The notes below the pieces were generated by a model that was not told the origin of the DNA, ran no database searches, and saw only the letters and a program-made list of their open reading frames with translations. Position numbers and translations under genes: made by a program. From Balneola sp. (GTDB lineage: Bacteria; Bacteroidota; Rhodothermia; Balneolales; Balneolaceae): a stretch of DNA of 64,000 bases. Positions 1 through 64,000 of this stretch are shown piece after piece. How positions within the stretch are numbered: position 1 is the stretch's first letter; each line of letters begins with the position of its first letter. Where the stretch lies: positions 310,001-374,000 of the forward strand of contig NZMW01000001.1 of assembly GCA_002694685.1 (NCBI GenBank), given 5' to 3'.

Positions 1-26
1 AAAATATCAATTCCACCTGTACTCAT
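1..26 (-). CDS. nuoH: Probable NuoH start, cut by window edge
   Basis: Directly after the nuoG stop codon (TAG at 29-27) an ATG begins at 26 and stays open to the window edge, giving MSTGGIDI. In the usual order nuoA to nuoN the gene after nuoG is nuoH, the membrane subunit joining the peripheral arm to the quinone site. Only eight codons are visible, so the call rests on gene order and the abutting stop and start. Confidence 0.4.
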
Positions 27-1763
27 CTATGCAGTAGCCTCTTCTTTGTTTGAAGCATTAAGATTAATACCCATCTCGTTATCCATTCGCTCATAATTCA
101 CTGCTTTAAAGGCAGGTATACTTGATGCGATTTCTTCCATAATTTCCCGAGGTGCTCCTAAGGAAACATCTAATCCCATTCGTTCAGCTAACTGATTCAT
201 AATATCCCATGCAGGTGCACAGTCTACTTTGTTGTCTTCAGTTACCCAGTTATCAAAATTAGTACCATAGCGATCTAAACGTCCCTGAGACATTTCAAGA
301 TCCAGGCTTCTGTGGGTGTATTTAGTTTCTTTAGCAGGGAAGGAGCGCTGGATGCGACCATCTACGTTTACATAACTTGCTGCATGTTCTGCAATACAAG
401 TTACCGGAATTACCAGATCAGCAACTTTGCCGGTTTCGCATTCATTTGTTGAAAGTAAAATGCTGAACTTACCTGATAGATCATCTGCAGAAAGCACTTC
501 ACGATCTATCAGTTCATCAGAAAGTATAATAACTACTTTAGCGTCTTTAACTTCAGACTTGAGATTTGAAGTTTCTTCAAACCCAAGAAGCTTAACGCCC
601 TGTGTGTTTGGAGCCTGATCGTCGGTCAATAATAAATCATCACCAGCTCCTTCAACGATATGAGGAGCAAACTTAAAGTTATTGACTCCCCAAAGATTGA
701 ATACCTTCATTAAGGCATAATTTTCTTCAACTGAAGCATGAGCGCTTCCAACTACCAAAACATCTTCTGGTTTGTGAGATTCTAAGGTCTCGGCAAAAGT
801 CTCAATAGCATTATTCCAAGAAGTTTTGGTCTGATTGTCTCCGTCCAATTTAATTGCAGGGCGGGAGATTCTGTTTTCATTAAATCTGCGATAAGCTGCA
901 CGGCCTTCATCAGGCATCCAGTGGTCATTCACTTCACCATTATATCTTGGGGTGATGCGAAGTACGAGATTATCCCGGGTCCAGAGATCAATATTGGTTC
1001 CTTTTCCGTTTGTGATATCGATACTTGGGGTTTGATTCATTTCCCAAACACGTGCTTTAAATCGGAAATCAGTAGAGGTGAGAGCTCCAACCGGACAAAT
1101 ATCGATGGTATTCATTGAATACGGATCATCAAACTCACGTCCCGGAGCTGTAATCGGGTAGTTCTTATCACCACGAGCTGTAATCGTCAGCTGATTGGTT
1201 TCACTAATTTCTTCCGTAAACCGAACACATCTAGTACAATTAATACAACGCTCGGCATCAAGCGTAACTCTTGGGCCTAACTCAACCCGTTTTGGCTTGT
1301 GTTGTTTCTTAACTTCGAAACGACTGCCTTCTGGTCCATACTTATAAGTTTGAATTTGAAGTGGACATTCACCTGCCTGATCACAAATAGGGCAATCTAA
1401 CGGGTGATTGATAAGAATGAGCTCCATGGTATCTTTTTGAGCTCTGGCAACTTCTTCACTCGTTTCCTGAGTGTGGACTACCATTCCATCTTGCATCTGC
1501 ATGGTGCAGGAAGTCTGCATTTTTGGGAACCAGCGTATTTCACGCTCACCGTTTTCATCCAGCTCGTATTCACCGGTTTCACGGTTTTTAACTGGCGTTC
1601 CCACCTTTACATAGCACTGACGGCAATTAGCCGGTGCACTCATGGATGGGTGATAGCAGAAGAATGGAACTTCTTTACCATTATCTAAAATGAATTGAAG
1701 CAGACCTTTATCGTAGCCTTCTTCAAATTCGTATCGTTGTCCGTCTATAAATATTTCTGGCAT
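27..1763 (-). CDS. nuoG: NADH-quinone oxidoreductase subunit G, short form
   Basis: Iron-sulfur subunit of complex I that passes electrons from NADH along the peripheral arm. The 578-residue protein has an N-terminal 2Fe-2S ferredoxin domain (Cys36, 47, 50, 86), a His-Cys3 4Fe-4S site (His120, Cys124, 127, 133) and a second 4Fe-4S site (Cys173, 176, 179, 223). The rest resembles a reduced molybdopterin-oxidoreductase domain. Enterobacterial NuoG is about 900 residues, so this is a short form with all N-terminal clusters intact. Start is ATG. It follows nuoF after a 69-base gap that holds an imperfect palindrome, the only sizeable gap in this nuo block, and ends in TAG. Confidence 0.95.
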   Translation of the reverse strand: MPEIFIDGQRYEFEEGYDKGLLQFILDNGKEVPFFCYHPSMSAPANCRQCYVKVGTPVKNRETGEYELDENGEREIRWFPKMQTSCTMQMQDGMVVHTQETSEEVARAQKDTMELILINHPLDCPICDQAGECPLQIQTYKYGPEGSRFEVKKQHKPKRVELGPRVTLDAERCINCTRCVRFTEEISETNQLTITARGDKNYPITAPGREFDDPYSMNTIDICPVGALTSTDFRFKARVWEMNQTPSIDITNGKGTNIDLWTRDNLVLRITPRYNGEVNDHWMPDEGRAAYRRFNENRISRPAIKLDGDNQTKTSWNNAIETFAETLESHKPEDVLVVGSAHASVEENYALMKVFNLWGVNNFKFAPHIVEGAGDDLLLTDDQAPNTQGVKLLGFEETSNLKSEVKDAKVVIILSDELIDREVLSADDLSGKFSILLSTNECETGKVADLVIPVTCIAEHAASYVNVDGRIQRSFPAKETKYTHRSLDLEMSQGRLDRYGTNFDNWVTEDNKVDCAPAWDIMNQLAERMGLDVSLGAPREIMEEIASSIPAFKAVNYERMDNEMGINLNASNKEEATA

Positions 1764-1832
1764 AATTTCTTTATTAAAACCACAGAGTTCACAAAGCTTA
1801 GTTGCTTTCCCCGTGTTCTTTGTGGTTAATCA
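1764..1832 (-). repeat. Imperfect palindromic intergenic repeat between nuoF and nuoG
   Basis: The 69-base spacer holds an inverted repeat: arm 1778-1792 (AACCACAGAGTTCAC) against the reverse complement of 1813-1827 (AACCACAAAGAACAC), 12 of 15 positions matching. The ACCACAGAG/ACCACAAAG wording resembles dispersed intergenic repeats I recall from many environmental bacteria. All other nuo junctions here are 8 bases or less, so it looks inserted. There is no T-tract, so a terminator is unlikely. Confidence 0.5.
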
Positions 1833-3119
1833 TTAAGCAACTGCATGCGCGCTTTTTTTACAGCGAGCTTCAAATTCATCTCTAAAGCGATTGATGGTAT
1901 GACGAATTGGCCATGCTGCGGCATCAGCCAGAGCACAGATTGTTCGTCCTTCCATTTGAGTAGTCAGATCAAGCAAAAGATCTAAGTCCCTTAATTCACC
2001 ATCACCGTTTTTAATTTTCAATAAAATCTTTTCAGCCCAACCGGTTCCTTCACGGCAAGGAGTACATTGACCACAAGACTCATGGTGATAAAAGTGAGAA
2101 ATTCTCCAAAGAGCATCAACCATGTCTGTTTCTTCGTCCATCACTATCATACCGGCTGTTCCCATCATAGAACCCGCTTCTCTAAGAGAATCAGCATCCA
2201 TAGAAACACCGTCTAGCTGATCGGCTCGAAGTACTGGTGTAGAAGAACCTCCTGGAATCAGGGCTTTAAGTTTTTTCCCGCCGCGAATTCCCTGAGCTAC
2301 ATCATCAATGAGTTCCAAAACAGAGACACCCGATGGCAATTCATAAACACCAGGTCTATTTACGTGACCGGATATTCCATAGAGTACAGGACCTGGATGG
2401 GATTCTTTACCGATCCCTTTAAACCATTCCGCGCCATTATTAATTATTCCGGGGACGTTGGCAAGTGTTTCAATGTTATTGATGGTTGTTGGGCGTCCCC
2501 ATAATCCTTTCTGAGCAGGGAAGGGAGGCTTAACACGTGGATATCCACGCTTACCTTCTAATGATTCCAGCATTGAAGTCTCTTCGCCACAGATATAAGC
2601 ACCTGCTCCGTAAGTAATCTCAAATTCAACACTATAATCGGTTCCAAAAAGGTTTTTACCAATATAGCCTTTGTCTCTTGCATCCTGTAGAGCTTTTTCC
2701 ATCATCTCTACCCAATCGATATACTCACCACGAACATATACATATATAGTAGTGATTTGCATAGCATAAGCTGCTATCAATGCACCTTCAATAAATAGGT
2801 GTGGATTATACTCGAAGATTTTTCGGTCTTTGAAGGTACCAGGCTCAGACTCGTCACCATTACAAGCGAGGTAGCGTGGCCCGCCATCAGGTTTGGGCAT
2901 GAACGACCACTTTAGTCCGGCATTGAAACCGGCACCGCCCCGACCTTTAATATTCGCTTCTTTAACTTCATTAACTACACTTTCCGGTGTCCACTCGTTA
3001 CCCTTCACTACCTTTTCGAGTGCTTTGTAGCCACCATTTTTGGTGTAAACATCAATTTTCTCGAGGTTGGGAATGTCGGGAATAAGTACCGGTTCAAAAG
3101 ATTTCCAATCAGAAGCCAT
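1833..3119 (-). CDS. nuoF: NADH-quinone oxidoreductase subunit F
   Basis: The 51-kDa-type flavoprotein of complex I, which oxidises NADH with FMN and hands electrons to a 4Fe-4S cluster. The 428-residue protein shows the glycine-rich nucleotide/FMN motif GRGGAGF at 59-65, the conserved GAYICGEET stretch, and C-terminal cluster ligands Cys349, 352, 355 and 395. Length is normal for the family. The ATG start lies six bases after the nuoE stop, so it is cotranscribed. Confidence 0.97.
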   Translation of the reverse strand: MASDWKSFEPVLIPDIPNLEKIDVYTKNGGYKALEKVVKGNEWTPESVVNEVKEANIKGRGGAGFNAGLKWSFMPKPDGGPRYLACNGDESEPGTFKDRKIFEYNPHLFIEGALIAAYAMQITTIYVYVRGEYIDWVEMMEKALQDARDKGYIGKNLFGTDYSVEFEITYGAGAYICGEETSMLESLEGKRGYPRVKPPFPAQKGLWGRPTTINNIETLANVPGIINNGAEWFKGIGKESHPGPVLYGISGHVNRPGVYELPSGVSVLELIDDVAQGIRGGKKLKALIPGGSSTPVLRADQLDGVSMDADSLREAGSMMGTAGMIVMDEETDMVDALWRISHFYHHESCGQCTPCREGTGWAEKILLKIKNGDGELRDLDLLLDLTTQMEGRTICALADAAAWPIRHTINRFRDEFEARCKKSAHAVA

Positions 3120-3125
3120 AATTAC

Positions 3126-3668
3126 TTAAATATTTCTTTTTTCGAGGAGGGGCATTCCTACAGATTCAAATTCAGGCATTTTATCATCTTTCAGGTCGTC
3201 AATAACCTTATCTAATTTTTCTTCAGTAAGATTGTTGACGTACACATCATTTGTAATCTGCATCATCGGGGCATAGCCACATGCACCGAGGCATTCAACA
3301 GACTGAATACTGAATTTACCGTCTTCAGTAGTTTCTCCTGCTTTAATACCAAGTTTGTCCTCCAGATAATGAAGCATATCATACCCACCGCAAAGCTGAC
3401 AACTGGTAGTTGTACAGACGTCGAGAACGTATTTACCTTTTCGCTCTTTATAATACTGTGTATAAAAAGTAGCTACTCCATGAACGTGAGATTCGGGGAG
3501 GTCTAGTGTCTTAGCAACTAATCGCTGAACACCAGGTTCAACATGTCCGAATCTATTTTGAGCTACCCAAAGCGTTGGCAGGGTAGCGGGCATTACTTCT
3601 GGAAATTTTGCTTTAATAGCTTCTATTTCCTTTAAATCTTCTTTTGTGAACTCGTAAGTTTCTTCCAT
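3126..3668 (-). CDS. nuoE: NADH-quinone oxidoreductase subunit E
   Basis: The 24-kDa-type thioredoxin-fold subunit of the NADH dehydrogenase module, carrying a 2Fe-2S cluster next to NuoF. Cluster ligands are visible as Cys85, Cys90, Cys126 and Cys130 in the CTTTSC and CLGAC motifs. The 180-residue length is normal. Its ATG shares one base with the nuoD stop (TAATG), the pattern of translational coupling. Confidence 0.97.
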   Translation of the reverse strand: MEETYEFTKEDLKEIEAIKAKFPEVMPATLPTLWVAQNRFGHVEPGVQRLVAKTLDLPESHVHGVATFYTQYYKERKGKYVLDVCTTTSCQLCGGYDMLHYLEDKLGIKAGETTEDGKFSIQSVECLGACGYAPMMQITNDVYVNNLTEEKLDKVIDDLKDDKMPEFESVGMPLLEKRNI

Positions 3669-4960
3669 TATTTGTCTGCTTCTCCCAATACTGGGTCAAC
3701 TCCTCCAATTATTACTACAGTGTCGGCAACCATTTCTCCATCCAGCATATTCTCAAGAACCTGCAGGTTTCGGAAAGAAGGCGCATTAATTTTAAGCCTC
3801 CATGGGTGTCCTGTGCCGTCACTCTGAATAAAGTATCCTAATTCACCTTTTGGTGATTCAACTGCATGATAAACTTCTTTACCTGCCGGAGGGCAAATAC
3901 CAGTGTCTGTCATCATGAAGTCATGAATCATTCCTTCCATTGAGTAATAAACCTCATCTTTAGAAGGGTAGGCTTGTTTAGCATTGTTAGCTCTGATAGG
4001 TCCTTTAGGCATCTTATCAAAGCACTGATTGATAATCTTGATACTTTCAGCCATTTCTTCCATTCGAACAAAATAGCGAGCAAGATTGTCGCCTTCCATT
4101 CGTGTAGGTACTTCAAAATCTACCTCATCATATTTGAGGTAAGGCTTTATAATTCGTTGATCAACGCCATAGCCAGCTGCTCTTAAAACAGGTCCGGTTG
4201 CGCCGATGTCTAAAGCATTTTCTGTTTTTAGAATGCCGACATCTTTATTACGATCAATAAAAATTCGATTTCTGTCTAAAAGTCCATGCCAGTCTTTTAA
4301 TTCTTGCGGGAATTTTTCAACAAACTCCTTAATTCGAGCAACAGCATCGTCTGTAAAGTCATTAGCTACTCCACCAATTCGGGAGTGAGAAACAGTAAAC
4401 CTGTGACCGGCTACCTCATCAAAAATATCATAAATCTTCTCACGCTCTCTGAATGTCCATATAAAGAAGGAGATTGCTCCGGCATCCATTACCATTGTTC
4501 CTAACCATAAAAGGTGGGAGGAGATGCGAGCAAGCTCACAACAGATCATACGAATATATTGAGCTCGTTCAGGGACTTCAACTTCAGCTAGTTTTTCAAC
4601 AGCGAGACAAAGCGCAACGTTGTTGCTGTAGGGAGAGAGGTAATCCATGCGATCAGTATAAGGCATGAATTCCTGATAAGTCTTATTCTCCGCAATCTTT
4701 TCAACACCACGGTGAAGGTATCCTATATCAATTTTCGTCTTTTCAATAAGTTCACCACGCAGTTGGAGAATTAGACGAAGCACTCCGTGAGTAGCAGGGT
4801 GCTGAGGTCCCATATTCAAAACCATCTTGGCATTGAGTGGGTCTTCACTGTCAATCTCCTCAATAGTAGTGTGCTTATCTTCGAGGCTTTGATAGATGCC
4901 TCGTTGGTGTTCTTTAAAAAACTTGGGATCAACCTTACTATTAATGTCTTTGAGTTTCAT
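3668..4960 (-). CDS. nuoD: NADH-quinone oxidoreductase subunit D
   Basis: The 49-kDa-type subunit forming the quinone-reduction site with NuoB, homologous to the large subunit of NiFe hydrogenases. The 430-residue protein has the family signatures MGPQHPATHGVLRL near residue 50 and GYLHRGVEK near 82, and the C-terminal VDPVLGE motif. nuoC and nuoD are separate genes here, not fused as in enterobacteria. It follows nuoC after 3 bases. Confidence 0.97.
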   Translation of the reverse strand: MKLKDINSKVDPKFFKEHQRGIYQSLEDKHTTIEEIDSEDPLNAKMVLNMGPQHPATHGVLRLILQLRGELIEKTKIDIGYLHRGVEKIAENKTYQEFMPYTDRMDYLSPYSNNVALCLAVEKLAEVEVPERAQYIRMICCELARISSHLLWLGTMVMDAGAISFFIWTFREREKIYDIFDEVAGHRFTVSHSRIGGVANDFTDDAVARIKEFVEKFPQELKDWHGLLDRNRIFIDRNKDVGILKTENALDIGATGPVLRAAGYGVDQRIIKPYLKYDEVDFEVPTRMEGDNLARYFVRMEEMAESIKIINQCFDKMPKGPIRANNAKQAYPSKDEVYYSMEGMIHDFMMTDTGICPPAGKEVYHAVESPKGELGYFIQSDGTGHPWRLKINAPSFRNLQVLENMLDGEMVADTVVIIGGVDPVLGEADK

Positions 4961-4963
4961 GCC

Positions 4964-5476
4964 TTACTCCGTATCTGGTGTTGTGTTAGGCAGCTCAATG
5001 GAACCGGGGATTCCCAACAATGGAAATTCTTTTCTTAGTGGAAAGTATTCAAAATCTTCTGGCATAAATATTCTTCTGTGGTCAGGGTGACCTTCAAAAC
5101 GAATACCAAACATATCATAAGCTTCACGCTCAAGCCATCCTGCAGCTTTCCATACGGAAGTAGCTGTTTTAACAACTGGGTTTTCTTCTTCAAGCCGGAT
5201 CTTAACAAAAATACGATCCTGTGTTCGAAGGTTCATGATATTATAAATCACTTCAAAGCGTTCGTCAGAAGTATATCGGTCAGTTCCGACAATATCGCAT
5301 AGAAAAATGAAGTGATGCTTATCTTTTAAGTAAGTAAGGATATCAACGATGTTATTCGCTTCCACCCGAATGTATGTATGGTCACAAGACTGGTAGACTT
5401 CGATCAGGTCTTCTGAAAAATCAGAAGACAAACCATCTACAACTGCTTGTTCAGTTTTGTTTAATTCTAAACTCAT
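4964..5476 (-). CDS. nuoC: NADH-quinone oxidoreductase subunit C
   Basis: The 30-kDa-type structural subunit of the complex I peripheral arm, packing against NuoD and NuoB. The 170-residue protein carries the family hallmark EREAYDMFGIRFEGHPDHRR in its C-terminal half. It starts with ATG four bases after the nuoB stop. The separate short nuoC matches the arrangement in most bacteria outside the enterobacteria. Confidence 0.95.
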   Translation of the reverse strand: MSLELNKTEQAVVDGLSSDFSEDLIEVYQSCDHTYIRVEANNIVDILTYLKDKHHFIFLCDIVGTDRYTSDERFEVIYNIMNLRTQDRIFVKIRLEEENPVVKTATSVWKAAGWLEREAYDMFGIRFEGHPDHRRIFMPEDFEYFPLRKEFPLLGIPGSIELPNTTPDTE

Positions 5477-5480
5477 ATTC

Positions 5481-5963
5481 TTAGGTATCTAATAAAACAG
5501 AGTGCTCAGTTTTAATTTTGTCCTGAATCTTCATTAAGGCATGAAGTAGGGCGTCGGGGCGTGGCGGGCACCCAGATACGTATGCATCTACAGGCAAATA
5601 ATTATCTACACCCTGAACTACGCCGTAGCACCGATGCATTCCTCCGGTTGAGGCGCAAGCACCCATTGCAATACACCATTTGGGATCAGGCATCTGATCC
5701 CAAATTCGGCGAATAGCGTGTGACATTTTATAAGTCGACCATCCGGCCACAATCATAACATCACTCTGCCGTGGAGAAAAACGCATTACTTCTGATCCAA
5801 AACGAGAGGCATCATATCGAGGTCCGGCGAAAGCCATCATCTCAATAGCGCAACAAGCGAGACCCATTGGCATCGGCCACGCAGCGTTAGCGCGAGCCCA
5901 GTTTGTGAGCGAGTCAATTTTAGTAGTAAAAAATCCTTCACCAAGTGCTGATTCAATTCCCAT
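5481..5963 (-). CDS. nuoB: NADH-quinone oxidoreductase subunit B
   Basis: The PSST-type subunit carrying cluster N2, the last iron-sulfur centre before quinone. The 160-residue protein has the adjacent pair Cys37-Cys38 plus Cys103 and Cys132 as the N2 ligands, and the conserved [15 protein letters not shown] stretch. It follows nuoA with an 8-base gap. Length and motifs are typical. Confidence 0.97.
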
Positions 5964-5971
5964 GGTATCAA

Positions 5972-6346
5972 TTAAGCTTTAAAATGATTTAAGTCCCAGT
6001 CTAAGGTGCCTTTCTTAAGTGTGTAAAGAAGGCCTACAAATAGTATTACAATAAATATCATCATGGATACAAACGTTCCGAACCCAAGTTCTAAATACCG
6101 AACTGCCCATGGATAAATGAATACAACCTCAAGGTCGAAGACAATGAATTCCATAGCTACCAGATAAAAACTGATCGAATAACGATCTCTGGCTTCCCCT
6201 ACAGGATCCATCCCACTTTCATAGGGATTTAATTTTGTTTTATTGGGGCGAAAGGGCCCAAGTATTTTAGAAAGAGTTAATAGAACTGCTGCTAAAGCTA
6301 CAGCTACAACAGCAAGGATTAAAATAGGAAAATAATTTTCGAGCAT
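5972..6346 (-). CDS. nuoA: NADH-quinone oxidoreductase subunit A
   Basis: Small membrane subunit of complex I near the quinone cavity. The 124-residue protein has three predicted membrane helices (about 5-30, 62-85 and 90-112) and the family signature [19 protein letters not shown] followed by a [14 protein letters not shown] stretch. It is the first gene of the operon; a promoter-like sequence lies just upstream at 6377-6407. Confidence 0.95.
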
Positions 6347-6376
6347 GTATCTGAAATGTTCTCAGTTAATAGGCTG

Positions 6377-6407
6377 AAAAGTTAGCCTCAATGTTACGCA
6401 ATGTCAA
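6377..6407 (-). promoter_or_regulatory. Promoter of the nuo operon
   Basis: On the minus strand TTGACA (6407-6402) is followed, 20 bases after its TTG, by TAACTTTT (6384-6377), one mismatch from the Bacteroidota -7 element TAnnTTTG. Transcription would start about 25 bases before the nuoA ATG. The spacing equals that of the other promoter candidates in this window. Confidence 0.5.
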
Positions 6408-6583
6408 CGAAATCGGTTGAGAATATAGGCTTTATTTGAATTTTTATGGAAGAAAAAGATTTAAAATTGGATAAACTTTTTTATATCGAATAAAGTTGGT
6501 TTAATAAATCAGTCGGTTTAAGACTTAAATAAAATTCGTTACCTTCTAAATTCAACCTGCAAAAGCATATAAAAGGTGTAGAT

Positions 6584-7162
6584 TTGAGTAAAGTACTGAT
6601 GGAGATTTTAGGACTATCAACGAGTCCAAGCAGTGGTGGTGCGTATGCATTAATATTAACAGAGGCTGAGGGCAACCAAAGGTTACCTATTATTATTGGT
6701 TCCTTTGAAGCTCAGGCAATTGCTTTAGAGCTCGAAAATATAAAACCGCCCCGCCCCATGACTCATGATTTGCTGAAAAATTTTGTTCTAAGTTTTGATA
6801 CCCAAATCAAACAAATTTATGTAAATGATTTATCAGAAGGCACTTTCTTTGCTCAGATTATTTATGAGCGTGATAATCAGTTGATAGAGTTAGATGCCCG
6901 GCCAAGTGACGCAATTGCTTTGGCTGTGCGCTTTAATGCACCAATATATGTAGACAGTAAGATTCTTAAAGAAGCCGGCATCAGTACTGAGCCGGAAGCT
7001 CAAACTTTGGAAGAAGCACTCAATACTGAAGAGGAAGTTCCCGGCCAAAAAGAGTTATCACAGGTAGAAAAGCTGGAAGAAGAACTTAAAACAGCTATTG
7101 AAACTGAAAACTATGAAAAGGCGGCAAAAATCCGAGATCGCATTTCAAAAATGAAAGGATAA
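6584..7162 (+). CDS. Bifunctional nuclease domain protein with UVR motif
   Basis: The 192-residue protein starts with TTG. Residues 1 to about 135 match the BFN/DUF151 domain, known from bifunctional DNase/RNase proteins and common in Bacteroidota. The last 35 residues (VEKLEEELKTAIETENYEKA, then AAKIRDRI) form a UVR motif, a helical hairpin used in UvrB-UvrC contacts and in Clp adaptor proteins. The true substrate is unknown; the name is inherited from the plant-derived family. It lies three bases upstream of bshC and is probably cotranscribed with it. Confidence 0.85.
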   Translation: MSKVLMEILGLSTSPSSGGAYALILTEAEGNQRLPIIIGSFEAQAIALELENIKPPRPMTHDLLKNFVLSFDTQIKQIYVNDLSEGTFFAQIIYERDNQLIELDARPSDAIALAVRFNAPIYVDSKILKEAGISTEPEAQTLEEALNTEEEVPGQKELSQVEKLEEELKTAIETENYEKAAKIRDRISKMKG

Positions 7163-7165
7163 ATT

Positions 7166-8779
7166 TTGGACATATCTGGTTGTTCGTTTAGCGAACTTTC
7201 TTATTCAACACTATTTAACACATACATTTCTAATTTCGATAAGCTGAAGGCTTTTTACCCGTTTAATCCACTTTCATCAGTAGATATGGAAAAGCGGGCA
7301 AGTAGCTTAGAATCTTCTGTATATAAAACAAACTATATTTCAGCTTTGGCAAAGTACCACGAGGCATTGGGTATTGAAGACTCCCAACGGGACCAACTCG
7401 ATAAACTCTCGAAGAAAAATGCCTTAGTAATAGTTACCGGTCAGCAGCTTGGTGTTTATGGAGGGCCGCTTTTTACGGTTTTCAAAACAATGACTGCTAT
7501 TTTATTGGCCCGAAAGTATGAAGAAGAATTAGGGCGTCCGGTAATACCTGTTTTTTGGCTTGCTGATGAAGACCACGACTTCGAAGAAATTGCCTGGACT
7601 GGAATAGTTGGCCGAAATGATTTCAGTAAGATTTCTCTCAATCAACAGGGTAAAGAAATCCCTGTGTCTGAAGAACTAGTCACAGATCAAATTGAGGAGT
7701 TCAAATCAAAGGTTAAGGAAGAGCTGTTTGATACTGACTTTTCTGAAGCTCTTTTAGCACAACTCAATACTCATTATAAAACTGGTAATACACACGCTCA
7801 AGCTTTTGCCGGGCTTATTAATTCTTGGTTTGCTGGGGAAGGGCTTTTGATTGCAGGAAGTAACTTTGAACCAATCAAAAAGCTGATTGCTCCAGAGTTT
7901 ATTACATCCATAAGCCAATCTGATTCTATATTTGAATCTTTAGAAAGCAAAAGTACTGAGCTCGAAAAGGATTATCATCGGCAAGTTATGAATGGCGATT
8001 CTAACCTTTTCTATCTGTCGGAAGATGCTGGCAGAATCAAAATTCACCATAGTAATGGAAGGTGGTCAGCGGGGGAGTTAGACTGGACGGAGCAAGAACT
8101 GCTTCAATTAATTGAAAGTAACCCAGAAAGATTTTCGCCAAATGTATTTCTGCGTCCAATTATACAGGACAAATTACTACCAACGCTTGGGTATGTAGCG
8201 GGGCCCGGAGAACTCGCCTATTATGGTCAAATGAAAGAGTTATATGAAGAATTTGATTTAGAGATGCCTCCAATCATACCTCGATTTACCGGAACTATTA
8301 TAGAATCCGGAATAACCAGGATTTTGGATAAACTTCCATTTGAGTTTCCTGATTATGGAAAGCGAATCGAAGATCTCGAATCCGAATTTGTAGAGCAATC
8401 TGAGAGTGCTGATATCGAAAAAGTTTTTTCAATCTGGAAGGATAAACTCGATGCTGCTGCTGAGGATCCCCTCAAAGTTATTAATGAAATTGACCCTACT
8501 CTAGATGGGACTGTTGGTAAAACGGTAGCTGGTTTCTCAAATGAATTGGACAAGCTGAAAGGGAGAGTTTACCGATCGATCAAAAAGCAGGAGGAAATTC
8601 AAATCAACAGGATCGAAAAGATTAAAGTAAATCTATTTCCTGATGGCGGTTTACAAGAGCGATCTGTTTCACCCGTTTATTTTATGAACAAATATGGTTT
8701 AGATATTTGGAATCAATTGATTTCCGAAATTGAAAAGGAAGGTTTAGATCTTACTAAGCATCACTTAATTGAACTATGA
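7166..8779 (+). CDS. bshC: Bacillithiol biosynthesis cysteine-adding enzyme BshC
   Basis: Putative cysteine ligase completing bacillithiol from glucosaminyl-malate and cysteine. The 537-residue protein has the family's VTGQQLGVYGGP motif (90-101) and the VFWLADEDHDFEEI motif (129-142), the HIGH-like region of BshC, and a coiled C-terminal part. The TTG start three bases after the nuclease stop fits the normal length. bshA and bshB are not in the window. This thiol is well known from Firmicutes and also reported from Bacteroidota relatives, so presence here is expected. Confidence 0.95.
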   Translation: MDISGCSFSELSYSTLFNTYISNFDKLKAFYPFNPLSSVDMEKRASSLESSVYKTNYISALAKYHEALGIEDSQRDQLDKLSKKNALVIVTGQQLGVYGGPLFTVFKTMTAILLARKYEEELGRPVIPVFWLADEDHDFEEIAWTGIVGRNDFSKISLNQQGKEIPVSEELVTDQIEEFKSKVKEELFDTDFSEALLAQLNTHYKTGNTHAQAFAGLINSWFAGEGLLIAGSNFEPIKKLIAPEFITSISQSDSIFESLESKSTELEKDYHRQVMNGDSNLFYLSEDAGRIKIHHSNGRWSAGELDWTEQELLQLIESNPERFSPNVFLRPIIQDKLLPTLGYVAGPGELAYYGQMKELYEEFDLEMPPIIPRFTGTIIESGITRILDKLPFEFPDYGKRIEDLESEFVEQSESADIEKVFSIWKDKLDAAAEDPLKVINEIDPTLDGTVGKTVAGFSNELDKLKGRVYRSIKKQEEIQINRIEKIKVNLFPDGGLQERSVSPVYFMNKYGLDIWNQLISEIEKEGLDLTKHHLIEL

Positions 8780-9348
8780 GTTCTAAAGCCAACAAGCAGA
8801 AGCTAAGAGATAAAGTACTAGAAGAGCGAAGCCATATCTCAGAGGCAGTGTGGCAGCAAAGTTCACATAAGATAATTGAAACTCTTCAATCAACTGATTT
8901 TTACAAGGAAGCGAAAGTAGTTCATACTTATCTTTCACTAAATAGTCGGCGTGAAGTTGCTACCGATCCCTTGATAGAAAGTTTATTTAATTCCGATAAA
9001 AGGGTAGTGGTACCAATTACTCATTTTCAAAGCGGAACCCTCACTCATACTGAGATTGATTCTACCTCCGAATTAGAAGCAAATAAATGGGGAGTACGAG
9101 AGCCCAGAGACTCAGATAATTTTGATATAGCTGAGTTAGACCTCATCATCATTCCATTGGCAGCTGCTGATAGAAAATGCAACAGGTTAGGGTATGGAAA
9201 AGGTTTTTATGATCGCTTTCTGAAAAAAACAAAAGCAAAAAAAGTGGGCTTAGTATTTAGCGACTTTCTATTTGATGAAATCCCCACAGAAGAGTTTGAT
9301 GAAAAACTGGATGTGATAATTACTGAAGAAGAAGTGATTTTCGCGTAA
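8776..9348 (+). CDS. 5-formyltetrahydrofolate cyclo-ligase
   Basis: Converts 5-formyl-THF to 5,10-methenyl-THF using ATP, recycling an inhibitory folate. The 190-residue protein has the signature LGYGKGFYDRFL at 138-149 and basic residues near the N-terminus typical of the family. Its ATG overlaps the bshC stop by four bases (ATGA), so translation is coupled. Gene names in use are ygfA and fau. Confidence 0.93.
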   Translation: MSSKANKQKLRDKVLEERSHISEAVWQQSSHKIIETLQSTDFYKEAKVVHTYLSLNSRREVATDPLIESLFNSDKRVVVPITHFQSGTLTHTEIDSTSELEANKWGVREPRDSDNFDIAELDLIIIPLAAADRKCNRLGYGKGFYDRFLKKTKAKKVGLVFSDFLFDEIPTEEFDEKLDVIITEEEVIFA

Positions 9349-9395
9349 CAATGAACTAATTTCTGCGTAGGTTTTCACGGAGGAAAAAAATAATT

Positions 9396-10118
9396 ATGGC
9401 TGACCAAACAAAAACAAGATCTGGATCACAAACAGGAACTGCTTCGCTTGAGTTTAATGAGTTCGAACTCAACTCAACTATGCAAGAATTTCTCAAAGAG
9501 GAAGAAAAGGATACTGGAAAAAGTATTTGGAACATCGCGACTATTTCAGGAATGGTAATGCTATTTATGGCTATTACTTTTTTGGTGCAGTGGGTTGGGC
9601 TTCCAATCGGTGAAGGACTTTCAAATTTCGTTTCTGATGCTATTGTAGGTCTTCCAATTATTGGTGGTGCTTTGATTACTTTGATCGGTTTTGGGTACTT
9701 TGTAGGTGATAGAAAAAGGGAAAGAAGAGAGAAAAAAGCACGCCGTAAAGCAAAATCAAGTTCCTCTAAAACGTATTCAGATATACCCGGTTCTGAGGAT
9801 AAAAGCTATTCCGGTTCAAAACTAAACAACGCTCTTGATTCAAAATCAAATTCAAACAGCAGAAGTAGCACTTCAAGCGGCATTGATAGTTTTGGATATC
9901 GTCATTCAAAAAGATTAATGAAATCCAGATCTGACAAGAAATGGGCAGGAGTGTGTGGAGGCTTGGCGAAATATTTTGGTATAAGCGCTACTGTTGTTCG
10001 TTTCATCTTCGTTGCTGCTTTCTTTATGGGGTGGGGGGCTAGTCTCCTTGTTTATTTTGGCCTATCTCTTGCTATGCCTAAAGAGCCTGTAGATATGATG
10101 GATGATTTTGATTACTAG
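9396..10118 (+). CDS. PspC-domain membrane protein
   Basis: The 240-residue protein has an acidic N-terminus, two predicted membrane helices at about 47-66 and 82-105, a basic and serine-rich linker (110-175), and a C-terminal PspC domain (about 177-235) with the typical KKWAGVCGGLAKYFGI core and a closing hydrophobic hairpin. PspC is a sensor of the phage-shock envelope-stress response; the job of this extended form is unknown. GGAGG lies 12 bases before the ATG, a long spacing. It ends in TAG and is followed by a terminator at 10199. Confidence 0.85.
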   Translation: MADQTKTRSGSQTGTASLEFNEFELNSTMQEFLKEEEKDTGKSIWNIATISGMVMLFMAITFLVQWVGLPIGEGLSNFVSDAIVGLPIIGGALITLIGFGYFVGDRKRERREKKARRKAKSSSSKTYSDIPGSEDKSYSGSKLNNALDSKSNSNSRSSTSSGIDSFGYRHSKRLMKSRSDKKWAGVCGGLAKYFGISATVVRFIFVAAFFMGWGASLLVYFGLSLAMPKEPVDMMDDFDY

Positions 10119-10198
10119 CAATGCCATTTGCTGAATAGAGTATTCTATTCTTACTTATCTATTCTATCACAAAAGACTTACATTTAGATATTTACGGC

Positions 10199-10230
10199 AA
10201 GACTTTCTCAGTAGAGGAAGTCTTTTTTTT
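10199..10230 (+). terminator. Rho-independent terminator after the PspC gene
   Basis: AAGACTT (10199-10205) pairs with AAGTCTT (10218-10224), with further closing pairs inside, followed by a run of T. It separates the bshC/PspC unit from the Pel-like locus. Confidence 0.75.
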
Positions 10231-10329
10231 AATTAGATCTAATTCACCCTTTGTTTAAATAGTTGTACTATTTCGGCTCGTCATTTATTAGTTTAAGCAG
10301 AACCCCGAATTACTTAGAATTGCTTACTT

Positions 10330-11460
10330 TTGAACCCAGAAAATAGCTTACTTTTAATTGTTGATGATACTCCTGCCAATCTTAGGTTATTGTCTCACGT
10401 TCTGTCAAAGGAAGGTTATGAATTTGTTGAGGCCACAGATGGTAATGAAGCTTTAGAAATGGCTGAAAAGCATGTGCCGGATCTAATTCTACTAGACATC
10501 ATGATGCCGGGAATGAGTGGCTTTGAGGTTATAAAAAAGCTCAAGGAGAATGAATTGCTTGAAGATATACCCATTATATTTTTGAGTTCCCTTACAGAAA
10601 CAGATGATAAGGTTGAAGGGTTTAGATCTGGTGGAGTAGATTACATAACAAAACCATTTCAGAAAGAAGAAACGCTCGCCAGGATAAAAGCCCATTTGCA
10701 GATAAGATTTTTGCAAAAGCAACTAAACGAGCGCATCAACATCCTCCGTGAAAGAGAGGTAGAGCTAAGCCGGTTGAACCAAAAAAAGGATGACCTTGTA
10801 AGAACAGTTAGTCACGACATTAAGAATCCTTTAACTGGTATTATTGGCTTGGTTAAGCTGATGAGGGATAGTGATAAGATTTCTGCTGAAGAGCAAAAGC
10901 AAATGCTATCCGTAATTGAAGATAGCGGCAATAATTTATTAAACCTGGTTCGAGACGTTTTAGACCGAGAAGCTAAGGTGGCAGAGTCTGAAGAACTGGA
11001 TTATTCTGAAGTTAAAGTAGGTGAATTACTTGCTCGGGTTATTTCTATGAATAAAGCCAAAGCAATCGTTAAAGACATAAATCTGGATTATTCGATTAAA
11101 CCAAGTGGTTTCAATGTCTTAATCGACCAAATTAAAATTGAGATTGTTATTAATAATCTGGTAGCAAACGCATTGAAGTTCACTCCCTCTGGCGGGAGTA
11201 TTAGTGTAGAAGTAAGTAAAGAAAAGGATGTAATTAAATTTGAAGTCCGTGATACAGGAATAGGTATTCCAGAAAAAATGCAGCATGATTTATTTAGGGA
11301 CCCAAAAAAATCTTCAAGACTGGGCACCAGTGGCGAAGTTGGAACAGGTCTGGGTTTAGATATTGTTCAATTATATGTTGAGCTTCACAAAGGTAAAATC
11401 TGGGTCGAATCTACCTTAAACAAAGGAACCTCTTTCTTTATAGAAATTCCCCAACAATAA
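10330..11460 (+). CDS. Response regulator-histidine kinase hybrid (REC-HisKA-HATPase)
   Basis: Soluble 376-residue signalling protein. REC domain 1-125 with the phosphoacceptor Asp56 (LILLDIMMP) and Lys108; a coiled linker 125-155; HisKA with His162 in SHDIKNP; HATPase with Asn280 (N box), DTGIGIP at 308-314 and GTGLGLDI at 339-345. No membrane segment, so it probably takes phosphate from a partner through REC and relays it. The TTG start is chosen because REC begins eight residues later and no ATG lies between. First gene of the exopolysaccharide locus, 22 bases before a second response regulator. Confidence 0.88.
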   Translation: MNPENSLLLIVDDTPANLRLLSHVLSKEGYEFVEATDGNEALEMAEKHVPDLILLDIMMPGMSGFEVIKKLKENELLEDIPIIFLSSLTETDDKVEGFRSGGVDYITKPFQKEETLARIKAHLQIRFLQKQLNERINILREREVELSRLNQKKDDLVRTVSHDIKNPLTGIIGLVKLMRDSDKISAEEQKQMLSVIEDSGNNLLNLVRDVLDREAKVAESEELDYSEVKVGELLARVISMNKAKAIVKDINLDYSIKPSGFNVLIDQIKIEIVINNLVANALKFTPSGGSISVEVSKEKDVIKFEVRDTGIGIPEKMQHDLFRDPKKSSRLGTSGEVGTGLGLDIVQLYVELHKGKIWVESTLNKGTSFFIEIPQQ

Positions 11461-11482
11461 TAAGCGAAAACTTGAGCTAAAT

Positions 11483-12418
11483 ATGAATTATAAGGTTTTA
11501 GTAATTGATGATGATAAGCCCATTCATTTCATGGTCAAAAGCCTCTTAAAAAAAGAATTTCAAGTCTTGAATGCGCATGATGTTCAGGAGGCTATCGATA
11601 TATTATCAGAAACACATGTAAATCTAATTTTGTCTGATATCCATATGCCGGGTATTTCAGGTTTAGAGTTTTTGGAATCCATTCGTCTTGATGAGAAAAA
11701 GAAGAAGATTCCGGTCTTAATTATGACCAATTTACCTACGGTAGAGAAGGAACAAAAAGCCTATGATCTTGGAGCTGCTGACTTTATCAAAAAAGAGTTG
11801 CTCAATAATGACAAGGAAAAAGTCCTCGAAATAATCAGGATGAAGATAGTTACTGATGTAAGAGTTGATGGGCTTGATGAAGATCAATCAAAAAAGAAAG
11901 ATCGCTTGGTTATGAAGCTGATGGAAACAGCGATTACCGGCTCTTTTCCCAAAACAGTTGAAACTTTATGCGAGGGACTAAATGAAATTGTTTCAACTAA
12001 ATTCACAGGTTTTTGGATGGTTCATGGTGATCAAACAAATGCCCTTCACCTCAAAACAGCAAATGCTAACAACCCTGAAAATGCTGATGACTTATCAAAA
12101 GAAAAAACGTTTGAGCATTTAAAAGAAAGCAAAGAACCATATCTAAGTAATCATGTATTTAAAGAAGACGAAGGCTTCTTTGTAGATTATTCCAGAGAAG
12201 AGGGGCTTGCCGCGGAGATTGGTGTTCCTCTTTTTGCAGTAAGTGAGCGCGATCTGCTTATGAATAATATGAAGATCCCTGGTGATGCAGAGATGTTTGG
12301 AGTTCTTTTATTGAAGAGATCGGTTCTGTTCTCATCAACTGAATTTGAACTTGTATCAAGGCTGATCAAGCAGTCCGGATCTATTCTCTACAGACTTTTT
12401 AAAAAGGCTAACTCCTGA
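11483..12418 (+). CDS. Response regulator with C-terminal GAF-like domain
   Basis: The 311-residue protein has a REC domain (1-115) with Asp52 (ILSDIHMPG) and the KK pair near 103-104. Residues about 130-305 look like a GAF-type sensor domain, ending in an amphipathic helix (LVSRLIKQSGSILYRLF). No DNA-binding or GGDEF domain is visible, so it probably signals through protein contact. It sits between the hybrid kinase and the first PelF-like transferase and is the likely output partner of that kinase. The GAF call is by pattern only. Confidence 0.75.
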   Translation: MNYKVLVIDDDKPIHFMVKSLLKKEFQVLNAHDVQEAIDILSETHVNLILSDIHMPGISGLEFLESIRLDEKKKKIPVLIMTNLPTVEKEQKAYDLGAADFIKKELLNNDKEKVLEIIRMKIVTDVRVDGLDEDQSKKKDRLVMKLMETAITGSFPKTVETLCEGLNEIVSTKFTGFWMVHGDQTNALHLKTANANNPENADDLSKEKTFEHLKESKEPYLSNHVFKEDEGFFVDYSREEGLAAEIGVPLFAVSERDLLMNNMKIPGDAEMFGVLLLKRSVLFSSTEFELVSRLIKQSGSILYRLFKKANS

Positions 12419-12431
12419 ACTCCAATCATCA

Positions 12432-13625
12432 ATGAACATTCTGCTAATTATAGAAGGAACGTATCCTTGGTACAGAGGAGGGGTCAGCGAATGGGTCTAC
12501 CAGTACCTGACACACCTTTCAGGATTCCAATTCACGATACTGCAGATTGCCACTGATGAATTTCATGGACTTGATCCCGAAGACGCTTTATACCCTCTGA
12601 CAAGTAATGTGAAGAAGTTTATCCGTATTCCGCCACCACAAATAGAAGGCGATTATGCGGAGTACTTGAAGACTTGGTTTGAATCTATTTCAGTAGATAA
12701 ACTTATTTCTGAAGAAGACTTTCATACAGTTCATGTTACAAATACCGGGTTTGCCGGATGGTTAGGCTCTAAAATATCTAAGTCTTCCGATGTTCCCATG
12801 CTGCTAACCGAGCACGCTATTTATTGGAAAGAAGTTGAGATGGGAGCCGTTGCCTTGGAGTGTGGCTACAAGATTCCTGCTACTACTGAAGAAAAAAGCA
12901 ACACTATATCAGCTTTTAAAGACTTCGCCTCATTTACCTATTCTAATGCCGCACAGATAGTTACGGTTTCTGAATCTAATATTCCATACCAAAAAGAGTT
13001 AGGTGCTTTAGATATTGAATATATCCCAAACGGCATCCCTTCATCATGGCTTACTGCTGAGAAGGAAAGAAAGTCCAAGCCTGTAATAGGTTGGGTCGGC
13101 CGATGTGCTGAAATGAAGAATCCATTAGCTTTTTTTGAATTGGTAGATCAATTCAGAGAAGCCGATTTAAGTCCTGAATTCACAATGTTGCTCAGTGACG
13201 CCAATGAAATAGCACTCGAAGCCAAAGTGAGAGAGCGGGCTGAACAGTATCCGGAAGTCGAGTGTATCTGGAATCAATCTGCAAAAGAGTTTTTTATTGA
13301 TTTCGATTTTTTAGCCATAACAAGCCATAATGAATCACAACCACTCGTTATGCTTGAAGCATTGGCAAAGCGTGCCTTGCCTGTAGGATTTCGGGTAGGG
13401 GATTTGACTGAAAAATATGGATTGGTTATAGATAAAGGGGCTTCATTTGGAGACCTGGCAAATGAAATCGCGGTTCTGTGGAGCCAAAAACCCATGTTTG
13501 AGAAGTTTGTAGCTGAGCGTTACAACAGAGTTAAGCAAGAGCATACCTGGGAACATATTTTTAATATCTACAAACAGTTGATTGTAGAAGTATCGGATAT
13601 GGAGGCGATTTCTAGCATTGAGTAA
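12432..13625 (+). CDS. PelF-type family 4 glycosyltransferase, first copy
   Basis: GT-B fold transferase of 397 residues. The N-terminus LLIIEGTYPWYRGGVSEW (4-21) matches the DUF3492 start typical of PelF, the cytosolic enzyme that polymerises the Pel polysaccharide from UDP-sugars. The C-terminal domain has the nucleotide-sugar EX7E motif with Glu301 and Glu309. It is shorter than the next gene and lacks that protein's insertion. Start ATG, 13 bases after the regulator; it overlaps pelF by 8 bases. It may make a second linkage or form a heteromeric synthase with the second copy. Confidence 0.82.
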   Translation: MNILLIIEGTYPWYRGGVSEWVYQYLTHLSGFQFTILQIATDEFHGLDPEDALYPLTSNVKKFIRIPPPQIEGDYAEYLKTWFESISVDKLISEEDFHTVHVTNTGFAGWLGSKISKSSDVPMLLTEHAIYWKEVEMGAVALECGYKIPATTEEKSNTISAFKDFASFTYSNAAQIVTVSESNIPYQKELGALDIEYIPNGIPSSWLTAEKERKSKPVIGWVGRCAEMKNPLAFFELVDQFREADLSPEFTMLLSDANEIALEAKVRERAEQYPEVECIWNQSAKEFFIDFDFLAITSHNESQPLVMLEALAKRALPVGFRVGDLTEKYGLVIDKGASFGDLANEIAVLWSQKPMFEKFVAERYNRVKQEHTWEHIFNIYKQLIVEVSDMEAISSIE

Positions 13626-15201
13626 AGAAAAGCCATTTGTCTTATTTGAAACAGAAGGCTCGTATCCATACAGTGGGGGCGGGGTTTCGACCTGGTCTCA
13701 TATTTTATGTACCGAACTAAGAGAGAAAGTAGATTTTGAGTTATTGGCGATAACGGGTAATCCATATGTAGAGAGTCGCTATCGCCTCCCGGATAACATT
13801 AAAAAAATTACCCACATCCCGCTTTGGGGCGTTGATGAGCCATCAGATTATTATGATGATCGCCACCCATTCTCACATCAAATTGAGAAAAAAGCGAGAG
13901 CCACCAAGGCTGCTACACAAGATTATTTTAAACCTATTTTTGAAGATTTCATCAATTATCTTTTTGACCCTTATGGTGATGTTACCAGAATAAGCGATAT
14001 TTTATATGGGCTTTGGAAATACTTCCAAATACATGATTATAAGCAGACGCTACGCCAGCCTTTGCTTTGGACTGAATTTAAGCAGTCGTTGATCAATTAT
14101 TTTGAAGAGAACGATATGGCTTTTCACGAGCAGCCGAGGGTTTTCGATATTACTTTTGGAATGCGTTGGCTCTATCATTTTTTAATGCCTTTAGCCGCTC
14201 CAATTGATAAAAATATTGATGTAACGCATGCTACATTAGCTGGCTTTCCAGCATTAGCATCAATCGCTGCAAAGTATGAATATGGGATACCAAGTTTGGT
14301 TACAGATCATGGAGTCTACATGCGCGAACGCCTGATCAATGTTGGGCAAGCAGACATGCCATACTTTTCTAAACGATTATTGGTAAATATGTCGGCAATG
14401 GTAAGTAGATCTGTATACTACACTGCAGATCAAATATCTCCTGTTACTACTGCAAATAAAGAATGGGAGAAGCGGTTCGAAGCGGCTGACGAAAATATCT
14501 TCCCAATCTATAATGGCGTTAATACGGACCTCTTTAAACCTACTCCAAAACCAAATCATACCAGAGATACTCCAACAGTAATTGCAGTAGCACAGGTTTT
14601 TCCGCTTAAGGATATTGAGACTATGATCCGTTCAGCTGATTTAGTCCGGAAAGAAATACCTGAGGTACAATTCAAAGTGTATGGAAGTTTAGAAGTAGAT
14701 CAGGAGTATGTACAAAAATGCAGGAACCTGGTTAAAGAGCTTGATTTGGAGGAGACGTTCCATTTTGGTGGGTTTCATGATCAGCCAAGTATGATTTTTA
14801 ACGAAGGTGATATTTCTATTCTAACTTCTATTTCTGAAGGGTTTCCCTATACCGTGATTGAGTCGATGAGTTGCGCACGACCGGTTGTTGCAACTGATGT
14901 AGGAGGGATTAAAGACGCCCTTGAAGGTTGTGGAATACTTTGTAAGCCTAGAGATCCTCAGGATATTGCAAACGGTGTTGTAAAGTTATTGAATGATGAT
15001 GATCTGCGACTCGAATATGGCAGAAAATCTCGAGAAAGGGTCTTACTGACATTCACTACAGAGAAGTCAGTGGATGCGTATTATGACTCGTATATGAGAT
15101 TGTCGGCAAAGGAAAGAGATCCATGGAAAAACCGGATTCAAGTGGAATCGGTACTGAACTTTTTGGAATACCTTGAAGAGGAGGAGTTCAGATATGCTTG
15201 A
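13618..15201 (+). CDS. pelF: PelF-like glycosyltransferase, second copy
   Basis: Family 4 transferase of 527 residues, close to PelF length. It opens with FETEGSYPYSGGGVSTW (10-26, DUF3492), has a long central segment, and carries the donor-binding EX7E motif at Glu407/Glu415 (EGFPYTVIE) followed by the VVATDVGG loop. In Pel systems PelF acts in the cytosol and PelG carries the polymer through the inner membrane, and the next gene is pelG-like. Start TTG; the ATG of the next gene overlaps its last 8 bases. Confidence 0.88.
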   Translation: MSKEKPFVLFETEGSYPYSGGGVSTWSHILCTELREKVDFELLAITGNPYVESRYRLPDNIKKITHIPLWGVDEPSDYYDDRHPFSHQIEKKARATKAATQDYFKPIFEDFINYLFDPYGDVTRISDILYGLWKYFQIHDYKQTLRQPLLWTEFKQSLINYFEENDMAFHEQPRVFDITFGMRWLYHFLMPLAAPIDKNIDVTHATLAGFPALASIAAKYEYGIPSLVTDHGVYMRERLINVGQADMPYFSKRLLVNMSAMVSRSVYYTADQISPVTTANKEWEKRFEAADENIFPIYNGVNTDLFKPTPKPNHTRDTPTVIAVAQVFPLKDIETMIRSADLVRKEIPEVQFKVYGSLEVDQEYVQKCRNLVKELDLEETFHFGGFHDQPSMIFNEGDISILTSISEGFPYTVIESMSCARPVVATDVGGIKDALEGCGILCKPRDPQDIANGVVKLLNDDDLRLEYGRKSRERVLLTFTTEKSVDAYYDSYMRLSAKERDPWKNRIQVESVLNFLEYLEEEEFRYA

Positions 15202-16822
15202 TCAGGTTCAAACAGAAGAAGTAACAGAAGCAGAAGCTATAGGGTTAATTACCGAGCAGGTTTATGATTTAATTGGTAACCCGATTAGTAAATGGGCTGT
15301 TGCTGCAACTATTGAATCATAGGTTGTTAGAGATATTGATGCCCGAACAGATTACGGTTACGACTCCGTTTTTGATCTTGCTGATGTAGTTTATAAACGG
15401 ATTAAAAAGAAAGTCTATGATGATTTAGACAAGGATGAAGACGACCATGATGAATTTAATTTTGGTGGTTATAGAAGGACATTAAAACTCTTTGCCAAGT
15501 TCTACTCAGCGGGAATGGTTTTCTCCTTACCGATGATTAGCCAGATTGTTGCTATTATCATTTTTGAATACGCCCTTTGGGCCTGGTTTGATTTTAATGA
15601 AGCACAAGCAACAGTTGTCGCATTAGGAACTATAATTGCTTTTATACTTACAGGTGGCTTTATACAGACCTTAGGTCGCTTAGTATCAAAGTATAAAGGG
15701 GAGGAGAACTATTATTTAGCTGCAAAGGCATCCTGGTCTGTCCTGAAAATAGCTATCCCTTTTATACTACTTTCCGCTGGAGCCATTTTTTGCTTAAACC
15801 TGATACTTCCGTTCTATCCACAGCAGCTTATCATTCTATCAATGATGTATATGGTGCTTATATCGCTGCTTTTGTTGTCTGCAGCGGTATTGTTTGCTTC
15901 AGAACAACGAACAATGATTTTGTTAAGCATTCTATTAGGTACCGTTGTTGTGATTTTTGGGATGGACTTTGCTGACTTTGGTATCTATATCTCACAGTGG
16001 CTAGGTATTGCTACAGCCACCATCATAATGGGGGCTTATTCATACATGTATTATCGATTGAAGATCAGAACACTGCGTCAAGAATTATTCAAGCAGTCAT
16101 TGCCTGAAGCTGAAGTGGGTTACTATAACACTTACCGATATTTTATATATGGTTTCTGCTACTTCACTTTTCTATTCATGGATAGGATTTTAGCTTGGTC
16201 TGCAGGGCCACCACCTCCTGAATATATCATCTGGTTCAACACGCCTTACGAACTTGGAATGGATTGGGCATTGATCAGCTTGGTGATTACAATAGCAATG
16301 CTTGAATACAGTATCTATTCTTTTTCGTTGAACTTAATTCCTGCTCAGAAGAAAGCAATCGTCTCCAAAATTAAACTCTTTAACCGTTTTTTCAGACGAT
16401 TTTACATAAAACAAATTTTACTTCTTTTGTTCGTAGGTGGAATATCTATTTTATTAACCTATTACGGAGTTCTAAGTTTGAGAGTATTTGAAAACGAAGT
16501 CCCCGAAATAGCTGATTTCTTTGAGAATCCAATGACTTTCAAAGTATTTTGGTTAGCCAGCATTGGCTATCTGTTTTTAATTTATGGTCTTTTAAACAGT
16601 TTGTTCTTTTTCACACTCAATAGGCCGGAAATGGTTATGTACTGCATGATCGGCGCATTGTTTGTAAACTTTATTACCGGTTATTTATGCAGCAGAATCT
16701 TTGGATTAGAGTATGCTGTAATAGGCCTAATTGTCGGATCTCTTGTATTTGCAATATCTACGGGTATTCTCGCAAGGCGATTTTTTAAACATCTCGATTA
16801 CTTTTATTACTCAGCATTTTGA
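15194..16822 (+). pseudogene. pelG: PelG-like polysaccharide exporter, interrupted by an in-frame TAG
   Basis: From ATG 15194 the frame encodes about 107 mostly polar residues, then a multi-helix membrane protein of the PelG/MOP-flippase type that would move the polymer across the inner membrane with PelF. Codon 43 is TAG (15320-15322), between VAATIES and VVRDIDA. The frame is open on both sides and its start is coupled to pelF, so the N-terminal part is genuine. A single change from TTG (Leu) or CAG would produce it. No ATG, GTG or TTG occurs in frame until ATG 15515; starting there leaves 435 residues, near the size of Pseudomonas PelG, but begins inside the first membrane helix. Nonsense mutation, readthrough, internal restart or sequence error are all possible. 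Confidence 0.8.
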
Positions 16823-16831
16823 GGTAGAACT

Positions 16832-18454
16832 ATGATTAAAGACGTCAAAAGTTATATACATGCGGTAGGGTCTCGGCTCAGCAAAGCCTTTTCCATGGAA
16901 GAGTTTGACTCTGAAGAACAACTTGAATTCTGGGAGCTTTCAGCAGAACATTTTTCGAGAAAAGAAACTCCGGCTTTCAGCGATATTGTTGCATGGATGG
17001 ATTTACTCTATCGAGCTCCTGTTCACTTCATTTATAAAGCAGAAGAGAATAAACTGATACTGCATCGCCGACACGTAATCACAAAAAACATACTTAAAGA
17101 GAAGAACGAAGAACGCCCTGCACACAAACAAACTCCTCAGCAGAAAGAATACATAAAAGACTTTGAGTACCAGCTTCAGAACCTGGAAAAGAAAATGGAT
17201 ATGGATGATGTCTTTCTAGAACAGGGTATAACATCTCATTCTATAGGGCAATGTGAACATATTCCGCTTTTCACAAAAGGTGGAGATTTATGGGGGATTT
17301 ACTGCGCTGGCCCATACACAAAAAGTCCGGATCAAATAACCCCAAAATTATCCATTGTAGGTAGAATTCTTGCAAGCTGGTTAATAAGCCTCGATGAAGA
17401 AGAGGTTAATCCTATCAAAGAGTATGAACAAAAAATTCAAACGGTAGTTGATGACCTTGGTACCGGTAAGTTAAATACTGAAGGTATTGCTCAAATAATC
17501 CTTCGATATGTTGTACATGGGGGAAAGACTAAAACTGGTTGCGTGGTAGAATTCACAGAAACCGGCCAAAAGTTACTGGCATCCATTGGAATGACGGAAG
17601 CTGTAGCTGCTCAATTTTCCGCTGATGCTGAAAGTTCACTATTTGAGGTTAAGGGTGACAACGTCCAACCCACAAAAACTGGAAAAGCCTTTCTTGATAA
17701 GTGGGGCAAAGAAGTAGAAACCATTTATTTCAATGGCGAACACCACTCAGGCTATATGCTGGTTGAGAAACCCACAGAGAAAGCTTCTTTTGATTTTTCC
17801 GGCCTTATTTCGAAGATTGGGATGTCGCTGGCTAATATTTTTGATTATCGTTTTAAAAACGAACAGTTCTCAGATCAGTTAATAGAGGCCTATTACAGTA
17901 TGCTCAGGAGTATTGAAAAGAGCCGTGAAAAGACAAAACATCACACTCCTCGGATGATGGCTTTTGTGCAGCGTTTTGGGATGTTCTTTGGGCTTGAAGA
18001 CGACGAAATGAAAACCATAATGCTAACGGCCAAACTTCACGATATCGGCTATGTTGGAGCCATTAGCATCGAATCAGCTAAAACTATCGGGGGTGAGTTA
18101 TCTCATCCTTTGATTGGTGCTAATTTAGTGGAACATCTTGCTATTGAAAGAGAGGTAGTTGAGGGAATAAAAACGCATCATGAATGGGTAAATGGTAATG
18201 GAACTCCAAGTGGACTTGAGAGCGAAAGCATACCATGGACCGGTAAGATTGTTGGTTTGTTTGAATATGTCGTTGATTTTGTTGAGACGCATGCTGATGA
18301 TAAATCAAAATCTGATGATGAGTGGATGGAACTCTTATCAAAAGGGCTAATGGAAAGGGCTGATATTGAATTTGATATGGTTTTGATTCCCACTGCAATC
18401 CAATTGTTGCAGGCACTTGGGTGGGAAGGTTGTGTGAGCCTTGGTGTTGAATAA
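16832..18454 (+). CDS. GAF-GAF-HD (degenerate HD-GYP) signalling protein
   Basis: Soluble 540-residue protein. Residues about 40-190 and 200-340 look like two GAF-type domains; 345-500 is an HD domain of HD-GYP type with metal ligands His371, His403-Asp404 (HDIG), His425, His449-His450 and Asp482. The GYP signature is altered: GNGTP at 455-459. HD-GYP proteins cleave c-di-GMP, and Pel synthesis elsewhere is switched on by c-di-GMP bound to PelD, which is not seen here, so I infer that this protein supplies or tunes second-messenger control. It lies 9 bases after pelG and shares one base with the next start. Confidence 0.82.
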   Translation: MIKDVKSYIHAVGSRLSKAFSMEEFDSEEQLEFWELSAEHFSRKETPAFSDIVAWMDLLYRAPVHFIYKAEENKLILHRRHVITKNILKEKNEERPAHKQTPQQKEYIKDFEYQLQNLEKKMDMDDVFLEQGITSHSIGQCEHIPLFTKGGDLWGIYCAGPYTKSPDQITPKLSIVGRILASWLISLDEEEVNPIKEYEQKIQTVVDDLGTGKLNTEGIAQIILRYVVHGGKTKTGCVVEFTETGQKLLASIGMTEAVAAQFSADAESSLFEVKGDNVQPTKTGKAFLDKWGKEVETIYFNGEHHSGYMLVEKPTEKASFDFSGLISKIGMSLANIFDYRFKNEQFSDQLIEAYYSMLRSIEKSREKTKHHTPRMMAFVQRFGMFFGLEDDEMKTIMLTAKLHDIGYVGAISIESAKTIGGELSHPLIGANLVEHLAIEREVVEGIKTHHEWVNGNGTPSGLESESIPWTGKIVGLFEYVVDFVETHADDKSKSDDEWMELLSKGLMERADIEFDMVLIPTAIQLLQALGWEGCVSLGVE

Positions 18455-19317
18455 TGCGTATAAAGCTTTTATCAGGATTACTTATGGCTCTTCTGCTCAC
18501 ACAATGTAAAAGTTCAGATTCCAGTACTTTTTCAGTTCCGGATCATACCCCTTTTGGTGTTTGTTACGCTAAAGTTACGCCTGAACAGGTCGATAATTAT
18601 GGTATGGTGATAATTGAACCTGATTTCTATTCAAAAGAGGAAATGAGCGCATTACGCTCAACAGGTACTAAAATTATTGCCTATGTCACTTTAGGTGAAG
18701 TAGATGAGAACCGCTGGTATTTTAATCGACTTAAAGAAATTGGATTTGTTGGGAAGAATGATAATTAGAATAGCTACTTCATTGATTTAGAAAAAAAAGA
18801 ATCAAGACAATTGATACTAAATGAAGTTATACCTGAGATTATTGCTAAAGGAGTGGATGGGCTTTTCCTTGATACGATTGATGCCGTATCACCGGTTACA
18901 GAACGTGGACATCTTCAGCCCTATATGGTGGAGATGATTGAAGGCATACGAAAGAATTATCCAAATAAAGTGATTATCCAAAACGCAGGAGTTTTCTTGC
19001 TAGACAGAACCAAAGATGATATTGATGCCTTTCTTACCGAGGCGTTAGCTTCTGACTATAACTTTGTTAGTAAAGAGTATTCTGTTCGCACTGCTGAGGA
19101 TTTTAATGATCGCCTGACTTACCTCAATTACTATGCCGGGCAAAGCAATAAACCATTCTTCATAGTTGGCTTTGCTGATTCTGACATAAAAAGAAAACAA
19201 CTGACTACCCGGTTAGATACTCTTGGAAGACCATATTTTATAAGTAATATCGGGTTGTCAAAATTGCCGATTCAACCAGACTCAATTACTAATAACCTGA
19301 AAGTTAAAAAGGAATGA
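18454..19317 (+). pseudogene. TM1410/PelA-hydrolase-like lipoprotein, interrupted by an in-frame TAG
   Basis: The frame encodes 287 residues with a lipoprotein-type signal ending at Cys18 (LLLTQC) and a TIM-barrel hydrolase of the TM1410/GH114 class, related to the hydrolase domain of PelA. Visible motifs are IAYVTLGEVDENRW near 70-84 and GVDGLFLDTIDAV near 130-142, where the acidic catalytic residues are expected. Codon 105 is TAG (18766-18768) between GKNDN and NSYFIDL; relatives tend to have Trp here, one G-to-A change away. Both halves are well conserved and in the same frame. Start is ATG, sharing one base with the HD gene stop; the end overlaps the next gene by four bases. Confidence 0.8.
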
Positions 19318-21371
19318 GTTACGATTTTCAGGCAATTTTTTCGGTCATAAGAATAACCGTAGGGTTTCTCTTTGTATTTGGGTTTATAACACCACTCTTT
19401 TTCAGCTATGCTGGTAAAAAGAAGGGTATAGATCGTGTTATTTTTTCCTGGGTGGGTCTTGGTGGACTGATAATTACTGCAATTTTTATTCTTGTCACCC
19501 TCAATATTTATGATTTTATAAGCGTTCTATTTTGCCTTTTGATGATACCTCTGCTTATAAAATTTTTCCAGCGCTCATGGGAGGGGAATTCTATTGTTGA
19601 TATTTTTACGATGGGTGAAAACAGGGTAGTAGCTACTCACGTGAAATTTATCGAAAAAATCAGGAGGCTAACCCTTCAAGACATAAAAGATAAATTTCTA
19701 AAAAAACCTTCCCTCAATTACGAAAGTCCCTATACCTTCGCTGCTATTCTGATTGGAATAGGTGCTTCTATTCTGCGGGTTATTCCATCAATAAGTAATT
19801 CATCACCATTTACAAGAGCTTGGTACTTCGAGCTTGATGCTGTTAAAGCTCTAAGCCTTCAAGAATATTTTACTGGATATCCTGTACCTAAAGGAATGCA
19901 TTCTATGATTCATTTCTTTAGCACGATCACTCAGGTTAGCCCGGAAATGATTCTTCACACTATGGGTGGGCTAATAAGCTTTTTCCTAACCATAATTATT
20001 TTCTGGTTTGTTAAAGATTTAACAAGGGGTAAACATCCATCAGCAGCACTTTTTTCGGCACTGTTGTATGGAATTTTCCCCACTCTATTTATTCCTATTT
20101 CCTTGGAACTGGAATCCGAGTTAACAAGTCTATCATTCGCAATGTGTTTTGCGTTGCCGACGATGCTTTTCTTCTTCCGGAATATTCGTTCTGGAGGGAA
20201 AACCCCTTGGTTTTATATTTATGCCGGTATTGCTGCAACGGCACTATCTGATTTGTTTGTTCTATTAATGGTATTAATACCATTTTTGATAGTTGGACTT
20301 ATTTCTATTCCGAGAAAAAATCTTTTTAATCGGTTTACTAGAATTTCATCGAGACTTATCCTCGTAATAGCCTTGTCTATATCTCCCTATATTCAGTACT
20401 GTCTGGCTCACAGAATTAACATAGCCAATTTCTTTCAGGATCAACTTTTCAATACGCAAGTATTCAGTTTTACCCCAAATCTAATTATTCCCATAGAAGA
20501 TCTTAGCGTAATCTATATACTTGTTGGAGGGCTACTATTACTTGGATATCTAGCTCGATTCTTTGTTCAAAGTAAGGACAGAATCGGAGAGGAAATCTCA
20601 TTCCTGATCCTGTTTCTTATCGTATCATATATTTACACCCCATATTTTAATTACCAATATATTTATGTTGATCCGGATCAATTAAACACTTTTTATGGAG
20701 TGTTAATCTGTATTTTTGCAGGACTTCTACTGTACTCAATTCTCATTTTCATTGAATGGGTGATTGCATCATCAAAAGTAATAACTCCATATTTAGCACC
20801 GTCGATGGTAGTAGGGCTGGCAACCTTGTTTCTGTTTTTACAAAGTGGAATTCAGGTTAGTAGAATTCTCCCAACAACCCAACCAAATGGTTTTTTTGAT
20901 GCTTATTATAACATCATCAATGAAAGAATTCCTTATACATATGCCACTGTTGGGCCAGAGTTAGATCGTGAATTAGCTACTAACAGACACTTTTTCATGA
21001 ATTACCAATACTTTCTTAATAACTACGGTGCTATAGATTCCTTATATCAGCAATACTTAACGGTTCCAGTTGACGAGCGTTTGGATACCGAAGAAATTCC
21101 ACCAGCTAGTATTTTCCTCTTTGTTGAAAAACCGCCATATGGCTCTATTCAGCAGGGTATCTTATATGATGCACAGGGAACTATGCGAGATCTCGAGCAG
21201 TGGTTAGTTTCTTTTAGAGAACTGGAAGACCGGGTACTGGAAGTCTATCATGAGACAGAAGAAACTATTGTCTATGAAATTATAAATCGTGAAGGCGAAT
21301 CTAGCATCAGTGGTGTATTAAAGAACATATATTCTACAGAGGAGGGACGTGCTGCGAGGTTATTCAAATAA
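19314..21371 (+). CDS. Large multi-spanning membrane protein of the Pel-like locus, function unknown
   Basis: 685 residues with roughly a dozen hydrophobic segments from residue 8 to about 515, then a 170-residue soluble tail. A loop at about 170-195 (WYFELDAVKALSLQEYFTGY) followed by a helix-rich region recalls the dolichol-mannose/GT39-like transferase fold, but I see no decisive motif. In canonical Pel loci PelD and PelE are the membrane partners of PelF and PelG; this protein occupies that place without resembling them. It overlaps the hydrolase gene by ATGA and precedes the fusion protein. Inner-membrane synthase partner or lipid-linked sugar transferase are guesses. Confidence 0.6.
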   Translation: MSYDFQAIFSVIRITVGFLFVFGFITPLFFSYAGKKKGIDRVIFSWVGLGGLIITAIFILVTLNIYDFISVLFCLLMIPLLIKFFQRSWEGNSIVDIFTMGENRVVATHVKFIEKIRRLTLQDIKDKFLKKPSLNYESPYTFAAILIGIGASILRVIPSISNSSPFTRAWYFELDAVKALSLQEYFTGYPVPKGMHSMIHFFSTITQVSPEMILHTMGGLISFFLTIIIFWFVKDLTRGKHPSAALFSALLYGIFPTLFIPISLELESELTSLSFAMCFALPTMLFFFRNIRSGGKTPWFYIYAGIAATALSDLFVLLMVLIPFLIVGLISIPRKNLFNRFTRISSRLILVIALSISPYIQYCLAHRINIANFFQDQLFNTQVFSFTPNLIIPIEDLSVIYILVGGLLLLGYLARFFVQSKDRIGEEISFLILFLIVSYIYTPYFNYQYIYVDPDQLNTFYGVLICIFAGLLLYSILIFIEWVIASSKVITPYLAPSMVVGLATLFLFLQSGIQVSRILPTTQPNGFFDAYYNIINERIPYTYATVGPELDRELATNRHFFMNYQYFLNNYGAIDSLYQQYLTVPVDERLDTEEIPPASIFLFVEKPPYGSIQQGILYDAQGTMRDLEQWLVSFRELEDRVLEVYHETEETIVYEIINREGESSISGVLKNIYSTEEGRAARLFK

Positions 21372-21393
21372 GGTTGGGAAAATTTATTCCAGT

Positions 21394-24300
21394 ATGTCTC
21401 GAATGCTAAAAAGCATTTCTATTGCTTTTTTACTTATTGGAGTGCTGCTTATTTCAAGTTGTACTGATAATGATCCTTTTATCAGGACTTTAGACGTCAA
21501 TGCTCAATCTCCAATTGTCATGGTACTTAAAAATCAGGCAAATGATTTTAGCACTGAAGTATCTGCACAGGTTGTAAAGGCTCTTGATTACACTAAAATA
21601 CCTTATCTAACCATCGACCTTGGCATTATTTCCCGAGAATTTTCTATTCCAAATAGTGTAAGAAGTCTCGTTATTACTACTGATAGGGTGCAAGAACTAA
21701 GAACCGAAGATTTTGAGGAATTAGTAGAATTTGTTGCCAGGGGGAATTCAATTGTTTTGACAGGCCCCGTTAGTTCACAGAATTTTGCATTCCTACAAGG
21801 CTTAAAGACTGATACAGAGTATAATGTGGATTCACTAAGCGTCGGATATAAGCTCTTTAGTAAAGCTTTTCCGGGTGTAGAAGGCATGACCTACAATTAC
21901 GATGGATTACTACCTCATTACGGTTTACTAGCTGAGGAATTCAAAAGCTCAGTAAACATACTGGCAAGTACAGCTACAGATGAGAATCAACCTTTTATTG
22001 TATCTAATAAAATTGGATTAGGTGAAGTAATCACTATAAACAGTTATGTGTTGGGAGGGAAAATATACAGAGGGATTATTTTCTCATCCATCCTTAAAGG
22101 ATTACAAGGGGTTCCTTATCAGGTTGCCAATGTGAGTACTATTTTCCTGGATGACTTTCCGGCTCCGTTATACAACCAGAAGCTTCCTCCAATTGATGAA
22201 GAGTATGATGTGACCCATGCCGAGTTTGTTAGTAAAATCTGGTGGCAGGATATGCAGGCATTTGCAGATACCTTTAATATCGATTATTCAGCTATGACGG
22301 CATTTAACTATAACGCTAATGTCGTTCCGCCGTTTGATTTTCAAGAGTGGCGACAGGGATCAATAATTTATAATCAAAATATTGTACAAGGGAGCATTTT
22401 CCTCGCGAATGATGTGAAGAATACTCGGCATGAATTGGCTTTTCACGGATACAACCACTTCTCACTGTGGGAGCAGGATTGGGATAACATCAACTTTATG
22501 ATTTCATCCCTTCAGGCTGCACGTAAAAGATGGCGAGTTGATAATCTTGGTAAACTACCCACTAATTATGTGCCCCCGACTAATGAAATTGATTCAGTTG
22601 GTATTCTTGCAATCACCATTGGTATGCCGAGCATAAGATATATGAGCTCTCTTTACTTTGGTGTTCAAGAAGAAGGGCAGGGAAGAGAATTCGATCCTGA
22701 TCCTTACGCTCCGGGTCAATTGTTTGACTATCCGAGAGTTACAAGTGGGTTCACCATGAACGAAAATTCCCTGCTTGACCAACAGGGCATGCAATTAGTT
22801 ACAGGGATATGGAACCATTTTATTCATCCTGATGATGTGTTTCAGGTTACACAACGAGCGGAAGATGAATTTACTAGCCGAAACCCTCTTGGGCTTGGCT
22901 GGAAATCTTCCCAAGAATATGACTATGGCTTATATCACCTTTTTCGGGATCGGGTACAATTCACCATGGAACATTTTCCAAAAAGCCGTTTTGTTACTGC
23001 TACTCAGGGAGGCAAGAGAGCTGAAGATTGGCGAAGAAGATTGACTAAATACACACAATCCGGAGCTTCTTTGAAGGTGAACACATCCTTTAGAGCAAAC
23101 TATATCCCGAAGTTTCAAGATAGCACCAAGTACTGGTATATGTATGTAACTGAAGATCAAGCTCTGGAAACTGAGTCAACTTTGAGCAAGCAAGGTTTAA
23201 GCTATCAGAGAACAGAAATTTGGGATGGATATCTTTACCAGTTCAGTACTGAAAGTGAAATCTTTTTTGTGCCTAATTTTGAAAAATCATATTACTTTGA
23301 TCAACAATTTGTAAGGAACTTAGTTCGGGATCAGGTGGGAAATTATCAGCAGTACCTGGTCGCTTCTGGTGGGTTTAGTGGTTCCGGAGAGGAATGGAGA
23401 GATACCCGGCTTGAAGATGCTGTCAGAGCCTGGAGGATGAATCCTCAAAGCGTTGCAAACCAGGAGAATTTAATCACACTCAGTACAGAGTTCAACCAGA
23501 TGTCCAGAGCTATAACCATTTTGGAAAATCGACTCTTAAACAACGAGAATTGGTCAGAGCGAGATCAGGAAAGGTTGTTGACATACTATGGTTGGGAAGG
23601 CATGCAAACACGTGCTGAACTATTTTTGGAAGATCTGTGGGCTAAATATGCTTCAATGCAAGTAATAGCCTTAAAAAATCAAGCAGTTGCTGCTTTGGGT
23701 TTATTCGGAGAAGATTTTGAAAGAAGGTGGAGACAACGAGAACTTCAGCTAAATCCTGATGACTACAACACCTTATTAAACTATACAAAATCTATTGAAA
23801 GCCAGGAAAACTGGCCGGAAATGAAAGAGAACCTGAGACGATTGTTAAGCATGAATCCAGAAACGGATTCATTATACGCTTTTGCATTGCAGAGATCGTT
23901 TTACTACGAAATCCCGGACAGCACCATGGATTTTGTTGAGGAGTTTTCTACTTCATCATACCCACAGCTGACTCCTTTTGCCTCAAACTTAGCATTTATG
24001 TACGCATTTAATGCCAATGATTTCCAGCAGGCTTTATTCTGGGCTAATAATGCTCCTAATTTTGACGAGCGATTGAAGCTCTACTGGCTTGGTCAGCTTA
24101 ACTACGATGAGCTTTATATTGCTCAAGCAAAGAAAATGATAACAAATAGCCCTGCAGATGATAGTCTAAGATCATTTATAGGTACTAATTTATTCTATCA
24201 AGGATTGGCAGAAGAATCTTATAAGGTTTTATATCCCTTATTCGAACGCCAAAATACTCAGGGTTTAGCTGCCGATACGCTCATGAGGAATGAAATTGGC

Positions 24301-25284
24301 TATTTGTCTTACGATCAGAAGAAAGACTTCTACAAAAGATACCCTGAGTTTTTTGATGAAGACCAGGAAGGAGATCTTCAGGACGAATACAGAAGAAATC
24401 GGGGAGTCAAAGCAACAGTTTTTGGTGAATACCGGGATGACAATTTTGACAATACATTTGGAAGAGGAGGAGTTTCTGTTGAGATTGGGAATCGAAGGAA
24501 AAACACCCATTCTTTTAAATCAGAGTACTTAATTTTCTCTGATAATGCAACCCAAACCAGCACAGTTTTTAATTATCAGGGGCTCGGTTATGAGTTCGCT
24601 CACCGGTCAGATGACCAGCAATTTCAATTCAGAGCCGGACCTACGGTCTTATTTGGGGAAGGTGATTTCATTCCTGAAGCACTGGTTTCAGTGGGGTATT
24701 CGAAGGACTCTTCATTTACCTCTGTACAACTTACCGGAGGAGCAGAACTAACATCAACATCTCTTCAAAATGATTATTATCAGAGTCAACTTCAGGTTTA
24801 CCGACAGGACTATTGGTTTGACGGGAATATTACGACTGCGCTTTCTGCATCTGGTAAGTATTTCACGAATAACGTATTTCGGTATGGAGCGCAGGGCAGA
24901 GTAATTCTTGACCTTATGGAATCGAAATGGAAGTTTAGACCACTTGGCGAAGTTAGTTATTCAGATGCGACACAGAGTTTTATAAGTGGTATTCCTTATT
25001 ATACTCCTGACCAATATTTTGCACAGGGTATTGGATTAGATTTACAATATCGAAACCCAAATACCTTTGAGTATAGGACACAGCTTACGGGAGAAATAAT
25101 GGGTAGACATGAACGCCGTGAAGGTTTCTTTTTCTCTGGAAGACTAGAATTTCAGCATAAATTCAGAAATTTCTGGGAGTTTGGCTTAGGAAGTGAAATT
25201 TCGACAAGCCAGGTATATCGATCGAATAGAATTTTCTTTACACTCTCGTATTATTTTCCGAAAACATTAATTAGCAGTGAATAG
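21394..25284 (+). CDS. PelA-like deacetylase fused to PelB-like helical scaffold and outer-membrane barrel
   Basis: 1296 residues from ATG 21394. I prefer this to the in-frame GTG at 21349 because it places a lipoprotein signal at the N-terminus with Cys23 (LLISSC). Residues about 30-240 form an alpha/beta domain; about 245-560 a NodB-like DUF2194 deacetylase with FLDDFP near 250 and FHGYNH near 349 as metal ligands; about 685-985 helical repeats resembling TPRs; about 1003-1296 alternating beta strands ending in FFTLSYYFPK, an outer-membrane barrel. In Pseudomonas the deacetylase is PelA and the TPR-barrel porin is PelB, separate proteins that interact. Here one lipid-anchored chain seems to do both: deacetylate in the periplasm, then export. 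It ends in TAG. Confidence 0.8.
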   Translation: MSRMLKSISIAFLLIGVLLISSCTDNDPFIRTLDVNAQSPIVMVLKNQANDFSTEVSAQVVKALDYTKIPYLTIDLGIISREFSIPNSVRSLVITTDRVQELRTEDFEELVEFVARGNSIVLTGPVSSQNFAFLQGLKTDTEYNVDSLSVGYKLFSKAFPGVEGMTYNYDGLLPHYGLLAEEFKSSVNILASTATDENQPFIVSNKIGLGEVITINSYVLGGKIYRGIIFSSILKGLQGVPYQVANVSTIFLDDFPAPLYNQKLPPIDEEYDVTHAEFVSKIWWQDMQAFADTFNIDYSAMTAFNYNANVVPPFDFQEWRQGSIIYNQNIVQGSIFLANDVKNTRHELAFHGYNHFSLWEQDWDNINFMISSLQAARKRWRVDNLGKLPTNYVPPTNEIDSVGILAITIGMPSIRYMSSLYFGVQEEGQGREFDPDPYAPGQLFDYPRVTSGFTMNENSLLDQQGMQLVTGIWNHFIHPDDVFQVTQRAEDEFTSRNPLGLGWKSSQEYDYGLYHLFRDRVQFTMEHFPKSRFVTATQGGKRAEDWRRRLTKYTQSGASLKVNTSFRANYIPKFQDSTKYWYMYVTEDQALETESTLSKQGLSYQRTEIWDGYLYQFSTESEIFFVPNFEKSYYFDQQFVRNLVRDQVGNYQQYLVASGGFSGSGEEWRDTRLEDAVRAWRMNPQSVANQENLITLSTEFNQMSRAITILENRLLNNENWSERDQERLLTYYGWEGMQTRAELFLEDLWAKYASMQVIALKNQAVAALGLFGEDFERRWRQRELQLNPDDYNTLLNYTKSIESQENWPEMKENLRRLLSMNPETDSLYAFALQRSFYYEIPDSTMDFVEEFSTSSYPQLTPFASNLAFMYAFNANDFQQALFWANNAPNFDERLKLYWLGQLNYDELYIAQAKKMITNSPADDSLRSFIGTNLFYQGLAEESYKVLYPLFERQNTQGLAADTLMRNEIGYLSYDQKKDFYKRYPEFFDEDQEGDLQDEYRRNRGVKATVFGEYRDDNFDNTFGRGGVSVEIGNRRKNTHSFKSEYLIFSDNATQTSTVFNYQGLGYEFAHRSDDQQFQFRAGPTVLFGEGDFIPEALVSVGYSKDSSFTSVQLTGGAELTSTSLQNDYYQSQLQVYRQDYWFDGNITTALSASGKYFTNNVFRYGAQGRVILDLMESKWKFRPLGEVSYSDATQSFISGIPYYTPDQYFAQGIGLDLQYRNPNTFEYRTQLTGEIMGRHERREGFFFSGRLEFQHKFRNFWEFGLGSEISTSQVYRSNRIFFTLSYYFPKTLISSE

Positions 25285-25316
25285 AAACATACAGTAAAAG
25301 TACTCGTAACCAAGCT

Positions 25317-25625
25317 ATGCGCTACGTAAGAAAACATCTTGAATGGATGGTATTTGGATTCGGAATTCTACTACTTGGCTTAATGAGCCCTGAAAATACA
25401 GGTACCTCATTGTGCTTTTTTGAGTGGATTGGAATCGAATTTTGTCCCGGAGAAGGTCTTGGGCATTCAATATCCTATACTTTTAGGGGAGACTTTTCAG
25501 CTGCAATGCAAGCGCATTTTGCAGGACCATTTGCAGTGGCTATCCTAAGTTCAAGAGTGATTTATATTTGGCGTAAACTCTATCAAGATTCAAAACTAAC
25601 TACAAAGAAGGAAACACATGGCTAA
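25317..25625 (+). CDS. DUF2752-like small membrane protein
   Basis: The 102-residue protein has two hydrophobic segments (about 8-24 and 64-84) and the family's cysteine pattern: Cys33, then FCPGEG with Cys43, followed by a short helix and an AMQAHFAGP stretch. The second cysteine of the usual CPxCG motif is Glu here. Function of the family is unknown. It follows the fusion gene by 32 bases and overlaps the TM2 gene by 8 bases; the two commonly travel together. Confidence 0.7.
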   Translation: MRYVRKHLEWMVFGFGILLLGLMSPENTGTSLCFFEWIGIEFCPGEGLGHSISYTFRGDFSAAMQAHFAGPFAVAILSSRVIYIWRKLYQDSKLTTKKETHG

Positions 25626-25959
25626 TGTAATTGATCATCTACCAGAAATTGAAGGCGATGAATCACTCTACGTGGGGAAATTATTTTCCGATCTAACAGA
25701 CGAACAAGCATCAAAATTCGCATCAGTTTATCGCTCCAGAAGAAAGGATCCACAGACAGTACTCATAACTTGTATACTTGGCTTTTTCCTGATTGCAGGA
25801 GTACACAGACTATTACTGAACCAAATTGGAATGGGTATTTTGTACATATTTACTGGTGGACTATGCCTGATTGGTACTATAGTCGACCTGGTCAATTACA
25901 AAGATATGGCTTTTCAATACAATAGGAATGTTGCTCAGGAAATACGTTCATACGTTTAA
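25618..25959 (+). CDS. TM2-domain protein
   Basis: The 113-residue protein has a charged N-terminal half and a C-terminal TM2 domain (about 53-98): two membrane helices with a conserved short turn (GVHRLLLNQIGMGILYIFTG). TM2 proteins are small membrane proteins of unknown role. It is the last gene of the Pel-like locus; the convergent gene on the other strand ends only 8 bases away and I see no terminator between them. Confidence 0.82.
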   Translation: MANVIDHLPEIEGDESLYVGKLFSDLTDEQASKFASVYRSRRKDPQTVLITCILGFFLIAGVHRLLLNQIGMGILYIFTGGLCLIGTIVDLVNYKDMAFQYNRNVAQEIRSYV

Positions 25960-25967
25960 AAAGAGTT

Positions 25968-26837
25968 CTATTTACCAATTCCGAAAAATCGATTGATATT
26001 AAATCCGAAACGGAAGTCCATATCTAAGATATTGGTATCTGTTCGGGTTAATAGGTGTTGTTCAGTAAACCACTGTCCTGTCATCATAAAAAGCTGGAAT
26101 ACGTGTCCACCGGTATCAATTTCATAAGAAATAGCCATATGATTGATGGTGCCCGGATTCCGGTCTCCTACAACTGGTAGGTACTCAAAAGCGAAAGATT
26201 TACGATTGTTCAATTTGTATCGTCCACTAATTCCAACACCGAATGTAGTATGATTTGGGGTAGGGATTCCATCTTCTAAAACCAAGGTGTTAAAATGAGC
26301 AACCATAGGACTTACTTGAAGGCTGAAATTTTCATTAAACTTTCTTGCTATCATTAAAGAGCCTAGGTAATTGAGCCGCTCTGTAAAGGTGTAATCAAAT
26401 CTTCTTTCTTTCTGTGTTGTTACGCCAATATCACCCTTAAAAGCAATTTGAACAGGCACTTTGTCCGACTTAAGTTGATGCAGTAGGATATATTTGGTTC
26501 TGAAATCAACGGTATTTTCAAGACCGCTTCTGCCAATTCCAATATCCCATCTGTCCGTTAAACCATAATCTATACCAAGACGAACAGCAGCCCCGCCGTC
26601 GATCCCAAAAAAGTTCTCAATTCCGGTTGAGAAGAGTCCGAAATTATGCATCACCATAGAGTTTAGGTTCTTTGCCGGCAATCCTTCAACAGTACTGATA
26701 CCGGCAATACTACCCGATAGGAATATATCTTCAACAGGTCCGTCTTGAACAGCACGCTTTCGCTCCATCTGTGCCTGTAGTGTTTGTATTCCGAATAAAA
26801 GTATTGGGATAAGGAGAGCGGTTTTCTTAAAGCTCAT
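25968..26837 (-). CDS. DUF5777-type outer-membrane beta-barrel protein
   Basis: 289 residues with a cleavable signal peptide (1 to about 22, ending QAQ) and a run of amphipathic strands with the LxRLGIDYGLTDRWDIGIG pattern of Bacteroidota DUF5777 barrels. It ends in an aromatic-rich strand (FRFGFNINRFFGIG). The role is unknown; these barrels often follow a YceI protein and a c-type cytochrome, as here, suggesting a surface redox or transport module. Stop codon is TAG. Confidence 0.75.
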   Translation of the reverse strand: MSFKKTALLIPILLFGIQTLQAQMERKRAVQDGPVEDIFLSGSIAGISTVEGLPAKNLNSMVMHNFGLFSTGIENFFGIDGGAAVRLGIDYGLTDRWDIGIGRSGLENTVDFRTKYILLHQLKSDKVPVQIAFKGDIGVTTQKERRFDYTFTERLNYLGSLMIARKFNENFSLQVSPMVAHFNTLVLEDGIPTPNHTTFGVGISGRYKLNNRKSFAFEYLPVVGDRNPGTINHMAISYEIDTGGHVFQLFMMTGQWFTEQHLLTRTDTNILDMDFRFGFNINRFFGIGK

Positions 26838-26838
26838 A

Positions 26839-27384
26839 TTAGTTTTCAGTTGGTTTTAGTAGGGCTTCAATTTCAATTTTCTGTTCCTGGTCTACCTTCA
26901 CAAAAAGTAAACTAGGTGGGACAATATCATAATCTTCAAGTTCCAGGACCCAATTTGCGGTTACCATTAGGCCTTCCGGAGTCATCTGTAAGGTGCCATC
27001 AATAGTTACTTCGCGGCTAACTCCGTGAATCTTAAAATCTCCCGTTACTTTAACAGGTTGTTCGCTGGTATCATCGGGATTAAAATCTGTAGCTAGTGAA
27101 CCGAAAAACTCAGCAAAGGGAAATTTCTCGGTTTCAAGAGTTTCCTTCATATCTCGATCTCGCTTTTGTATTCCAGTGTCGAGAGTGGTTAAGTCCAGAT
27201 AGAAATCAACGGTTCCATCTTCCAGGTTTACTAAACCAGTGAGGAAATCAGAACTGCCGGTAAAGGTGTGAAGGGGTACTTCAGAGTGAAATATAGCAGT
27301 GCCGCTATCAGTCATATATTCCTGAGCATTTGCTATGTTGGCGTAAATAAGTAAAAAAAGGAGGGTCGTAATTACTTTCTTCAT
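26839..27384 (-). CDS. YceI-family periplasmic protein
   Basis: 181 residues with a signal peptide (1 to about 20). The mature part has the YceI lipocalin-like pattern: GTAIFHSEVPLHTFTG near the start, DLTTLDTGIQKRDRDM near 92-107 and KIHGVSREVTIDGTL near 130. YceI proteins bind polyisoprenoid-type lipids and are often cotranscribed with cytochromes. It lies one base from both its neighbours, so the three genes form one unit. The ligand cannot be told from sequence. Confidence 0.88.
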   Translation of the reverse strand: MKKVITTLLFLLIYANIANAQEYMTDSGTAIFHSEVPLHTFTGSSDFLTGLVNLEDGTVDFYLDLTTLDTGIQKRDRDMKETLETEKFPFAEFFGSLATDFNPDDTSEQPVKVTGDFKIHGVSREVTIDGTLQMTPEGLMVTANWVLELEDYDIVPPSLLFVKVDQEQKIEIEALLKPTEN

Positions 27385-27385
27385 T

Positions 27386-27796
27386 CTAGTTGTCCTCAGC
27401 TCCGCCTGTAATCCAGGCTCTTATTTGGTTAATTTCAGTAGGGGTTAAACTACTTCTTCCTAAAGGCATTCGAGATCCAATTTCAGGGTTAGCTTCGATT
27501 TTATCTACCAGTGGACTGTCATCAGGATTACCGGGTACAACAATCTCAGTTCCATATTGTGAGCCAATGCTGTTCATTGTGGCATTATAGGATGAAACAT
27601 TTACTCCATTTATGGATGAACCAACGTGGCATCCGCTACCGCCACAGCTGGAAGTGAAAATAGTCTGGATGTCAGCGGAATAACTGACATCTTCCGGATC
27701 TATGTCATCTGTTGTTTTTAAATTTTCTACATTGTTAATGCAGTTTGAGAAGAGTAGCAATATTGTCAGTAAGGAAAGTAGTAAAAGGCTACGCAT
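27386..27796 (-). CDS. Cytochrome c-like lipoprotein with CX4CH haem motif
   Basis: 136 residues, lipoprotein signal with Cys19 (LFSNC). The single haem site reads CGGSGCH (Cys51, Cys56, His57), CX4CH instead of the usual CXXCH, of the kind found in planctomycete-type cytochrome domains; Met110 in GSRMPLG is a likely sixth ligand, and the end EINQIRAWITGGA is the typical C-terminal helix. It probably carries one electron at the outer or inner membrane. First gene of the YceI/DUF5777 unit; stop codon TAG. Confidence 0.82.
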   Translation of the reverse strand: MRSLLLLSLLTILLLFSNCINNVENLKTTDDIDPEDVSYSADIQTIFTSSCGGSGCHVGSSINGVNVSSYNATMNSIGSQYGTEIVVPGNPDDSPLVDKIEANPEIGSRMPLGRSSLTPTEINQIRAWITGGAEDN

Positions 27797-27907
27797 GTTA
27801 GTCTTGGTTAAAAATATTTTTAGTTACTTGTAATAAACGTTGAATGTTAAACTATTTCAATCCATTTATGCAATTATTAATACGCAAACAATTATAAGAC
27901 AGATGTT

Positions 27908-28453
27908 ATGAATTCAAATTCAAGAAATGAGTCGCGAAAACTTCTAAACAAATTTATCAAAAGTGAGAGCTTGATTAATCATTCTGAAATGGTTGCTCAG
28001 GCAATGGAAGCTTATGCAATTTCTCTTGGTAAAACTAATGACGAAATAGAGGAGTGGTGGCAAGCAGGATTGTTACACGATCTCGACTGGGAAAAATACC
28101 CGGATGAACATCCCCATAAAGCAATTAATGAGATATTGCCTGATGCCGGGTACTCAACAGATGTTATAGAAGCAATTAAAGCTCATGCCCCTAAGCGGAC
28201 AGGAAAGAAACCTGAAACTGAAATTGAACGCTATCTTTTTGCTTGCGATGAATTATCAGGATTTATGAATGCAGTTTCTCTAATGCGTCCCAATAAGTTT
28301 GAAGATATGAAAGTTAAATCGGTGACCAAGAAGTTAAAGGATGCCAAGTTTGCGGCTAGTGTACCTCGTGAGGATATCAGGGAAGGGGCTTCTTTAATCG
28401 GCAAAGAGTTAAATGATCATATCCTGTTTATGATAAATGTATATCGATCATAA
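27908..28453 (+). CDS. HD-domain hydrolase
   Basis: 181-residue soluble protein with an HD metal-dependent phosphohydrolase domain: His25, the pair His57-Asp58 in GLLHDLDWEKYPDEHP, His68 or His70 and a later Asp near 85. It resembles the uncharacterised HDIG family seen next to many bacterial housekeeping genes. The substrate is unknown. It stands alone and is followed by a strong terminator. Confidence 0.8.
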   Translation: MNSNSRNESRKLLNKFIKSESLINHSEMVAQAMEAYAISLGKTNDEIEEWWQAGLLHDLDWEKYPDEHPHKAINEILPDAGYSTDVIEAIKAHAPKRTGKKPETEIERYLFACDELSGFMNAVSLMRPNKFEDMKVKSVTKKLKDAKFAASVPREDIREGASLIGKELNDHILFMINVYRS

Positions 28454-28470
28454 ATTCATAGACAAAAAGA

Positions 28471-28500
28471 AACCCGGACCGATCAGGATCCGGGTTTTTT
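28471..28500 (+). terminator. Rho-independent terminator after the HD gene
   Basis: AACCCGGA (28471-28478) pairs with TCCGGGTT (28489-28496), followed by a run of T into 28501. The complement also ends in a T-rich stretch, so it could work in both directions. Confidence 0.85.
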
Positions 28501-28652
28501 TCTTTAGGGCATTTGGTGCTTATGCAGCATCCAAAAGCTCTTTTGCTCTTCGGTGAATGGTTACGACCTACAGTTTCCAATGTTTCAGTTTATTCGAAAA
28601 TTATTCAGAATATTAAGTTAGGCTTCAAACTTCTCTTTTAATTATCAATTTG

Positions 28653-28664
28653 TATCTTTAGCGC
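28653..28664 (+). promoter_or_regulatory. Putative -7 element directly before mltG
   Basis: TATCTTTA at 28653-28660 matches TAnnTTTG except the last base and ends four bases before the mltG ATG, the same distance as before tmk. If used, the transcript would be leaderless. No clear TTG box lies 20 bases upstream. Confidence 0.3.
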
Positions 28665-29750
28665 ATGAACCTGCAGAAAGAAATATCCCTGACAAAACCT
28701 GAACTCGTATCGACTCTGCTCATTTTTGTGTTGATTTTAGTCGCTGTTATGAGTTCTCGTTTAACTCGGCTGACCTCTAACTCCTCCATTGAATTTGAAG
28801 AAGAGGTAGAGATCATTTTGTCTGAAAACTCCTCGCTTTCTGATCTTCAGTCTCAACTTGAGGCGAAGTCCATTGAATATGATAAAGATGAGATAGATTG
28901 GGCTGCTCGTCTACTGGGGTGGCGAAATTTACAGCGTGGACGTTATGTATTTGAGGGTAATTACTCTTACAACAGTTTCCTTTCTAAAATGGCGAGGGGA
29001 ATACAAGACCCTGTTTCTACGGTTATACTACCGGGTATTACGCAGGAAAGATTAGCAGCATCGGTTTCTAAAAATTTGAGTTTTAGTTCAGAAGAACTCG
29101 AAGAAGTCTTGAAAGATTCTTTGTTTCTTTTAGAAAAAGGATTGAGTGAGCAAGAGTTGTTTGGCCGGATGTTACCGGAAACCTATTTAGTTTATTGGAC
29201 AAGCTCCCCAAAAGAATTTGTCAGTAAAGTACTGAGAGCTTTCAATGAATCTGTTACCGATGAATTTAGAGCTCAAGCCAAAGAACGTGGCCTAACGATT
29301 AACGAAGTTGTCACGATGGCTTCTATTGTTGAATGGGAAGCGTACAATCAGGAAGAAAAGTCAACAATAAGTGGGCTCTACTGGAATCGCTTAGATCGTA
29401 GAATGAGACTTCAAGCCGATCCAACGGTAAACTTTGCAATTGGAGAAAGAAGACGGCTTTTATTTGAAGATTATCAGGTTGATCATCCTTTCAATACCTA
29501 TATGAATAGTGGTTTACCACCAGGACCCATCACCAACCCAAGCCTTTCAACTATCGAAGCGACTTTATACCCTGAAGATCATGATTTTCTTTATATGGTT
29601 GCTAATCCTGAAGGTGGGCATGTTTTCACCAGAACTTTCCAAGAGCATCAAGTAGAAAGCGAGAAATGGAGAATCTGGCTTAGAGAACAGTACAGAATTA
29701 AGCGAAGAAGGGAAGCTGAACAGCAAAGGGAAGAGAAAGAAACCCGTTAA
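28665..29750 (+). CDS. mltG: Endolytic murein transglycosylase MltG
   Basis: Cleaves nascent peptidoglycan glycan strands in the periplasm and so sets chain length. The 361-residue protein has one membrane anchor (13-33), a LysM-like region near 45-110 and the YceG domain with catalytic Glu223 in MASIVEWEA, followed by LQADPTVNF and the GLPPGPI motif. Length is normal. It converges on the LppC-like gene with a 23-base gap. Confidence 0.92.
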   Translation: MNLQKEISLTKPELVSTLLIFVLILVAVMSSRLTRLTSNSSIEFEEEVEIILSENSSLSDLQSQLEAKSIEYDKDEIDWAARLLGWRNLQRGRYVFEGNYSYNSFLSKMARGIQDPVSTVILPGITQERLAASVSKNLSFSSEELEEVLKDSLFLLEKGLSEQELFGRMLPETYLVYWTSSPKEFVSKVLRAFNESVTDEFRAQAKERGLTINEVVTMASIVEWEAYNQEEKSTISGLYWNRLDRRMRLQADPTVNFAIGERRRLLFEDYQVDHPFNTYMNSGLPPGPITNPSLSTIEATLYPEDHDFLYMVANPEGGHVFTRTFQEHQVESEKWRIWLREQYRIKRRREAEQQREEKETR

Positions 29751-29773
29751 ATAAAAGAACCTCTTTCAAGCCG

Positions 29774-31468
29774 TTATTCCTGATTACTAATCCGCTTAAT
29801 TTTTACTTCCTGATTAATGTGGGTATTTCTAAAGCTGACATTGGTTATTAAGCCTCTATAGTTATTAAACTTCTTCAAGCCTTCTTTCAGGTACGCTGGG
29901 TTTTGAACTCTTTTTAAAGTCTGCAACACCACGTTTGCAGCATCATACCCAATAAAGGCGAAACGATTGGGATCCATATTAAAACGTATCCTGAATTCAC
30001 TTTCAAAATCTTCAATGTCTGTATTGCCCGGGTCTCTTTCAAAAGTTTTGGTATAGTAGATTTCAGTATCCGGTAAATTTCTGTTTTGCAGATCAACCGT
30101 TTCCCACTCTTCAGATCCTAGAACCGTCATATCGATATCTATGGCCTCTAAATTTGTTAAGAGAGAGCTAATTAGAGTCTCAGCAATATTTCCTGTGAAT
30201 GGGGCGTAGACTGCGTCAATACCATAGTTAAAAACGGTATCGACTTCAGGATCAAAGTTTGTCATATACTTACTGATATCGTATCCATCCGATTCCAAGT
30301 CTTCTACATAGTATCGAACAACTTCTCCACCCAAGACTCGCGCTTCATCAAGAAAGGCTAAAGCTGAGGGTTCGCCGAGAGAGCCACGCTCTGCAATTAC
30401 AGCGAGAGTGTCGTACCCAAGGGTTTGAATGGCATAGCGAGCCATTTTCTTGCCCTGGACGGCAAAGGTTGGATTAAGCTGATAGGTATAGTTTAAATCT
30501 AAATTGAGACTATCCGAGTTTGCGAGAGGAGTGAGCATGGGAATCTCATAGTTTTCCGCATAGGCTGACATTCCTTTAGCCACTTCAGAGAATAGAGGGC
30601 CAATAATGACATCCACATCGTGATTCCAAACCAGCTCATTAGCAATATTTGCTGCTTTTGAAGCTTTAGCTTCGGTATTTTTATAGGTAATGAATGACTT
30701 TACATCACTATTTTCACTATTAAATTTTTCAACCGCCAGCTGAATGCCAAAGTACAAGTGTTGAGGAATCTCAAATTCTGATGTTTCAATATTAAATTCC
30801 GGGAGAGCAACACCAATGTTATAAGCTAATCCGGATGGCGCTTTGGTGTATCTGTTTGGATTGTACCTCTGCCAATAAGCAGCAGAATCGCTAAGTAAGG
30901 TTTCAATTGAGGCATAATCAGCTGTATCAGAAACGGTAGATTTCTTGTAGGCATTAAATAAAGCTTTAGCAGATTCTAGTTCCAATACTCCAACACCGGC
31001 TTCAACAAGGTCTAACCGAACCTCATCATAATTTGATGACCGAAAGGCTGTAAACCGTTGATCGAGAGTTAAGTAATTCACTACATCACGATAAAAACTA
31101 AATGCAGCTCTGGAAACAGAGGGTGACTTAGAATCCTGCTTGAGTTCATGCAGGAGGTCAAGAGAAGCTGCAAAATTCTTTAATTGAAATTCAGCTAGTG
31201 CTTTAGTGTATTTAGCCTCTGCAAAAACGTCACCTGAGGTGCTATCAACAAGATTTAAATAGTGCTTTGCTTTGATGAAGTTATTAAGGGCAAAGTAACT
31301 TTTACCGGCAAATAGATTAGCGGTAGGGGCGTCTGAATTCTGAAATATGCGAAGTGCACGTTCGTAGTTGCCTTCTTCATAAAATTCAATCCCGGTTTCA
31401 ATGGATTGACCTTGAACTGAAGTTCCAAAAATAATTATGAGTGCAAAAGAAAAAAGAAGTCGTTTCAT
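29774..31468 (-). CDS. LppC/ABC-receptor-like periplasmic protein with N-terminal TPRs
   Basis: Start chosen at ATG 31468, 14 codons inside the longest frame, because a signal peptide begins there (MKRLLFSFALII, ending VQGQ). The 564-residue protein has TPR-like repeats at about 25-150 and a type I periplasmic-binding domain at about 200-560 (VIIGPLFSEVAKGMSAYAE region). This is the layout of LpoA/LppC activators of penicillin-binding proteins and of amino-acid receptors. No transporter genes are near, and mltG converges on it, which makes a cell-wall role attractive but unproven. It follows guaA. Confidence 0.75.
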   Translation of the reverse strand: MKRLLFSFALIIIFGTSVQGQSIETGIEFYEEGNYERALRIFQNSDAPTANLFAGKSYFALNNFIKAKHYLNLVDSTSGDVFAEAKYTKALAEFQLKNFAASLDLLHELKQDSKSPSVSRAAFSFYRDVVNYLTLDQRFTAFRSSNYDEVRLDLVEAGVGVLELESAKALFNAYKKSTVSDTADYASIETLLSDSAAYWQRYNPNRYTKAPSGLAYNIGVALPEFNIETSEFEIPQHLYFGIQLAVEKFNSENSDVKSFITYKNTEAKASKAANIANELVWNHDVDVIIGPLFSEVAKGMSAYAENYEIPMLTPLANSDSLNLDLNYTYQLNPTFAVQGKKMARYAIQTLGYDTLAVIAERGSLGEPSALAFLDEARVLGGEVVRYYVEDLESDGYDISKYMTNFDPEVDTVFNYGIDAVYAPFTGNIAETLISSLLTNLEAIDIDMTVLGSEEWETVDLQNRNLPDTEIYYTKTFERDPGNTDIEDFESEFRIRFNMDPNRFAFIGYDAANVVLQTLKRVQNPAYLKEGLKKFNNYRGLITNVSFRNTHINQEVKIKRISNQE

Positions 31469-31529
31469 CAAGATGTATAGATTGGTTACCTGATTTATAA
31501 CTTGGCTCAAGCTAAAAAGTTCTGATAAA

Positions 31530-33080
31530 TTATTCCCACTCGATAGTAGCCGGTGGTTTTGAGCTTATGTCGTAAACTACGCGATTAATCCCTTTAATTT
31601 CATTGATAATACGATTGGAGACATCGGCAAGAAATTCGTAGGGGAGGTGAGCCCAGTCGGCGGTCATCCCATCAAGGCTTGTTACTGCTCTTAATGCAAT
31701 TGTAAACTCATAGGTGCGTTCGTCACCCATCACACCAACACTTTGTACTGGGAGTAAAACGGCGAGTGCCTGCCAAACTTCATTGTATAATTTTTGCTTC
31801 TTAAGCTCTTCAACAAAAATAAAATCAGCTTCTCTCAGTAAACTTAAGCGCTCTTTGGATAGGTCGCCGATCACTCTGATTCCTAATCCTGGTCCGGGGA
31901 AAGGGTGACGACCAATAAAGTGTGAAGGTATTCCTAAGGTTCTTCCAACTTCACGTACTTCATCTTTAAATAATTCTCGAACAGGCTCAATGAGATCAAG
32001 CTTCATCTTTTCAGGGAGTCCGCCAACATTATGATGTGATTTTATAGTAGCAGATGGTCCTTTAAAGGATACACTTTCGATGACATCCGGATATAGGGTG
32101 CCCTGAGCTAAATATTTGAAATCAGTATCCTCGCCAATTTCATCTTCGAAAACATCAATGAATGTATTCCCGATGATCTTACGTTTTTCCTCGGGGTCAG
32201 AAATGCCTTCTAATCGTCCAAGGAATAATTCAGTCGCATCTACGCCACGGACCGGGAGGTTTAAATCTTTTGTATAGAGATGCATGACTGACTCAAACTC
32301 ATTCTTTCTTAACAAGCCATTATCAACAAAAACGCACTCTAACTGATCACCAATTGCTTTATGTAGTAGCGTAGCAACAACGGTTGAATCAACCCCACCT
32401 GAAAGGGCGCATAAAACCTTATCATCTCCAACCTTTTCTCGAATGGATTGAATTTGCTCGTCTATGAAAGATTCTGATGTCCAGTCACCTTTTAGGTCGC
32501 ATATATCATAAGCGAAATTCTTGAGGAGTTGTTTGCCAAATTCTGTGTGAGCAACTTCGGGATGAAACTGAACTCCATAGATGTGATTTTCCTTGTGCCG
32601 TACTGCTGCTACTTTAGCATTGGTTGTATGACCAATAACTTCATAAGAAGAAGGTAATTCATGAATATGATCTCCATGACTCATCCATACGACGCTGTCT
32701 TCTTTTATATCTTTAAGTAAGTCTTCGCTATTATCAATAAGTAGATTTGCACGGCCATATTCTCTCTTTTCGGCTTTTTCTACACTTCCCGGAATTTCAG
32801 TATGGGCGAGCAGTTGTAAGCCATAGCAGACTCCCAGAATTGGTATATCCCAGTCCAGAATTTCTGTTTGAAGGCCTGGTGCATCGTCATCGTTTACACT
32901 TTTCGGTCCACCTGATAAGACTATTCCGGAAGGAGTAGGGGTGGAAACGTCTTCAAGATTTACATTGTAGGGGTGAATTTCACAGTAAATCTGAAGTTCG
33001 CGCAGCCGACGTGCAATTAACTGAGTAAACTGTGAACCGTAATCTAGGATGAGAATCCATTCCGAGTGTCGGCTATGCAT
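31530..33080 (-). CDS. guaA: GMP synthase (glutamine-hydrolysing)
   Basis: Amidates XMP to GMP, the last step of guanine nucleotide synthesis. The 516-residue protein has an N-terminal class I amidotransferase domain with Cys85 (GVCYGLQLL), His173 and Glu175 (FHPEVAHT), an ATP-pyrophosphatase domain with the P-loop SGGVDST at 227-233, and the C-terminal dimerisation domain ending [11 protein letters not shown]. The ATG start fits. A terminator upstream separates it from gcvH. Confidence 0.97.
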
Positions 33081-33114
33081 GTAAATATTTTATTAGAGAG
33101 TGAGTAAAGTCGAA

Positions 33115-33143
33115 ATAGAAAAGCCGGATAATTCTAATCCGGC
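33115..33143 (-). terminator. Terminator of the efp-accB-accC-gcvH operon
   Basis: On the minus strand GCCGGAT (33143-33137) pairs with ATCCGGC (33129-33123), followed by TTTTCTA. It sits just after the gcvH stop codon. Confidence 0.7.
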
Positions 33144-33156
33144 CTAAATAATATTG

Positions 33157-33537
33157 TTAAGCAATTACTTCTTCATATTCTTCAGCAGATAGGAGATCAT
33201 CCAACTGAGAGGTATCAGTAAGTTTTATCTTAACCATCCAGCCTTCGCCATAAGGATCGTCGTTAACGAGTTCAGGCTCATCTTCAAGCTTCTCATTAAT
33301 TTCAATAACCTCACAGTCAACAGGGGCGTAAAGGTCAGAAACCGTTTTAACAGCTTCTACAGTACCAAAGGTATCGTCTTTATCAAATTCTGATCCTTCA
33401 GGTTCAAGTTCAACAAATACAATATCTCCAAGCTCACCTTGAGCAAAGTCGGTTATACCGATAGTGGCAGTACCGTCGCCATTATCTTTAATCCATTCGT
33501 GCTCTCGGGTATATTTAAGATCAGCTGGTAGGCTCAT
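33157..33537 (-). CDS. gcvH: Glycine cleavage system H protein
   Basis: Lipoyl carrier protein that shuttles the aminomethyl group between P, T and L proteins. The 126-residue length is normal; the lipoylated residue is Lys64 in TVEAVKTVSDLYAP, and the DYAQxxLGD-type motif appears as DFAQGELGDIV. It follows accC by one base, so it is cotranscribed with fatty-acid genes. gcvP and gcvT are not in the window. Confidence 0.95.
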   Translation of the reverse strand: MSLPADLKYTREHEWIKDNGDGTATIGITDFAQGELGDIVFVELEPEGSEFDKDDTFGTVEAVKTVSDLYAPVDCEVIEINEKLEDEPELVNDDPYGEGWMVKIKLTDTSQLDDLLSAEEYEEVIA

Positions 33538-33538
33538 T

Positions 33539-34891
33539 TTAGTCTTCTTTTGCTATAAATTTAAATTCTCTTTCTAAATACTTGGTATCAAACTTGCCTT
33601 TAATAAAATTTTCATCATCCATAAGCTGGATATGGTAAGGAATAGTGGTTTTAATACCCTCTATAATGAATTCCTTAAGTGCTCGCTTCATTTTTTTGAT
33701 CGCATCTTCACGAGTAGGAGCACTAACAATCAGCTTGGCAATCATAGAATCATAGTGCGGAGGAATACGATATCCGGAATAAGCATGAGTATCTAAACGC
33801 ACTCCATGGCCACCGGGTGGATGAAAAACCGTTACTTCTCCAGCAGAGGGCCGAAAATTATGAGCCGGATCTTCAGCATTAATTCGGCACTCGATGGCAT
33901 GATTCGTAAACTCCAGCTCGAATTCAGGAAGTTTCTCTCCTGCAGCAACACGAATTTGCTGTTCGATGAGGTCAATGCCTGTTACTTCTTCAGTAACCGG
34001 ATGCTCAACCTGAATTCGTGTATTCATTTCCATGAAGTAGAAATTATGGTCATCATCAACCAAAAACTCTACAGTACCGGCTCCTTCATAATTTACAGCT
34101 TTTGCTGCGTTGGTAGCAGCATCACCCATTCGTTTCCTGAGCTCAGGAGTCATGAGTGGGGAAGGAGATTCTTCGAGTACTTTTTGATGTCTCCGCTGTA
34201 AAGAGCAATCACGCTCGCCTAAATGAATGTGATTTCCATGTTGGTCAGATAAAACCTGAATTTCAACGTGGTGAGGATTAGTAACAAAGCGTTCGATATA
34301 AACAGCAGGGTTATTAAAAGATGTCTCTGCCTCGCTTCGACACATCTTGTAATTCTTTTCAAGCTCTGAAGCTTCCATAACCATTCGCATACCACGCCCG
34401 CCGCCGCCGGCAGATGCTTTGATAATAACTGGATAACCAATTTCATCACAAACGCTTTTCGCTTCTTCGTAGCTATCAACTTCACCTTTACTTCCAGGAA
34501 CAACGGGAACGTTATTCTTGATCATTGTAGCTTTAGCTACAGCCTTGTCACCCATGCGGTTAATGGCATCAGGTGATGGACCTATAAATTTCAGGTCGTG
34601 CTCTCCACAGATACGTGAGAATTCAGCATTTTCAGAAAGGAATCCATATCCCGGGTGTATCGCTTCTGCATTTGTGATTTCAGCTGCTGCTAAGATACTT
34701 GGGATCTTCAGGTAACTCTCTTTTCCTGGGGGAGGTCCGATACAAACGGCCTCGTCAGCAAATTTCACGTGCAGACTGTCAGCATCAGCGGTAGAGTAAA
34801 CGGCTACCGTTTTGATGCCCATTTCCTGGCAAGTGCGAATAATTCGCAGTGCAATTTCTCCTCGATTGGCAATCAGAATTTTTTTGAACAT
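33539..34891 (-). CDS. accC: Acetyl-CoA carboxylase, biotin carboxylase subunit
   Basis: ATP-dependent carboxylation of the biotin on AccB, the first half-reaction of fatty-acid synthesis. The 450-residue protein has the N-terminal [15 protein letters not shown] motif, the glycine-rich [17 protein letters not shown] loop (about 160-173), the [15 protein letters not shown] catalytic stretch near 290 and the biotin-carboxylase C-terminal domain. It follows accB by 9 bases. Confidence 0.97.
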
Positions 34892-34900
34892 GAAAGCCGC

Positions 34901-35377
34901 TTAGTCTTTTTTGATTATGAATAATGGTTGTTCGAACTCAACAGGCTGTCCGTCTTTGGCAATAATTTTTTTGACAGTACCTCCGAATTCAGCTTCTATT
35001 TCGTTCATAATTTTCATGGCTTCTACAATACACAGCGTATCACCTTTAGAAACTTTATCTCCAACTTTCACAAAAGGATCAGAATCGGGAGATGGAGACT
35101 CATAGAAAGTTCCTACAATTGGTGAGGTAACTGTATCGCCATCAGCAGCCTCGGAAGAGGAGTCGTCCTGACCAGAAGAAGGTGCGGCAGGTTGCTGAGT
35201 TGCAGGAGCTGCCGGTTGTGCCGGAGGTTGAGGCGCAGCAGGCTGGGTATAGCTAACCTGTTGAACTTCTCCTTGTTTTTTAACTTTAATTTTGAAGTCG
35301 CCTTCTTCAAGAGAAACTTCATTAACATCGCTATCAGCGATGAGGTCTAAAATATTTTTAATCAGTTTTAAATCCAT
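34901..35377 (-). CDS. accB: Acetyl-CoA carboxylase, biotin carboxyl carrier protein
   Basis: Biotin carrier of acetyl-CoA carboxylase. The 158-residue protein has a short N-terminal domain, a Pro/Ala/Gln-rich mobile linker (about 40-75) and the biotinyl domain, with biotin on Lys122 in [10 protein letters not shown]. It lies 9 bases after efp and 9 before accC, the common efp-accB-accC arrangement. Confidence 0.96.
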
Positions 35378-35386
35378 GATATCTTA

Positions 35387-35956
35387 TTATTTAGCTCGTT
35401 CTAAGTATTCTCCGGTTCTCGTATCAACTTTAATTTTTTCGCCTTGGTTGATGAATAAAGGCACATTAACAGTAGCTCCAGACTCAAGGGTGGCAGGTTT
35501 GCTTCCGCCTTGCGCGGTATCACCTTTAAGGCCAGGATCAGTTTGTTCAACTATCACATCAATTTGATCTTTTGGCTCGGCAAGTAAAATAGACTCTTCA
35601 TCTGCATTTAGAAGTACTTTGCAGGATTGTCCTTCCACAAAATAACCCTTTCGATCAACCTGACTGGCGTTAATAGGAACCTGTTCATAGGTTTCGTTGT
35701 GCATCAGATAGTACAGTTCACCGTCATTATAAAGGTACTGATACTCGTGGTGCTCAATTCTAACCTCTTCGGCATTTTCACCTGAGCGCCAGGTTTTATC
35801 TATATTTTTTCCGTTTAAAATTCCCTTTAATTTTGTTCTTACAAAAGCAGGGCCTTTTCCGGGTTTCACATGTTGGAACTCAGTAATTGAATAGAATTCT
35901 CCATCCATATCCAGAACCATGCCGTTTCTGAAATCTGATGTTGATACTTTTGACAT
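35387..35956 (-). CDS. efp: Elongation factor P
   Basis: Relieves ribosome stalling at proline runs. The 189-residue protein has the three-domain KOW-OB-OB layout; the loop tip HVKPGKGPAF carries Lys34, the residue modified in many bacteria, so a lysine-type modification pathway would be needed if it is modified at all. First gene of the efp-accB-accC-gcvH operon, about 25 bases after a consensus promoter. Confidence 0.97.
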   Translation of the reverse strand: MSKVSTSDFRNGMVLDMDGEFYSITEFQHVKPGKGPAFVRTKLKGILNGKNIDKTWRSGENAEEVRIEHHEYQYLYNDGELYYLMHNETYEQVPINASQVDRKGYFVEGQSCKVLLNADEESILLAEPKDQIDVIVEQTDPGLKGDTAQGGSKPATLESGATVNVPLFINQGEKIKVDTRTGEYLERAK

Positions 35957-35986
35957 TCTTTAATTTTCCTCTAATAAAATTTCGCT

Positions 35987-36018
35987 CAAAAATACTACCT
36001 GACCGCTTGGATAACAAA
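35987..36018 (-). promoter_or_regulatory. Consensus Bacteroidota-type promoter of the efp operon
   Basis: On the minus strand TTTG (36018-36015), a 20-base spacer and TATTTTTG (35994-35987) match the -33 TTTG / -7 TAnnTTTG promoter exactly. Transcription should begin near 35982, about 25 bases before the efp ATG. Confidence 0.75.
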
Positions 36019-36023
36019 CGTGT

Positions 36024-37370
36024 TTAAATGAAATTAGAAATCAGGTTGTAAAGTATGGCAGCCGGACAAATATACTTGATAAATATCGGCCAAACCTTCA
36101 CAAATAAAGTTTGTTTGATTCCTGCAAAGCCATATTCCATTTCATTGATTGCGTTATCCGTAGTCCAAAAGTAGCCCACAAAAATACAGATTAAGAATCC
36201 ACCCAATGGAAGACCTATACTGCTGAATAGGTAATCGAATAACCCAATAAGGGAAGGGAAGAAGGCTACTACAATTGAAACAACAAGAATAGATAGACCA
36301 ACCGACCAGGCTGCTTTTTTTCGCTTCACTTCAAATTCATCAATAACATAGGAAACCGGTACTTCCAATAATGAAATTGTAGAAGTCAGGGCAGCTATGC
36401 TTAGCAGAAGGAAGAACGTTACTCCCAGAATCAATCCCACTGCGCCACCAATAGTGTGGAATAGTGCGGGAAGTATCTGAAATACAAGGTCTGTACTTGA
36501 AGCTAAAGACCCACCAGCATTAATATTAATTCCCTGGCTTTGCGCTAAGTACATTGCTGGAACTATCAGAAGCCCTGCAAGGAAAGCGATCCCAACATCA
36601 GCAAGTGTTACAAAAGCGGCAGCTTGTGGGATATTCTCCTTTTTATTGAGGTAAGAACCGTAAGTAATCAAAGCACCCATCCCTAAAGAAAGAGAAAAGA
36701 AAGCCTGACCCATGGCCGAGAATATTAAACCGGCATTGATTTTACTGAAGTCAGGCAACAGATAAACACTCACACCTTCAGCGCTACCAGGCTGCATCAA
36801 TACGTAAATGATCATGATGACGATAATACCAATAAGTAAAGGCATCATCATTTTTGTGGCGCGTTCAATACCATCACTAACCCCACCGGTAATAATTTTA
36901 ATGGTACCTAACATAAACACAGTAGCTATAATCGCGTTTCTGAAGCCATTATTGGTGTCGGTGAGCCAATTAGCAGCGGTATCCCATCCGAAGTAGAAGA
37001 AAATCTCTTCAAAGGCGAAGCCAAATGCCCAACCAGCAATTACGGTATAAAAGGAGAGAATCATCACTCCACAAATTACACCCCACAGACCTACTAAGGG
37101 GAAGAATTTATTAGAGCTAATAGCTTTAAACGCACCAACGGGGTTTTTACCAGATCGGCGTCCTATTGCAAGCTCGGCTGCCATCACGGGAAAGCCAATG
37201 GCAAATGTACATATCAAATAAACCAACAGATATGCTGCGCCACCTTCGGTTGCAACTTTTGTTGGGAAAGCCCAGATGTTACCGAGCCCTACTGCAGAAC
37301 CGGCAGCAGCTAATATAAAACCAAGTTTTGAATTCCAGGAACCGCGATCGGTTGTGGTTGTTTCAGCCAA
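36024..37370 (-). CDS. Sodium-dependent transporter, SLC6/NSS family
   Basis: Inner-membrane symporter of the LeuT fold. The 448-residue protein opens with WNSKLGFILAAAGSAVGLGNIWAFP (helix 1 with the unwound sodium/substrate site), has about 11-12 membrane segments and the family's conserved EVPVSYVIDEF stretch near helix 8. Substrate is probably an amino acid but cannot be told. The start is TTG, supported by AAGGAGG seven bases upstream, one of the few strong Shine-Dalgarno sequences in the window. Confidence 0.92.
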   Translation of the reverse strand: MAETTTTDRGSWNSKLGFILAAAGSAVGLGNIWAFPTKVATEGGAAYLLVYLICTFAIGFPVMAAELAIGRRSGKNPVGAFKAISSNKFFPLVGLWGVICGVMILSFYTVIAGWAFGFAFEEIFFYFGWDTAANWLTDTNNGFRNAIIATVFMLGTIKIITGGVSDGIERATKMMMPLLIGIIVIMIIYVLMQPGSAEGVSVYLLPDFSKINAGLIFSAMGQAFFSLSLGMGALITYGSYLNKKENIPQAAAFVTLADVGIAFLAGLLIVPAMYLAQSQGININAGGSLASSTDLVFQILPALFHTIGGAVGLILGVTFFLLLSIAALTSTISLLEVPVSYVIDEFEVKRKKAAWSVGLSILVVSIVVAFFPSLIGLFDYLFSSIGLPLGGFLICIFVGYFWTTDNAINEMEYGFAGIKQTLFVKVWPIFIKYICPAAILYNLISNFI

Positions 37371-37390
37371 GTGTTTTCCTCCTTAGGATG
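37371..37390 (-). promoter_or_regulatory. Strong ribosome binding site fixing a TTG start
   Basis: AAGGAGG lies seven bases before the TTG start codon of the SLC6-type transporter. Most genes here lack such a site, so it is a useful anchor for this non-ATG start. Confidence 0.6.
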
Positions 37391-37414
37391 ATTAATTTAG
37401 AGTCGTAAAATATT

Positions 37415-39454
37415 TTAAGCTTTGCTCACACGCAACTTTCTTAAAACGATTCCTGAACTAGCCGGAACGTGCAATGATTTTTCTACACTTTGCAAGGTCT
37501 TAAAGCCGGCTTTATCAGGATTAATGATCACTTCCCAGTAACCACTGGGAAGAATAATTTCGTGTGCGTGGTCTTTATTCGCGTTCAATGATACAAAGTA
37601 ATCATACATATCACCTGAACTTTTTCCGTCAATTGAGAATGTAACATGAAGCGGATCGTTATAAACTTTGAAATTTATTTCTTCCGGTTTAGCCTTCCTT
37701 AGAGCTGGGGCATTTAATCTCAGCTTAATTAATCCTTGATAGTATTTGAATAAAGATTGGTTGATGGAAATTTCATTGAAATTCAGCCAGTTCGTCTCAT
37801 CATCCTTATTGTAGGTGTCACGGTCAATTTTACCTTTTTTGGGATCAACGCCGGCGGGATCTTGGACTACTTTTGAGCGAGCCCATTCCTGCCCGGCATG
37901 CATCATTGTTATTCCCTGAGACACAAATAAAGAGAGAGCAGCAAGTTTGGATATCTTCATTTCCGTCTTAGAAAGTGTGGTTATCTGACTTTTATCATCA
38001 AAGACCTGCTCGGCTTTGGCATGATCTAATGCAATTCTGATATGATCCCCAAGTGTATACCCGTCGTGGCTTTCTATGTAGTTTACTGAATGGGCGGAAT
38101 GATTAAATAAACCGTGCTCTCCAGATTCCAGAGTTCCTCTAATCAGGTTTTCAAGACCATATCGAGTCATCGACGGGTCAAGGTTACCAAAAACAAATCC
38201 TTTACTTTCGGTAGGGTGATATCCTTTGAAGCCATTTCTGATTTTATCGTTCCAAGAAGCCCAACCGTGATCGGAAAATCCTTGAGGCTTATAATCACCG
38301 CCCCAAGGTTCGGCAATAAGGATAACATTGGGATTGATCTTCTGAGCTTCCTCGCGGATTAAATCAATTGTTTCCCAGTCTATAATGCCTGCTAAATCAA
38401 ATCTAAAACCGTCAATATGGTATTCGGTCATCCAGTGCTTTACTGATTCAACAATCAGTTCACGGCTTTGTGCAGCCTGGGTATTAATGTCATTACCGGT
38501 CCAGCTGTCATTCAGGAAGTTTCCTTTTTCATCCAACCGGAAGTAATGATCTTTAGCGGTGTATTTGAGGGGATTTAAATCATAATGAGAGGCATGATTA
38601 TACACTACATCCATAATCACAGAAATTTCCTCTTTATGCAGAGCCTTCACCAAGTCTTTAAGTTCTGATTCAGCTTTGGTTGATTTCCCTGTAACGGCTC
38701 CGGGAGTTAAATCTGCGTCTGAAGCATAAATGGTTTCCGGGGCAAAGAAAAAGGATGTCATATAGCCCCAATAATTGCGGGCGTAAGGGTTCCAGGTGTT
38801 TTTAATGCCTTCTTCCGTCTTTTCGTTAAAAGGAGGCTCAAAAAAGCCAAATTTCTGTAATGGAAGGAATTCAACAGCATTTACGCCAAGCTTCTTTAGA
38901 TGCTTTATTCCACCGACTTCTGCTTCCCTGAAATCATTATAGATTCCCTGAACATATGTTTTCGCAGAGGAGTGAGCCACCATATCCTTAATATGTGTCT
39001 CGTAGATGATCAGATCTCTTGGATCTTCAGGAGCAACAAAGTTATCACCTTCCCAGTCATACTGGGCATCATCTGTGATCTTTGTTTTAGGGAATTGAAG
39101 GTGATGATTCACAGAAGTGACATGACGACTTCTCGGATCTGCGATAGGGTAGTCAGTTTTTATGAAAGCCGGATCATCAGATGGCCCATCTAATTTATAA
39201 GCATACCATTTATTGATGAAGTTATCCTGAATAATTGTTTCCCATATCCCTTCATCACTTCGCTGAAGTGGAAAAGACAGTCCTTCTTTAGCTTCGTACC
39301 TATCATATATAACGACCACTACTTCAGTAGCTTTGGGAGCAAAGAGCCTAAAAATCGTCTGATTGTTATCGATACTGTAACCAAGGGGATAATTTTCTAA
39401 CCCACTAACAGTACAGTCTTTTATGTCGTCTGAAGAAATACTCAATGTGTTCAA
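37415..39454 (-). CDS. GH13 glycogen/pullulan-debranching enzyme
   Basis: Alpha-amylase-family hydrolase of 679 residues, probably cutting alpha-1,6 branches of glycogen or maltodextrin. The N-terminal about 120 residues form a CBM48-like beta domain; the catalytic barrel shows DVVYNHAS, GFRFDLAG (nucleophile Asp near 352), LIAEPWGG (acid Glu near 383) and ESHDGYTL (Asp near 462). The motif NYWGYMTSFFFAPE recalls isoamylase/GlgX more than type I pullulanase. No signal peptide is seen, so it is probably cytosolic. Start TTG; it lies 37 bases after metG. Confidence 0.87.
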   Translation of the reverse strand: MNTLSISSDDIKDCTVSGLENYPLGYSIDNNQTIFRLFAPKATEVVVVIYDRYEAKEGLSFPLQRSDEGIWETIIQDNFINKWYAYKLDGPSDDPAFIKTDYPIADPRSRHVTSVNHHLQFPKTKITDDAQYDWEGDNFVAPEDPRDLIIYETHIKDMVAHSSAKTYVQGIYNDFREAEVGGIKHLKKLGVNAVEFLPLQKFGFFEPPFNEKTEEGIKNTWNPYARNYWGYMTSFFFAPETIYASDADLTPGAVTGKSTKAESELKDLVKALHKEEISVIMDVVYNHASHYDLNPLKYTAKDHYFRLDEKGNFLNDSWTGNDINTQAAQSRELIVESVKHWMTEYHIDGFRFDLAGIIDWETIDLIREEAQKINPNVILIAEPWGGDYKPQGFSDHGWASWNDKIRNGFKGYHPTESKGFVFGNLDPSMTRYGLENLIRGTLESGEHGLFNHSAHSVNYIESHDGYTLGDHIRIALDHAKAEQVFDDKSQITTLSKTEMKISKLAALSLFVSQGITMMHAGQEWARSKVVQDPAGVDPKKGKIDRDTYNKDDETNWLNFNEISINQSLFKYYQGLIKLRLNAPALRKAKPEEINFKVYNDPLHVTFSIDGKSSGDMYDYFVSLNANKDHAHEIILPSGYWEVIINPDKAGFKTLQSVEKSLHVPASSGIVLRKLRVSKA

Positions 39455-39491
39455 TTATTTAGGAAGAATGTGAAATCAGGAATGCAAATGA

Positions 39492-41531
39492 TTAGGTAAT
39501 CGGACTTCCCGGTTCAGCTTCTGTTTCAACAAATTTGAGATTGCCTTCAGAATCTTCAGCCATCAGTATCATACCCTGACTTTCAACGCCCATCAATTTC
39601 TTAGGAGCCAGATTTGCTACCACACTTACTTTTTGTCCGGGCAGATCTTCTGCTTTGAAGTGCTTTGCTATTCCTGAAACAATTTGCCGTTTCTCAAGTC
39701 CGATGTCTACCGTAAACTTCAGGAGTTTATTAGATTTTTCGATTTTCTCTGCCGTCAGGATTTTACCTGCACGCAAATCCAGCTTCATGAAATCTCCGAA
39801 GTCAATGTCATCTTTGAGTTCCGGAACGTCAGGTGCTGGGTCAGCGGCTTTAGCTTTGTCGTGTAGTTTTTGAATTTGTTCTTCGATGAGTTCGTCCTCA
39901 ATTTTATCAAATAATATATCGCCCTGGATTACAGGAGTTCCTTTTTCCAGCATATTTGGGGTGATATCATCCCAGCTAAAATCATCATTTAAGCTGAATT
40001 GGGATCTAAGCTGCTTCATTTTGGCTGGGAGAATCGGGTCAAACAAGCAGGAGAGTGCCGCGCTGATCTGCAAGCTAACATGCAAGGTGTTTCCACATTT
40101 GATCGGCTCTTCTTTGCGGGTTTTCCAAGGCTCGGTTTCGGTGAAATACCGGTTTCCAATTCGAGCCAGGTTCATAGTCTCGTTAATTGCTTCCTTAAAT
40201 CGGAAGTTTTCATAAGCCTGAGTGACTTTCTCTTTCTGATCTTCGATTGCCTGCAGCGTTTCTTTATCCAGATCAGAAGGTTTTATCAATTCCGGTACTT
40301 TTCCTTCCGCATAGTTTGCAGTGAAGGAGAGAGAACGGTTGGTGAAGTTCCCTAAAACATCAGCCAGCTCTGTATTGATACGGGTTTGAAAATCTTTCCA
40401 TGAAAAATCAGAATCTTTTGACTCTGGAAGAGTAGCCCCTAATGCATAGCGAAGTAAATCAGGTTCAAATTCATCGACCTCTAAATATTCATGTAACCAA
40501 CCCGCCCAGCCTCTGGATGTGGACAGTTTCCGTCCTTCTAAATTTAGAAACTCGTTGGCAGGTACGTTTTTAGGAAGCACATAATCGCCATGCTCCATTA
40601 ATACCACGGGGAACATAATGCAGTGGAATACAATATTGTCTTTTCCAATAAAGTGGTACAGCTCGGTATTCTCATCCTGCCAGAAGTCTTTCCATAGCTC
40701 TGGTTTTCCTTGTTCCTGAGCCCATTCTTTGGTAGCCGATACGTATCCAATCGGAGCATCAAACCATACGTATAAAACTTTTCCTTCAGCTTCTTCCAAA
40801 GGAACGGGAACGCCCCAGCTTAAATCGCGGGTGGCGGCACGATCGGCAAGCCCGTCGTTGAGCCAGCTTTTTACCTGACCCATTACATTAGGCTTCCAAT
40901 TCTCACGGGTCTCAATCCATTTTTCGAGCTTGGGTTGTACATCACCAAGCGGCATGTACCAATGTTCAGTCTTTTTCAGTTCAGGTTTCTCACCGGATAA
41001 GGCACTGACAGGATTTTTGAGCTCAGTAGGGGAAAGAGAGGTTCCACAGTTTTCACACTGATCACCGTACGCTTCTTCAAAACCACAATTCGGGCAAGTT
41101 CCTTTTACATAGCGATCCGGAAGAAACATATTCTTTTTAGGATCATAAAGCTGTTCTTCCGTTTTCTTCTTGAAGAACCCTTTATCATAAAGAGTTGTGA
41201 AAAATTCCTGAGATGTCTCATGGTGCACTTTAGAACTGGTGCGACCGTAGTAATCGAAAGTAATCCCGAAATCTTCGAACACTTTCTTATTCATTCCATG
41301 ATAACGATCCACAATATCCTGTGGGGAAACGCCTTCCTTCTCGGCAGCTATGGTAATAGGCACACCGTGCTCATCCGAACCGCAGATGAAAGCTACATCG
41401 GCGTCAGTTCTTCTTTTATATCGAGCATAAAAATCAGGGGTGAGGTAGGCTCCGGCAAGGTGACCAAGGTGAATAGGTCCGTTAGCATAAGGAAGCGCCG
41501 AAGTAATAAGAATTCGTTTTTTATTGGGCAT
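39492..41531 (-). CDS. metG: Methionyl-tRNA synthetase
   Basis: Charges tRNA-Met. The 679-residue protein has the class I HIGH motif as HLGH (21-24), a zinc knuckle with Cys146, 149, 159 and 162, the KMSKS counterpart in GRKLSTSRGW near 340, the anticodon-binding helical domain, and a C-terminal EMAP-type tRNA-binding domain (about 572-679) that makes the dimer form. Divergent from tmk. Confidence 0.97.
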   Translation of the reverse strand: MPNKKRILITSALPYANGPIHLGHLAGAYLTPDFYARYKRRTDADVAFICGSDEHGVPITIAAEKEGVSPQDIVDRYHGMNKKVFEDFGITFDYYGRTSSKVHHETSQEFFTTLYDKGFFKKKTEEQLYDPKKNMFLPDRYVKGTCPNCGFEEAYGDQCENCGTSLSPTELKNPVSALSGEKPELKKTEHWYMPLGDVQPKLEKWIETRENWKPNVMGQVKSWLNDGLADRAATRDLSWGVPVPLEEAEGKVLYVWFDAPIGYVSATKEWAQEQGKPELWKDFWQDENTELYHFIGKDNIVFHCIMFPVVLMEHGDYVLPKNVPANEFLNLEGRKLSTSRGWAGWLHEYLEVDEFEPDLLRYALGATLPESKDSDFSWKDFQTRINTELADVLGNFTNRSLSFTANYAEGKVPELIKPSDLDKETLQAIEDQKEKVTQAYENFRFKEAINETMNLARIGNRYFTETEPWKTRKEEPIKCGNTLHVSLQISAALSCLFDPILPAKMKQLRSQFSLNDDFSWDDITPNMLEKGTPVIQGDILFDKIEDELIEEQIQKLHDKAKAADPAPDVPELKDDIDFGDFMKLDLRAGKILTAEKIEKSNKLLKFTVDIGLEKRQIVSGIAKHFKAEDLPGQKVSVVANLAPKKLMGVESQGMILMAEDSEGNLKFVETEAEPGSPIT

Positions 41532-41629
41532 GAATGAGTTTTATCCGTCTTTTTACCGAAGATAAGAAATGGTAGGTTTAATGTTTAAAAGCGATTAAAA
41601 TTTATTGAACTAGTATTGCCGAGTAGAAA

Positions 41630-41637
41630 CAAATTTA
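41630..41637 (-). promoter_or_regulatory. Possible -7 element for metG
   Basis: On the minus strand TAAATTTG (41637-41630) fits TAnnTTTG fully, but no TTG lies 20 bases upstream. The transcript would have a leader of about 95 bases. It lies close to the tmk promoter on the other strand. Confidence 0.3.
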
Positions 41638-41656
41638 TCTATACCTCATTTCTCCT

Positions 41657-41664
41657 TAACTTTG
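41657..41664 (+). promoter_or_regulatory. -7 element of a leaderless tmk promoter
   Basis: TAACTTTG matches TAnnTTTG exactly and ends four bases before the tmk ATG, so transcription should begin at or next to the start codon. The upstream -33 box is weak. Confidence 0.5.
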
Positions 41665-41668
41665 CTAC

Positions 41669-42271
41669 ATGCTAATTACATTTGAAGGAATAGACGGAAG
41701 CGGGAAGTCTACACAGATTTCCCTGTTAAAAGAAAAACTTATTGAGTTGGGGCATAGAGTAGAAGTATTTCGGGAGCCCGGAGGGACTGATGTCTCGGAA
41801 ATGATTCGCGGAATGCTTCTTAATCCTGAAATAGATATTGATCCGGTTACAGAGCTACTGCTGTTTTCATCTGCTCGTTCACAGCTGGTTGCAGAGAAAG
41901 TCAGGCCATTATTGAAGGAGAACGTTATTGTTATTCTGGATCGTTTTTATGACTCTACAATTGCATATCAGGGGTTTGGTCGGGAAAGCATGCCCATCGA
42001 ACAAATTCACCAAATAAATGCTGCGGCCACTCACAAAATGATCCCTGACTTTACCTTCTATCTAAGATTGAGCTTAGAAGAGGCAGCTGAGCGCACCAAG
42101 AACTTTGAGAAGGATAGGATGGAACTCTCAGGAGACTCCTTTTATAAGCGAGTTTTTGAGGGCTTCGAACATTTAGCCCGTACAGAATCCCGATTTAAAA
42201 CAATAAATGCAGGGTTAGCTCCCGAATCTATACATGCTGAGATATTTAATATTCTGAAATCAGCGCTTTAA
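41669..42271 (+). CDS. tmk: Thymidylate kinase
   Basis: Phosphorylates dTMP to dTDP for DNA synthesis. The 200-residue protein has the P-loop FEGIDGSGKST (5-15), the REPGGT motif (36-40), the DR pair at 91-92 (LDRFYDSTIAYQG) and a lid region with arginines near 150. Start ATG. The probable promoter touches the start codon, so the mRNA may be leaderless. Confidence 0.97.
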   Translation: MLITFEGIDGSGKSTQISLLKEKLIELGHRVEVFREPGGTDVSEMIRGMLLNPEIDIDPVTELLLFSSARSQLVAEKVRPLLKENVIVILDRFYDSTIAYQGFGRESMPIEQIHQINAAATHKMIPDFTFYLRLSLEEAAERTKNFEKDRMELSGDSFYKRVFEGFEHLARTESRFKTINAGLAPESIHAEIFNILKSAL

Positions 42272-42380
42272 GAAATGCTTTATAATTAGAATAGGCGCTA
42301 TTTTTGTGCATAAAAGAGAGGTATAGTAACATTTTTTTTTAAAACTTTACGCCTATTTCTTTTTTTATAGCCAATGGTCA

Positions 42381-42411
42381 TTGAGGCTTAATCTTTTTAT
42401 CCGTAAATTTA
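42381..42411 (+). promoter_or_regulatory. Promoter of the START-like gene
   Basis: TTG (42381-42383), 20 bases, then TAAATTTA (42404-42411), five of six fixed positions of TAnnTTTG. Transcription would start near 42416 and leave a leader of about 87 bases. Confidence 0.55.
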
Positions 42412-42502
42412 GAGCAATCTGGATGAGTCCTGCCTTTTTCCATGACACCCAGTTCATCAAAAGAATACAATTCTAACGATCATAACTACGAAGCAATAAA
42501 TT

Positions 42503-42982
42503 ATGGCGCACGAACGAATCGAAATTGATCTACCTCTTGCCAAAGTATACGAGCTCTTAAGTAACCCTGTTGAGTTCCCAAAATTTTTGGACCGCATTGA
42601 TTTAGTTGAGAAAATTAATTCTCAGACTTTTGAGTTCAAAACTGACATTGGTGGAGAAGAATATAAGTGGACTACTAATCTAATCGATAATCTTCGTAAC
42701 ACCCGTTTTGCTTGGATTACTATTAATGGCAATCTAAACCAAACCGGAACAATCCGTTTCACTCCACTTGACAATGGTGAACGAACACGCGTTGAATTTT
42801 CTTTGGATTACCGCACATTTTTCGGCGATCCTGAAGAAGAATTGGCTTCTTTCATTGAAGATTCTCCTGCACAGCTTAAGAAAGACCTTGAGAAATTTAA
42901 GGAATTAGCTGAAGGCGGAACTTTCAAGGAAACTCCAATTGAATCAACAGAAGAGACCGAGGAAGAAGAAGTAACCGCATAA
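42503..42982 (+). CDS. START/SRPBCC-like lipid- or cofactor-binding protein
   Basis: 159-residue soluble protein whose N-terminus (IEIDLPLAKVYELLSNPVEFPKFLDRI) and alternating strands match the START/Bet v1-like fold of polyketide-cyclase and coenzyme-Q-binding proteins. The last 25 residues are acidic and probably disordered. No catalytic residues can be named and the ligand is unknown. It stands alone between its own promoter and a terminator. Confidence 0.75.
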   Translation: MAHERIEIDLPLAKVYELLSNPVEFPKFLDRIDLVEKINSQTFEFKTDIGGEEYKWTTNLIDNLRNTRFAWITINGNLNQTGTIRFTPLDNGERTRVEFSLDYRTFFGDPEEELASFIEDSPAQLKKDLEKFKELAEGGTFKETPIESTEETEEEEVTA

Positions 42983-43012
42983 GGTATTTCATTATTTTAT
43001 ACACATTACTTG

Positions 43013-43042
43013 ATGCGCATCTTTAGGATGCGCATTTTTTTT
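43013..43042 (+). terminator. Rho-independent terminator after the START-like gene
   Basis: ATGCGCATC (43013-43021) pairs with GATGCGCAT (43027-43035) around a 5-base loop, followed by seven T residues. Confidence 0.88.
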
Positions 43043-43060
43043 GTCCAAATTTAAGAGCCT

Positions 43061-43912
43061 ATGGATTTCAGCGAGTTTTTAGCATCCGAATCAAGCCGAC
43101 AGCCGCACTATTTGCTTATTGGCAGTCCCATAAATCACAGTGTCTCACCATTGATGCACAATACAGCCTTAGATCATCATGGTTTAAAGGCGAGCTATCA
43201 CGCCGTGGGCGTACGGAACAGTGAGATTTCTACCCTTATCGCTCACTTTAACAGGCTTGAGTTTCTTGGAGCCAATATTACCATTCCCTACAAAGAGACT
43301 TTATATGATGCGATGGATACTCTTGGTATGGAAGCAGCTCAGATTGGTGCCATTAACACCATTGTGAAAAGAGATGGTAAAATTGTCGGAGAAAATACGG
43401 ATGAGTATGGTTTCAGAGTTCCCATTGAGGAATATGAAGATGAACTAGCCGGAGAACGAGCAATTATTTTTGGAACCGGAGGTGCGACTAAAGCTATTTG
43501 TTATGCACTTCGTGAAATGGGTATTGAAGAAATTGTAATGGTTTCAAGGCGGCCGGGGCAGTATGATGAAAGATCTGATATCGTTATGTGCAATTATGAG
43601 AACTGGTCTGCCTACGCAGAAGATTCAGCGATTATCATAAATGCGACTCCGCTTGGAATGGTACCGAATACTGATGCTTCGCCAGTTAAAGATCATGAAG
43701 CTGAAGTCCTTGCGGGTAAAATTTGCTATGATGCTGTTTACAATCCCAGAGAAACTAAATTCCTGAAACAAGCGGAAGATGTGGATGGTATTCCAATCGG
43801 GGGATTAGATATGTTGATTTATCAGGGAGCAAAATCATTTAAAATGTGGACCGGACAGGAATTCCCTTTAGGACTTATAAAAATGAAGCTGGATGATGTC
43901 TTCCCACATTGA
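43061..43912 (+). CDS. aroE: Shikimate dehydrogenase
   Basis: Reduces 3-dehydroshikimate to shikimate with NADPH in aromatic amino-acid synthesis. The 283-residue protein has the substrate motif INHSVSPLMHN (25-34), catalytic Lys78 in NITIPYKE, Asp114 in ENTDEYGF, and the nucleotide loop GTGGATK (138-144). First gene of a seven-gene unit ending with pssA; its end overlaps yfiH by 20 bases. Confidence 0.95.
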   Translation: MDFSEFLASESSRQPHYLLIGSPINHSVSPLMHNTALDHHGLKASYHAVGVRNSEISTLIAHFNRLEFLGANITIPYKETLYDAMDTLGMEAAQIGAINTIVKRDGKIVGENTDEYGFRVPIEEYEDELAGERAIIFGTGGATKAICYALREMGIEEIVMVSRRPGQYDERSDIVMCNYENWSAYAEDSAIIINATPLGMVPNTDASPVKDHEAEVLAGKICYDAVYNPRETKFLKQAEDVDGIPIGGLDMLIYQGAKSFKMWTGQEFPLGLIKMKLDDVFPH

Positions 43913-44642
43913 TTTCATAAAACCCAAACTGTTGAACACTGAACAGATATCGAGCTGGTTTACACTTCGAAATCAGGACTTGGTACAGGAAAAGAGCAGC
44001 ATTCGCGGTCTTAATTTAGGACTTAATACTTCAGAAAAAGCCTCAGTTGTTTTAAGTAACAGGCAATCCCTGATCAATCAGATTGATGTTGAACCTGATA
44101 AAATAGCTTATGCCGTTCAGGTGCATAAGACAGATGTGAGAGAGATAAGTAAAGGAGGTGTCTTTGAGGATACCGATGGATTTGTATCTAACACTCCGGG
44201 TTTAGCCTTAGCAATACAGGTTGCTGATTGTGCCGCTATTCTATTTGGTGATGATAAGAACGAAGTAATTGGTGCAGCACATGCTGGATGGAGAGGAGCA
44301 GCGGGTGGAATTGTCCCTGAGACTATTTCAAAAATGAAAAGTTTGGGCGCAGAGTCTGAATCTATAAAGGTCTTTGTAAGCCCGTGTATATCACTTGAGA
44401 ACTTTGAAGTGGGAGAGGAGGTTGCTTCTGAGTTTCCGGATCAGTTTGTAGATAGAACGAATTATGCAAAACCTCATGTTGATTTGAAAGCATTCATCAA
44501 ATACCAGCTATTAAATGAAGGTATTAATGAACAGAATATTGAAATAGATGCTTCCTGCACCATCAGTAATGAAAATTTTTATTCATACCGTCGTCAAAAA
44601 GAACAAAGCGGACGAATGATGGGAATCATAAAGCTAAACTAA
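43893..44642 (+). CDS. yfiH: Laccase-domain purine nucleoside phosphorylase/polyphenol oxidase (YfiH family)
   Basis: Zinc-type protein of 249 residues with metal ligands His78 (QVHKTD), Cys113 (VADCAAI) and His130 (AAHAGWRG). Family members were first called polyphenol oxidases; work on the human relative FAMIN and bacterial YlmD/YfiH supports purine nucleoside chemistry. Two adjacent ATG codons (43893 and 43896) are possible starts inside the end of aroE. Confidence 0.9.
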   Translation: MMSSHIDFIKPKLLNTEQISSWFTLRNQDLVQEKSSIRGLNLGLNTSEKASVVLSNRQSLINQIDVEPDKIAYAVQVHKTDVREISKGGVFEDTDGFVSNTPGLALAIQVADCAAILFGDDKNEVIGAAHAGWRGAAGGIVPETISKMKSLGAESESIKVFVSPCISLENFEVGEEVASEFPDQFVDRTNYAKPHVDLKAFIKYQLLNEGINEQNIEIDASCTISNENFYSYRRQKEQSGRMMGIIKLN

Positions 44643-44661
44643 CAAAAGCAGTTAATTTACA

Positions 44662-45561
44662 TTGAGAGTCAGTTACAGTCCCGGATATTACGCTACTATT
44701 CCTGATGAACATATTTTCCCAATGAAGAAATTCAAAGGGCTTCACTCTTATCTTTTGAACAAAAGAATACTGTCAGAGTCAGAGATTGTTGAACCTTCAA
44801 TGGCAGACCAGTCTAATCTTATCACAGCTCACACTCAAAGATATGTGAAGGCAATACTGAACGGCACACTTGATCGAAAGGAAGAGCGGCGAATGGGTTT
44901 GCCATGGACTCAATCGTTAGCTGTACGATCTAGATTAGCTGTTCAGGGAACCCTCAATGCAGGTCTGATGGCATTGCAAGATGGAATAGCAGGTAATCTT
45001 GCCGGCGGAACACACCACGCTATGCCTGATCTGGGAGAAGGTTTTTGTGTATTCAATGATGTTGCAGTTGCTATAAAAGTACTTCAACAATCTAAGTGGG
45101 TAAACAAGGTAATGGTGATTGATTGTGATGTCCATCAAGGGAATGGAACTGCTTATATATTTGCAGATGATCCTAGTGTATTTACATTTTCAATTCATGG
45201 AGCTAAGAACTATCCATTTAAGAAACCACCATCTGATTTGGATATTGGCCTTCCTGATAAAACGGAGGATAGTGAATATCACAAATCACTAATTGCAGCG
45301 CTTGACTCTATTCTCAATGATTTCGAGCCTGACCTTGTTTACTATTTAGGCGGAATAGATCCGCTTGCTACCGATCACTTTGGAAGACTTTCGCTAACAC
45401 TAAAGGGACTTCGAGAGCGAGAGCGTATTGTTATAGAAACCATCACACAAAAAAATTACCCTTTGGTTCTATTACTTTCTGGTGGATATGCACCGACGTT
45501 GGAAGAAACAGTTATTGCCCATGCACAAATGTATGAAGTGGCAAAAGAAATGGGGTTTTGA
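44662..45561 (+). CDS. Histone-deacetylase-family amidohydrolase
   Basis: 299-residue zinc-dependent deacetylase of the arginase fold. Visible active-site residues: His118-His119 (GGTHHA), Asp156 and His158 (DCDVHQGNGT) and Asp near 237 (GGIDPLATD). Bacterial members act on acetylated small molecules such as polyamines or acetoin-pathway targets; the substrate here is unknown. TTG start, 19 bases after yfiH. Confidence 0.9.
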   Translation: MRVSYSPGYYATIPDEHIFPMKKFKGLHSYLLNKRILSESEIVEPSMADQSNLITAHTQRYVKAILNGTLDRKEERRMGLPWTQSLAVRSRLAVQGTLNAGLMALQDGIAGNLAGGTHHAMPDLGEGFCVFNDVAVAIKVLQQSKWVNKVMVIDCDVHQGNGTAYIFADDPSVFTFSIHGAKNYPFKKPPSDLDIGLPDKTEDSEYHKSLIAALDSILNDFEPDLVYYLGGIDPLATDHFGRLSLTLKGLRERERIVIETITQKNYPLVLLLSGGYAPTLEETVIAHAQMYEVAKEMGF

Positions 45562-45605
45562 ATAATCATTTCTTAATTTGAGGAAGAACTAAATCAAGAT
45601 AGATT

Positions 45606-46751
45606 TTGAATAAACAAAAATTGGCTATTCTTGGATCAACGGGATCCATTGGTACACAAGCACTTGACATTGTACGCCAGCATCCGGACAAATTTGAAGT
45701 AATTGCACTTACTGCTCATTCAAATTGGGAGTTACTGGCTCAACAGGTAAAAGAATTCACTCCAAGCTTTGCAGCAATTAGCAATGAAGACCATCTCGAC
45801 GATTTAAAAGCAACGGTTTCCGGAGTTGAGATTATTTCCGGATCAGAAAACTTGCCATCCATAGCTACCTTGGATGAAGCCGATATTATCTTGAACAGTT
45901 TGGTTGGTTTTGCCGGTTTTGAATCTACTCTTGAAGCCATTCGGTCAGGAAAAAAGGTAGCACTTGCCAATAAAGAGTCACTGGTAGTAGGTGGGGCGCT
46001 GATTAATCAAGAGCTTCAAAAAACAGATGCCAAACTTATTCCGGTCGATTCTGAACACAGTGCTATGTTGCAGTGCCTTGTTGGGGAGTCTATGGATGAT
46101 ATTGAGAAGATCATAATCACTGCCAGCGGTGGACCTTTTCGTGAGTTTAGCAAAAAACAGATGGAAGAGGTGACGGTTGAACAGGCCTTGAATCACCCTA
46201 ACTGGAACATGGGTGCAAAGATTACGATCGATTCATCTACCATGATGAATAAAGGACTTGAAATTATTGAAGCGCATTGGCTTTTTGATATTCCTGTTGA
46301 GAAGATAGAGCCTGTTGTTCATCCTCAAAGTATTATTCATTCTATGGTAACTTTTATAGATGGTTCAAGTAAAGCCCAGCTTGGTTTGCCGGACATGAAA
46401 GTACCCATTATTTATGCACTAAGTTATCCGGAAAGATTGGACCTGGAAACCCCAAGAATGAACTGGCAGGAAGCACAGAATCTTACTTTTGAACCCGTTG
46501 ATTTTGAACGGTTTCCCTGTGTGAAGTTAGCAATGGATAGTCTTAAAGAAAGTGATTATGCTCCGGCCGTTTTAAATGCGGCTAATGAAGTAGCTGTAGA
46601 CCGCTTTTTGAACAAAGAAATTGGTTATATTTCAATTTCTAAAATTGTAGAAAAAAGTTTGGCTAAAATAGAATCAAGCGATAGTTTGAACGTAGAGACG
46701 CTAAAAGAAATAGACAAAGAGACGCGCATTTACGCGGCTTCAATTAAATAA
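45606..46751 (+). CDS. dxr: 1-deoxy-D-xylulose 5-phosphate reductoisomerase
   Basis: Makes 2-C-methyl-D-erythritol 4-phosphate in the MEP isoprenoid pathway. The 381-residue protein has the NADPH loop GSTGSIGTQALDIV (8-21), the NKESLV motif, the metal site VDSEHSAM near 146-153 and the GxTNK-like loop as IDSSTMMNKGLE. Starts with TTG. The pair dxr-rseP is common in bacteria and lies four bases apart here. Confidence 0.96.
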   Translation: MNKQKLAILGSTGSIGTQALDIVRQHPDKFEVIALTAHSNWELLAQQVKEFTPSFAAISNEDHLDDLKATVSGVEIISGSENLPSIATLDEADIILNSLVGFAGFESTLEAIRSGKKVALANKESLVVGGALINQELQKTDAKLIPVDSEHSAMLQCLVGESMDDIEKIIITASGGPFREFSKKQMEEVTVEQALNHPNWNMGAKITIDSSTMMNKGLEIIEAHWLFDIPVEKIEPVVHPQSIIHSMVTFIDGSSKAQLGLPDMKVPIIYALSYPERLDLETPRMNWQEAQNLTFEPVDFERFPCVKLAMDSLKESDYAPAVLNAANEVAVDRFLNKEIGYISISKIVEKSLAKIESSDSLNVETLKEIDKETRIYAASIK

Positions 46752-46755
46752 TTAT

Positions 46756-48096
46756 ATGGACTGGTTTTTAAACTTATTAAACACAATTCTGATTTTTGGC
46801 GGGGCTTTGATGATCCTCGTTTTTATACATGAGTTGGGGCATTACCTTGCTGCAAAGTTTTTTGGTATGCGAGTAGAACGTTTTTCAATTGGTTTCCCTC
46901 CACGAATTTGGGGTTTCCAAAAAGGAGATACTGACTATTGTATCGGTGCCACTCCTTTGGGAGGTTATGTGAAGATTACCGGTATGATTGACGAAAGCAT
47001 GGATACCGAGCATTTGGATAAAGAACCCGAAGAATGGGAGTACCGAAGCAAACCGGTTTGGCAAAGGATTGTAACTATAACTGCCGGTGTAATATTTAAT
47101 ATGATTCTGGCTTTCTTTATCTATTTTGGACTTACTTTCTCGCAAGGTAAAGCCGTTCTTCCTATAGAGGAAACTGACGGTATTTATGTGCCGGAAACAT
47201 CCATTTTATATGAAATCGGCTTCCAAACCGGCGATAAGATTGTTGGGGTTAACAACCAGCGGGTTCAGTATTTCAACGAACTAGTTTCTGCATCCGAGCT
47301 TACTTCAAGTGATTTAAATTATACTGTACTTAGAAATGGAGGAGAGGTTAATGTATCAGTTTCTCCAAATTACTTAGATAGCATTCAAACCCGCGGTTTT
47401 TTAGATCCTTCTTATATACTTCCAAGTTCGGTTTCATCAGTCCCTGCCGGCCGCCCTGCAGCTGATGCAGGTTTAAAAGCAGGAGATCGAATTGTTTCAG
47501 CTGATGGTGAACCGGTAAAATATTGGATTCAGCTGGTGGAAATCATTCAAAATGCAGATACAGCAGTTACATTCGGAGTACAAAGGGAAGATTCTCTTTT
47601 CTATGCTTCCATCACTCCAGATCAGGAAACCAAAACCATTGGAATTGCTTCACCAAATCCCCAAACTTTAGGATTTGAGCGTATTGATTACGGATTTTTG
47701 GAATCTTTAGAGGAAGGATATAATCAAACAGTAGAGCAAACGGTTGGTATTATCCAAGGATTTACGCGAATGATTACAGGTGATATTTCAGTATCTCAAA
47801 ACTTAGGTGGGCCTATTGCAATTGCCAGTATTACCCGCGAGGCTACAGATCAGGCCGGGTGGATCGGCTTTTGGAATATCACGGCTTTACTTAGTATCAC
47901 CCTCGCTATTTTGAACATTCTTCCAATTCCGGCATTAGATGGTGGGCATCTCGTATTCTTAATTTATGAAGGAGTCACCAGACGTGAACCCTCAGAAAAA
48001 GTACGTATGGTTGCTCAGCAAATAGGGTTCTTCATTATGGTTGGACTTTTCATTTTTGTTATGTTTAATGACGCATTCAGATATTTCGGACTCTAA
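46756..48096 (+). CDS. rseP: Site-2 intramembrane protease RseP
   Basis: Cleaves membrane-bound regulators and signal-peptide remnants inside the inner membrane. The 446-residue protein has the zinc motif HELGH (25-29), two PDZ domains (about 130-205 and 215-290), and the second active-site motif NILPIPALDGGH near 385-396. Four membrane segments are expected. It follows dxr and precedes psd. Confidence 0.94.
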   Translation: MDWFLNLLNTILIFGGALMILVFIHELGHYLAAKFFGMRVERFSIGFPPRIWGFQKGDTDYCIGATPLGGYVKITGMIDESMDTEHLDKEPEEWEYRSKPVWQRIVTITAGVIFNMILAFFIYFGLTFSQGKAVLPIEETDGIYVPETSILYEIGFQTGDKIVGVNNQRVQYFNELVSASELTSSDLNYTVLRNGGEVNVSVSPNYLDSIQTRGFLDPSYILPSSVSSVPAGRPAADAGLKAGDRIVSADGEPVKYWIQLVEIIQNADTAVTFGVQREDSLFYASITPDQETKTIGIASPNPQTLGFERIDYGFLESLEEGYNQTVEQTVGIIQGFTRMITGDISVSQNLGGPIAIASITREATDQAGWIGFWNITALLSITLAILNILPIPALDGGHLVFLIYEGVTRREPSEKVRMVAQQIGFFIMVGLFIFVMFNDAFRYFGL

Positions 48097-48097
48097 T

Positions 48098-48748
48098 ATG
48101 CTCGCACGCGACGGTTATTCCACAATTGCTTTTATTCTCATCATTTCTGCATTGGTTTGTGGTTTCGCGTTTTATTTTCTCGATCATTGGTTCGCATATT
48201 TAATTTATGCTGTAATGGCTTCACTGTCTGGATTGATTATTTACTTTTTCAGAGATCCCGACAGAACAATTCCAGAAGGAGAGAATCTGGTAATTTCACC
48301 TGCCGATGGAAAAGTTGTTTTTGTGAAAGAGATAGAGGAGGGTGTTTATTTGAAAGGCAAAGCAACTCAGATTAGTATTTTTCTGTCGCCTTTGAATGTA
48401 CATGTGAACCGAAATCCAGTTTCTGGCTCACTGGAGTACTTGAAATATCATCCCGGTGAATATTTAATGGCATGGACTGAACATGCCTCCGAGCTTAACG
48501 AACGTGCAGATTTTGGAGTACTTCACCCCTCAAATACAAAGATATTTTTCCGACAAATAACCGGATTTTTAGCACGTCGCATTGTATATAATATCAATGA
48601 AGGCGATACACTTAAAGCTGGAGAACGTTTTGGGATTATGAAATTCGGCTCACGAATGGATGTTGTTGTTCCAGAGAATGTAGAAGTGAAAGTACAACCC
48701 GGAGATACCACTGTAGCCGGCGAATCTGTGATTGGAGTAATCAACTGA
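48098..48748 (+). CDS. psd: Phosphatidylserine decarboxylase proenzyme
   Basis: Converts phosphatidylserine to phosphatidylethanolamine. ATG 48098, one base after the rseP stop, is chosen over an upstream in-frame ATG at 48041 inside rseP, giving 216 residues, normal for the short PSD type. Two membrane segments at about 8-28 and 32-50; the self-cleavage site is Gly184-Ser185 in KFGSRMD, where Ser becomes the pyruvoyl group. It overlaps pssA, which makes its substrate. Confidence 0.93.
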   Translation: MLARDGYSTIAFILIISALVCGFAFYFLDHWFAYLIYAVMASLSGLIIYFFRDPDRTIPEGENLVISPADGKVVFVKEIEEGVYLKGKATQISIFLSPLNVHVNRNPVSGSLEYLKYHPGEYLMAWTEHASELNERADFGVLHPSNTKIFFRQITGFLARRIVYNINEGDTLKAGERFGIMKFGSRMDVVVPENVEVKVQPGDTTVAGESVIGVIN

Positions 48749-49578
48749 TGAAATATCCCATTCAAAAAAAATATCACTCTTTTAAGGAGCGCCAGAAAAG
48801 GCGTAAAGAAAGTAAACCACCGGTAAACAGGAAAATTGCTGTTCCAAGTTTCTTTACCCTTATGAACTTGTTCAGTGGCTTTTTGGCAATCATTTCCATC
48901 TCTGACGGAGAATTTGTAAGAGCTGCTTGGCTTATCGCTCTAGCTGGATTATTTGATGTTTTTGATGGGTTGATGGCCCGTTTAGCAGATGCTACCAGCG
49001 ATTTCGGTATTGAACTCGATTCCATCAGTGATATGGTTTCCTTTGGGGTAGCACCTGGCTTTTTGATGTACACCTGGTCTCTTCATGAGCTGGGTTTTGT
49101 TGGTATTATCGTGAGCGCTTTACCGCCTCTTTGTGGAGCAGTTAGATTGGCGCGATTTAATGTAAACGCACGACTTCAACCTACTAAAGACTTTTTTATT
49201 GGGCTCCCAATTCCGGCTCAGGCTATTATTTTAGGGGCTTTCTTCCTGACTTTTAGAGATTCACTCGAGATCTTTTCATTCCTTGAAAACGGGGTGAACT
49301 CAGCGCTCATTCCCATTATTGTAGTTATTTCATTTCTGATGGTCAGTACACTTCCATTTGACAAAATCCCCCGATTTGATCGCAAAACAATCCGCCAAAA
49401 TCGAGGTAAGTTTATTCTTTTCTTTGTCTATCTGATACTTATCCTGGCATTTCAAGAGTATGGGCTAATGGCCGTATTTACCATTTTTATGCTGAAGGGA
49501 ATAGTAATTGGAGCAATACAGTTTTTCACGGATGATTACGGTCCTGAAGGGGTAGATAAATTTCAGGACTACAGCTGA
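48748..49578 (+). CDS. pssA: CDP-diacylglycerol-serine O-phosphatidyltransferase
   Basis: Makes phosphatidylserine from CDP-diacylglycerol and serine. The 276-residue membrane protein has the CDP-alcohol transferase motif as DVFDGLMARLADATSDFG, then ELDSISD, with seven to eight membrane segments. Its ATG sits in the psd stop codon. The end overlaps the convergent wecB by 10 bases. Confidence 0.94.
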   Translation: MKYPIQKKYHSFKERQKRRKESKPPVNRKIAVPSFFTLMNLFSGFLAIISISDGEFVRAAWLIALAGLFDVFDGLMARLADATSDFGIELDSISDMVSFGVAPGFLMYTWSLHELGFVGIIVSALPPLCGAVRLARFNVNARLQPTKDFFIGLPIPAQAIILGAFFLTFRDSLEIFSFLENGVNSALIPIIVVISFLMVSTLPFDKIPRFDRKTIRQNRGKFILFFVYLILILAFQEYGLMAVFTIFMLKGIVIGAIQFFTDDYGPEGVDKFQDYS

Positions 49579-50663
49579 TTTAAAAGTACTTCACGAATCT
49601 TTTCAGCTGCTTTTCCATCTCCAAAAATAGATGATTTATCTTGACTAGAATTTGAAACAAGCTGATCATTGACTTCAGAAACTATTCTCTCAAATTCTGT
49701 ACCAACCAATGTTCCCAAACCGGAATCAATAAGTTCTTGCCTTTCCGTTTCATTTCTTAGCACAAGTACATGTTTTCCCAGAGCAGAAGCTTCTTCCTGT
49801 ATTCCTCCTGAATCGCTTAAAATAACATCGGCTCTATCGAGTACATGCAGAAAAGAAAGATAGTCAAAAGGGGAAGTTTGTAAGAGCCTCTCATTTTGAA
49901 CTCCGGATTCCAAAAGAGCTTTCTCTATATTTGGATTGGGATGAGCCGGGAAGATTACCTTTAAATTTTGGTGGCTTTCTAAAAGGTGATTTACCGCTTT
50001 AAAAATATCCAATAAGGGCTTACCGTGATTTTCCCGTCGGTGAGCTGTTAGAACCAATAGCTTGTCCTGAGAGTGGATCTTTGAGAGAATATCAGGTTGT
50101 GCAGTATCATATTCTTTGGAACTCTGAATGAACTCCATGGCATCAATTACCGTATTTCCTGTGACAGTAATCTGTTCAGAAGAAATTCCCTCATCCAATA
50201 AATTCTTTTGGTTAAGCTGAGTTGGAGCGAAATGGTGATGTGCAAGATGTGAAATCTGCTTGCGGTTCATCTCTTCAGGAAAAGGATTGTATGGATTGTG
50301 GCTTCGCAAACCTGCTTCGACATGGAGAACAGGTATCCGCTTATAAAAAGCTGCTAAGGCGGTTAAGTAAGAAGTCGTCGTATCGCCCTGAACAATAACA
50401 TAATCAGGCTCTGCCTCCTGCAGCGTATCTTTTAGTTTAGGAAGAAGTCTCTGGGTCAGCTCAAATAAATCCTGCCCCGGCTGCATGATATTCAGGTTTA
50501 TATCCGGTTCAATCCGAAACAAGGAAAGCATGGGATTAACCAATTCTTTATGCTGTCCGGAATGCAAGACTGTTAATTCAAAATTTCCCTTCAGTTCCTT
50601 TATTACAGGTGCCAGCTTGATGACTTCAGGTCGAGTGCCAAATGCGATTAAAACTTTCTTCAT
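49569..50663 (-). CDS. wecB: UDP-N-acetylglucosamine 2-epimerase (non-hydrolysing)
   Basis: Interconverts UDP-GlcNAc and UDP-ManNAc for surface polysaccharide. The 364-residue protein starts KKVLIAFGTRPEVIKLAPVI, has the conserved HVEAGLRSHNPYNPFPEEMNR stretch in its first half, LTAHRRENHGKP in the middle and DSGGIQEEASALGK near 285. Last gene of a nine-gene unit on the minus strand; it overlaps its upstream neighbour by four bases and ends in TAG. Confidence 0.95.
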   Translation of the reverse strand: MKKVLIAFGTRPEVIKLAPVIKELKGNFELTVLHSGQHKELVNPMLSLFRIEPDINLNIMQPGQDLFELTQRLLPKLKDTLQEAEPDYVIVQGDTTTSYLTALAAFYKRIPVLHVEAGLRSHNPYNPFPEEMNRKQISHLAHHHFAPTQLNQKNLLDEGISSEQITVTGNTVIDAMEFIQSSKEYDTAQPDILSKIHSQDKLLVLTAHRRENHGKPLLDIFKAVNHLLESHQNLKVIFPAHPNPNIEKALLESGVQNERLLQTSPFDYLSFLHVLDRADVILSDSGGIQEEASALGKHVLVLRNETERQELIDSGLGTLVGTEFERIVSEVNDQLVSNSSQDKSSIFGDGKAAEKIREVLLNQL

Positions 50664-51691
50664 GCCAATACCTTTTTATACTGATCTGAAGTTTGCTCAG
50701 CTACTTTAGTCCATGTAAAATTAGAAAGAATATGATCTTTTAAATTCTCTGAGGATTTCTTCTTTAGAGCTTTCTGTATTCCATTCAAAATAGAGTCAGT
50801 TGAATCGGGATTAATAAACTCAGCAAAGCCCTCAAAATAATCTTTAGTTCCGCCTTTTTGGGTGATAACAATCTGTGATCCCGCTAAAGCTGCTTCCATG
50901 GCTGCAATTCCCGGAGTCTCGAATTGGGAGGGGAGTACAAAAACTTTACTTGCTGCATAAGCCGAGGCTAATAATTCTGAGTTATGATCCAAAGTCTCAA
51001 TCAATGTAACATTGCCGGCTTTTTGGGCTAGATCTAAACATCTCCTGCTATATTCATCTTTATAGAATGAGCCAATAATCACTATCTGAGCGTCAACCTT
51101 AGAGGCAGCTTCCAAAAGTTTGATTACATTTTTCCGTTTTGCTCCCGCTTGACCCACAAAAAGTACAAAGTCTTTCAAGCCATATTTTTCTACAAACAGA
51201 TCAGGTTTTGATTCCGTGAAAAAGGTTTCGACTCCGTTGGGAACTACGTTGAGTTTACTAGAAGGTATTGAAAAGCCCTCTTGTATAAGCTGAGCCTCTT
51301 CAGAAGTGTTTGGCAGTATTATGTTCGCTTTATCACATAGCTCGGCTTTAATGCTAAAATCAGACCGCACAGCACCAGATATGGTATCGCTAAGCTGCTC
51401 AAGTTTTAGAAATCGTTTTATCACTGCTGCATTTCGATTAGAAAAGAAAACGGGAGAAAGTACGATTGGAATGTTTTGAGCATGTAACTGATCAACAATA
51501 CCTACATTTTCTATGGAAGCCCCAAAAACATGAACCAAATCGATAGATTTTGATTCTAGTTCATCCCAGGGAGAAAGAAGAACGGGTTCTACATCATATT
51601 TCTGAATATGGTGAATAGTTTGTAGGGCTTGCGTTCGGAGTCCTCCGTTTACGGCTGCAATACTCATTGGCGCTATATAACCCACTTTCAT
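50660..51691 (-). CDS. Family 4 glycosyltransferase
   Basis: 343-residue GT-B transferase, N-terminal acceptor domain with MKVGYIAPMSIAAVNGGLRTQ and C-terminal donor domain with FETPGIAAMEAALAG, the EX7E motif. It should add a sugar from a nucleotide donor at the inner face of the membrane. It overlaps genes on both sides by four bases, so it belongs to the same polysaccharide unit as wecB and the flippase. Confidence 0.88.
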   Translation of the reverse strand: MKVGYIAPMSIAAVNGGLRTQALQTIHHIQKYDVEPVLLSPWDELESKSIDLVHVFGASIENVGIVDQLHAQNIPIVLSPVFFSNRNAAVIKRFLKLEQLSDTISGAVRSDFSIKAELCDKANIILPNTSEEAQLIQEGFSIPSSKLNVVPNGVETFFTESKPDLFVEKYGLKDFVLFVGQAGAKRKNVIKLLEAASKVDAQIVIIGSFYKDEYSRRCLDLAQKAGNVTLIETLDHNSELLASAYAASKVFVLPSQFETPGIAAMEAALAGSQIVITQKGGTKDYFEGFAEFINPDSTDSILNGIQKALKKKSSENLKDHILSNFTWTKVAEQTSDQYKKVLA

Positions 51692-53223
51692 AGCTTAATC
51701 CTGTTTTTCCAATCTAAAAGTGATGTCTTCAAAAGTCTGAGATCTTTATTTCTCAGCTTATGAACCTGTTCAGATTCAAGAAGATAGGAGTTCGAATACT
51801 TAAATTTTGGTGTTTTTGGAAGGTCAATGTTACTCCCAGTGTCATCAGTCAAATCAAAGCCATCCATAGAGGTTGAAACCTGAAGTAACACATTCTGTTG
51901 TGAGTCACTTTGGATTTCAAGCATACCGTCATTTGACCAAGCCTCAAATTTAAACTCTTTCCTTCGTTTCCAGAAACCGGCGTATTCAGAGAAGGTTAAG
52001 TTCTCAAAAGGGAGGGAACTGACTTTTTTCAGAATAGCATCAATAACATCCAAACCCGGCTGCAAGGGGTGGTGATAAAAAAATACTGGTTCGAATCTAC
52101 CTAGCTTTTGATTGAGGACTTGTTCGAAATAGACTTCCATATCTGAATAGGAATATCTTCTGCGATTCAAACTTCCTGTACAAATAGGATGAATTGGAAT
52201 CTGAAGGGGTAGATTCTCATTGGCAGGTTCAACAGGATAGCCATCATACGCCAAAGTAAATTCAGAACTGTAGACGAAAGATTTTTCACTTAATGATTTT
52301 TCTAAAGCCTCATTCCAAATTCCATAAGGGGCACAAAATCCATCAATGTTAATTCCTGCTTCTTCTAGCTTTTCTTCCCCGATTTCAATATTCCTTACTG
52401 TTTTATGATATGAGGAGGAAGTGCCGTGTTCATAACCGTGGAGGGCAATTTCCTGCTTTTCCATTTCCTTAAAGTGATTAAGCCATTCTTCATGCGCTTC
52501 AACGTGAAGAAACCAGGTTCCGGCTATATCGTGTCTCTTCAATACATCGTATAAGTCATGAATGGATTTTTGATCTCCAAAATCACTGTCAACTCGAAAG
52601 CCAAATACCGGTTTCTCTGTGGGTGAAGTCCATTTAGATATAAAGGGGAGTCCCTGATGGTAATGAAGCTCTTTTAACGTGGCAGCAAAAAGTTCAAGCA
52701 ATTCATGTTTGGAAACTTTACTTACAATCTCGTCAGGATTTTCGCCGGCAGAACTGTAAAACCGCTTGCGCATGTATCCTGACTGTTGAGTCAGAGATGC
52801 TAAATTAGCTCCAAAAAAGCCGATAGCACCCTTTTTTTGTTTCTGAAAATGAATCAGGCCTTCAAATAGCTCTGAATCGTTATGTAACCTCACATTTTCA
52901 AAAAGATCAACAAATGAAATATGTTCAAAGCTTTTATGTCGAGTATTTCGGGTTAGGGTTTGAACCGATGAATTTTTGGTATCGCTCTTTTTGGTGAATA
53001 TCAGGTTGTCTTCGATCTCAAGAATGCTTCCGGAGTTATTGAGATAGACTTTCAATAATTCAACTTGATCAGATTCAGGCTGATCATTTAGGATTATTAC
53101 GCTATAGTTTTGAGCTAAGGACTTGCTGTAATCAACCTGTTCAAACCAGACTCCAAGGTAATTCAGGACAGCATCCCAATCAGGAGTACGTTTTTGGATC
53201 GCTATGCATAAACGCCTTCTCAT
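51688..53223 (-). CDS. NodB-type polysaccharide deacetylase
   Basis: 511 residues. The first about 200 residues are an unassigned alpha/beta region; about 210-430 is a NodB-like carbohydrate esterase fold with the metal motif VDSDFGD near 217 and HGYEHGTS near 256; the end is a beta-rich accessory domain. No signal peptide is visible, so it would act in the cytosol unless exported otherwise. Together with wecB it suggests an amino-sugar polymer that is partly N-deacetylated. Four-base overlaps tie it to both neighbours. Confidence 0.8.
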   Translation of the reverse strand: MRRRLCIAIQKRTPDWDAVLNYLGVWFEQVDYSKSLAQNYSVIILNDQPESDQVELLKVYLNNSGSILEIEDNLIFTKKSDTKNSSVQTLTRNTRHKSFEHISFVDLFENVRLHNDSELFEGLIHFQKQKKGAIGFFGANLASLTQQSGYMRKRFYSSAGENPDEIVSKVSKHELLELFAATLKELHYHQGLPFISKWTSPTEKPVFGFRVDSDFGDQKSIHDLYDVLKRHDIAGTWFLHVEAHEEWLNHFKEMEKQEIALHGYEHGTSSSYHKTVRNIEIGEEKLEEAGINIDGFCAPYGIWNEALEKSLSEKSFVYSSEFTLAYDGYPVEPANENLPLQIPIHPICTGSLNRRRYSYSDMEVYFEQVLNQKLGRFEPVFFYHHPLQPGLDVIDAILKKVSSLPFENLTFSEYAGFWKRRKEFKFEAWSNDGMLEIQSDSQQNVLLQVSTSMDGFDLTDDTGSNIDLPKTPKFKYSNSYLLESEQVHKLRNKDLRLLKTSLLDWKNRIKL

Positions 53224-54623
53224 CCTGATATTTTCTCCATTGCCCAGTCGTATTGTTCCCGGCTAAAAATCCCGAACTTAATGGTTACTGCTACAAAGAT
53301 AATGGATGCAATCAGTGCATTTAGCAGCGGCATAAGCGGACTCATTGTAAACACGAAGAACAGCAAAATTGCCACCGGATAGCAAATCAATAAAGGTTTA
53401 AGATAATTTAGGGGAACTACTTTCCTAAACCAGAAATAAGTGAATAATGTGATGATGACTTCAGCCGCAGATACTGATATTGCCACCTTCAATGAATCTC
53501 CGAAAGCCGCAAAACTGAATATCAGAATCGCTGAAATGGTTCCTCCAAAGCAGGTGGCTAAGAAGTATTCTTTGTCTCTATTGGTGGCAATCAAACCAAA
53601 AGAAAAAAGACTGTTAATAAAAGTAGCCGCAATTAGAATAGATAAGATTTGCAATAGAATAACACTCTCAGCGTATTGTGCACCATAAAGAATCTGAATG
53701 ATTTGCTCAGCGCCGATGGCAGTAATCATAGCAATCAGTGCTCCTCCCGCTGCGACTAAGCGAAATACAGCCTCAATCCTTTTAGTAGCCATTACGCGGT
53801 CTATGCTCCAAAGCGAAGAAAGGTTGGGTAGAAGTAAATTCACAAAAACACGGTCAATCATCATGGCTATGATGACAATTCGGAAAGCCGCTCCATATAA
53901 TCCGGCTGCTTTAAGCGACATAATGCCACCGATGAGGATAGGCGGTAAAAGGTGAACAATCTGGGCAAAGAATTTCCCAAGACCCAGAATAGAACTTGTT
54001 TTAAGGAGATCAGAATATACCTGAACCCCACGGGAAGGGAGAGAAAATGGCTTATCCTTAATGGCAAAGGTGCCAAGGGTTAAGGCTGCTACAGCAATGC
54101 CGGCTGTATATAAAACAGGAACCAGTGTGACATCTTCAACAGATTCAACCATGAAATAGACCAAAAGAAAGTAAGCTAAGCCGTTTAGAACTTTAGAAAG
54201 GGCGATTTTACCAAACTCTTGCTTACCGGAATAGAACCATTCCATTAAAGCTATATAAGGAATAATGGAGTACAGGTACCCTAAAATGACCTGTTTTTCA
54301 ATTTCTCCTGCATTTACAGTGGAGACCACAATGGTAGAAATAATCAGTACAACGATACCGAGGACCAATTTCATCCTGAATATTTCCAGAACTCTGAAAA
54401 TCCTTTTTGAAGGCTCCTTCGCTGTTTCCCGAGTTCCAATACTTATTAAGGCCATGTCTGAAACCCAGGTAGCATAACCAAGAATAGATATAGCAACCGT
54501 AATTAGCCCATAAAACTCTGAGCCAAGGGTTCGAGCCAGATAAATAGACGTAAGAAATGAAAGTCCCCGTCCGGCAACATCACCAACAGCAATCCAAAAT
54601 GCTTTTTCTTTAAGCCTGGCCAT
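53220..54623 (-). CDS. Wzx-type polysaccharide flippase (MOP superfamily)
   Basis: 467-residue protein with 12-14 membrane segments and the Wzx start FWIAVGDVAGRGLSFLTSIYLARTLG, cut here at residue 34. It would flip lipid-linked sugar units across the inner membrane. It overlaps the upstream transferase by 14 bases and the deacetylase by four. No Wzy polymerase is visible in the unit, so either it lies elsewhere or the unit makes a single oligosaccharide. Confidence 0.9.
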   Translation of the reverse strand: MARLKEKAFWIAVGDVAGRGLSFLTSIYLARTLGSEFYGLITVAISILGYATWVSDMALISIGTRETAKEPSKRIFRVLEIFRMKLVLGIVVLIISTIVVSTVNAGEIEKQVILGYLYSIIPYIALMEWFYSGKQEFGKIALSKVLNGLAYFLLVYFMVESVEDVTLVPVLYTAGIAVAALTLGTFAIKDKPFSLPSRGVQVYSDLLKTSSILGLGKFFAQIVHLLPPILIGGIMSLKAAGLYGAAFRIVIIAMMIDRVFVNLLLPNLSSLWSIDRVMATKRIEAVFRLVAAGGALIAMITAIGAEQIIQILYGAQYAESVILLQILSILIAATFINSLFSFGLIATNRDKEYFLATCFGGTISAILIFSFAAFGDSLKVAISVSAAEVIITLFTYFWFRKVVPLNYLKPLLICYPVAILLFFVFTMSPLMPLLNALIASIIFVAVTIKFGIFSREQYDWAMEKISG

Positions 54624-55632
54624 TAATAATTGAGTCTATTTGCTGAGTGAGTAATGATTTCAGTTCTTCCGGTTTATTAAAAAGCTGCACATTGGTTTTG
54701 TTTCCTTCTTCGGATAGGCATCCAAGGTCGGGGGCAATGATGTGTTTGTTGTATGCTTTTGCCATGTGATATCCGCCGGAGGATAAAATTTCCCGGTAGT
54801 TAAAAACGCAGATATCAGCAGCGCTATAAAACCAAGGTACACGATCCTCTTCTATAAACTGGGGTATAAGTTGTATCCGGTTGCTTTGCTTTTGTTTCTT
54901 TTGAAGTTCTTCATATAAGGAAATATTTCCTTTTTTAACCGGTCCCACTATCAGCAATCTACATTCCTTTTCTAAACCCATGACTAAATCAGCTGTGTGC
55001 TCTAACTGTTTGTAGCGGCTGATATTACCAAACATCAATAGTAGCGGTATGTCTTGAGTTAGTTCACATTCATAGTTTTTATTGAGATGGTCTCTGGCTT
55101 CAGAACGGTCGATTGGTTTTGCCGGGAATTCAGGATGGGGAACCAATTGAAACTTATCTTTGGGAGCTTCAAGATTCTTACTCATTAAAGTTATTGCTTT
55201 CTGGCAATGAACATGAAGCACGTTGGCCCATCTGGCCATCTTCTTATGCAGATACTTATGAAGTGGTAAATAGCGCTGATCGTGTGGAAATTCATTATGC
55301 AAAGTCCAAACAATCTTGCCTCCAAGCATCTTAAAGAGCCATATACAGGCTATTTTCCAAGGCATCCCCAGCAAGGACTTAAGATCCTGAAATTCAAACC
55401 AGTGATAGTGAAGAATAGCATTTCGGTTAGCAACAATGCCTGCAACCAACTTAAAATGGTTGAAAACACTGATTGACTTAATATCATACTCGTCACCTTC
55501 AATCAGATCTTTATATAGGAGATATAAATAATCAGACTTTTTGTGCGAATATCGAATCAAGGGTACCACATAAATCGTGTGCGCATCGTTATTAATTGAT
55601 GCATATATCTCATCAAGAGATGTAGACTCCAT
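54610..55632 (-). CDS. Family 4 glycosyltransferase
   Basis: 340-residue transferase with a GT-B fold: HYHWFEFQDLKSLLGMP and LHVHCQKAITLM in the N-terminal half, LLMFGNISRYKQLEHT opening the donor domain, and FNYREILSSGGYHMAKAYNK in place of a classical EX7E loop. Resembles transferases for capsule or exopolysaccharide. It follows the PorV-like gene by only 12 bases, which joins the secretion genes to the polysaccharide genes. Confidence 0.82.
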   Translation of the reverse strand: MESTSLDEIYASINNDAHTIYVVPLIRYSHKKSDYLYLLYKDLIEGDEYDIKSISVFNHFKLVAGIVANRNAILHYHWFEFQDLKSLLGMPWKIACIWLFKMLGGKIVWTLHNEFPHDQRYLPLHKYLHKKMARWANVLHVHCQKAITLMSKNLEAPKDKFQLVPHPEFPAKPIDRSEARDHLNKNYECELTQDIPLLLMFGNISRYKQLEHTADLVMGLEKECRLLIVGPVKKGNISLYEELQKKQKQSNRIQLIPQFIEEDRVPWFYSAADICVFNYREILSSGGYHMAKAYNKHIIAPDLGCLSEEGNKTNVQLFNKPEELKSLLTQQIDSIINGQA

Positions 55633-55644
55633 AAAAGTCCTTCT

Positions 55645-56586
55645 TTAAAATTTGTACTGAATCCCGATGGAATGTACTGTTCCGTAGCCTGTATTGAAAG
55701 GAATGAGCGCATAATTAAATGTCACCTCACTAGTCGAGAACGCTGCGCCAAAAGAAACAGGTCGGACGTTATTTTGAGTCTTATAGCCTCCGCTGAGCTG
55801 TAAAACTTCAGCAACAGTGAACGAAACCCCAAGATTGAAATATGACCCCGGAACTGTATAATCAGCATAATCTTTGTCCTCGGTTTCAACCAAAGGATAG
55901 ACATAATCGGCATATGCGGTAAAGAGGATCGGTAAGTCACTATTCTTGGGAGGGCTGAAGTTGATAACATCTACCGAGGTTCCGACTTTGAAATTGGTTG
56001 GAAGCGGAGTGGCGTCGATATTGAGGTTTTGCATTTCTCCAAGATTAGAAACAGAAGCTCCAGTACGAACCCTTTCTTCTAAAAATTCACTGGCAATACC
56101 AAGATTGAAAGCATAACCATTGGCCCGGTAAGTGAAATTTTCTTCGTTCAAATACTGAACAGCCCCTCCTAAAGCAAAATATTCGAAATCATACGAATAG
56201 GCAGCTGCTATGGAGATGTATTGAATTGAGAACTCTCCGGTTGGAGGTCCAGGGTTATTTCTGGATTCGTAGTCATCCGCCCCTGAACTATAAAACGAAA
56301 ATGCGATAGCCTGACGATCGTTTTTAAAATTCACGCCTCCAAAAATATTAGTGATATTTGCAATCCAGAACGAATAGCCTAGGTCGATGGAAGAACTTTC
56401 ATTCATAGAAAGCAGAGCGGGATTTGAAAAGATAGAACCCGCCCCGTCAGATATGGAAGTTGTAGCTTCTCCTTTTGACAATGAGTAAGGAGTAGGTGCA
56501 ATACTTAACACTTCAAATCCACTTCCTTGTGCTAATAAAGTGGCACTGCTTAAAACAATAAATAAACTCAATAATGCTGATTTCAT
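55645..56586 (-). CDS. PorV/PorQ-family outer-membrane barrel, first of pair
   Basis: 313 residues with a signal peptide (1-19, ending LLAQ). The pattern SISDGAGSIFSNPALLSM after the signal and later amphipathic strands ending YGTVHSIGIQYKF match the PorV/PorQ barrels of the type IX secretion system, which shuttle and anchor substrates at the cell surface. It overlaps the sister barrel by four bases. Whether this pair belongs to the core apparatus or to a cargo-specific set cannot be told. Confidence 0.75.
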   Translation of the reverse strand: MKSALLSLFIVLSSATLLAQGSGFEVLSIAPTPYSLSKGEATTSISDGAGSIFSNPALLSMNESSSIDLGYSFWIANITNIFGGVNFKNDRQAIAFSFYSSGADDYESRNNPGPPTGEFSIQYISIAAAYSYDFEYFALGGAVQYLNEENFTYRANGYAFNLGIASEFLEERVRTGASVSNLGEMQNLNIDATPLPTNFKVGTSVDVINFSPPKNSDLPILFTAYADYVYPLVETEDKDYADYTVPGSYFNLGVSFTVAEVLQLSGGYKTQNNVRPVSFGAAFSTSEVTFNYALIPFNTGYGTVHSIGIQYKF

Positions 56587-57638
56587 AAATTCAATCGGAG
56601 TGAAAATACATGCATGTTAGAAATTTGGTACGGTTCCATCACAAAGGCATAATCGATGGAAGGTGAAAATACATCAAAAGGGAGATGAATGGAAAAACCA
56701 CTGCTTAAAGCCCAGCTATCAAAATCCTCAGTGTCAGGTAGTTGCCATCCGGCACGAAGGGTAAACCGCTGATGAGCTCTCCAAGAGCTTCCCAAACGTA
56801 ATTGGGTGGAGCTGGTGTTAATTTCTTCCGAAGAAGTGATAGTAGTTGGGACACCGTCTTCCACAAAAGTAGAGGTTGTTTGAATTTCTGAAGTGTAGGA
56901 TTGGATCTCAAAATCAGCTGAAACGGTAACCTGATTCTTTTGGTAAGCAACGCCGAGGGTATATCGGGTAGGGAAATTGTTTATAACATCACGGCCCTGT
57001 GATAAACCGTATAAGTCCTGAGCATTCCATTTATAATTGGCAAACAAATCTTTGATAGACAAGGCAATATTGGTGTGAATTCCTGCATGATACAATATCC
57101 CAAAATCTAAGCCAACGCCAATTGCGTTGTCCAATTCAGAATGGTAGTCAGCCATATTAAACTTAAGGCCGATTCCTGCTTTCATTTTATTACTGAGCCG
57201 GATTCCAAAAATACTAGATAGCTGATATTCATTGATATCAAATAAACCGGTTGAGTAACCGCTGACGGTTCGCCCATCGATGTCTTGCACACCTGTTCTA
57301 AGCAGATTAAATGATAAGCCAGCCGTTGGAGGGAGTTTAAATTGAACTCCTGAGCTCTGAAATATCCGGTCAAATTGTAGGGCCCCTATACTGAAATCAG
57401 CTTGGCGCTTGTCGATAAGCATGGCTGCCTGAGCTGGGTTGTAGTAGGAATAAGCGCCTTCCGTTGTAACGGCCGACATAGCATTCCCCATAGCCATTCC
57501 ACGGGCGCTATAGCCAATTCTGTTGGATGCTCCAGCAAAACCACCATTTTGAGCATATAAAGAAGGAGAGATCAACAAGGCGATAAGCAGTGGAAAAAAT
57601 ATGAGAGCTCTATTTTGATATCTGTGTGAAATCTTCAT
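56583..57638 (-). CDS. PorV/PorQ-family outer-membrane barrel, second of pair
   Basis: 351 residues, signal peptide 1 to about 29. The mature start SNRIGYSARGMAMGNAMSAV followed by YSYYNPAQAAML is the PorV signature (small-residue MG/NPA motif); about 14 strands follow, ending MHVFSLRLNL. It shares one base with the upstream propeller gene. In Porphyromonas PorV carries type IX cargo to the sortase PorU; here it may serve the neighbouring propeller protein. Confidence 0.8.
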   Translation of the reverse strand: MKISHRYQNRALIFFPLLIALLISPSLYAQNGGFAGASNRIGYSARGMAMGNAMSAVTTEGAYSYYNPAQAAMLIDKRQADFSIGALQFDRIFQSSGVQFKLPPTAGLSFNLLRTGVQDIDGRTVSGYSTGLFDINEYQLSSIFGIRLSNKMKAGIGLKFNMADYHSELDNAIGVGLDFGILYHAGIHTNIALSIKDLFANYKWNAQDLYGLSQGRDVINNFPTRYTLGVAYQKNQVTVSADFEIQSYTSEIQTTSTFVEDGVPTTITSSEEINTSSTQLRLGSSWRAHQRFTLRAGWQLPDTEDFDSWALSSGFSIHLPFDVFSPSIDYAFVMEPYQISNMHVFSLRLNL

Positions 57639-59299
57639 TAATCCACCACCAAAATTTTACCGTTCACTTGCCTGCTTCCGTTTTCAATCACATAGATATA
57701 AGGTGCATTAGCTACTTTGCGTCCTTTACCGTCAAGTCCATCCCAAACAGCTTCATAGGTTCCGGGCGGGAAAGAATTATTTTCGACTTCACGAACTAAG
57801 TTCATTCCAAAGTCAAAAATTCTGACTTTAACAGTACTTTGATTCTTCACCTCAAACTTAATTCGAACCAATTCGTGAACAGTAGGAGAGAACGGGTTTG
57901 GGTAGGCATAGGTATTAACATCCCGTCCCTCATCATGTATATTACCGCCTTTAAGTGGGAAGTTGACGCGAGTGATTTCCCAGTTATCAAAAGTTTGCCC
58001 AGCTGTACAACACTGGTGAGAGGCGATTCCATCTTCTGTTGAAATCCAAATTCTATCGTTTGTTGAAGTTGCCGAGTAATACACTGCAGAAGGCTTAATA
58101 AAAGTATTTGGGCTTCTTATCTCAGGAGATTTGATCCAGGTATCCCCACCATTGGAAGATATAAAAAGTCCATTCTCGCCTGTAGCGAAAACATATCCAT
58201 CTTTAAACCCAATATCGTTGATACGTTCGCCAACGAGCATCTGAGTAAATGTTTCACCACCGTCATCTGTATAAACAATCCCTTGTTTTTCGACTCCAGC
58301 CTCAATTACACGGTTGGTCATCCAAATTCTATTGGTACTGGGTTCTTCTTTAATTTCAATAACCCAATTCCCAATCAGTCCATCTACAGAACCATCAAAC
58401 ACAATGTGAGACCACCTGATGCTATCTGTTGGGGCAGTCAGAGCGTTGTCCGAAACGTTTACTCCATTTCCGGTTCCAACCCAAACCCGATTTTGGGTAT
58501 CAATGTAAACCCCAAATACTCTGAGATTGAATAAGAAATCACTTCTTGGATCATATCTGTTAATTTGAACGCTACTTCCTGTTGAGAGGCTAAGGTTCGA
58601 GCTCCACAAATAGTCTTCTTCTGGAGTAAGTTCAGAGACATTATCAGGCGGAAGGATGACTCTTTCCCATGTTTGTCCAAAATCTGTGCTTCGCAATAAG
58701 CCGCCACTAAAATTTGCTGAGAAAACTACCTCGTCCTTAAAATCAACTTCATAAGGAGGGGACAGCTCTGGGACTGTGAATCGTATTCTATTGTAAGTTA
58801 CTCCGCCATACGTAAACTGAATGTCACAATCAGGGTCGTAATCATCAAGACTCGAAGGCTGTTCATAATCCGGATCAGAAGAAAAACATTTAGAAGGAGG
58901 GTCTGGATCGGTTACATCTGGCTCAAATCTCCATGAATCTCCTCCATCAACAGAAAAATAATAACCAAAAGCTGTTTGTGGAGAACCTTCAGCATCTGAA
59001 TTTGTATATCCTAACCCAGCCAGCACAGTATCTTGCCCAAGTTCTAAAGAATAAACCCGTCCAACATTGTCCGTTACACTATCAGCACCTTCTGGGCGGA
59101 ACCATTCAGATGCGTTACCAATATTTCTGTTTAGCTCGGGGCTGATCCAGACGGTGTCACCATAAGCAAGAATGGTACTCACACCGTTAAAACGAATAGT
59201 ATTGAAGGTTTCTGTATTTTCGCCCAGCGGACCATATACTTGAGCTAGACCCATAAAAGGGATGAGTATAAAAGTAAAAGCAACTAATAATTTTTTCAT
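57638..59299 (-). CDS. Secreted BNR-type beta-propeller with FlgD-like C-terminal sorting domain
   Basis: 553 residues, signal peptide 1-20 (MGLAQ). Asp-box repeats VDGGDSW, STDFGQTW, DDGGETF and SNGGDTW mark a beta-propeller over about 90-440. Residues about 465-553 form an Ig-like FlgD/type IX sorting tail opening AYPNPFSP and ending GKILVVD. Probably a type IX cargo displayed on the surface. A propeller plus sorting domain beside PorV/PorQ also recalls PorZ, which binds anionic lipopolysaccharide, but the length is shorter and I cannot show homology. Confidence 0.78.
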   Translation of the reverse strand: MKKLLVAFTFILIPFMGLAQVYGPLGENTETFNTIRFNGVSTILAYGDTVWISPELNRNIGNASEWFRPEGADSVTDNVGRVYSLELGQDTVLAGLGYTNSDAEGSPQTAFGYYFSVDGGDSWRFEPDVTDPDPPSKCFSSDPDYEQPSSLDDYDPDCDIQFTYGGVTYNRIRFTVPELSPPYEVDFKDEVVFSANFSGGLLRSTDFGQTWERVILPPDNVSELTPEEDYLWSSNLSLSTGSSVQINRYDPRSDFLFNLRVFGVYIDTQNRVWVGTGNGVNVSDNALTAPTDSIRWSHIVFDGSVDGLIGNWVIEIKEEPSTNRIWMTNRVIEAGVEKQGIVYTDDGGETFTQMLVGERINDIGFKDGYVFATGENGLFISSNGGDTWIKSPEIRSPNTFIKPSAVYYSATSTNDRIWISTEDGIASHQCCTAGQTFDNWEITRVNFPLKGGNIHDEGRDVNTYAYPNPFSPTVHELVRIKFEVKNQSTVKVRIFDFGMNLVREVENNSFPPGTYEAVWDGLDGKGRKVANAPYIYVIENGSRQVNGKILVVD

Positions 59300-60103
59300 T
59301 TATTCAATAATACTAAATGTGCTTTTTACGGTATCACTTACCAATCCACCTCTGTCAATGGCAAAATATTCCAGATCATAATCCTGTAGTTGATTTGATG
59401 AATTGATCTGTAGACCCAGGGTGAAGGTAGAGTCATTGGCTGCGGGGTCACCACCGTTATCTCCATCATCATAAAGCTGAAATGGAGATCCTGAAACCTC
59501 ACTACCAGTTTGTTGGCTTATTAACCTCATATAAACTCCTTCAATAGTATCCATGCCTTCATCGTCAAATACTTTAGCCTGAAATGCTACTGCTCTGTTA
59601 CCCTGATTTGGTCGTATTATAGATTCGGGGTTATTTACACTGATAATTGTAGGAGGGACGACGGAAAAACCGGAAATTTTTAACTTCCCTTGTGCATAAC
59701 TGGTACTTGAATTGTCTCCGGAAATTCTCAGATACACGATGTAATCACTGAAAAAAGTAGTTTTAGTTTCGAAGGGAATGGTTTCCTCATAAAGATTAGC
59801 CGTGGAGCTTTCAGTCAAAGTTCGTTGTAAAACCAATTCATCTGTTGATCGGTTGAATACTGAAAGAGTAAGCTGCTCATCATTTCCAAGATTAATAGTG
59901 GAAGCCTCAAAAGATACCTGAACGGTAGTGTCTTTAATTCCGTCGTTTGCAGAAGTAAAGTTGACCTCAGAGGGAGTAATCTCAAAATTAACTATAGCGG
60001 ATGTATCCTGGAAAATTTCGTCCGGACCTGCAGTCTGGTCGCATGCAATAAAACCAAGACTTAAAAATGCCAAAAGAGTACCGTAGATGAATAGGTGCTT
60101 CAA
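59300..60103 (-). CDS. Surface lipoprotein with Ig-like repeats
   Basis: 267 residues, TTG start, lipobox ending at Cys21 (LGFIAC). The mature part has two beta-sandwich-like stretches (about 38-140 and 150-265) with a DDGDNGGDPAANDSTFTL loop rich in acidic residues that could bind calcium. No family is recognised with certainty. First gene of the nine-gene unit; its stop touches the start of the propeller gene. A -7-like box lies at 60173. Confidence 0.7.
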   Translation of the reverse strand: MKHLFIYGTLLAFLSLGFIACDQTAGPDEIFQDTSAIVNFEITPSEVNFTSANDGIKDTTVQVSFEASTINLGNDEQLTLSVFNRSTDELVLQRTLTESSTANLYEETIPFETKTTFFSDYIVYLRISGDNSSTSYAQGKLKISGFSVVPPTIISVNNPESIIRPNQGNRAVAFQAKVFDDEGMDTIEGVYMRLISQQTGSEVSGSPFQLYDDGDNGGDPAANDSTFTLGLQINSSNQLQDYDLEYFAIDRGGLVSDTVKSTFSIIE

Positions 60104-60172
60104 AATAATATAGCTGCTAAAAGATTGATCTGTAATGGTAAGGATTCATCATTCTTAAATCCAATACGGTTT

Positions 60173-60180
60173 CAAACTTA
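60173..60180 (-). promoter_or_regulatory. Possible -7 element of the lipoprotein operon
   Basis: On the minus strand TAAGTTTG (60180-60173) matches TAnnTTTG exactly, but the -33 box 20 bases upstream is not TTG. The leader would be about 65 bases. Confidence 0.35.
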
Positions 60181-60200
60181 TTAAATTGTGGAAGTTGATA

Positions 60201-60231
60201 TTGCATGTACTCTATGATGCCGTTATATTCG
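60201..60231 (+). promoter_or_regulatory. Promoter of the trp operon
   Basis: TTG (60201-60203), 20 bases, TATATTCG (60224-60231), five of six fixed positions of TAnnTTTG. Transcription would begin about at 60237, so the leader peptide ATG at 60239 would lie at the very 5' end of the mRNA. Confidence 0.55.
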
Positions 60232-60238
60232 TCGCGTT

Positions 60239-60313
60239 ATGAAAAACCAAATCGTTCAACTTAATTCTTGGTGGTGGCCTGTTGTAGAAAATAACAGTGG
60301 GTCTCGTATGTGA
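60239..60313 (+). CDS. trpL: trp operon leader peptide
   Basis: A 24-codon reading frame, MKNQIVQLNSWWWPVVENNS then GSRM, with three consecutive Trp codons at 60269-60277. Three Trp codons in a row just before a terminator and trpE are the hallmark of ribosome-mediated attenuation. The frame has no recognisable Shine-Dalgarno sequence, and the promoter lies so close that it is probably read as a leaderless message. The codons after the Trp run contain the first arm of the antiterminator (60293-60302). Confidence 0.9.
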   Translation: MKNQIVQLNSWWWPVVENNSGSRM

Positions 60314-60374
60314 TTGAGCGATAGAGAAAGAATGTAACCAAACCCACTGTTCCGCCGGAATTGTGGGTTTTTTT
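60293..60374 (+). promoter_or_regulatory. trp attenuator: antiterminator and terminator
   Basis: Arm A AACAGTGGGT (60293-60302) is perfectly complementary to arm B ACCCACTGTT (60342-60351). Arm B overlaps the left half of a terminator: AACCCAC (60341-60347) pairs with GTGGGTT (60363-60369), with an inner TTCC/GGAA stem, followed by seven T (60368-60374). A ribosome stalled on the Trp codons leaves arm A free to pair with B and transcription goes on; a ribosome reaching the UGA at 60311 covers A, and the terminator forms. This is a two-hairpin version of the enterobacterial four-segment scheme. Confidence 0.9.
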
Positions 60375-60591
60375 GTTTATAAAAGTTCGTCATTGGTTAT
60401 TCGTGAAGTGTTCATCAGTCTTCAAATAACCAGTAATGACTATAATGGTTCCGACGCGGAGCGTACGGAACCAACAGTGAATTTATTGGCTCAGGTTTCT
60501 AAAGAAATATGATTTGAGTCGCGTATGGACATCGACTCGATCCTGACGCTCTGCGTCGGTGCAACTATTTTGATTGTTGAAATGAAATTCT
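60375..60591 (+). repeat. Palindrome-rich spacer between attenuator and trpE
   Basis: No gene is seen in these 217 bases, but several inverted repeats are: TGGTTATT/AATAACCA around 60391-60432; GGTTCCG...CGGAACC at 60447-60472 with a GACGCGGAGCG core; and CGCTCTGCGTCGG at 60547-60559, which pairs with CCGACGCGGAGCG at 60451-60463 except for one G-U. The wording GACGC(A/G)GAGCGTC between TTCC/GGAA arms resembles REP-type elements of other bacteria. Confidence 0.5.
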
Positions 60592-62052
60592 ATGATTAAA
60601 GAACAATTTTTAAAACTAAGTGACGAATATACAGCAGTACCGGTTTACCGAAGATTACTCGCTGATGTACTAACACCCGTCTCTCTATTTATGAATATAA
60701 GAGAAGGAGCCGAGTTCCCTTTTCTACTCGAATCGGTAGAGGGAGGGGAACAGCTTGCCCGATATTCTTTTATTGGAAGGAATCCATATCAAAAGCTAGT
60801 ATTTGACGGGAGGGAAACGAAACTGGAAACTTCATCAAACAAAGAGACCATTGATATAGGCTACTTTGAGAAGCTGAAAGAACTCACTACAGCTTACTCT
60901 GAACCAACACTCCCTGAATTACCCAGACTCAAAGGCGGTGCCGTCGGTTTTTCAGCTTATGATACTTTTCGGTTGGTTGAAGACTTGCCTAATGTACCCG
61001 ATGATGATTTGAATCTTCCCGAAGCGATTTGGGCATTCTACGACGAAATTTTTGCCTTCGACCATGTGAAACACCAAATCGTATTGATTAAAACAGTTTT
61101 TGTTGAGGAAGAAGAAGACCTGGATCAGGCATATAAAAAAGCTCAGCGAAGTCTGTATGAAATGGAAGCAGCGGCTCTCAGCTCTAATTATGAAAGCAGA
61201 CCCTTTACTATTGATACAGATTCACTTACTAGTAATATGAAACAGGATTACTTTGAGAAGATCGTAGAGAAAGGGAAAGAATACATTTATGAAGGGGATA
61301 TCTTTCAAGTAGTTCTTTCACAGCGGTTTGAAGCTGATATGAGTGGAGACCCTTTTATGCTGTATCGAGCTTTAAGAATGGTTAATCCTTCTCCTTATTT
61401 ATTTTATTTAGATTTTGAGGATTTCCAACTCGTGGGTTCATCACCGGAAGTCTTGGTTAGAGTTCAAGAGGGAGAGACCCGCGTTTTGCCTATTGCCGGA
61501 ACACGACCAAGAGGTAAAACGCATCAAGAAGATTTAGCGTTAGAAGAGGATTTGAAAAACGATCCTAAGGAAGTGGCCGAGCATATTATGTTGGTGGATT
61601 TAGGACGCAATGATTTATCCCGTGTATGCAAAGCCGGAACCGTTAAAATGGAACGAAATCAGGTTATAGAGAGATATTCACACGTGATGCATATTGTAAG
61701 TGACGTAGTTGGTGAACTTCAGGACAATCAAACTTCCGTTGATGCTCTGATGCAATGTTTCCCTGCAGGCACGGTTAGTGGAGCCCCTAAAATCAGAGCC
61801 ATGGAGATTATTGACGAACTTGAGCCAACTAAGCGTGGCACATATGCTGGTGCAGTCGGTTATTTCGATTTCTCAGGAAATATGGACACCTGTATTGCCA
61901 TTAGAACCATGGTTGTAACAGGAAACAAAGCCTATATTCAGGCCGGTGCCGGGATTGTAGCCGATAGTAATCCCACCAAAGAATTTGAAGAAACACAAAA
62001 CAAAGCAGGCGCACTTATTCAGGCGCTTAGCGTAGCTTTAGATATTCAATGA
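60592..62052 (+). CDS. trpE: Anthranilate synthase component I
   Basis: Converts chorismate to anthranilate with ammonia from TrpG. The 486-residue protein has the Trp-feedback motif LLES (45-48), the [10 protein letters not shown] and [10 protein letters not shown] chorismate-domain motifs, and [11 protein letters not shown] near 388, so it should be both feedback-inhibited and attenuated. First structural gene after the attenuator; it overlaps trpS by ATGA. Confidence 0.96.
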
Positions 62053-63041
62053 GCGATACTAAAACAATTTTATCCGGAATTCAGCCTTCAGGCAAACTTC
62101 ATATTGGAAATTATTTCGGAGCCATCCGCCAGCATATTCAAATGCAGGAGAAGGGAGAGGCTTTCTATTTTATAGCCAATTATCATTCACTTACGTCGCT
62201 GAATGATGGAAAACAACTTAAACAGAATACCCTTGATGTTACGCTGGATTATCTGGCTTTGGGTCTGGATCCTGAAAAAGCGACGTTTTTTGCTCAGTCT
62301 GATGTTCCGCAGGTTACCGAGCTAGCCTGGATACTTGGAACTTTAGCTCCAGTTTCTATGATGGAAAAAGGCGTTTCGTATAAAGACAAGATCGCAGCTG
62401 GTCTCAACCCTAACATTGGCTTGTTCACGTATCCAATTCTTCAGGCGGCAGATATCCTGATATACCACTCAGATGTTGTGCCGGTGGGAGAAGATCAAAA
62501 ACAGAATATTGAGATTACACGTGATTTGGCTGGTAAGTTTAACCATACTTTTGATGGGGAATACCTCAAGCTTCCGGAAGAGCACATAGTGAAGTCGGTT
62601 GCCATAGTACCGGGTACCGATGGACGTAAAATGAGTAAGAGCTACAAAAATACCATTAATATTTTTGCGGAAGGAAAGGCCTTAAAGAAACGTGTGATGT
62701 CTATTGATACTGACTCTACGCCACTTGAAGATCCCAAAGATCCCGAAACAGATAACGTATTTGCTCTGATCAAGCTTTTTGCTGACAAGGAAACACAGCA
62801 AGAGATTGCTAAGAAGTATAAAGCGGGTGGTTATGGCTACGGTCACGCTAAACAAGAACTCTTGGGGATGATTGAAGAATATTTTGGTGAAGCCAGAGAA
62901 CGCAGAAAAGAATTAGCCAAAGATTTAGATTACGTGCACGATGTTCTCCGGGAAGGTGGTAAGAAAGCTCGTGAAAGAGCTGAAACTGTCATGCAACCGA
63001 TTAGAGAAGTAACCGGTATTGTGAGGCATTTTAACTTATGA
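62049..63041 (+). CDS. trpS: Tryptophanyl-tRNA synthetase
   Basis: Charges tRNA-Trp. The 330-residue class I enzyme has HIGN at 18-21, GEDQKQNIE near 148 and KMSKS at 194-198; the length is normal. Its position between trpE and trpG, with four-base overlaps on both sides, puts it under the trp attenuator, so shortage of charged tRNA-Trp should raise the synthetase as well as the biosynthetic enzymes. Confidence 0.97.
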   Translation: MSDTKTILSGIQPSGKLHIGNYFGAIRQHIQMQEKGEAFYFIANYHSLTSLNDGKQLKQNTLDVTLDYLALGLDPEKATFFAQSDVPQVTELAWILGTLAPVSMMEKGVSYKDKIAAGLNPNIGLFTYPILQAADILIYHSDVVPVGEDQKQNIEITRDLAGKFNHTFDGEYLKLPEEHIVKSVAIVPGTDGRKMSKSYKNTINIFAEGKALKKRVMSIDTDSTPLEDPKDPETDNVFALIKLFADKETQQEIAKKYKAGGYGYGHAKQELLGMIEEYFGEARERRKELAKDLDYVHDVLREGGKKARERAETVMQPIREVTGIVRHFNL

Positions 63042-63601
63042 TTTTAATAATTGATAACTACGACTCATTTACCTACAACCTGGTCCATCTGGTAGCTGCA
63101 GAAACCGATGATTATAAAGTTATCCGAAACGATGCTATGACTTTGGAAGAAGTTAAAGAGCTAAAGCCGTCGAAGATCTTAATTTCACCCGGACCGGGGC
63201 GACCTCATGAAGCGGGAATCACTGAAGAGATCATAAGAGAACTAGGTAAAGGGACTCCAATTTTAGGCGTTTGTCTGGGGCATCAGGCCATTGGGGAAGT
63301 CTTTGGAGCTAAAGTAGTTCATGCCCCTAAGCTCATGCACGGCAAAGTCTCAAAAGTTTCACATGATGGGAAATTTATATTTGATGGGGCCGAAAAAGAT
63401 TTTATAGCAACCCGCTACCATTCCCTGATTCTAGACCCCGATACTATTCCAGATGTTCTCGAAATTACCGCTCATTCTGATGATGGAGTAATTCAAGGTG
63501 TCAGGCATAAGGAATTCCCCATTCAGGGCATCCAATTTCACCCCGAAAGCATTTTAACCACCGAAGGACCTAAACTCATTTCAAACTGGTTACGACAATA
63601 A
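63038..63601 (+). CDS. trpG: Anthranilate synthase component II (glutamine amidotransferase)
   Basis: Supplies ammonia from glutamine to TrpE. The 187-residue class I amidotransferase has the oxyanion motif SPGPGRP (50-56), Cys79 (GVCLGHQAIGE) and His168/Glu170 (FHPES). A protein this similar can also serve 4-amino-4-deoxychorismate synthase (pabA). It shares one base with trpD. Confidence 0.95.
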   Translation: MILIIDNYDSFTYNLVHLVAAETDDYKVIRNDAMTLEEVKELKPSKILISPGPGRPHEAGITEEIIRELGKGTPILGVCLGHQAIGEVFGAKVVHAPKLMHGKVSKVSHDGKFIFDGAEKDFIATRYHSLILDPDTIPDVLEITAHSDDGVIQGVRHKEFPIQGIQFHPESILTTEGPKLISNWLRQ

Positions 63602-64000
63602 TGGATTTCAAAAGCATATTAAATAAACTTTCTTTCTCTGAAGACCTAAGCCAAATCGAGGCCGAAACAGCTCTGAACCTTATCATGACAGGTGAAGTTT
63701 CTGAGGAGCAAATTGCTGCTTTTCTTACAGCTATGCGGCTTAAAGGTGAAACGGTGGAAGAACTCACTGCTTTCGTAAAAGTAATGCGTTCTAAAGCTGT
63801 TAAAGTTGATGTAGATATCAAAGGAGCAATTGACTTAGTAGGAACGGGAGGAGATCAGTCAGGTACATTCAATATATCTACAGCATCGTCCTTTATTACG
63901 GCTGCAGCTGGAGTTGCAGTTATCAAGCATGGAAACCGCAGTGCATCCAGTAAATGTGGAAGTGCAGATGTTTTGGAGCATTTAGGAGCTTCTATAGAGC
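63601..64000 (+). CDS. trpD: Anthranilate phosphoribosyltransferase, cut by window edge
   Basis: Second step of the tryptophan pathway, joining anthranilate and PRPP. The ATG overlaps the trpG stop by one base (TAATG). The 133 visible residues include the N-terminal helical domain and the PRPP loop GTGGDQSGTFNIST (81-94), then KHGNRSASSKCGSADVLE (109-126). The rest lies beyond the window. Confidence 0.95.
   Translation, partial: MDFKSILNKLSFSEDLSQIEAETALNLIMTGEVSEEQIAAFLTAMRLKGETVEELTAFVKVMRSKAVKVDVDIKGAIDLVGTGGDQSGTFNISTASSFITAAAGVAVIKHGNRSASSKCGSADVLEHLGASIE

Follow-up and report, generated by a model that had tools for sequence, protein, structure and literature searches.

How the tryptophan genes at the end of this stretch of DNA are controlled is the question raised by the segment just upstream of them, positions 60239–60374 on the forward strand of the window (the whole 64,000-nucleotide stretch that was analysed). 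A sequence-only reading took this segment for a complete Trp attenuator with three consecutive Trp codons, simpler than the enterobacterial one and lacking a separate anti-antiterminator hairpin. That a Trp attenuator stands before trpE was borne out by our analysis; the claims of simplicity and of a missing hairpin were not. We consider it very likely that the segment controls transcription of the trpESGDCFBA operon by ribosome-mediated attenuation.

Results

A trp operon in a Gracilimonas-like genome

The assembly that holds the window is 3.95 Mb in size. trpE of the locus is 88–91% identical to its nearest named records (which include Gracilimonas mengyeensis, 91%, and G. amylolytica, 89%), and Gracilimonas is placed by NCBI taxonomy in Balneolota, Balneolia, Balneolales, Balneolaceae; the source genome is Gracilimonas-like and belongs to the order Balneolales. 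Four genes follow the segment within the window:

60592–62052, forward strand: trpE, above the cut-off of TIGR00564
62049–63041, forward strand: trpS, tryptophanyl-tRNA synthetase, above the cut-off of TIGR00233
63038–63601, forward strand: trpG, above the cut-off of TIGR00566
63601–64000, forward strand: trpD, running beyond the end of the window; at full length above cut-off in L214

Next in the genome, beyond trpD, come trpC, trpF, trpB and trpA, all four scoring over their curated cut-offs, and the operon is therefore written trpESGDCFBA. Since trpS is a member, a switch in front of the operon would control both Trp synthesis and the charging of tRNA. The arrangement is constant: every one of 71 Balneolales loci has trpS 3′ of trpE in the same orientation, at a distance of at most 462 nt (at most 60 nt in 37 of them).

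Several features of the surroundings were also recorded. The gap between terminator and trpE (60376–60591, 216 nt) is the longest among loci L001–L030, that of L003 being nearly equal, and it carries two short dispersed repeats, at about 60446–60473 and 60529–60562, of which the rest of the genome contains four and five near-copies, respectively. No inverted repeat was detected in 60376–60600 by a repeat finder at the settings used, and the leader had no match among plasmid records. A minus-strand ORF at 57638–59299 ends in a tail which we take to resemble a type IX secretion sorting domain or an FlgD-like one.

Anatomy of the leader

The elements of the leader are as follows, with the observations on which each is based; A1 and A2 are alignments of leaders described below.

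60239–60313, forward strand: leader peptide ORF MKNQIVQLNSWWWPVVENNSGSRM, stop codon TGA at 60311–60313; sequence, kept in relatives
60269–60277, forward strand: three consecutive Trp codons TGG, the sensor; sequence, columns mostly invariant or nearly so in A1 and A2
60276–60285, forward strand: region 1, 5′ strand of the 1:2 (anti-antiterminator or pause) hairpin, GGCCUGUUGU
60293–60302, forward strand: antiterminator (2:3) arm A, AACAGTGGGT, within the leader ORF; sequence, covariation, shuffles
60294–60303, forward strand: region 2, 3′ strand of the 1:2 hairpin, ACAGUGGGUC, overlapping arm A
60342–60351, forward strand: antiterminator (2:3) arm B, ACCCACTGTT; sequence, covariation, shuffles
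60340–60370, forward strand: intrinsic terminator hairpin B:C (3:4); fold, covariation, generic scan
60368–60374, forward strand: T-run of the terminator, seven T; sequence

A short leader ORF with tandem Trp codons stands just before a trp gene, and an intrinsic terminator lies between this leader and the first gene of the operon; a generic scan also found a terminator-like site, at 60351–60367. In these respects the sequence-only reading was accurate. The ORF with its three TGG codons can be read directly from the sequence, arms A and B form ten perfect Watson-Crick pairs (60293–60302 with 60342–60351), as had been claimed, and the B:C hairpin and its T-run are both present. The stop codon had been placed 9 bases beyond arm A, and the first base of TGA, 60311, is the ninth after the arm. 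Region 1 begins within the last Trp codon.

Conservation in Balneolales, occurrence beyond the order and loss

We compared the locus with those of 36 relatives. All 37 genomes match trpE at E ≤ 0.001, paralogues included, and the region upstream of the best match could be read in 35, the other two (G017 and G036) having no match at E ≤ 1e-80. Together with 37 loci from a genome collection these give 72 loci, in which some genomes occur twice and the last 120 bases are of 63 distinct kinds. L061, L072, L079 and L081, which have no usable sequence upstream of trpE, were left out, as was L087. A Trp-rich leader ORF lies directly before trpE in 71 of the 72 loci, our own included, with Trp codons that read WWW, WWWW or WW, or WRW in L015; L018 is the sole locus without a leader. 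One of the 71, L070, was dropped by a 60-residue filter and added by eye, and is in no alignment. Merging of 15 groups with identical regions, and omission of L078 beside L021, which is the same by eye, left 54 distinct leaders. When the same scan and 60-residue filter were applied to 38 distant trpE loci, no Trp leader was found just before trpE; three of these loci have a WW ORF at least 300 nt upstream, and three more an ORF holding two separate W residues.

A covariance model, R1, was used for wider searches. It matches 141 of 244 genomes in the class at E ≤ 0.01 and, by hand count, 105 of 128 Balneolales genomes at E ≤ 1e-4; nine of the other 23 belong to a single genus, g4. Outside the order, 19 class genomes match at E ≤ 0.01, and each of the six that we read has a WWW leader before trpE. 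Matches at E ≤ 1e-4 occur in 78 of 394 genomes of the phylum. Twenty of the 26 phylum matches outside the class were read: in eleven, trpE or trpB is preceded by a Trp-rich leader, and the other nine, with no trp gene downstream, resemble other terminators. The source genome contains one strong match (95.8 bits; the next scores 32.9). Of its 30 matches at E ≤ 1, the seven that rank next after the strong one were read in a search for extra copies, and they resemble ordinary terminators at the ends of genes.

The leader has been lost in genus g4. In all nine of its genomes (L018 and L181–L188) the terminator just before trpE is kept and no Trp leader ORF was seen. By eye, promoter-like TTG...TATATT stretches remain in several of them, and a stretch bearing CTAG precedes the terminator. 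A different kind of change is seen in L189, from a single incomplete genome (G112), where MDKSYYPLTEATN stands in place of WWWP; there are two Tyr codons, and the arms appear by eye to be kept.

Other related Balneolales loci (L163–L167 and L177) contain short Cys-rich ORFs, such as MCCMCMCCCMHMPGGSGTDMRK, followed by terminators. Standing before sulfur-looking genes, these ORFs are candidate Cys attenuators. Pfam matches to the first 130 residues encoded downstream were NIR_SIR_ferr (L163), a CitMHS-type transporter (L164), a tetrapyrrole methylase (L165) and a rhodanese (L167); L166 and L177 are similar on inspection by eye. A single pattern search of the source genome turned up no such ORF.

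Covariation of the antiterminator and terminator

The A:B duplex has an energy of −16.5 kcal/mol; 200 rounds of dinucleotide shuffling of its A side never gave a duplex as stable. Over the 54 leaders, the corresponding energy was reached by 10 or fewer of 200 shuffles in 42 and by more in 12. For covariation, the 54 distinct leaders were aligned with MAFFT without structure (A1) and divided, by kinship and the look of the arms, into A2 (32 leaders, Balneolaceae type) and A3 (21 leaders, sister families), with L051 in neither. Scores were compared with those of shuffled alignments and of structures slid along the alignment. Each structure tested came from a single sequence in its alignment, and the slid controls, like the shuffles, favour a structure drawn from one alignment row; because shuffles ignore relatedness, the slid controls are the fairer of the two.

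On A1, 76.9% of the cells of A:B are paired, 42 cells have changes on both sides (18.3 in shuffles), and the covariation score of 0.296 exceeds both the shuffled value (0.153; reached in 0 of 500 shuffles) and the slid controls (at most 0.074). On A2 the fraction paired is 89.1% and the score 0.160, against 0.122 in shuffles; the outermost pair (60302:60342) is unpaired in 22 of these 32 leaders. On A3, where 91.8% of cells are paired and there is little variation, the score is 0.064 against 0.046, a value reached in 29 of 500 shuffles. For B:C on A2, 31 two-sided cells were counted (7.2 in shuffles), with a score of 0.254 against 0.102. The sequence-only reading had proposed covariation of A:B in relatives as a check on its claim, and compensatory changes are indeed present over the order, in the set of 54 leaders; the sister-family subset taken by itself shows little covariation of A:B. 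The antiterminator, which has arm B in common with the terminator, is conserved by covariation over the order.

Consensus folding of A1 and A2 with RNAalifold gave the terminator as the sole large helix and recovered neither A:B nor the full 1:2 hairpin, an outcome to be expected when helices exclude one another and shift in register; for this reason A:B and 1:2 were put to the test as named structures. Another check proposed in that reading was the folding of 60237–60380: the terminator and a 1:2 hairpin are both in the fold, and the overall stability is modest (z −1.69, reached by 10 of 200 shuffles).

That modest value, and the frequency of terminators of similar shape among the phylum matches (nine of the 20 read), are what could be said for an ordinary intergenic terminator after a small ORF, with no Trp regulation. 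Such an explanation leaves unaccounted for the tandem Trp codons before trpE in 71 of 72 loci and the covarying pairing of arm A with arm B, and we regard it as exceedingly improbable; a chance terminator was rejected in view of conservation and covariation. The anatomy of the attenuator, its conservation and the covariation of its alternative helices are matters of direct observation.

The 1:2 hairpin

In the minimum-free-energy fold of 60237–60380, residues 60276–60285 pair with 60294–60303 to form 10 pairs, 4 of them G-U. Alone, this hairpin has an energy of −8.9 kcal/mol, which was reached by 7 of 200 shuffles. Its counterpart covaries in the sister families, with a score of 0.257 on A3 against 0.164 in shuffles (0 of 500) and at most 0.114 in slid controls. 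The claim that the leader has no separate anti-antiterminator hairpin is contradicted by these two results, and the description of the leader as simpler than the enterobacterial one is not supported, since a 1:2 hairpin exists here as in the classical model; the four G-U pairs are perhaps why it was missed. With the hairpin in the fold and a covarying counterpart in the sister families, the layout is the classical four-segment one. On A2 the signal is weak (0.204 against 0.174, with 0.156 for the structure slid by +3), and by eye the register of the hairpin in A2 shifts between genera. Its energy was reached by 10 or fewer of 200 shuffles in 27 of the 54 leaders and by more in the other 27. 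The hairpin is present; sequestering of region 2 is its predicted role, and at modelled equilibrium the weak hairpin of the window loses to A:B.

A model of the switch

Where transcription starts, the kinetics of the switch and its response to Trp are inferred, as follows. The transcript would begin at the leader ATG or no more than about 3 nt away, and a ribosome would load onto the leaderless message. With charged tRNA-Trp scarce, the ribosome would stall on the WWW codons and cover region 1, leaving arm A (region 2) free to pair with arm B; no terminator would form, and transcription would read through into trpE. With Trp plentiful, the ribosome would reach the stop codon just past arm A and cover the arm, and with no ribosome present region 1 could pair with it. 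Once arm A is masked, arm B would pair with C and transcription would end at 60368–60374. The sequence-only reading had offered, in place of a hairpin, a ribosome that masks arm A on reaching the stop codon; such masking is plausible and belongs to the classical model too.

We modelled these states by removing the RNA beneath the ribosome, on the assumption that free RNA begins 13 nt downstream of the A-site codon's first base; the modelled fractions are scaled to the pairs of the duplex, and some exceed 1. With the ribosome stalled at W1–W3 and RNA extending to the end of B, the modelled A:B fraction is 0.93–0.94 in the window, and its means over the 54 leaders are 0.95, 0.95 and 0.90 for stalls at W1, W2 and W3, respectively (lowest in L039, 0.05–0.24). 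With the ribosome at the stop codon, modelled B:C is 0.96 in the window and 0.96 on average. In ribosome-free RNA ending with arm B, the predicted fraction of A:B is 0.93 in the window, where it beats 1:2, and has a mean of 0.41 over the 54 leaders; stalling at W1 is predicted to raise A:B by more than 0.3 in 38 of the 54. Because 1:2 loses to A:B at equilibrium, ribosome masking or early folding of 1:2 would have to do much of the work here. In the full-length RNA at equilibrium B:C wins even when the ribosome is stalled (A:B 0.02–0.03 in the window), so antitermination would have to be kinetic, chosen during transcription as in the classical model.

A putative conserved promoter just before the leader start codon

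Two hexamers upstream of the leader ORF form a putative promoter:

60201–60206, forward strand: −35 hexamer TTGCAT; sequence, TTG-N17-TAnnnT geometry kept in relatives
60224–60229, forward strand: −10 hexamer TATATT, ending 9 nt before the leader ATG; sequence, geometry in relatives

A TTG-N15–19-TAnnnT pair is present in 53 of the 54 leaders, with a spacing of exactly 17 nt in 49, and the −10 box ends 5–10 nt before the ATG in 52 of these leaders, which are related and thus not independent cases, against 0 of 50 control ORFs. In this count L048, which begins with TTG, had its start assigned by rule, and L021, for which the first of two ATGs was used, is a miss. The controls were 50 ORFs of at least 150 codons in the window; four have such a pair, none at that distance. 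The geometry extends beyond the order: among the six class loci that were read outside it, TAnnnT lies 6–9 nt before the ATG in five by script and in the sixth (L170) by eye, and TAnnTTTG is found 5–9 nt before the ATG in 5 of the 11 phylum Trp leaders read. The −10 box occupies the place of a Shine-Dalgarno sequence. Since the hexamers match the consensus, which is that of E. coli, at 8 of 12 positions, and a generic promoter scan did not list the site, the case for a leaderless message is one of conserved geometry. The leader mRNA is probably leaderless.

The same Trp attenuator could instead be transcribed from a more distant upstream promoter, so that the message is not leaderless and its translation start is internal or led by a Shine-Dalgarno sequence. 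Leaderless mRNAs are a minority in Bacteroidota, the reported figures being 5.5% leaderless mRNAs in Flavobacterium psychrophilum (PMC9723704) and about 3.7% with 5′ UTRs shorter than 10 nt in Bacteroides thetaiotaomicron (PMC7366714), and the silence of the generic scan about a promoter directly 5′ of the leader points the same way. Against it stand the 17-nt spacing, the fixed distance of the −10 box from the ATG with its absence from the control ORFs, and the occupation of the Shine-Dalgarno position by that box, which leave the alternative unlikely and a leaderless start the preferred reading.

Other Trp regulators

Were the operon controlled by TRAP, a T-box or TrpR, the leader could be a relic. 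TrpR-type proteins do occur in the class, over the cut-off in 7 of 244 genomes. The source genome has no TrpR (PF01371), and only 1 of the 37 genomes has one over the cut-off; TRAP (PF02081) is absent from all 37, our own included, and TRAP control was rejected on that basis. A T-box leader was rejected as well, since no Rfam family of any kind reached its gathering score in the window and no T-box family was among the four matches at E ≤ 10 in 60000–60600. Control by any of the three is very improbable, and attenuation remains the preferred explanation.

The one genome of the 37 with TrpR over the cut-off, G012, belongs to genus g4 and lacks the Trp leader. A swap from attenuation to TrpR in this genus was considered and dropped, and none is claimed here, because G012 alone among the nine g4 genomes, several of them incomplete, has the protein.

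Position of the stop codon

With the ends of the arms set by the output of the duplex program, the stop codon lies 5–9 nt past arm A in 31 of the 54 leaders, 1–2 nt past it in 3, inside it in 19 and before it in 1. All 31 in the first group are of the Balneolaceae type, which has 33 members (the exceptions are L011 and L012), and in most sister-family leaders the stop codon is inside the arm. In the theory of Elf and Ehrenberg (2005), a downstream stop codon is linked to low basal read-through, a design which Balneolaceae-type leaders resemble in placing the stop just past region II. That theory concerns the leaders of E. coli and Salmonella, whereas those of Balneolales are known here from sequence. 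Because the sister families also lack TrpR, a link between the stop position past arm A and low basal read-through is suggestive only. It is possible, though we would put the chances somewhat below even, that in Balneolaceae attenuation alone controls Trp synthesis and Trp-tRNA charging, through a leader that is leaderless in its message and, unlike those of the sister families, has its stop past the arm.

Comparison with known Trp leaders

The enterobacterial Trp_leader family, RF00513, has the same peptide with Trp codons, the same 1:2, 2:3 and 3:4 helices, a U-run terminator and the same site before trpE. It aligns over its full length to 60263–60376 at 20.5 bits, against a gathering score of 41; it is over the cut-off in 0 of 37 genomes and nowhere in the window, and below the cut-off the model matches many places that are not trp leaders. 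Unlike it, the Balneolales leader is probably leaderless, arm 2 is translated and the stop lies past arm 2; trpS is inside the operon, and no TrpR was found in the source genome. The E. coli features in this comparison come in part from PMC1183508.

Trp leaders in Bacteroidota are already known. RF01692, Bacteroid-trp, the Bacteroidete tryptophan peptide leader, is a cis-regulatory motif described by Weinberg et al. 2010 (PMC2864571), and "strong clues" of leader peptide attenuation before amino-acid operons are reported for F. psychrophilum (PMC9723704); the phylum Trp leaders found here are in line with both. RF01692 is thus a Trp leader RNA of the same broad group, and the Balneolales version has arm sequences of its own. 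The model gave no match in 60000–60600 even at E ≤ 10 and exceeded its cut-off (49 bits) in 0 of 37 genomes, one reaching 30.1 bits. Among 20 loci given to it, its sole call was L202, a phylum locus found with our covariance model, at 49.8 bits, just above the gathering score; it made no call on the Trp leaders L192, L195 and L210. The Balneolales leader is a classical four-segment attenuator that neither Rfam Trp model calls. No paper on a Trp attenuator in Balneolales was among the matches listed in our literature searches, in a small part of which Balneolaceae was named; Lopatovskaya et al. 2010, a survey of bacterial attenuators cited in PMC4833913, may cover related groups.

Starts at the leader ATG are described elsewhere. 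rnTrpL of Sinorhizobium meliloti begins with the trpL ATG and acts in trans (PMC7298713), and TrpL1 of Streptomyces lividans, MFAHSTRNWWWTAHPAAH, is transcribed leaderless (PMC8079986). Both have the same start at the ATG and Trp codons before trpE; they come from other phyla and their starts from transcript data, whereas the Balneolales start is drawn from promoter geometry alone. Given that the same layout is predicted here, the terminated RNA of about 135 nt, or the peptide, might be the main product, acting in trans like rnTrpL/peTrpL besides attenuation. By eye, however, conservation of the leader peptide is poor apart from WWW and the residues that arm A encodes, and we think a main role in trans quite unlikely beside attenuation in cis.

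Discussion

These results place a classical Trp attenuator across Balneolales, an order in which both Rfam Trp leader models stay below their cut-offs, and the probable leaderless start and the stop past arm A raise it somewhat above routine annotation. If attenuation does act alone in Balneolaceae, their leaders would be an example from nature of the design with low basal read-through that was predicted for attenuators without a repressor. With two stop positions in one order, inside the arm and past it, the 2005 read-through prediction would become testable by comparison, and not by construction only.
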